NCBI GenBank assembly: GCA_900546775.1
Contig: UREM01000032.1
Location: forward strand, 1 to 21,809
DNA length: 21,809 bases
Direction of reading: 5' to 3'
DNA from: an uncultured Collinsella sp.
Lineage (GTDB): Bacteria; Actinomycetota; Coriobacteriia; Coriobacteriales; Coriobacteriaceae
Positions 1 through 21,809 of the stretch are shown here, piece by piece. A model generated the notes under the pieces. The model was not told the DNA's origin and made no database searches. It saw only the letters and a list, made by a program, of their open reading frames with translations. The translations under genes and the position numbers were made by a program. Positions within the stretch are counted from its first letter, which is position 1; the number at the start of each line of letters is the position of its first letter.

Positions 1-55
1 GAGCGTCCGGCTGATAACCGGGAGGTCACAAGTTCGAATCTTGTCAGGTCCACCA
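1..55 (+). tRNA. tRNA-Ile (GAT), 5' end outside window
   Basis: The 55 bases are identical to positions 225-279 of the complete tRNA-Ile further on. They contain the anticodon arm with anticodon GAT, the T arm with GTTCGAATC, the 3' acceptor strand, discriminator A and an encoded CCA. The first part of the D arm and the 5' acceptor strand lie upstream of the window. It reads isoleucine codons AUC/AUU. The gene may be the end of a longer tRNA cluster or of an rRNA operon; that cannot be seen. Confidence 0.95.
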
Positions 56-66
56 CTTTCTTTCGC

Positions 67-111
67 AATAAACACCCCAGCGAGAGCCGAGTCGCCGCTG
101 GGGTGTTTATT
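67..111. terminator. Perfect 16-bp hairpin between tRNA-Ile and tRNA-Ala
   Basis: Arms 67-82 and 96-111 are perfectly complementary over 16 bp, with an A/T-rich base around a GC-rich middle (CACCCCAGCG). The loop is 13 nt. The AT ends give a U-run (TTTATT) on leaving the stem in either direction, so it can act as an intrinsic terminator of the first tRNA-Ile. It might instead be a processing spacer with partial read-through, because I see no convincing promoter between it and tRNA-Ala. Confidence 0.75.
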
Positions 112-122
112 ACTGTCTCCGT

Positions 123-198
123 GGGGGTTTAGCTCAGCTGGGAGAGCGCGGGCTTTGCAAGCCTGAGGTCAGGGGTTCGATCCCCCTAACCTCCACCA
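123..198 (+). tRNA. tRNA-Ala (TGC)
   Basis: A complete cloverleaf can be read. The acceptor stem GGGGGTT pairs with AACCTCC (one G-U), the D arm contains AGCTCAGCTGGGAGAGC, the anticodon loop carries TGC, the T arm is GGGGTTCGATCCCC, the discriminator is A and CCA is encoded at 196-198. It reads GCN alanine codons. It lies only 4 nt ahead of the next tRNA-Ile, so the two are almost certainly co-transcribed. Confidence 0.98.
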
Positions 199-202
199 TG
201 AT

Positions 203-279
203 GGACCTGTAGCTCAGTTGGTTAGAGCGTCCGGCTGATAACCGGGAGGTCACAAGTTCGAATCTTGTCAGGTCCACCA
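203..279 (+). tRNA. tRNA-Ile (GAT), complete copy
   Basis: The acceptor stem GGACCTG pairs perfectly with CAGGTCC. The D arm is AGCTCAGTTGGTTAGAGC, the anticodon is GAT, the T loop is GTTCGAATC, and CCA is encoded at 277-279. Its last 55 nt are identical to the truncated tRNA at the window start, so this is a recent or homogenised duplication. The Ile-Ala pairing recalls the usual rRNA spacer pair, but the order here is Ile-Ala-Ile and no rRNA follows. Confidence 0.98.
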
Positions 280-293
280 TCAAAACTGTGAAG

Positions 294-355
294 AGCCCTG
301 GGGCGTTGCCTCGGGGCTTTTTTCTTACCTACTGAAAGTAGTCAAAAAAGCCCCG
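294..355. terminator. Compound two-way terminator after the tRNA cluster
   Basis: On the plus strand, AGCCCTGGGGC (294-304) pairs with GCCTCGGGGCT (308-318) with two G-U pairs, followed by a T run to 323, which is a classic intrinsic terminator for the tRNA operon. In addition, CGGGGCTTTTTT (312-323) is perfectly complementary to AAAAAAGCCCCG (344-355), with a small inner hairpin CTACT/AGTAG, so the region can also fold the other way and terminate transcription arriving from the right. Confidence 0.88.
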
Positions 356-377
356 CCCCAAATTAACTACTTTGATT

Positions 378-407
378 TTGTGTGCTGTGCGAAAGTTTGG
401 GTAGTAT
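378..407 (+). promoter_or_regulatory. Candidate promoter for the DUF151 gene
   Basis: TTGTGT (378-383) and TAGTAT (402-407) are separated by 18 bp and lie about 60 nt before the start codon, directly after the terminator. Both are partial matches to sigma-70-type boxes. This is assigned by position and consensus only. Confidence 0.4.
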
Positions 408-463
408 AGCTATTCAATGCGGCGGGCTGCCGCGTGTTAACCGCTACGTACCGGAGGTGTTCC

Positions 464-964
464 ATGGTTCGTGTCGACATAGAGACCATCGTCATGGCCG
501 CCGGTCCCGTGCCATCGCTTATCGTACTTCGTGAGCGCAGCAGCAAATCGGACTCGCCCGCGCCGCTGCGTTCCCTTTCCATTCAGACTGGTTCGTTTGA
601 AGCTGCTGCCATCAGCCGCGGCATCGATAGCGGCCGCGCCGAGCGCCCGATTACCCATGACCTGCTGCTCGACACCGTCGACGCCCTGGGCGCCAAGCTC
701 GAGCGCATCGAGATCGTTCGCGCCGAGCCGCCGGTGTTCTACGCGACGATTGTCGTACTGGCCGATGGTGACGAGCGCAAGATCGACGCCCGTCCCAGTG
801 ATGCCATTGCCCTTGCCGTGCGCAGCAATGCTCCCATGTTTGTGGAGGACGACATCATGAATCGCCTGGGTACCGTTTCTGCCCATGCCGAGGAAGTCGA
901 CGACGAGCAGGAGTTCGAGAAGTTCGACGAGTTCGTCCATACGCTCTCCCCCGATGATTTCTAA
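464..964 (+). CDS. Bifunctional nuclease (BFN/DUF151) family protein
   Basis: This 166-residue protein belongs to the BFN/DUF151 family, a small fold whose members have been reported to have nuclease activity; the physiological role in most bacteria is unclear. The family signature is visible in the order RPITHDLL (about 61-68), the core strand VFYATIVV (91-98), then DARPSDAIALAVR (108-120). The C-terminal 25 residues are very acidic. ATG 464 is chosen because GGAGG lies 6 nt upstream; an in-frame upstream ATG at 434 has no ribosome binding site. The gene ends one base before another ATG (965), so it probably heads a short operon with the next two genes. The family call is firm; the biochemical activity here is inferred from the family. 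Confidence 0.9.
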   Translation: MVRVDIETIVMAAGPVPSLIVLRERSSKSDSPAPLRSLSIQTGSFEAAAISRGIDSGRAERPITHDLLLDTVDALGAKLERIEIVRAEPPVFYATIVVLADGDERKIDARPSDAIALAVRSNAPMFVEDDIMNRLGTVSAHAEEVDDEQEFEKFDEFVHTLSPDDF

Positions 965-994
965 ATGTCTGGCACGCGAGCGGAGAGGTCGCTG

Positions 995-1351
995 ATGGGT
1001 ACCCGCGTATCGGCTGAAGCGGCCGCCATCGCGCGTGAAGCCCAGATGCGCTCGGAGGCATCCGAGGCGGCTCGCATTGCCTATGTGACGCAGGCCCGCA
1101 CGCTTCGCGAGCGCCGCGGCTCGTTTATCAAGATGGTTGTCGTCTCCGCCCTTGTCGCGGCAATCTGCTCGCGCCTTCGTGGTACAGTTGGTGCGCTTGG
1201 GTTTTCGATTTCAACAGGCTTGGTAATCTGGGGTGTGGTCGATGCAGTAATGCTGACCAACCAGATCAAGGTACTCGACAAGCGCGCGATGGATATGATG
1301 CGCGCCCGCGACGCTGCCGCCAAGATCGCTGCCGAGGCACAAGAACTGTAA
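995..1351 (+). CDS. Small two-helix membrane protein, unknown function
   Basis: I do not recognise a family. The 118-residue product has an Ala/Glu/Arg-rich, probably helical N-terminus (1-40) and two hydrophobic stretches, around FIKMVVVSALVAAI and LGFSISTGLVIWGVVDAVML. It ends in another charged, Ala-rich helix. The pattern suggests a hairpin in the membrane with both ends on one side, flanked by coiled-coil-like segments. ATG 995 is preferred because GGAGAGG lies 6 nt upstream. The ATG at 965, which abuts the stop codon of the gene before, lacks a ribosome binding site but would allow translational coupling and add 10 residues. It is probably co-transcribed with its neighbours. Confidence 0.7.
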   Translation: MGTRVSAEAAAIAREAQMRSEASEAARIAYVTQARTLRERRGSFIKMVVVSALVAAICSRLRGTVGALGFSISTGLVIWGVVDAVMLTNQIKVLDKRAMDMMRARDAAAKIAAEAQEL

Positions 1352-1381
1352 CGACGCCAGACTCGATGGGAAGGTCTAAAG

Positions 1382-1831
1382 ATGGCACAGGATATGCAGG
1401 ACGCCGGTAACGTCTCCGCCGAGCTCGACGCCATGGTGTGTGACCTGATCGGCGCGTTCTTGGACGACCTTGCCGCCGGTGAAAACCCTGGCGTGGTCGT
1501 GGCAATTGAGGACGCTGCTTCCAACCGTTATCTGGCGGCGCTCGATGAGGATGGCGAAGAGGCGTGCCTCGAGGCGGCCACCAACTTTATCTCCGAGCAC
1601 AAGATGGGTCTTAAGGACGAGGGCCTGGGCCGTATCGCCCGCTATGCCATCGGCTATACCGGCTGCGTCGAGATTGACGGAGGCTACCACGACGCTCTGC
1701 TCGTGAGCTTCTTTGAGACTACGCTCGAGAGCGGTTTTTCGGCATATGTGCTGTATGAGGGCATGGGCGCCGGCGATGGTTTTATGTGGAGCGACCCTGA
1801 ACCTGCAGGTGAGGAAACCCCTCTCATCTAA
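1382..1831 (+). CDS. Acidic cytoplasmic protein, unknown function
   Basis: The 149-residue product is strongly acidic, with no signal peptide and no membrane segment. It starts with a helical region (SAELDAMVCDLIGAFLDDL) and then has alternating strand-like segments (GVVVAIED, YLAAL, DALLVSFFE, FSAYVLYEGMG). I recognise no catalytic motif and assign no function. GGGAAGG lies 7 nt before the ATG. It is 30 nt downstream of the preceding gene and is the last gene before typA, separated from it by 117 nt, so it probably closes the small operon that starts with the DUF151 gene. Codon use resembles the neighbours, so nothing suggests recent transfer. Confidence 0.75.
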   Translation: MAQDMQDAGNVSAELDAMVCDLIGAFLDDLAAGENPGVVVAIEDAASNRYLAALDEDGEEACLEAATNFISEHKMGLKDEGLGRIARYAIGYTGCVEIDGGYHDALLVSFFETTLESGFSAYVLYEGMGAGDGFMWSDPEPAGEETPLI

Positions 1832-1873
1832 AATCGCTAAAATAAACGAGTTTTCGGTAAAAGGCTCAATATT

Positions 1874-1901
1874 CCCGCTGAGCGTTGTATCGCTGGGCGG
1901 G
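1874..1901. other. Hairpin in the typA leader
   Basis: CCCGCTGAGCG (1874-1884) pairs with CGCTGGGCGGG (1891-1901) with one mismatch and one G-U. No T run follows, so it is not a good intrinsic terminator. It lies about 47 nt before the typA start and may be a leader structure. No clear promoter was found for typA in the 117-nt gap. Confidence 0.35.
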
Positions 1902-1948
1902 CCGCATACGCGTGCCGTTTGTATATGGATAGAAGATAGGGGAACTAC

Positions 1949-3787
<1,839 letters not shown>

Positions 3788-3814
3788 GCGCTGGGTTTTA
3801 TAGCGTCTAACAAG

Positions 3815-3849
3815 AAAGGGCGCCGACCGAGATGGTCGGCGCCCTTTTT
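3815..3849. terminator. Intrinsic terminator of typA
   Basis: GGGCGCCGACC (3818-3828) pairs perfectly with GGTCGGCGCCC (3834-3844) around a 5-nt loop, preceded by AAA and followed by five T. The opposite strand has CCCTTTCTTG after the stem, so it could also stop transcription coming from the convergent minus-strand gene. Confidence 0.95.
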
Positions 3850-3910
3850 GGTGCAAGGGGGACAGGTTCGCTTGCACCACCACAAAGGTACCTGGCCCCT
3901 TTGTGGTGGT
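3850..3910. repeat. Pair of REP-like palindromes in opposite orientation
   Basis: Unit A has arms GGTGCAAG (3850-3857) and CTTGCACC (3871-3878). Unit B has arms ACCACCACAAAGG (3876-3888) and CCTTTGTGGTGGT (3898-3910), and the units overlap by 3 nt. Read on the minus strand, unit B has the core GGGGCCAGGTAC; unit A on the plus strand has GGGGACAGGTTC. The shared core GGGG-A/C-CAGGT inside different stems suggests two members of one repeat family set head to head, between convergent genes, as REP/BIME elements often are. No transposase is nearby. The family assignment is inference. Confidence 0.65.
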
Positions 3911-3916
3911 TAGCTG

Positions 3917-5062
3917 CTAAGCGGTGGGGAGTTCTGGCGTGTTAGCCGGCTGCTGCGGTTTGAGGTGGGCGTTGCGCCAGATGATCTGGATAACGTAGCC
4001 GAGCGTGAAGACAAAGGCTACGCCGCTGATGAAATCGCCTACGAGGGGGATTGCCGTAAGTGCACCTGCGATCACGCCGCCGGCGGCCGCCATGGCGTAG
4101 CGGTTCTGGCTGTGTCCGACCATGCGCGCGATCGCGCACCCTGCAAAGGCACTCGACACCAGCGCGATGCCAATAACACCGCACATGAGGGCTCCGGCAA
4201 GCGACAGACCAGCGATAGAGATAATTAGCAGTAGGACGGCGGGGACGATAGCAATCGTGCCCAGAAGACCGCTCACCCACAGGGGCATGGGGCGCTGGTG
4301 GAGCATGCCGGCGGCGCTGGCGGTTGCGCGCGGAAAGACGAGTTCGAGCAGTAGGGCGACAAAGCAGGTCGAGAGTGCCGCGGCGACGATACCGCCGATG
4401 ACATCGTTAACGGTGGAAGTATCCTCGCTCTCGGTGCGGTCGATCTTGAGCGCACCGACCTCGGCTCCCGCGGCACGCTCGGGGTCCTCGGAGACGTGAG
4501 CGTTCACGGTGCCGGTGATGCGGGCGTTCTTGCCCAGGATGAGCTTGTCGGCCCAAACCTCGACATCGCCATCGACGGTGCCATCGATGGTCACCGTGTC
4601 GCCCGCAAGCGCTGCCGACTTGGTAGAGCCTCGCAGGGCAACCGTCTCACCTATCGCGTAGAAGCAGTTGGCGGTGCTGTCGGAATTGAGCACGACATGC
4701 TGGCCAGCGACGGTCACGCTGCCATCAACCGTGGTCTTGGCAACGTCGATGGTACGCGCCGCCAAGCGGACGGCGCCACCCACCGTGCAGTCGCGGATCG
4801 AGAGGGTATCGCCCGCGGCGATGATATCGCGGTGGATGGAGGTGTCGTTCAGGTTGAGGCTCTGACCTGCCCAGTACAGGTCACCTTCGACGCCGGACGG
4901 ATTGGCGTCATTGTCGGTCGCAAGTACGTTTCCTGCGGTGTCCGTGCCGGCGAACGACGCCGTGGGAAGCGCGGTGATCGCCAGCGCGATGAGTGCGAAT
5001 AGGATGGTGATGCGGCCCCACGCTTTACAGCGCTGGGTCGACGGGAATTGATTGCGGGGCAT
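3917..5062 (-). CDS. Exported bactofilin-like beta-helix membrane protein
   Basis: The 381-residue protein starts with a signal peptide: basic n-region, hydrophobic core (about 18-33), then ALPTASFA followed by GT, a likely signal peptidase site near 38. Residues about 57-190 are short repeating strand units (GDLYWAG, IIAAGDTLSIR, GGAVRLAARTIDV, GSVTVAG, SAALAGDTVTIDG, GDVEVWADKLILG), the pattern of bactofilin/polymer-forming right-handed beta-helices. A spacer rich in Glu and Asp leads to hydrophobic helices from about 221 to 361, probably four to five membrane spans. So the beta-helix should lie outside the membrane, unlike classical cytoplasmic bactofilins. ATG 5062 is chosen because GAAGGA lies 7 nt upstream; an upstream in-frame ATG would place the signal peptide internally. 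Role unknown; a surface or polysaccharide scaffold is only a guess. Confidence 0.8.
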   Translation of the reverse strand: MPRNQFPSTQRCKAWGRITILFALIALAITALPTASFAGTDTAGNVLATDNDANPSGVEGDLYWAGQSLNLNDTSIHRDIIAAGDTLSIRDCTVGGAVRLAARTIDVAKTTVDGSVTVAGQHVVLNSDSTANCFYAIGETVALRGSTKSAALAGDTVTIDGTVDGDVEVWADKLILGKNARITGTVNAHVSEDPERAAGAEVGALKIDRTESEDTSTVNDVIGGIVAAALSTCFVALLLELVFPRATASAAGMLHQRPMPLWVSGLLGTIAIVPAVLLLIISIAGLSLAGALMCGVIGIALVSSAFAGCAIARMVGHSQNRYAMAAAGGVIAGALTAIPLVGDFISGVAFVFTLGYVIQIIWRNAHLKPQQPANTPELPTA

Positions 5063-5074
5063 AGTGAATCCTTC

Positions 5075-5099
5075 GTTAGATGCTCGATATGCATCTAAC
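5075..5099 (-). other. Perfect 9-bp hairpin just upstream of the ribosome binding site
   Basis: On the minus strand GTTAGATGC and GCATCTAAC pair perfectly around a 7-nt loop. The stem ends next to the GAAGGA ribosome binding site of the bactofilin-like gene. It could be an mRNA stabiliser, a regulator of ribosome access or a protein binding site. No T run follows, so it is not a terminator. Confidence 0.5.
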
Positions 5100-5138
5100 A
5101 GGGTACCCAACGCGTGGGCGCTCTAAAAGAACCTCTCG

Positions 5139-5167
5139 GTTGTATTTCGAAGGATGAGCCTGCGCAA
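5139..5167 (-). promoter_or_regulatory. Candidate promoter of the bactofilin-like gene
   Basis: On the minus strand TTGCGC and TACAAC are separated by 17 bp; the -35 box begins right after the stop codon of the preceding minus-strand gene. The transcript would have a leader of about 70 nt including the hairpin at 5075-5099. Both boxes are partial matches. Confidence 0.4.
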
Positions 5168-5168
5168 T

Positions 5169-5858
5169 CTACTTTTTGCGGTGCAAAAAGCGCGCGATGT
5201 CCTCTTCGGTGGGGCTTTTGATGTCAAAGCGCAGCGAGAGCCAGCGCAGACCCATGGTCACGACAACGCATACGACCAGCGCGGCGACATTGCTCATGAT
5301 GCCGCTCATAACGAGACACACATAGCTTGTCGATCCGGCGATGGCGGCGATGGCATAAAAGTTAGTACGTTGGAAAATGCCCGGAACCACGCCCATAAAG
5401 CCGTCGCGCAACATGCCACCGCCCACCGCGGTGAAAAAGCCCATCATGATGCACACCGCCGGCGCAAAGCCGTAGACCAGCGCCTTGTCTGCTCCAGTGG
5501 CGGCGTAGATGCCGACCGAGATGATGTCGAGCAGGGGAATGAGTTTTTCGGGCTTGTCGACGATTGCCGGGAAAATATAGATGATGGCTGCCGTGGCAAT
5601 GGAAAGCGGCAGCGCCATTGGCTGGTTGAGGATGTAGACGTTGCCCACCTGCAGCGTCATGTCGCGTAAAAGACCGCCGCCCAAGCCACAGACCACGGCG
5701 AGCGCAACTGCACCCACCAGGTCGAGTTTGTGCTCGCGCGCGACCAACACGCCCGAGATTGAAGCCGCGACGACGGCGAACATCTCGAGCCAAAATGGGA
5801 TAGCGACCATGGCATCCGAGGCGTGTGAAGTAACAGTCATAGCGGCGACGACGGGCAA
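5169..5858 (-). CDS. TRIC/UPF0126-family membrane protein (YadS-like)
   Basis: The 229-residue, seven-helix protein matches the UPF0126/TRIC family of trimeric channel-fold proteins, whose prokaryotic members have been proposed to conduct cations. Two internal repeats each carry the family motif: GGGLLRDM after the third helix and GGGMLRDG in the second half. The N-terminal repeat starts at WLEMFAVVAASISGVL. Start choice: the minus strand shows AAAGGA followed after about 7 nt by TTG (5858-5856). The first ATG (5840) lies 6 codons further and has no ribosome binding site, and upstream ATGs would add a long non-conserved leader. A TTG start is therefore preferred, giving a normal family length. 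Substrate not determinable. Confidence 0.85.
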   Translation of the reverse strand: MPVVAAMTVTSHASDAMVAIPFWLEMFAVVAASISGVLVAREHKLDLVGAVALAVVCGLGGGLLRDMTLQVGNVYILNQPMALPLSIATAAIIYIFPAIVDKPEKLIPLLDIISVGIYAATGADKALVYGFAPAVCIMMGFFTAVGGGMLRDGFMGVVPGIFQRTNFYAIAAIAGSTSYVCLVMSGIMSNVAALVVCVVVTMGLRWLSLRFDIKSPTEEDIARFLHRKK

Positions 5859-5973
5859 GATGAGGTCCTTTGATTCTCGGGTTTGAACAATGCCCGTACA
5901 TAGTACATGGTTGGCGGCGATTGAGACCCTATTGCTCGGCAAACGGTAGGGACTGGGAACGGTCATGGGTACC

Positions 5974-6038
5974 AAACATGTACATCAGCCTCCAAAGATG
6001 CCGAAAAATGTCGTTTTTGGAGGGTGATGTACATGTTT
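5974..6038. repeat. Long inverted repeat, 23-nt arms
   Basis: Arms 5974-5996 and 6016-6038 match at 22 of 23 positions, beginning AAACATGTACATCA and closing TGATGTACATGTTT. The spacer is 19 nt. No T run follows on either side, so terminator function is unlikely. It lies 115 nt upstream of the TRIC gene start and just before the tRNA-Ser-like block. It could be a palindromic mobile element, an operator or a cruciform; no open frame is inside. Confidence 0.8.
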
Positions 6039-6065
6039 GAGATTCAAGGTGAAATCGAAAGCAAT

Positions 6066-6222
6066 GGGGGACGTGGCTGAATAGGAGGGATGTCCAAATT
6101 TTGAGCAGCGCTCAAAATTTATCCGGTCGGCTTACGCCGACCGCGCTGCGCTAAAAACGCGCCACTGGCGCGTTTTCTTTACGCTTTGCGCCCTGGCGGG
6201 TTCGAATCCCTCCTCCTCCGCC
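6066..6222 (+). other. tRNA-Ser-like 5' and 3' parts separated by three perfect hairpins
   Basis: The 3' part (6198-6222) repeats 25 nt exactly from the 3' end of tRNA-Ser(CGA), in inverted orientation to that gene: T loop TTCGAAT, 3' acceptor strand, discriminator G and CC, but then G instead of the A of CCA. At the 5' side GGGGGA (6066-6071) can pair with TCCTCC of that end, and GTGGCTGAATAGG resembles a D arm. Between them are three hairpins: AAATTTTGAGC/GCTCAAAATTT (6096-6120), CGGTCGGC/GCCGACCG (6124-6143) and AAAACGCGCC/GGCGCGTTTT (6154-6176, followed by CTTT, terminator-like). In an alternative fold, AGGAGGGAT (6083-6091) pairs with ATCCCTCCT (6206-6214) and encloses all three. No anticodon arm is visible. 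It may be a disrupted tRNA pseudogene, a palindromic insertion or a structured RNA. Confidence 0.6.
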
Positions 6223-6248
6223 GTATTTGCTTGTAAGGGACTCTAAAC

Positions 6249-6275
6249 AAAAAAGCCCCCGTTTTCGGGAGCTTT
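6249..6275 (-). terminator. Terminator of tRNA-Ser(CGA)
   Basis: On the minus strand AAAGCTCCCG pairs with CGGGGGCTTT (one mismatch) around AAAA, followed by TTTG. It lies 12 nt past the encoded CCA of the tRNA gene. Confidence 0.85.
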
Positions 6276-6286
6276 CTCAACCAAAA

Positions 6287-6377
6287 TGGCGGAGGAGGAG
6301 GGATTCGAACCCTCGTGACCTTATACAGGCCAAACGGTTTTCGAGACCGCCGCATTCAACCACTCTGCCACCCCTCC
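6287..6377 (-). tRNA. tRNA-Ser (CGA)
   Basis: A class II tRNA. The acceptor stem GGAGGGG pairs with CTCCTCC, the anticodon loop CTCGAAA carries anticodon CGA for codon UCG, there is a long variable arm (GGCCTGTATAAGGTC region), the T arm is GAGGG-TTCGAAT-CCCTC, the discriminator is G, and CCA is encoded at 6289-6287. It is downstream of tRNA-Ser(GGA) on the same strand, separated by a hairpin. No separate promoter is evident, so some read-through from the GGA gene is likely. Confidence 0.97.
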
Positions 6378-6387
6378 GCGTGGGGTA

Positions 6388-6417
6388 AAAACAAAGCAGG
6401 CTCGAAGGCCTGCTTTG
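6388..6417 (-). terminator. Hairpin/terminator between the two tRNA-Ser genes
   Basis: On the minus strand CAAAGCAGGC and GCCTGCTTTG pair perfectly over 10 bp around a 6-nt loop, followed by TTTTT. It has the form of an intrinsic terminator for tRNA-Ser(GGA) but may be leaky, since the downstream tRNA has no obvious promoter of its own. Confidence 0.8.
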
Positions 6418-6425
6418 GAATTAAC

Positions 6426-6516
6426 TGGCGGAGAGTCAGGGATTTGAACCCTGGAGACGCTTTTGACGCCTACACGATTTCCAATCGTGCTCCTTCGGCC
6501 ACTCGGACAACTCTCC
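6426..6516 (-). tRNA. tRNA-Ser (GGA)
   Basis: A class II tRNA. The acceptor GGAGAGT pairs with ACTCTCC, the D arm is TTGTCCGAGTGGCCGAAGGA, the anticodon loop TTGGAAA carries anticodon GGA for UCC/UCU, there is a long variable arm, the T arm is CAGGG-TTCAAAT-CCCTG, the discriminator is G, and CCA is encoded at 6428-6426. A good promoter lies immediately upstream. Confidence 0.97.
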
Positions 6517-6532
6517 GTTAAATGCGAAAGTC

Positions 6533-6560
6533 AGTATACACGAGGAACCGCAAAGTGCAA
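6533..6560 (-). promoter_or_regulatory. Promoter of the tRNA-Ser pair
   Basis: On the minus strand TTGCAC (6560-6555) and TATACT (6538-6533) are separated by 16 bp. The -10 box ends 16 nt before the tRNA 5' end, leaving a leader of roughly 9 nt, typical for tRNA genes. Confidence 0.7.
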
Positions 6561-6920
6561 ACAGAAAAGTTGGCATTTTTTAAAACGCTTGGCCGCGCTT
6601 GTCGTTGCAGTGGGGTTTGAGGTGCCAAAAAACGGCTTCCGACCAGCGTGGTTGATTAACTCAATTGTTCAAAAGGGGTATTCATAAGCGACTTGGCAAT
6701 GAATTTAAAAATCTTTGGGTGGTGCTGTGGGCCACTGGTATGCATTTTGCGACCACAGCCTTGTGCCCGCTGACCTGCGGCTTGGCTCAGCTTGTCCCCA
6801 CGGCACCGTATCTTGAACACAGATCCGTCAAGCATTTGGTCAGCATTTGGTTGGAATGCGCATGAAGTGCCGTGTGAGCATGGACATATGTGGAGGTCAT
6901 GAGGTTGTAGCTGCATATTC
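6561..6920. other. 360-nt gap without a supported gene
   Basis: Open frames here are short, without ribosome binding sites, and unlike the codon use of the neighbours; I support no gene. Visible structure: GCTGTGG (6724-6730) with distant complement CCACAGC (6753-6759), and an exact tandem AGCATTTGGT at 6831-6840 and 6842-6851, period 11 bp. GC content is lower than in the flanking genes. The stretch separates the divergent tRNA-Ser genes and the rpsF operon. Confidence 0.5.
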
Positions 6921-6949
6921 TTGCAGCCTAGGAGGTTGAAAGATATTAT
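6921..6949 (+). promoter_or_regulatory. Candidate promoter of the rpsF operon
   Basis: TTGCAG (6921-6926) and TATTAT (6944-6949) are separated by 17 bp. The -10 box matches consensus at five of six positions, the -35 box at only three. Transcription would start near 6956, giving a leader of about 65 nt that carries the hairpin at 6967-6993. Confidence 0.5.
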
Positions 6950-6966
6950 TACCAAGTCTTTTCCTG

Positions 6967-6993
6967 CTTCAGGCGCACCTTCACGACCTGAAG
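6967..6993 (+). promoter_or_regulatory. Leader hairpin ahead of rpsF
   Basis: CTTCAGG and CCTGAAG pair perfectly around a 13-nt loop, 14 nt before the rpsF ribosome binding site. In many bacteria the S6:S18 complex represses its own mRNA through a leader hairpin; the position fits, but I do not see the CCG bulge described for that motif, so autoregulation is only a possibility. Confidence 0.4.
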
Positions 6994-7020
6994 CCACATT
7001 TGCCCAGAGGAGGTGACAAT

Positions 7021-7314
7021 ATGAAGGCTTATGAACTGCTGTTCTTTGTTGACCCGTCGCTCGACCCCGAGACTCGTCTCGCTGTTATGAAGCGTATCGA
7101 TACCACGATCGCTGAGGGCGCTGGCAAGGTCGACTCCGTTGACGAGTGGGGCAAGCGCAAGCTCGCCTACGAGATCAACGACCTCACCGATGGTGACTAC
7201 ACCCTCATCAACTTCCACGCAGATCCTACCCAGATCGCCGAGCTTGATCGCGTCCTGCGCATCACCGACGCTGTGGTCCGCCACATGATCGTCCGTCGCG
7301 ACGACCAGGAGTAA
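7021..7314 (+). CDS. rpsF: 30S ribosomal protein S6
   Basis: S6 (bS6) binds 16S rRNA in the platform of the 30S subunit as a heterodimer with S18. The 97-residue length is normal. The N-terminus MKAYELLFFVDPSL and the segments DEWGKRKLAYEINDLTDGDY and RVLRITDAVVRHMIVR are family hallmarks. ATG 7021 has a near-perfect ribosome binding site, GAGGAGGTGA. It is the first gene of the conserved rpsF-ssb-rpsR-rplI operon, so stoichiometric production with S18 is expected. Confidence 0.98.
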   Translation: MKAYELLFFVDPSLDPETRLAVMKRIDTTIAEGAGKVDSVDEWGKRKLAYEINDLTDGDYTLINFHADPTQIAELDRVLRITDAVVRHMIVRRDDQE

Positions 7315-7362
7315 GACTGTCGTTTTGGACTGGGCTTGTGCCCCAAGAGGAAGTAGTGAGTT

Positions 7363-7815
7363 ATGAGCATCAATCGAGTGAACATCACCGGTAACCTCAC
7401 GCGTGATCCCGAGCTGCGCGCCACCGCCGGCGGAACCCAGGTTCTGTCCTTTGGCGTCGCCGTGAACGATCGTCGCCGCAACGCGCAGACTGGCGAGTGG
7501 GAGGACTATCCCAACTTTGTCGACTGCACCATGTTCGGCACCCGCGCCGAGGCCGTGAGCCGTTTCCTGGCAAAGGGAAACAAGGTCGCGATCGAGGGCA
7601 AGCTGCGCTACAGCTCTTGGGAGCGCGACGGTCAGCGCCGGAGCAAGCTTGAGGTCATCGTCGATGAGATCGAGTTTATGAGCTCCCGTGGTGGCCAGGG
7701 CGGCTACGATCAGGGCGGTTACGCCCCCGCAGCTCCCGCGCCCGCAGCACGTCCTGCCGCACCGGTGGCTACGCCGCCCGCGGTCGACGTCTACGATGAG
7801 GACATCCCGTTCTAA
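7363..7815 (+). CDS. ssb: Single-stranded DNA-binding protein
   Basis: SSB coats single-stranded DNA during replication, recombination and repair and recruits partners through its C-terminal tip. The OB fold is in residues 1-106, with MSINRVNITGNLTRDPELR at the start, FVDCTMFGTRAEA and KVAIEGKLRYSSWE inside. A Gly-rich then Ala/Pro-rich linker (about 110-140) leads to the acidic tip DEDIPF, the conserved partner-binding hook. The 150-residue length is usual. GAGGAAG precedes the ATG by about 10 nt. It lies between rpsF and rpsR, the common arrangement in Gram-positive bacteria. Confidence 0.98.
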   Translation: MSINRVNITGNLTRDPELRATAGGTQVLSFGVAVNDRRRNAQTGEWEDYPNFVDCTMFGTRAEAVSRFLAKGNKVAIEGKLRYSSWERDGQRRSKLEVIVDEIEFMSSRGGQGGYDQGGYAPAAPAPAARPAAPVATPPAVDVYDEDIPF

Positions 7816-7845
7816 GGGTTGTTCACCTATTTTTGAGTGAGAGGC

Positions 7846-7868
7846 GGCTTCGGTTCGCCGAAGTAGCC
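7846..7868 (+). other. Hairpin between ssb and rpsR
   Basis: CTTCGG (7848-7853) and CCGAAG (7858-7863) close a TTCG loop, and GG/CC bases can extend the stem past a 2-nt bulge. No T run follows. It is probably an mRNA processing or stability element within the operon, perhaps used to adjust the level of the two ribosomal proteins against SSB. Confidence 0.5.
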
Positions 7869-7887
7869 AAATGAAAGGTATTTTGAC

Positions 7888-8154
7888 ATGGCTAATGATT
7901 TTTCTGCACGTCAGCCGCGTCGTAAGTACTGCCAGTTCTGCAAGGAGAACACTGAGTTCATCGACTATAAGGACACTCAGCTTCTCCGTAAGTACATGAC
8001 CGACCGTGGCAAGATCAAGCCCCGTCGCGTCACTGGCGCTTGCACGCAGCATCAGCATGACATCGCCAACGCCATCAAGCGCGCCCGCGAGATGGCTCTC
8101 CTGCCGTACACCGTCCCCGTGGTTTCCTCTCGTGGCAACCGCGATCGCGGCTAA
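7888..8154 (+). CDS. rpsR: 30S ribosomal protein S18 (zinc-type)
   Basis: S18 (bS18) pairs with S6 on the 30S platform. The 88-residue protein contains [16 protein letters not shown] and [13 protein letters not shown], all family hallmarks. It carries CQFC (15-18), a further Cys in TGAC and nearby His residues, so this is the cysteine-containing (C+) form expected to bind zinc, as opposed to the zinc-independent C- paralogue. AAAGG lies 9-10 nt before the ATG. The C-terminal tail SSRGNRDRG is basic. Confidence 0.98.
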
Positions 8155-8169
8155 GAAGGGAGACGCATC

Positions 8170-8709
8170 ATGAAGGTTATTCTTCTCGATGAGATCAAGG
8201 GCAAGGGCGGCGAGGGTGACGTCGTAGAGGTCGCTCAGGGTTACGCTGAGAACTTCCTGTTCCCCAAGAAGCTCGCTGTTGCCGCCACCAAGGGCAACCT
8301 CAAGCAGCTTGACGAGCGTCGCAACAACATCGCCAAGCGCGAGGCCGTCCGTCTGGCTACCGCCAACGAGACCAAGGCTGCCTTTGAGGGCAAGACGGTC
8401 ACCGTTGACGTCAAGGTCGGCGACGAGGGCATCCTCTTTGGCTCCGTTACCGCCGCTATGATCGCTGACGCCATCAAGGCTCAGCTCGGTATGGACATCG
8501 ACCGCAAGCGCGTCGAGCTCGGTAAGCCCATCAAGGTTGCCGGTGCCCACACCGTTGCCATCTCGCTGTACCGCGAGATCAAGGCCGAGGTTGTCGTTCT
8601 CGTCGGCGTTACCGCCGAGGAGCTCGCTGCCGAGGCTGAGGTCGAGGAGGCCGCTGAGGTCGCCGAGGCCGAGACCGCCGAGGTCGAGACTGAGGCTGCT
8701 GCCGAGTAG
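8170..8709 (+). CDS. rplI: 50S ribosomal protein L9 with acidic C-terminal extension
   Basis: L9 (bL9) binds 23S rRNA at the base of the L1 stalk and helps keep the reading frame. The N-terminal domain MKVILLDEIKGKGGEGDVVEV, GYAENFLFPKKLA and the linker helix are typical, followed by the C-terminal domain ending near residue 147 (VVVLVGV). The protein is 179 residues, about 30 longer than most L9: residues 149-179 are almost only Ala, Glu, Val and Thr (AAEAEVEEAAEVAEAE). The tail probably arises from repeat expansion and is unlikely to alter rRNA binding. AAGGGAGA precedes the ATG, and the gap after rpsR is 15 nt. Confidence 0.97.
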   Translation: MKVILLDEIKGKGGEGDVVEVAQGYAENFLFPKKLAVAATKGNLKQLDERRNNIAKREAVRLATANETKAAFEGKTVTVDVKVGDEGILFGSVTAAMIADAIKAQLGMDIDRKRVELGKPIKVAGAHTVAISLYREIKAEVVVLVGVTAEELAAEAEVEEAAEVAEAETAEVETEAAAE

Positions 8710-8741
8710 CATTTGCTGCAACGCAACAATCTTGTTCTAAG

Positions 8742-8780
8742 AAGGGCGCTCTGGGAAACCAGGGCGCCCTTTTGTTTTTT
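8742..8780 (+). terminator. Terminator of the rpsF-rplI operon
   Basis: AAGGGCGCTCTGG (8742-8754) pairs with CCAGGGCGCCCTT (8759-8771) with one G-U, a GAAA tetraloop and a tail TTTGTTTTTT. It separates the ribosomal protein operon from dnaB. Confidence 0.95.
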
Positions 8781-8891
8781 GCGCTGAGTGAGTGTCATGG
8801 TGAACGTTGCGTCGAAGTCCTATATACAGGACCGTTCATCCGTTTGGTTCGGTGATGATTGGCGGCGCGCGGCGCGTTTTGGGACCGTGGC

Positions 8892-8900
8892 TGATACTAT
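8892..8900 (+). promoter_or_regulatory. Candidate extended -10 promoter of dnaB
   Basis: TG-A-TACTAT (8892-8900) has the form of an extended -10 element, about 33 nt before the chosen start; no clear -35 box is seen. A small dyad GTCCT/AGGAC (8817-8832) lies upstream. Confidence 0.35.
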
Positions 8901-8933
8901 GGATGCTCGCAAGCGATATGAATGAGGATGCTC

Positions 8934-10325
8934 ATGGCATATGACGATAGGGAGACCGGGCTGACGGTTGAGGACCGCGGCTCCAAGTTGGGTCTTCCCC
9001 AAAACCAAGATGCAGAGGCCAATGTACTGGCCGCTATGCTGCTATCGCCCGAGGTGGTCGAAGAGGCCCAGGTCGAGCTGCAGCCCGATGACTTCTACCG
9101 GCCCATTCATAAGACCATCTATACCGCGATGGTCGATATGTACAACAGCCGCATTCCCATCGACTCCATCTCGCTGATCGATTACCTGCGAAGCATCAAC
9201 AAGCTTGATGCCGTGGGCGGCGAGGCCTACATTTTGGAGTTGATGGGTCAGACCCTGTCGCTCGTCAACTGGCAGCACCATGCCGCTATCGTTCGCCGCG
9301 ATTCGATGCTGCGTGAGCTGATCGGCGCCACCAACGAGATCAACGCGCTGGCCTATAACGCTCCCACCGATACCAAAGAGGTCGTGGAGCTGGCCGAGAG
9401 CAAGCTGCTCAAGGTCACGGCACGCGAGGTCAAGTCGAGCTACAAGACGCTGACCGAGTTTATGGTCGAGGCCTATAACGAGGCCGAGGAAGTGTGCCAG
9501 GCCGGTGGCCAGGCTGCGGGAGTGCCCACGGGCTTCCCGTCACTCGACCGCATGCTCATGGGTTTTCGCGAGGGCCAGCTCATCATCATCGGCGCCCGCC
9601 CTGCTGTGGGTAAGACGTCGTTCGCCCTGAATCTGGCGCTCAACGCTGCCGCGGCCGGTTATACCGTCGGCTTCTTCTCGCTGGAGATGTCGGGCAAGGA
9701 AATTGCCCAGCGTCTGATTTGCGCCTACGCCATGATTTCGATCAGTGACTTCCGCATGGGCCGCATTAGCCCCGAGCAGTGGGCCAATATCAACGAGGCC
9801 ACGCAGACCTTGTCCAAGCTCGATATTCTGATTGACGATACGCCCGGCACCACAGTGACCGAGATTCGCGCCAAGAGCCGCCGCATGCTCCACAACAAGG
9901 AGAAGGCCATCATCATCCTGGACTACCTGCAGCTGGTGAGTCCTCCGCCGGGACGCCGCTCCGAGAGCCGTACCGTCGAGGTCTCCGAGATGTCGCGTGG
10001 TCTGAAGATCATGGCCAAGGAGCTCAAGATCCCGCTCATCGCGCTGTCGCAGCTCTCGCGTCAGGTCGAATCCCGTACCGGCAAGCGTCCGCAGCTTTCC
10101 GACCTTCGTGAATCGGGCTCCATCGAGCAAGACGCCGATATCGTTATGTTCTTGGACCGCTCCGCCGACGAGGCCGAGGCCTCGCGCGACGATCGACCCG
10201 ACGAGGGCGTTACGCGTATCGTCGTGGCCAAGAACCGTTCGGGCCCGATCGGCGACGTCGACCTGATGTTCCTGCCGGCATCCACCAAGTTCTATGAGCT
10301 TGATGGGGCACATGCCGAGGAGTAG
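8934..10325 (+). CDS. dnaB: Replicative DNA helicase DnaB
   Basis: DnaB is the hexameric 5'-3' helicase that unwinds the replication fork and binds primase. The 463-residue length is normal and there is no intein. The N-terminal primase-interaction domain (about 20-120) begins PQNQDAEANVLAAML. A linker follows, then the RecA-like domain with GVPTGFPSLDRMLMG, Walker A GARPAVGKTS (220-229), Walker B IIILDYLQLV (D330), the QLSR segment and LRESGSIEQDADIV, ending with KNRSGPIG (arginine finger/sensor region). Three in-frame ATGs lie close together (8922, 8928, 8934); 8934 is chosen because GAGG lies 6 nt before it. It stands between the ribosomal operon and purA, each with its own promoter signals. 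Confidence 0.97.
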   Translation: MAYDDRETGLTVEDRGSKLGLPQNQDAEANVLAAMLLSPEVVEEAQVELQPDDFYRPIHKTIYTAMVDMYNSRIPIDSISLIDYLRSINKLDAVGGEAYILELMGQTLSLVNWQHHAAIVRRDSMLRELIGATNEINALAYNAPTDTKEVVELAESKLLKVTAREVKSSYKTLTEFMVEAYNEAEEVCQAGGQAAGVPTGFPSLDRMLMGFREGQLIIIGARPAVGKTSFALNLALNAAAAGYTVGFFSLEMSGKEIAQRLICAYAMISISDFRMGRISPEQWANINEATQTLSKLDILIDDTPGTTVTEIRAKSRRMLHNKEKAIIILDYLQLVSPPPGRRSESRTVEVSEMSRGLKIMAKELKIPLIALSQLSRQVESRTGKRPQLSDLRESGSIEQDADIVMFLDRSADEAEASRDDRPDEGVTRIVVAKNRSGPIGDVDLMFLPASTKFYELDGAHAEE

Positions 10326-10352
10326 GACAGGCGCCCGTTGCACGGGTATACT
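10324..10352 (+). promoter_or_regulatory. Promoter of purA
   Basis: AGGACA (10324-10329) overlaps the dnaB stop codon and is separated by 17 bp from TATACT (10347-10352), a good -10 box. The transcript would have a leader of about 60 nt before purA. Confidence 0.6.
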
Positions 10353-10409
10353 GGGAATGTTTTGTGCTTCTGCGTGCCGGCGTGGCGCGTAGACAGTCCA
10401 TGAATGTAA

Positions 10410-11705
<1,296 letters not shown>

Positions 11706-11727
11706 TCGGGACTATTTGGTTATTGCG

Positions 11728-11775
11728 ATATACCCCTTTGCAGCCCAAGCGGGCGGCCGAGGGGTATATTTGCTT
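11728..11775 (+). terminator. Long two-part hairpin between purA and purD
   Basis: ATATACCCCT (11728-11737) pairs perfectly with AGGGGTATAT (11760-11769). Inside, GCAGCCC (11740-11746) pairs with GGGCGGC (11751-11757) with one mismatch. The tail is TTTGCTTG. It is probably the purA terminator, though the T run is short, and partial read-through or attenuation into purD is possible. A second short stem GGCTCGC/GCGGGCC follows before the purD ribosome binding site. Confidence 0.7.
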
Positions 11776-11823
11776 GCAAAGGGCTCGCGCGGAGCGGGCC
11801 GTTCATCCATAGAGGAGGCACCC

Positions 11824-13128
11824 TTGAAGGCGGACACTCAAACCATCGACATCCTGTTGTTGGGCAGCGGCGGCCGTGAGCATGCTTTGGCAGCTAAGCT
11901 CGCAGCATCACCGCGCGCCGGCAAGCTCTACATCGCGCCGGGTAACGGCGGCACCGCGAGCTGCGGCGAGAACGTCGTTCTCGACGACTGCGATCCTGCG
12001 GCCGTGGCGGCGTTTGCGCAAAGCCACGGATGCGGACTCGTGGTAATTGGCCCCGAGGCTCCGCTCGTGGCGGGCGTGGCCGACGCCGTGCGTGCGGCGG
12101 GTATTCCGTGCTTTGGCCCGGGTGCCGAGGGCGCTCAGATGGAGGGCTCCAAGCTGTTCTCCAAGCAGCTCATGGAGCGTGCGGGCATTCCGACGGCAGC
12201 CTATGGTTCGTTTACCGACGAGGCTTCGGCTCTCGCCTACGTGCGCGAGCAGGGCGCCCCGCTGGTCGTCAAGGCCGACGGCCTTGCCGCGGGCAAGGGC
12301 GTTATCGTGGCGACCGAACTTGAGCAGGCCGAGGAAGCCGTGCGCGAGTGCTTTGGCGGCACCTTTGGCGATGCCGGCAGCACCGTGGTTATCGAGGAGA
12401 TGCTCGTTGGTCCCGAGTGCTCGCTGCTGGCCTTTACCGACGGCAAGACCGTGCGCCCCATGGCCACCTCGCAGGACCACAAGCGCGCGCTCGAGGGCGA
12501 CAAGGGCCCCAACACCGGCGGCATGGGCGTTTACAGCCCGGTGCCCATCGTGACCGACGAGGAGCACGCCACGATGGTGAAGGTCATGGAGCAGACCGTG
12601 GCCGAGCTCGCTGCCGAGGGTATCGACTACCGCGGCTGCCTGTACGGCGGCTTTATGCTTACGCCTGCCGGCCCCAAGGTGCTGGAGTTCAATGCCCGCT
12701 TTGGCGACCCCGAGACGCAGGTCGTGCTGCCGCGCCTTAAGAACGACCTGGTCGAGGTTATGCTCGCCTGTGCCAACTGCGAGCTTGATCAGATTGAGCT
12801 CGACTGGCGCGACGAGTGGGCCGTGGCTGTTGTCCTGACGAGCGCGGGCTACCCCGGCAGCTATGAGAAGGGCAAAGTCATCACCGGCATCGCCGACGCC
12901 GAGGCCATGGAGAACGTGACCGTGTACCATGCCGGCACCGCCGTGGTGGACGGTCAGCTCGTGACCAACGGCGGCCGCGTGCTTGCCGTGACCGCGCTGG
13001 GCGACACGTTCGAGAACGCTCGCAACCTTGCCTACGAGGCCTGCGAGAAGATTGATTTTGAGGGCAAGACTCTGCGTCATGACATCGGCCTGCGCGCGCT
13101 GCGTGGCCGCGACGCCTGGGATGCCTAA
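11824..13128 (+). CDS. purD: Phosphoribosylamine-glycine ligase (GARS), TTG start
   Basis: PurD joins phosphoribosylamine and glycine with ATP to give GAR, the second step of purine synthesis. The protein is 434 residues, close to the usual length. The N-terminal GSGGREHALA (14-23), the ATP-grasp segments PLVVKADGLAAGKGV and VVIEEML, SQDHKRALEGDKGPNTGGMGVYSP and KVLEFNARFGDPETQ are all present. The frame is open further upstream, but TTG 11824 is chosen because AGAGGAGG lies 5 nt before it and the family N-terminus follows a few residues later. The Nudix gene starts 21 nt downstream. Confidence 0.97.
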   Translation: MKADTQTIDILLLGSGGREHALAAKLAASPRAGKLYIAPGNGGTASCGENVVLDDCDPAAVAAFAQSHGCGLVVIGPEAPLVAGVADAVRAAGIPCFGPGAEGAQMEGSKLFSKQLMERAGIPTAAYGSFTDEASALAYVREQGAPLVVKADGLAAGKGVIVATELEQAEEAVRECFGGTFGDAGSTVVIEEMLVGPECSLLAFTDGKTVRPMATSQDHKRALEGDKGPNTGGMGVYSPVPIVTDEEHATMVKVMEQTVAELAAEGIDYRGCLYGGFMLTPAGPKVLEFNARFGDPETQVVLPRLKNDLVEVMLACANCELDQIELDWRDEWAVAVVLTSAGYPGSYEKGKVITGIADAEAMENVTVYHAGTAVVDGQLVTNGGRVLAVTALGDTFENARNLAYEACEKIDFEGKTLRHDIGLRALRGRDAWDA

Positions 13129-13149
13129 AGTCCGAGAGGAATGAGACGG

Positions 13150-13845
13150 ATGGACGAGAAGAACGAAGAGCTCGTGGACGCGCAGATCGTCGAAGAAGAT
13201 AGCCGCGCGTACGGACACGCCGAGGGCGAGCCGGGTGGCGAGGTTGTCGACGAGCCGATGCTGGTGCTGGGCGATGACGACCCGCACGATGCCGAGCTGC
13301 ACGAGAAGATTCTTTCGGAGGAGTGCGCCTGGAAGGGCAAGATCCTCGACGTCCACCGTCTTGAGGTTGAGCTGCCCAACGGCCACCGTAGCGCCCGCGA
13401 CATCATTCGCCATCCGGGCGCGGCGGCCGTTGTGGCGCTGACCGAGAGCGGCAAGATTGTGCTGGTGCGTCAGTACCGCACCGCCATCGACCGCGTGACG
13501 GTCGAGATTCCCGCCGGCAAGCTCGATCCAGGCGAGGACCCGCTCGATTGCGCCAAGCGCGAGCTGCACGAGGAGACGGGCTTTAGGGCCGGCCGCATTC
13601 GTTTTTTGACGTCGATTGTCACGACCTGCGGCTTCTGCGACGAGATCATTCATATCTACCTGGCCACCAAGCTCGAGTTTGATGCGCCCAACCCCGATGA
13701 TGACGAATTCGTCAACGTTGACCTGGTACCACTGCACGAGCTGATCGACGCCGTGCTTGACGGCAAGATCGAAGACGCCAAGACCGTCGTGGGCGCCTTG
13801 GCCTGCGATAGCATCGCGCATCGCCTGGGTGGTTCTGAGCTGTAA
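13150..13845 (+). CDS. Nudix hydrolase, ADP-ribose pyrophosphatase type
   Basis: Nudix enzymes split nucleoside diphosphates linked to another group; this subgroup typically hydrolyses ADP-ribose or related sugars. The 231-residue protein has a complete Nudix box at 123-145 (G-x5-E-x7-RELHEETGF), and the flanking GKIVLVRQYRTAIDRVTVEIPAG is typical of the ADP-ribose group. The first 55 residues are an unusual acidic extension rich in Glu and Asp (ELVDAQIVEEDS, LGDDDPHDAEL) before the catalytic domain begins at about CAWKGKILDVHRLEVELPNG. ATG 13150 is chosen because AGAGGA lies 9 nt upstream; the ATG at 13141 touches that site. It is probably co-transcribed with purD. The exact substrate cannot be told. 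Confidence 0.93.
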   Translation: MDEKNEELVDAQIVEEDSRAYGHAEGEPGGEVVDEPMLVLGDDDPHDAELHEKILSEECAWKGKILDVHRLEVELPNGHRSARDIIRHPGAAAVVALTESGKIVLVRQYRTAIDRVTVEIPAGKLDPGEDPLDCAKRELHEETGFRAGRIRFLTSIVTTCGFCDEIIHIYLATKLEFDAPNPDDDEFVNVDLVPLHELIDAVLDGKIEDAKTVVGALACDSIAHRLGGSEL

Positions 13846-13884
13846 CGAGCGGGGATGATCCCGCAGGTTTGTATAAGTCAGCGA

Positions 13885-13982
13885 AAGTGCTCCATTTGAG
13901 ACAAGGTGGCCTAAAAGAGGAGGGAAGCGTATGGATATACGCGACCGACGATTGAAGGCCAGATTGTCCAAATGGAGCACTT
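13885..13982 (+). repeat. Three-tier palindrome upstream of the ABC exporter
   Basis: The outer stem AAGTGCTCCATTTG-(A bulge)-GACAA (13885-13904) pairs with TTGTC-CAAATGGAGCACTT (13964-13982), 19 bp. The middle stem TGGCCT (13907-13912) pairs with AGGCCA (13956-13961). The inner stem GCGTAT (13927-13932) pairs with ATACGC (13937-13942) around GGAT. A strong ribosome binding site GAGGAGGG (13917-13924) and an ATG (13931) lie inside, the ATG partly within the inner stem; this frame runs on into the ABC exporter. The element could be a regulatory RNA fold or a small palindromic mobile element. Confidence 0.7.
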
Positions 13983-13998
13983 GCAGCGTCGAGACGAA

Positions 13999-14020
13999 AC
14001 GCGGTTTGGTAAAACCGCGT
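13999..14020 (+). other. Hairpin abutting the ABC exporter ribosome binding site
   Basis: ACGCGGTTT (13999-14007) and AAACCGCGT (14012-14020) pair perfectly around GGTA. The site AAGGTGA (14021-14027) and ATG 14030 follow immediately, so the stem could block or position ribosomes for the downstream start. Confidence 0.6.
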
Positions 14021-14029
14021 AAGGTGATT

Positions 14030-15802
14030 ATGTTTAAGAGGTTTCTTTCTTACTACAAGCCCCAGATGGGGCTTTTTGTTGCTGATACTGTTTGCGCTTT
14101 GGTGCTCGCCGCCATCGACCTGGCGTTTCCCATTATCCTGCGCAATCTGACCGGTGGGCTGTTTACCCAGGGCCAGGCGGCCATCATGCAGGCGCTCGGT
14201 ATGATCGCGGTTGGCCTGGTACTGATGTATGCCATCCGTTGTGCCTGTCGCTACTTTGTGAGTTACTGGGGCCACGTGATGGGCGCGCGCATGGAGTCCA
14301 AGATGCGCGAGGACCTGTTCGATCAGTACGAGCGCTTTAGCTTTGTGTACTTCGATCGCAACAGCTCGGGTGACATGATGAGCCGCGTGGTCAACGACCT
14401 GTTCGATATCTGCGAGGCGGCGCACCACGTGCCCGAGTGGATCATCATCTGCGGCATCGAGATTATCGGCTCGTTTGTGATCCTCTTTACCATCGCCCCG
14501 GTGCTGGCGCTCGCCATGGCTGTGGTGACAGCAGCGTTTGCGGTCATCATGTTTTGGCAGAACATGCGCATGCGCGAGGTCTTTAGCGACAACCGCAAAA
14601 AGATCAGCGGCATCAATGCGCAGCTGCAGGATTCGCTGGCGGGCATGCGCGTGGTCAAGAGCTTTGCCAATGAGGAGACCGAACGCTTCAAGTTCCGCGC
14701 CTCCAACAATCGCTACCTTTCGTCCAAGGAGAACATGTATCACGCCATGGGCGTCTATACTGCGACGTATGGCCTGCTCTCGGGTGTGCTCTATGTGATC
14801 GTGGTACTGCTGGGCGGCTGGCTGGTCGCCCAGGGACAGCTGCAGGCGGTCGATATGGCGACCTTTGCACTCTATATTTCGCTGTTCTGCACGCCGCTCG
14901 AGACGCTCGTCAATTCGGCCGAAACGTATCAGAAGGCCATCGCCGGCTTTAAGCGCATGGACGAGGTGCTCTCGACTGCGCCGGATATCCAGGACAAGCC
15001 GGGCGCCACGGATCTGCAGGTGATCGCCGGCGCCGTGGTTTATCACGACGTGTGCTTTAACTACGAGGATGTTGAGCTGGGCGAGGGCGATGCCGACGAG
15101 CGTCCCGTTATCGACCATATGGACCTGTCCATCAAGCCCGGGCAGACCATCGCTTTGGTTGGCCCTTCGGGCGGCGGCAAGTCCACGACCTGTTCGCTGC
15201 TGCCGCGCTTTTATGACGTGGCTACCGGATCCATTAGCATCGACGGCCAGGACGTGCGCGATGTGACGCAGCAGAGCCTGCGCCGCGCCATCGGCCTGGT
15301 GCAGCAGGATGTCTATCTATTTGACGGTACGATTGGCGAGAACATCGCCTATGGCAAGCCGGGCGCTACGGCTGAAGAGATCGCCGAGGCCGCCCGTCGC
15401 GCCAACATCGATGCCTTTATCGAGTCGCTTCCACAGGGCTATGACACGGTCGTGGGCGAGCGCGGCAGCCGTCTTTCGGGCGGACAGAAGCAGCGTGTTG
15501 CCATCGCGCGCGTGTTTCTCAAGAACCCCAAGATCCTTATTTTGGATGAGGCGACGAGTGCTTTGGATAACGAGAGCGAGGAGGCGGTGCAGGAGTCGCT
15601 CGAAGAGCTGGCACGCGGCCGCACCACGATTATCATCGCCCACCGTCTTTCGACCATTAAGCATGCCGATGAGATCGCGACCGTTGAGCATGGTCGCGTT
15701 GTGGAGCGTGGCACGCACGAGGAGCTTCTCGCCCGTGGCGGCACTTATGCCCGTTACTATCGAATGCAGTTCGAAGGTGCGCGTGCGCACGAGCTCGACT
15801 GA
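14030..15802 (+). CDS. ABC exporter half-transporter (membrane plus ATPase)
   Basis: The 590-residue protein fuses a six-helix exporter-type membrane domain (about 1-310) to an ATPase domain (about 330-590). Motifs: Walker A GPSGGGKST (378-386), Q-loop QQD (425-427), signature LSGGQKQR (482-489), Walker B ILILDEAT (502-509), H-loop His538. It should act as a homodimer, or with a partner encoded elsewhere; the substrate (lipid, drug or peptide) cannot be told. Start: ATG 14030 gives the usual family N-terminus MFKRFLSYYKPQ and has AAGGTGA upstream. The frame is also open from ATG 13931, which has the stronger ribosome binding site GAGGAGGG and would add 33 mostly basic residues; that start lies inside a palindrome. 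The following membrane protein gene is 19 nt away and probably co-transcribed. Confidence 0.93.
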   Translation: MFKRFLSYYKPQMGLFVADTVCALVLAAIDLAFPIILRNLTGGLFTQGQAAIMQALGMIAVGLVLMYAIRCACRYFVSYWGHVMGARMESKMREDLFDQYERFSFVYFDRNSSGDMMSRVVNDLFDICEAAHHVPEWIIICGIEIIGSFVILFTIAPVLALAMAVVTAAFAVIMFWQNMRMREVFSDNRKKISGINAQLQDSLAGMRVVKSFANEETERFKFRASNNRYLSSKENMYHAMGVYTATYGLLSGVLYVIVVLLGGWLVAQGQLQAVDMATFALYISLFCTPLETLVNSAETYQKAIAGFKRMDEVLSTAPDIQDKPGATDLQVIAGAVVYHDVCFNYEDVELGEGDADERPVIDHMDLSIKPGQTIALVGPSGGGKSTTCSLLPRFYDVATGSISIDGQDVRDVTQQSLRRAIGLVQQDVYLFDGTIGENIAYGKPGATAEEIAEAARRANIDAFIESLPQGYDTVVGERGSRLSGGQKQRVAIARVFLKNPKILILDEATSALDNESEEAVQESLEELARGRTTIIIAHRLSTIKHADEIATVEHGRVVERGTHEELLARGGTYARYYRMQFEGARAHELD

Positions 15803-15821
15803 TTGATATGACAGGAAGTTT

Positions 15822-16787
15822 ATGGCTGACAAGAACCCTTTGACTCCGGAAGAAGTGACGGAGTTATTCTCCGAAATCGATGCATCCGGTGTCTTGGATC
15901 CCACGCTTGCCAAAAAGCGCACCGAGCGCATGCGTGAGAAGGAGGCTGCGGCCAAGCGCGGTGACAAAGCGGCGCTAGCGCAGCTGCGCAGCGAGGACCG
16001 CGCGAGCCAGGCAAAACATATCGACCCGCTGTCCGAGGATGATCCTTCGGGTTCGCAGGTGAGTCATACCATTACGAAGACCGCGATGGCCGTGGTCATT
16101 GGCATCTTGGTGCTGATTGTGGGCATGCAGATTGGCTACGGCGTGATGCGTCGCCTGAACACCGCCAACCTGTCCGAGAGCGTTTCGGTCGATACCGTTT
16201 CGACGGCGCTGAAGGGCGGCCTTGAGTGGGGCAACGGCTTTACGCAGTTCCCGCTCGACTTTACCGTCGATGAAGCCGATGAGCGTACGGGCACGGTCGA
16301 GGTGACGGTGTTGGACACATCGTCTGCCAACGAGCTCGAGCTGCTGTCCAACGGGCAGATTCAGGCCGCGGCGCTTGCGACCAACGCGTTGCTCAACGAT
16401 AAGATCGACCGCGTGGTGTATAACGTTCACGCCTATATCGACGAGGATAGCAACATTCAGCACGATTCCTTCTTTGGCATGTTTCCCGCCCAGGGCCACC
16501 AGAGCGCCATCCTGACGTTCGTGTGGACCAAGAGCTCATCCAACGCTACGAGTATCGACTGGAAGATGCGCATCGTGAGTATTGATGACACCATCGCCGA
16601 GCGCATTCAGAAGCAGGTGAACTCGGTGTCGTCGTTGATTGAGGACCCGGTGGTGAGCCAGACCAAGATTGACGAGGAAAAGGCCGAACGTGACCTGGAG
16701 CATCGTCTGCATGGCCGCGAGATTTTCCGCGGCGGCAAGCCCGATCGCACACCGTCCGAACTGCTGGAGCAGGACAAGATAAAATAA
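15822..16787 (+). CDS. Single-pass membrane protein, unknown function
   Basis: I do not recognise a family. The 321-residue protein has a charged cytoplasmic N-terminal part (1-85), with LTPEEVTELFSEIDASGVLDPTLAKKR and a Lys/Arg/Ala-rich helix, one membrane helix at about 86-109 (AMAVVIGILVLIVGMQIGYGVM), and an exported domain of about 160 residues with alternating strands and helices (FPLDFTVDEADERTGTVEVTVLD, VYNVHAYIDED, SAILTFVWTKSS, KMRIVSID). It ends in a long charged helix. It has no cysteine and no catalytic motif I can name. CAGGAAG lies about 6 nt before the ATG. Position after the ABC exporter suggests a linked job, but that is inference. Confidence 0.8.
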   Translation: MADKNPLTPEEVTELFSEIDASGVLDPTLAKKRTERMREKEAAAKRGDKAALAQLRSEDRASQAKHIDPLSEDDPSGSQVSHTITKTAMAVVIGILVLIVGMQIGYGVMRRLNTANLSESVSVDTVSTALKGGLEWGNGFTQFPLDFTVDEADERTGTVEVTVLDTSSANELELLSNGQIQAAALATNALLNDKIDRVVYNVHAYIDEDSNIQHDSFFGMFPAQGHQSAILTFVWTKSSSNATSIDWKMRIVSIDDTIAERIQKQVNSVSSLIEDPVVSQTKIDEEKAERDLEHRLHGREIFRGGKPDRTPSELLEQDKIK

Positions 16788-16798
16788 GACGCCATCAT

Positions 16799-16833
16799 CC
16801 CGCGTGAGCCACAAGCCCCGCGGGTTGATTTTT
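16799..16833 (+). terminator. Probable terminator before carAB
   Basis: CCCGCG (16799-16804) pairs with CGCGGG (16819-16824) around a 14-nt loop, followed by TTGATTTTT. The stem is short, so efficiency may be moderate. Confidence 0.5.
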
Positions 16834-16880
16834 CCGGGACGGGGATTAAAAAATCATTATGCATAGAAAGTCATAATTAT

Positions 16881-16944
16881 CATTTCGTAAACATTTCGAT
16901 GAAATTAACGCCATGAGGCATGCTTGCGGTTACAATACCGCGAG
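16881..16944 (+). promoter_or_regulatory. carAB promoter region with dyad around the -10 box
   Basis: TACAAT (16931-16936) is a -10 candidate; the -35 position holds only ACGCCA (16908-16913, 17-bp spacing). The -10 box is flanked by an inverted repeat CTTGCGGT (16923-16930) and ACCGCGAG (16937-16944), seven of eight positions paired. Upstream, CATTTCG occurs at 16881-16887 and 16892-16898, 11 bp apart, in AT-rich DNA. Transcription would begin near 16943, so the transcript would start shortly before the PyrR element. Confidence 0.4.
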
Positions 16945-16957
16945 GCCTAACTACACA

Positions 16958-16990
16958 CCTTTAAGCCGGTCCTGTGAGACCGGGAAGGAG
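16958..16990 (+). promoter_or_regulatory. PyrR-binding element over the carA ribosome binding site
   Basis: CCTT (16958-16961) pairs with AAGG (16985-16988), and CCGGTC (16966-16971) pairs perfectly with GACCGG (16978-16983) around CTGTGA. The arrangement CCTTTAA - stem - TCCTGTGAGA - stem - GAAGGAG matches the PyrR-binding loop known from pyrimidine operons, in the actinobacterial form where the lower stem contains the Shine-Dalgarno sequence. PyrR with UMP or UTP should stabilise the hairpin and block carA translation. This predicts translational, not transcriptional, attenuation: no terminator stem follows and ATG 16995 is 4 nt past the element. Confidence 0.88.
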
Positions 16991-16994
16991 AATT

Positions 16995-18434
16995 ATGGCG
17001 AACAACCATACCGCGGGCGCTGCCGCCCGCACCTTCGCGCCCAGCGAGCTTTGCCAGCGTATGCTGGCCAAAACCAGCAAGGGCGCCTGCGGTCCCTGTA
17101 TCCTGTATCTTGAGGATGGGACCATTTTTTATGGACGTGCATGCGGCGCCGAGGGCACCGCGACCGGCGAAGTCTGCTTCAACACCTCGCTTGAGGGCTA
17201 CTTTGAGGTCATGACCGACCCGAGTTATGCCGGCCAAATTGTAACCATGACCTATCCGCAGATCGGCAATTACGGTATCGACGAGACCGATGTCCAGTCG
17301 GCCTTCCCCGGCGACGCCGTGCGCCCTGCGAGCGCTCCGGCTATGCGCGGCATGATCGTTCGCGACATGTGCGCCACGCCTTCTAACTGGCGCTCGGCCG
17401 TCAGCGTGCCGGAGTACCTGCGCGCTCACGGCATCGTCGCTATCGAGGGTGTCGACACCCGCGCTCTGGTGCGCCATCTGCGCGACAATGGTTCCAAGAT
17501 GGGCATTATCTCGACAGAGATCTTCGACGTCGACGAGCTCGCCGAGCGTCTGGACGCAGCGCCCACGCTGGTGGGCGAGAACCTGGTCAAGACCGTGAGC
17601 TGTCCCGCGCCTCACGAGTTTGTGGCCGCCGACCTGCCTGCCACGCATGGCTTTGCGCTTGTGGCTGCCGCTCCTGCCCGTCACAAAGTGGTCGCCTACG
17701 ACTGCGGTGTGAAGCGCGGTATTCTGGAGGGCCTGGTCCGTGCCGGCTGCGACCTCACCGTCGTGCCGTGGGATACGCCCGCCCAGCAGGTGCTCGACAT
17801 GAATCCTGATGGCGTCTTTTTGTCCAACGGCCCCGGCGACCCCGATGCCGTGGTGGAGACCTACGAGCAGGTGCAGCAGCTGATCGGCAAGGTGCCGGTC
17901 TTTGGTATTTGCCTGGGTCACCAGATGATCAGCTTGGCCTGCGGCGCCCAAATGGAAAAGCTTAAATTCGGTCACCGTGGCGGTAACCAGCCGGTTATGA
18001 ATCTGGTGAGCCGTCGCGTGGAGATCACCGCGCAAAACCACGGCTTTGGCCTGCTGTTCCCCAGTCTGGGCAAACTGATTCCGGAGCTTTCCGGCGGCGA
18101 AACCGAGCATGCGGCCGATGGCGACCTGCGCGCCTGGGTGCGTCGCGGCGTCGCGCCGGTCGTGATGAACGAGCGCTTTGGTCGCATTCGCCTAACACAT
18201 GTGAACCTCAACGACGGCACCGCCGAGGGCATCCAGCTGCTCGACGCCCCGTGTTTCTCGGTCCAGTACCACCCCGAGGCTTCGCCCGGCCCCACCGATG
18301 CCCACTATCTCTTTACCGCCTTTACGCGACTCATGGACGGCGAGGAGAACTACCTGGACATCGACACCGCGAAGGACCGCCTCGCCGGCTGGAATTTCGC
18401 CGAGTCCGAGAACGCTGCGACCGAGGAGAACTAA
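16995..18434 (+). CDS. carA: Carbamoyl-phosphate synthase small (glutaminase) subunit
   Basis: CarA hydrolyses glutamine and passes ammonia to CarB. The N-terminal domain shows [15 protein letters not shown] and [22 protein letters not shown]. The class I amidotransferase domain has [10 protein letters not shown], nucleophile Cys306 in GICLGHQ, and the partners His426 and Glu428 in [10 protein letters not shown]. At 479 residues it is about 100 longer than most CarA. The excess is an N-terminal extension of about 34 residues, an insertion at about 354-398 between the QNHGF and [12 protein letters not shown] motifs, and a C-terminal tail of about 30 residues. The reading frame is intact and all catalytic residues are present. 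ATG 16995 follows GGAAGGAG within the PyrR element. carB starts 1 nt after the stop. Confidence 0.97.
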
Positions 18435-18435
18435 C

Positions 18436-21750
<3,315 letters not shown>

Positions 21751-21763
21751 GTTGAACTGGCCG

Positions 21764-21803
21764 GCCGGGGCGGAGGGGGCTGAGTTTCCCCCTTCGCTCC
21801 GGC
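21764..21803 (+). terminator. Strong hairpin after carB, probable terminator
   Basis: Positions 21764-21779 (GCCGGGGCGGAGGGGG) pair with 21788-21803 over 16 bp with two G-U pairs and an 8-nt loop. No T run is visible in the 6 bases left before the window ends. It may be a terminator with a weak tail or a transcript-end stabiliser. Confidence 0.55.
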
Positions 21804-21809
21804 TGCAAG

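Follow-up and report, generated by a model that had tools for sequence, protein, structure and literature searches.

The window, meaning here the whole 21,809-nt stretch of Collinsella DNA that was analysed, carries a tRNA-Ser(CGA) gene on its minus strand (positions 6287 to 6377; ARAGORN and Rfam RF00005). Beside it lies a 157-nt stretch (6066 to 6222) that resembles the tRNA at both ends and is filled with hairpins in between. Is this stretch a tRNA gene broken by an insertion, an RNA that mimics a tRNA, or an element that inserts next to tRNA genes? The 157 nt are one unit of an RtT-like, T-arm-linked repeat family, and not a broken tRNA.

Organisation of the unit beside tRNA-Ser(CGA)

Read along the tRNA strand, the gene (6377-6287) is followed first by a 64-nt trailer. 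The 3' end of the gene then recurs twice, inverted at 6222-6198 and in direct orientation at 6091-6074, and the hairpin core (6197-6092) lies between these two copies. The trailer (6223 to 6286, minus strand) contains a terminator-like hairpin and in relatives is often found within the repeated unit. The inverted copy comprises T-arm and acceptor strand and is the reverse complement of the tRNA-Ser(CGA) 3' end over 25 of 25 nt, as the initial annotation had reported, with a T-loop identical to that of the tRNA; it is contained in a longer inverted pair (I1; 30 nt, 93%). The core (6092 to 6197, minus strand) is supported by a covariance model, folding and covariation. The model, R1, contains the T-arm and was built from 12 members of the family including the window, where its match in the core spans 6141-6210 and scores 73 bits.

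The core contains a conserved stem (6143 to 6191, minus strand; outer arms 6143-6152 and 6181-6191), in which compensatory changes were found in the 51-unit alignment described below, and which encloses a perfect 10-bp hairpin with a loop of 3 nt (6154-6163/6167-6176). The second stem, CGGTCGGC/GCCGACCG, is a perfect 8-bp hairpin with a 4-nt loop (6124-6131/6136-6143) and the third, AAATTTTGAGC/GCTCAAAATTT, a perfect 11-bp hairpin with a 3-nt loop (6096-6106/6110-6120); both vary among family members. The three perfect stems of 11, 8 and 10 bp first noticed by inspection were all found, together with the enclosing 9-bp stem that had been proposed (6083-6091/6206-6214), which lies inside another inverted pair, I5. 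The fold had also been suspected to exceed chance, and none of 200 shuffles was as stable: its energy is -73 kcal/mol, whereas the shuffles average -54.6 (z -4.95).

The worn direct copy (6074 to 6091, minus strand) runs from about T-loop position 59 to the CCA and is identical to the tRNA (6287-6304) at 15 of 18 positions (family D2), or at 14 of 17 in the 55-unit comparison below. The trailer of this unit is not copied (11 of 40 nt matching). The initial annotation had read the plus strand as a tRNA and taken this part for its 5' half; the part is better explained as the direct copy seen on the opposite strand, a repeat of the tRNA 3' end that has degenerated. The absence of an anticodon arm was corroborated, since neither ARAGORN nor Rfam RF00005 called a tRNA at 6066-6222 and no cloverleaf with an anticodon arm, as a tRNA gene or pseudogene would have, was found there. 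Because both tRNA-like flanks are inverted and direct copies of the 3' end of the neighbouring gene, two options raised by the initial annotation, a tRNA pseudogene with a palindromic insertion and a tRNA-mimic RNA, are not supported.

A separate palindrome adjoins the element at 5973-6039 (24-nt arms, 96% complementary, 19 nt apart), and several tRNA-Ser(CGA) loci, some with the element and some without, have similar sequence downstream of the gene.

Distribution of the repeat family

Near full-length homologues of the window unit were present at the same tRNA-Ser(CGA) gene in 11 of 43 Collinsella genomes, so that the locus is not unique to one strain. A shorter match adjoins tRNA-Ser(TGA) in one of these 43 genomes, and among the fetched loci weaker matches adjoin Gln, Val, Arg, Gly and Leu tRNA genes. 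When the tRNA-Ser(CGA) locus was compared by eye in the window and 29 of the 43 genomes (n = 30), the window core type was seen in 12, another core type in seven, an inverted arm only in two and no element in nine. At one such locus (L025, genome G028) the second and third stems seem, by eye, to be parted by about 100 extra bp, as if by a further insertion.

R1 matched 42 of the 43 genus genomes at an E-value of 0.1, with 6-20 matches in 37 of them, and 40 of 43 at 0.01, together with 55 of 65 genomes of the family, covering all six genera. A search of the class at 1e-4 gave matches in 45 of 197 genomes, 35 of them in the family and 10 outside it by score alone; the best match outside the family was in genome G138 (1.3e-10). 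At 1e-5, 12 of 396 phylum genomes were matched, all within the same family. A pattern scan returned 68 stretches, mostly from Collinsella. A pattern hit in a Sulfolobales contig (L200) was rejected as a false positive, being a tRNA-Ser gene itself (28 bits with R1, 25 bits with the full-unit model R2). An R1 score under about 30 bits may accordingly reflect a tRNA gene, which makes the genome tallies at lax E-values upper bounds.

The repeat lies behind genes with a T-arm

Loci were chosen by similarity to the element and not by proximity to a tRNA gene; R1 however includes the T-arm. Searching 58 loci gave 85 R1 matches, of which seven (17-24 bits) were left out and two at 23.8 bits kept, so that the set comprises 78 matches from 55 loci. 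Seventy of the 78 share a locus with an ARAGORN tRNA, across 11 isotypes, and every one of them is 3' of that tRNA and antisense to it. The first unit lies 52-78 nt behind the tRNA 3' end, and further copies follow one unit farther. The check that had been suggested, recurrence of the hairpin block beside other tRNA genes, thus gave a positive result.

The eight remaining matches fall into three groups. Four lie behind tmRNA genes in three genus genomes (L086 twice, L098 and L113); the first inverted T-arm there matches the tmRNA over 14 nt, the gap is 60-63 nt and the direct copy is short. Three belong to a contig-terminal array (L032) with copies of a tRNA 3' end, and one adjoins a truncated tRNA-Lys(CTT) gene (L081). 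With matches behind tmRNA as well as tRNA genes, the target is a gene with a T-arm and not a tRNA as such. The truncated gene (about 571-760 of L081, genome G001) has lost its 5' part and received no ARAGORN call, and its 3' end and the repeat unit are kept.

The flanks match the neighbouring gene

A unit consists of an inverted T-arm copy, a hairpin core and, recognisably in 52 of 55 units, a second, direct copy of the gene's 3' end; units of the latter sort measure 175-213 nt and their cores 83-104 nt. To compare flank and neighbour, the inverted 7-nt T-loop was read in 55 units representing 11 isotypes and 18 tRNA species, and the same loops were randomly re-paired 20,000 times. With the arm located by the tRNA's own sequence, a procedure that favours a match, the T-loop was that of the unit's own neighbour in 50 of 55 units; the shuffled mean was 22.0 and the maximum 32, and none of the 20,000 shuffles reached 50. 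When the arm was located by the end of the R1 match alone, 44 of 55 still matched (shuffled mean 20.6, maximum 31, 0 of 20,000 reaching it), and seven of the 11 misses had a match end shifted by one or two bases.

Minority T-loops were matched as well when the arm was located by the tRNA: TTCAAGT in 3/3, TTCGAAC in 2/2, TTCGACC and TTCGAGC in 1/1 each, TTCGAGT in 6/7 and TTCGATT in 5/6 units. The tRNA-Lys(CTT) gene differs in its loop between two genomes (TTCGAAT and TTCGACC), and in both the element has the loop of its own neighbour.

The direct copy starts in the T-loop, at position 57-59. It agrees with its own tRNA at a mean of 16.1 of 17 nt, compared with 10.3 for other tRNAs; 45 of 55 units reach 16-17 of 17 and 52 reach at least 12, while in three (L012, L023 and L089; 9-10 of 17) the copy was not recognised. 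Copying extends to the trailer in 30 of 55 units, where 31-40 of its first 40 nt match. The flanks match the neighbouring gene at 18 tRNA species, and for the inverted arm also at tmRNA. Whatever produces the repeat is constrained by this rule, that the flank copies the T-arm of its neighbour.

Compensatory changes maintain the best-conserved stem

Alignment A4 comprised 51 of the 55 units; three without a recognisable direct copy and one identical sequence were omitted. For 17 pairs, chosen on that alignment, 89.9% of cells were paired, a figure that dropped to 32-55% when the structures were slid by 1-3 columns. Changes on both sides of a pair were seen in 83 cells compared with 24.7 after shuffling, and in 10 pairs compared with 7.2. 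Further pair types numbered 26, which is not significantly different from the 23.7 of shuffled data. The best-conserved stem is thus kept by compensatory changes in relatives, as the initial annotation had anticipated for a functional RNA.

RNAalifold recovered only eight pairs from the alignment, probably because the outer stems vary in length, and the structure was therefore given by hand and counted. The second and third stems vary freely. When each was scored as the longest perfect hairpin, the second exceeded mononucleotide shuffles at 0.05 in 16 of the 51 units and the third in 28. Folds of whole units from eight relatives had z of -2 or lower in six, and the other two were no better than shuffles (L033, z -0.31; L042, z -0.93).

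These changes, and the recurrence of the same plan at many T-arm genes, bear on the proposal that the stretch is a decayed tRNA pseudogene with chance hairpins. All that speaks for it is a superficial likeness of both flanks to tRNA-Ser; the family evidence and the missing tRNA call refute it, leaving it a negligible probability.

Compensatory changes also count towards the main rival to a mobile element, an RNA function. According to this explanation the repeat would be an RtT-type by-product of tRNA transcripts that is under selection, its flanks would aid pairing or processing, and it would have spread by duplication and gene conversion and not selfishly. On the tRNA-sense strand, G-U outnumbers A-C at paired positions (42 cells compared with 14), as expected if the RNA matters, although a single column, which divides according to core type, accounts for 17 of the 42; this excess points towards RNA without deciding the matter. 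An annotated ncRNA, rttR, sits at the same kind of unit in E. coli, and the portion of PMC4986893 available to us describes RtT RNAs as released from tRNA transcripts. Judged by eye in the units inspected, however, a terminator-like hairpin commonly stands between tRNA and unit, so that transcription of the tRNA strand would need read-through, and the lack of an element at nine of the 30 tRNA-Ser(CGA) loci, likewise scored by eye, argues against an essential role there. On balance we regard a selected RNA as a possible but rather doubtful explanation of the family.

Core types do not follow tRNA species

In the fetched loci, to which the comparison of cores applies, core type does not follow tRNA species. 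For all seven comparable cores of genome G042 and all nine of G014, the closer match was a core at a different tRNA within the genome, not the one at the same tRNA in another fetched genome; the core at tRNA-Arg(ACG) in G042, for example, scored 0.94 against another tRNA of its genome and 0.73 against the same tRNA in another genome. Six of eight G042 cores were closest within the genome, one tied and one was closer to another genome. In G014, however, an even nearer core was found in another genome for nine of 10 cores, in most cases at a different tRNA, and the traffic may thus be old or have taken place between genomes. Orthology dominates in G001, for which the set includes a near relative, G002: two of 11 rows favoured the same genome and one tied. 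Gene conversion between old copies could also be a source of this mixing.

Filled sites, empty sites and arrays

At tRNA-Leu(CAG), a filled locus (genome G024, L213) and an empty one (G008, L229) differ by exactly one unit of 189 bp. Removing the 189 bp from L213 yields L229 with 18 mismatches and no indel over 330 bp. The unit consists of 125 bp of new sequence and a 64-bp duplication (58 bp exact), which spans T-loop position 59 to 46 nt behind the CCA. This pair could have been produced by insertion or by clean loss through recombination between the repeats. Filled and empty loci were also found for tRNA-Gly(TCC), where the first trailer copy has diverged. At tRNA-Val in genome G025, three units follow one another at a spacing of 187 bp, and arrays such as this agree with recombination between repeats.

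A candidate mechanism

From these comparisons of sequence, the unit is probably an RtT-like T-arm repeat whose core is a small non-autonomous element. This core would be copied to genes bearing a T-arm; its insertion would duplicate everything between the T-loop and a point shortly behind the terminator, corresponding to the 64 bp at tRNA-Leu(CAG), and would also copy the T-arm of the target in inverted form. With the tRNA 3' end and the terminator carried by the unit, the host gene would stay intact. Homologous recombination between the duplicated ends may then multiply the 175-213-nt units into arrays or remove them cleanly. The hairpins might be needed in RNA of the tRNA-sense strand, as for E. 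coli rtT, or in a folded single DNA strand during copying. The suggestion that the stretch is a new mobile palindrome targeting tRNA genes came close in this respect, given its recurrence at tRNA genes; its movement, though, is something we infer, and because the E. coli tyrT/rtT repeats share the plan, the element is not entirely new in kind.

The matched flanks could also arise without a dedicated enzyme. The T-arm is a near-palindrome, and template switching at it during replication or repair would yield in one step the inverted T-arm, the copy of 3' end and trailer, and a flank that matches each new host. Template switching alone leaves unexplained why 37 of 43 genus genomes hold 6-20 matches while most genomes outside the family hold few or none, and we consider it an unlikely source of the repeat.

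Where an element has integrated into a tRNA gene, a direct copy of the 3' end is typically present; tandem arrays of like units also occur here. The repeat might by this token be a remnant or miniature of an integrative element, a tyrosine integrase having crossed over in the T-loop and the direct copy being one half of an attachment site. The trailer copied along in 30 of 55 units does not fit such an origin, nor does the use of one kind of core at 11 isotypes with a matched flank each time. In addition, neither of two exact core patterns occurred in viral contigs, and phage records contained nothing that matched the window unit. An origin of this type therefore appears improbable, more so than template switching. 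A phage or plasmid origin was itself set aside, there being no match in viral contigs or phage records and a single plasmid record, from Subdoligranulum, with its unit beside tRNA-Arg.

A further candidate for the mover is a RAYT (Y1) transposase acting on a REP/BIME-type palindrome. PF01797 matches were found in 37 of 43 genus genomes; in the parts of the sources at hand, rtT-like elements are linked to BIMEs in enterobacteria (PMC2965389) and a REP survey lists rttR as REP-containing (PMC12306157). Against this, no R1 match occurred in 22 Y1-gene loci (57 kb; 16 stretches and six more). Four of the 16 stretches were searched for repeats, two having palindromes of other sequence and two none of note. 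Genomes G015, G017 and G025 contain four, 15 and six element matches, respectively, at an E-value of 0.1 and no PF01797 match at 1e-5. Dependence being judged by presence and absence, RAYT is unlikely as the mover, and a REP/BIME-type palindrome is a very improbable reading of the family. At L129 and L130, Y1 (PF01797) genes are flanked by palindromes of their own (GTTGGGGACGTG... and CGACAAGATGG...CTTGTCG) that resemble REP/RAYT sets of the genus.

Comparison with known systems

Genomic islands at tRNA 3' ends use these ends as att sites of tyrosine recombinases. Like the Collinsella repeat they have a direct tRNA 3'-end copy that starts in the T-loop, and tandem arrays. The Collinsella unit differs in its size, 175-213 nt with no room for an integrase gene, and in having an inverted T-arm copy inside and often a copied trailer too. 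REP/BIME sequences with RAYT (TnpA-REP) are likewise short hairpins that occur between genes in many copies and carry no gene themselves, whereas the Collinsella repeat is locked to T-arm genes and takes its flanks from the host gene. In the open-licence literature, screened by titles and abstract openings, no T-arm-linked repeat class was described.

Units with the same parts were found in Clostridia: L191, a metagenome-assembled genome (MAG), beside tRNA-Arg(ACG); L146, a Clostridiales MAG whose locus has no ARAGORN tRNA call; and L212, from Subdoligranulum variabile, where the unit adjoins tRNA-Arg(ACG) and the trailer is copied. They score 36-44 bits with R1 and 46-58 bits with R2. A truncated unit without a direct copy was seen in L144.

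The closest parallel in plan is the tyrV locus of E. coli K-12 (tyrT repeats/rtT/RttR, RF00391). The tyrT repeats have been known since the 1970s to carry about 19 bp of the tRNA end. Behind the tRNA-Tyr gene of this locus lie three tandem units of 178 bp with a spacer of 59 nt, and the last part of each repeats the tRNA 3' end exactly, T-loop through CCA; these three copies correspond to the direct copies at 16-17 of 17 nt in 45 of 55 Collinsella units. An inverted piece of the tRNA 3' end, GGGGAAGGAT opposite ATCCTTCCCC, closes a GC-rich hairpin core, as the inverted arm does in Collinsella with exact T-loops in 50 of 55 units (44 of 55 by R1 alone). The E. coli rtT core sequence was also present on 28 records filed as plasmids, from Escherichia, Klebsiella, Salmonella and Providencia, some of them megabase-sized and probably chromosomes.

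RF00391 scores the E. coli rtT units at 134-137 bits. Its cut-off of 45 bits was reached in none of 42 genus genomes, where the best match (24.4 bits) sits on a unit beside tRNA-Ser(TGA) in genome G030 and the sole other match (L044, 19.7 bits) is not near a tRNA. In the reverse direction, R1 found nothing significant at the E. coli rtT locus. With R2, the three rtT units were the top-ranking matches of the locus; they lie on the tRNA strand and score 14-16 bits (E 0.005-0.011 in 1.7 kb), which is below the 25 bits of the plain tRNA gene L200. The rtT and Collinsella repeats share one plan, and the model scores suggest homology from both sides, but weakly; formal membership of RF00391 fails.

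A bolder and distinctly tentative proposal is that these repeats, E. coli rtT included, belong to an unrecognised class of mobile elements in at least two phyla, which would recognise the T-arms of tRNA and tmRNA, duplicate the stretch from the T-loop to past the terminator and rewrite one flank as the inverted T-arm of the new host. If so, one core could colonise genes of differing sequence. If the repeat is mobile at all, the ends of tRNA genes harbour very small elements of a class for which annotation has no name. The natural filled and empty sites allow an RNA gene to be tested against a selfish element.

RtT RNA is linked to amino-acid limitation and the stringent response in the part of PMC4986893 available, which also reports RtT-family RNAs beside tRNA-Asn and tRNA-Lys in Actinobacillus pleuropneumoniae, with expression detected by RT-PCR. 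By the description given there, these RNAs lie at tRNA genes as in Collinsella, but upstream (PMC4986893). The E. coli tyrT repeats have long been a curiosity with a proposed link to amino-acid limitation. Compared here at one tRNA locus, their plan now extends to gut Actinomycetota and Clostridia, and to 11 tRNA isotypes; in Collinsella the repeat occurs at 18 tRNA species and at tmRNA.
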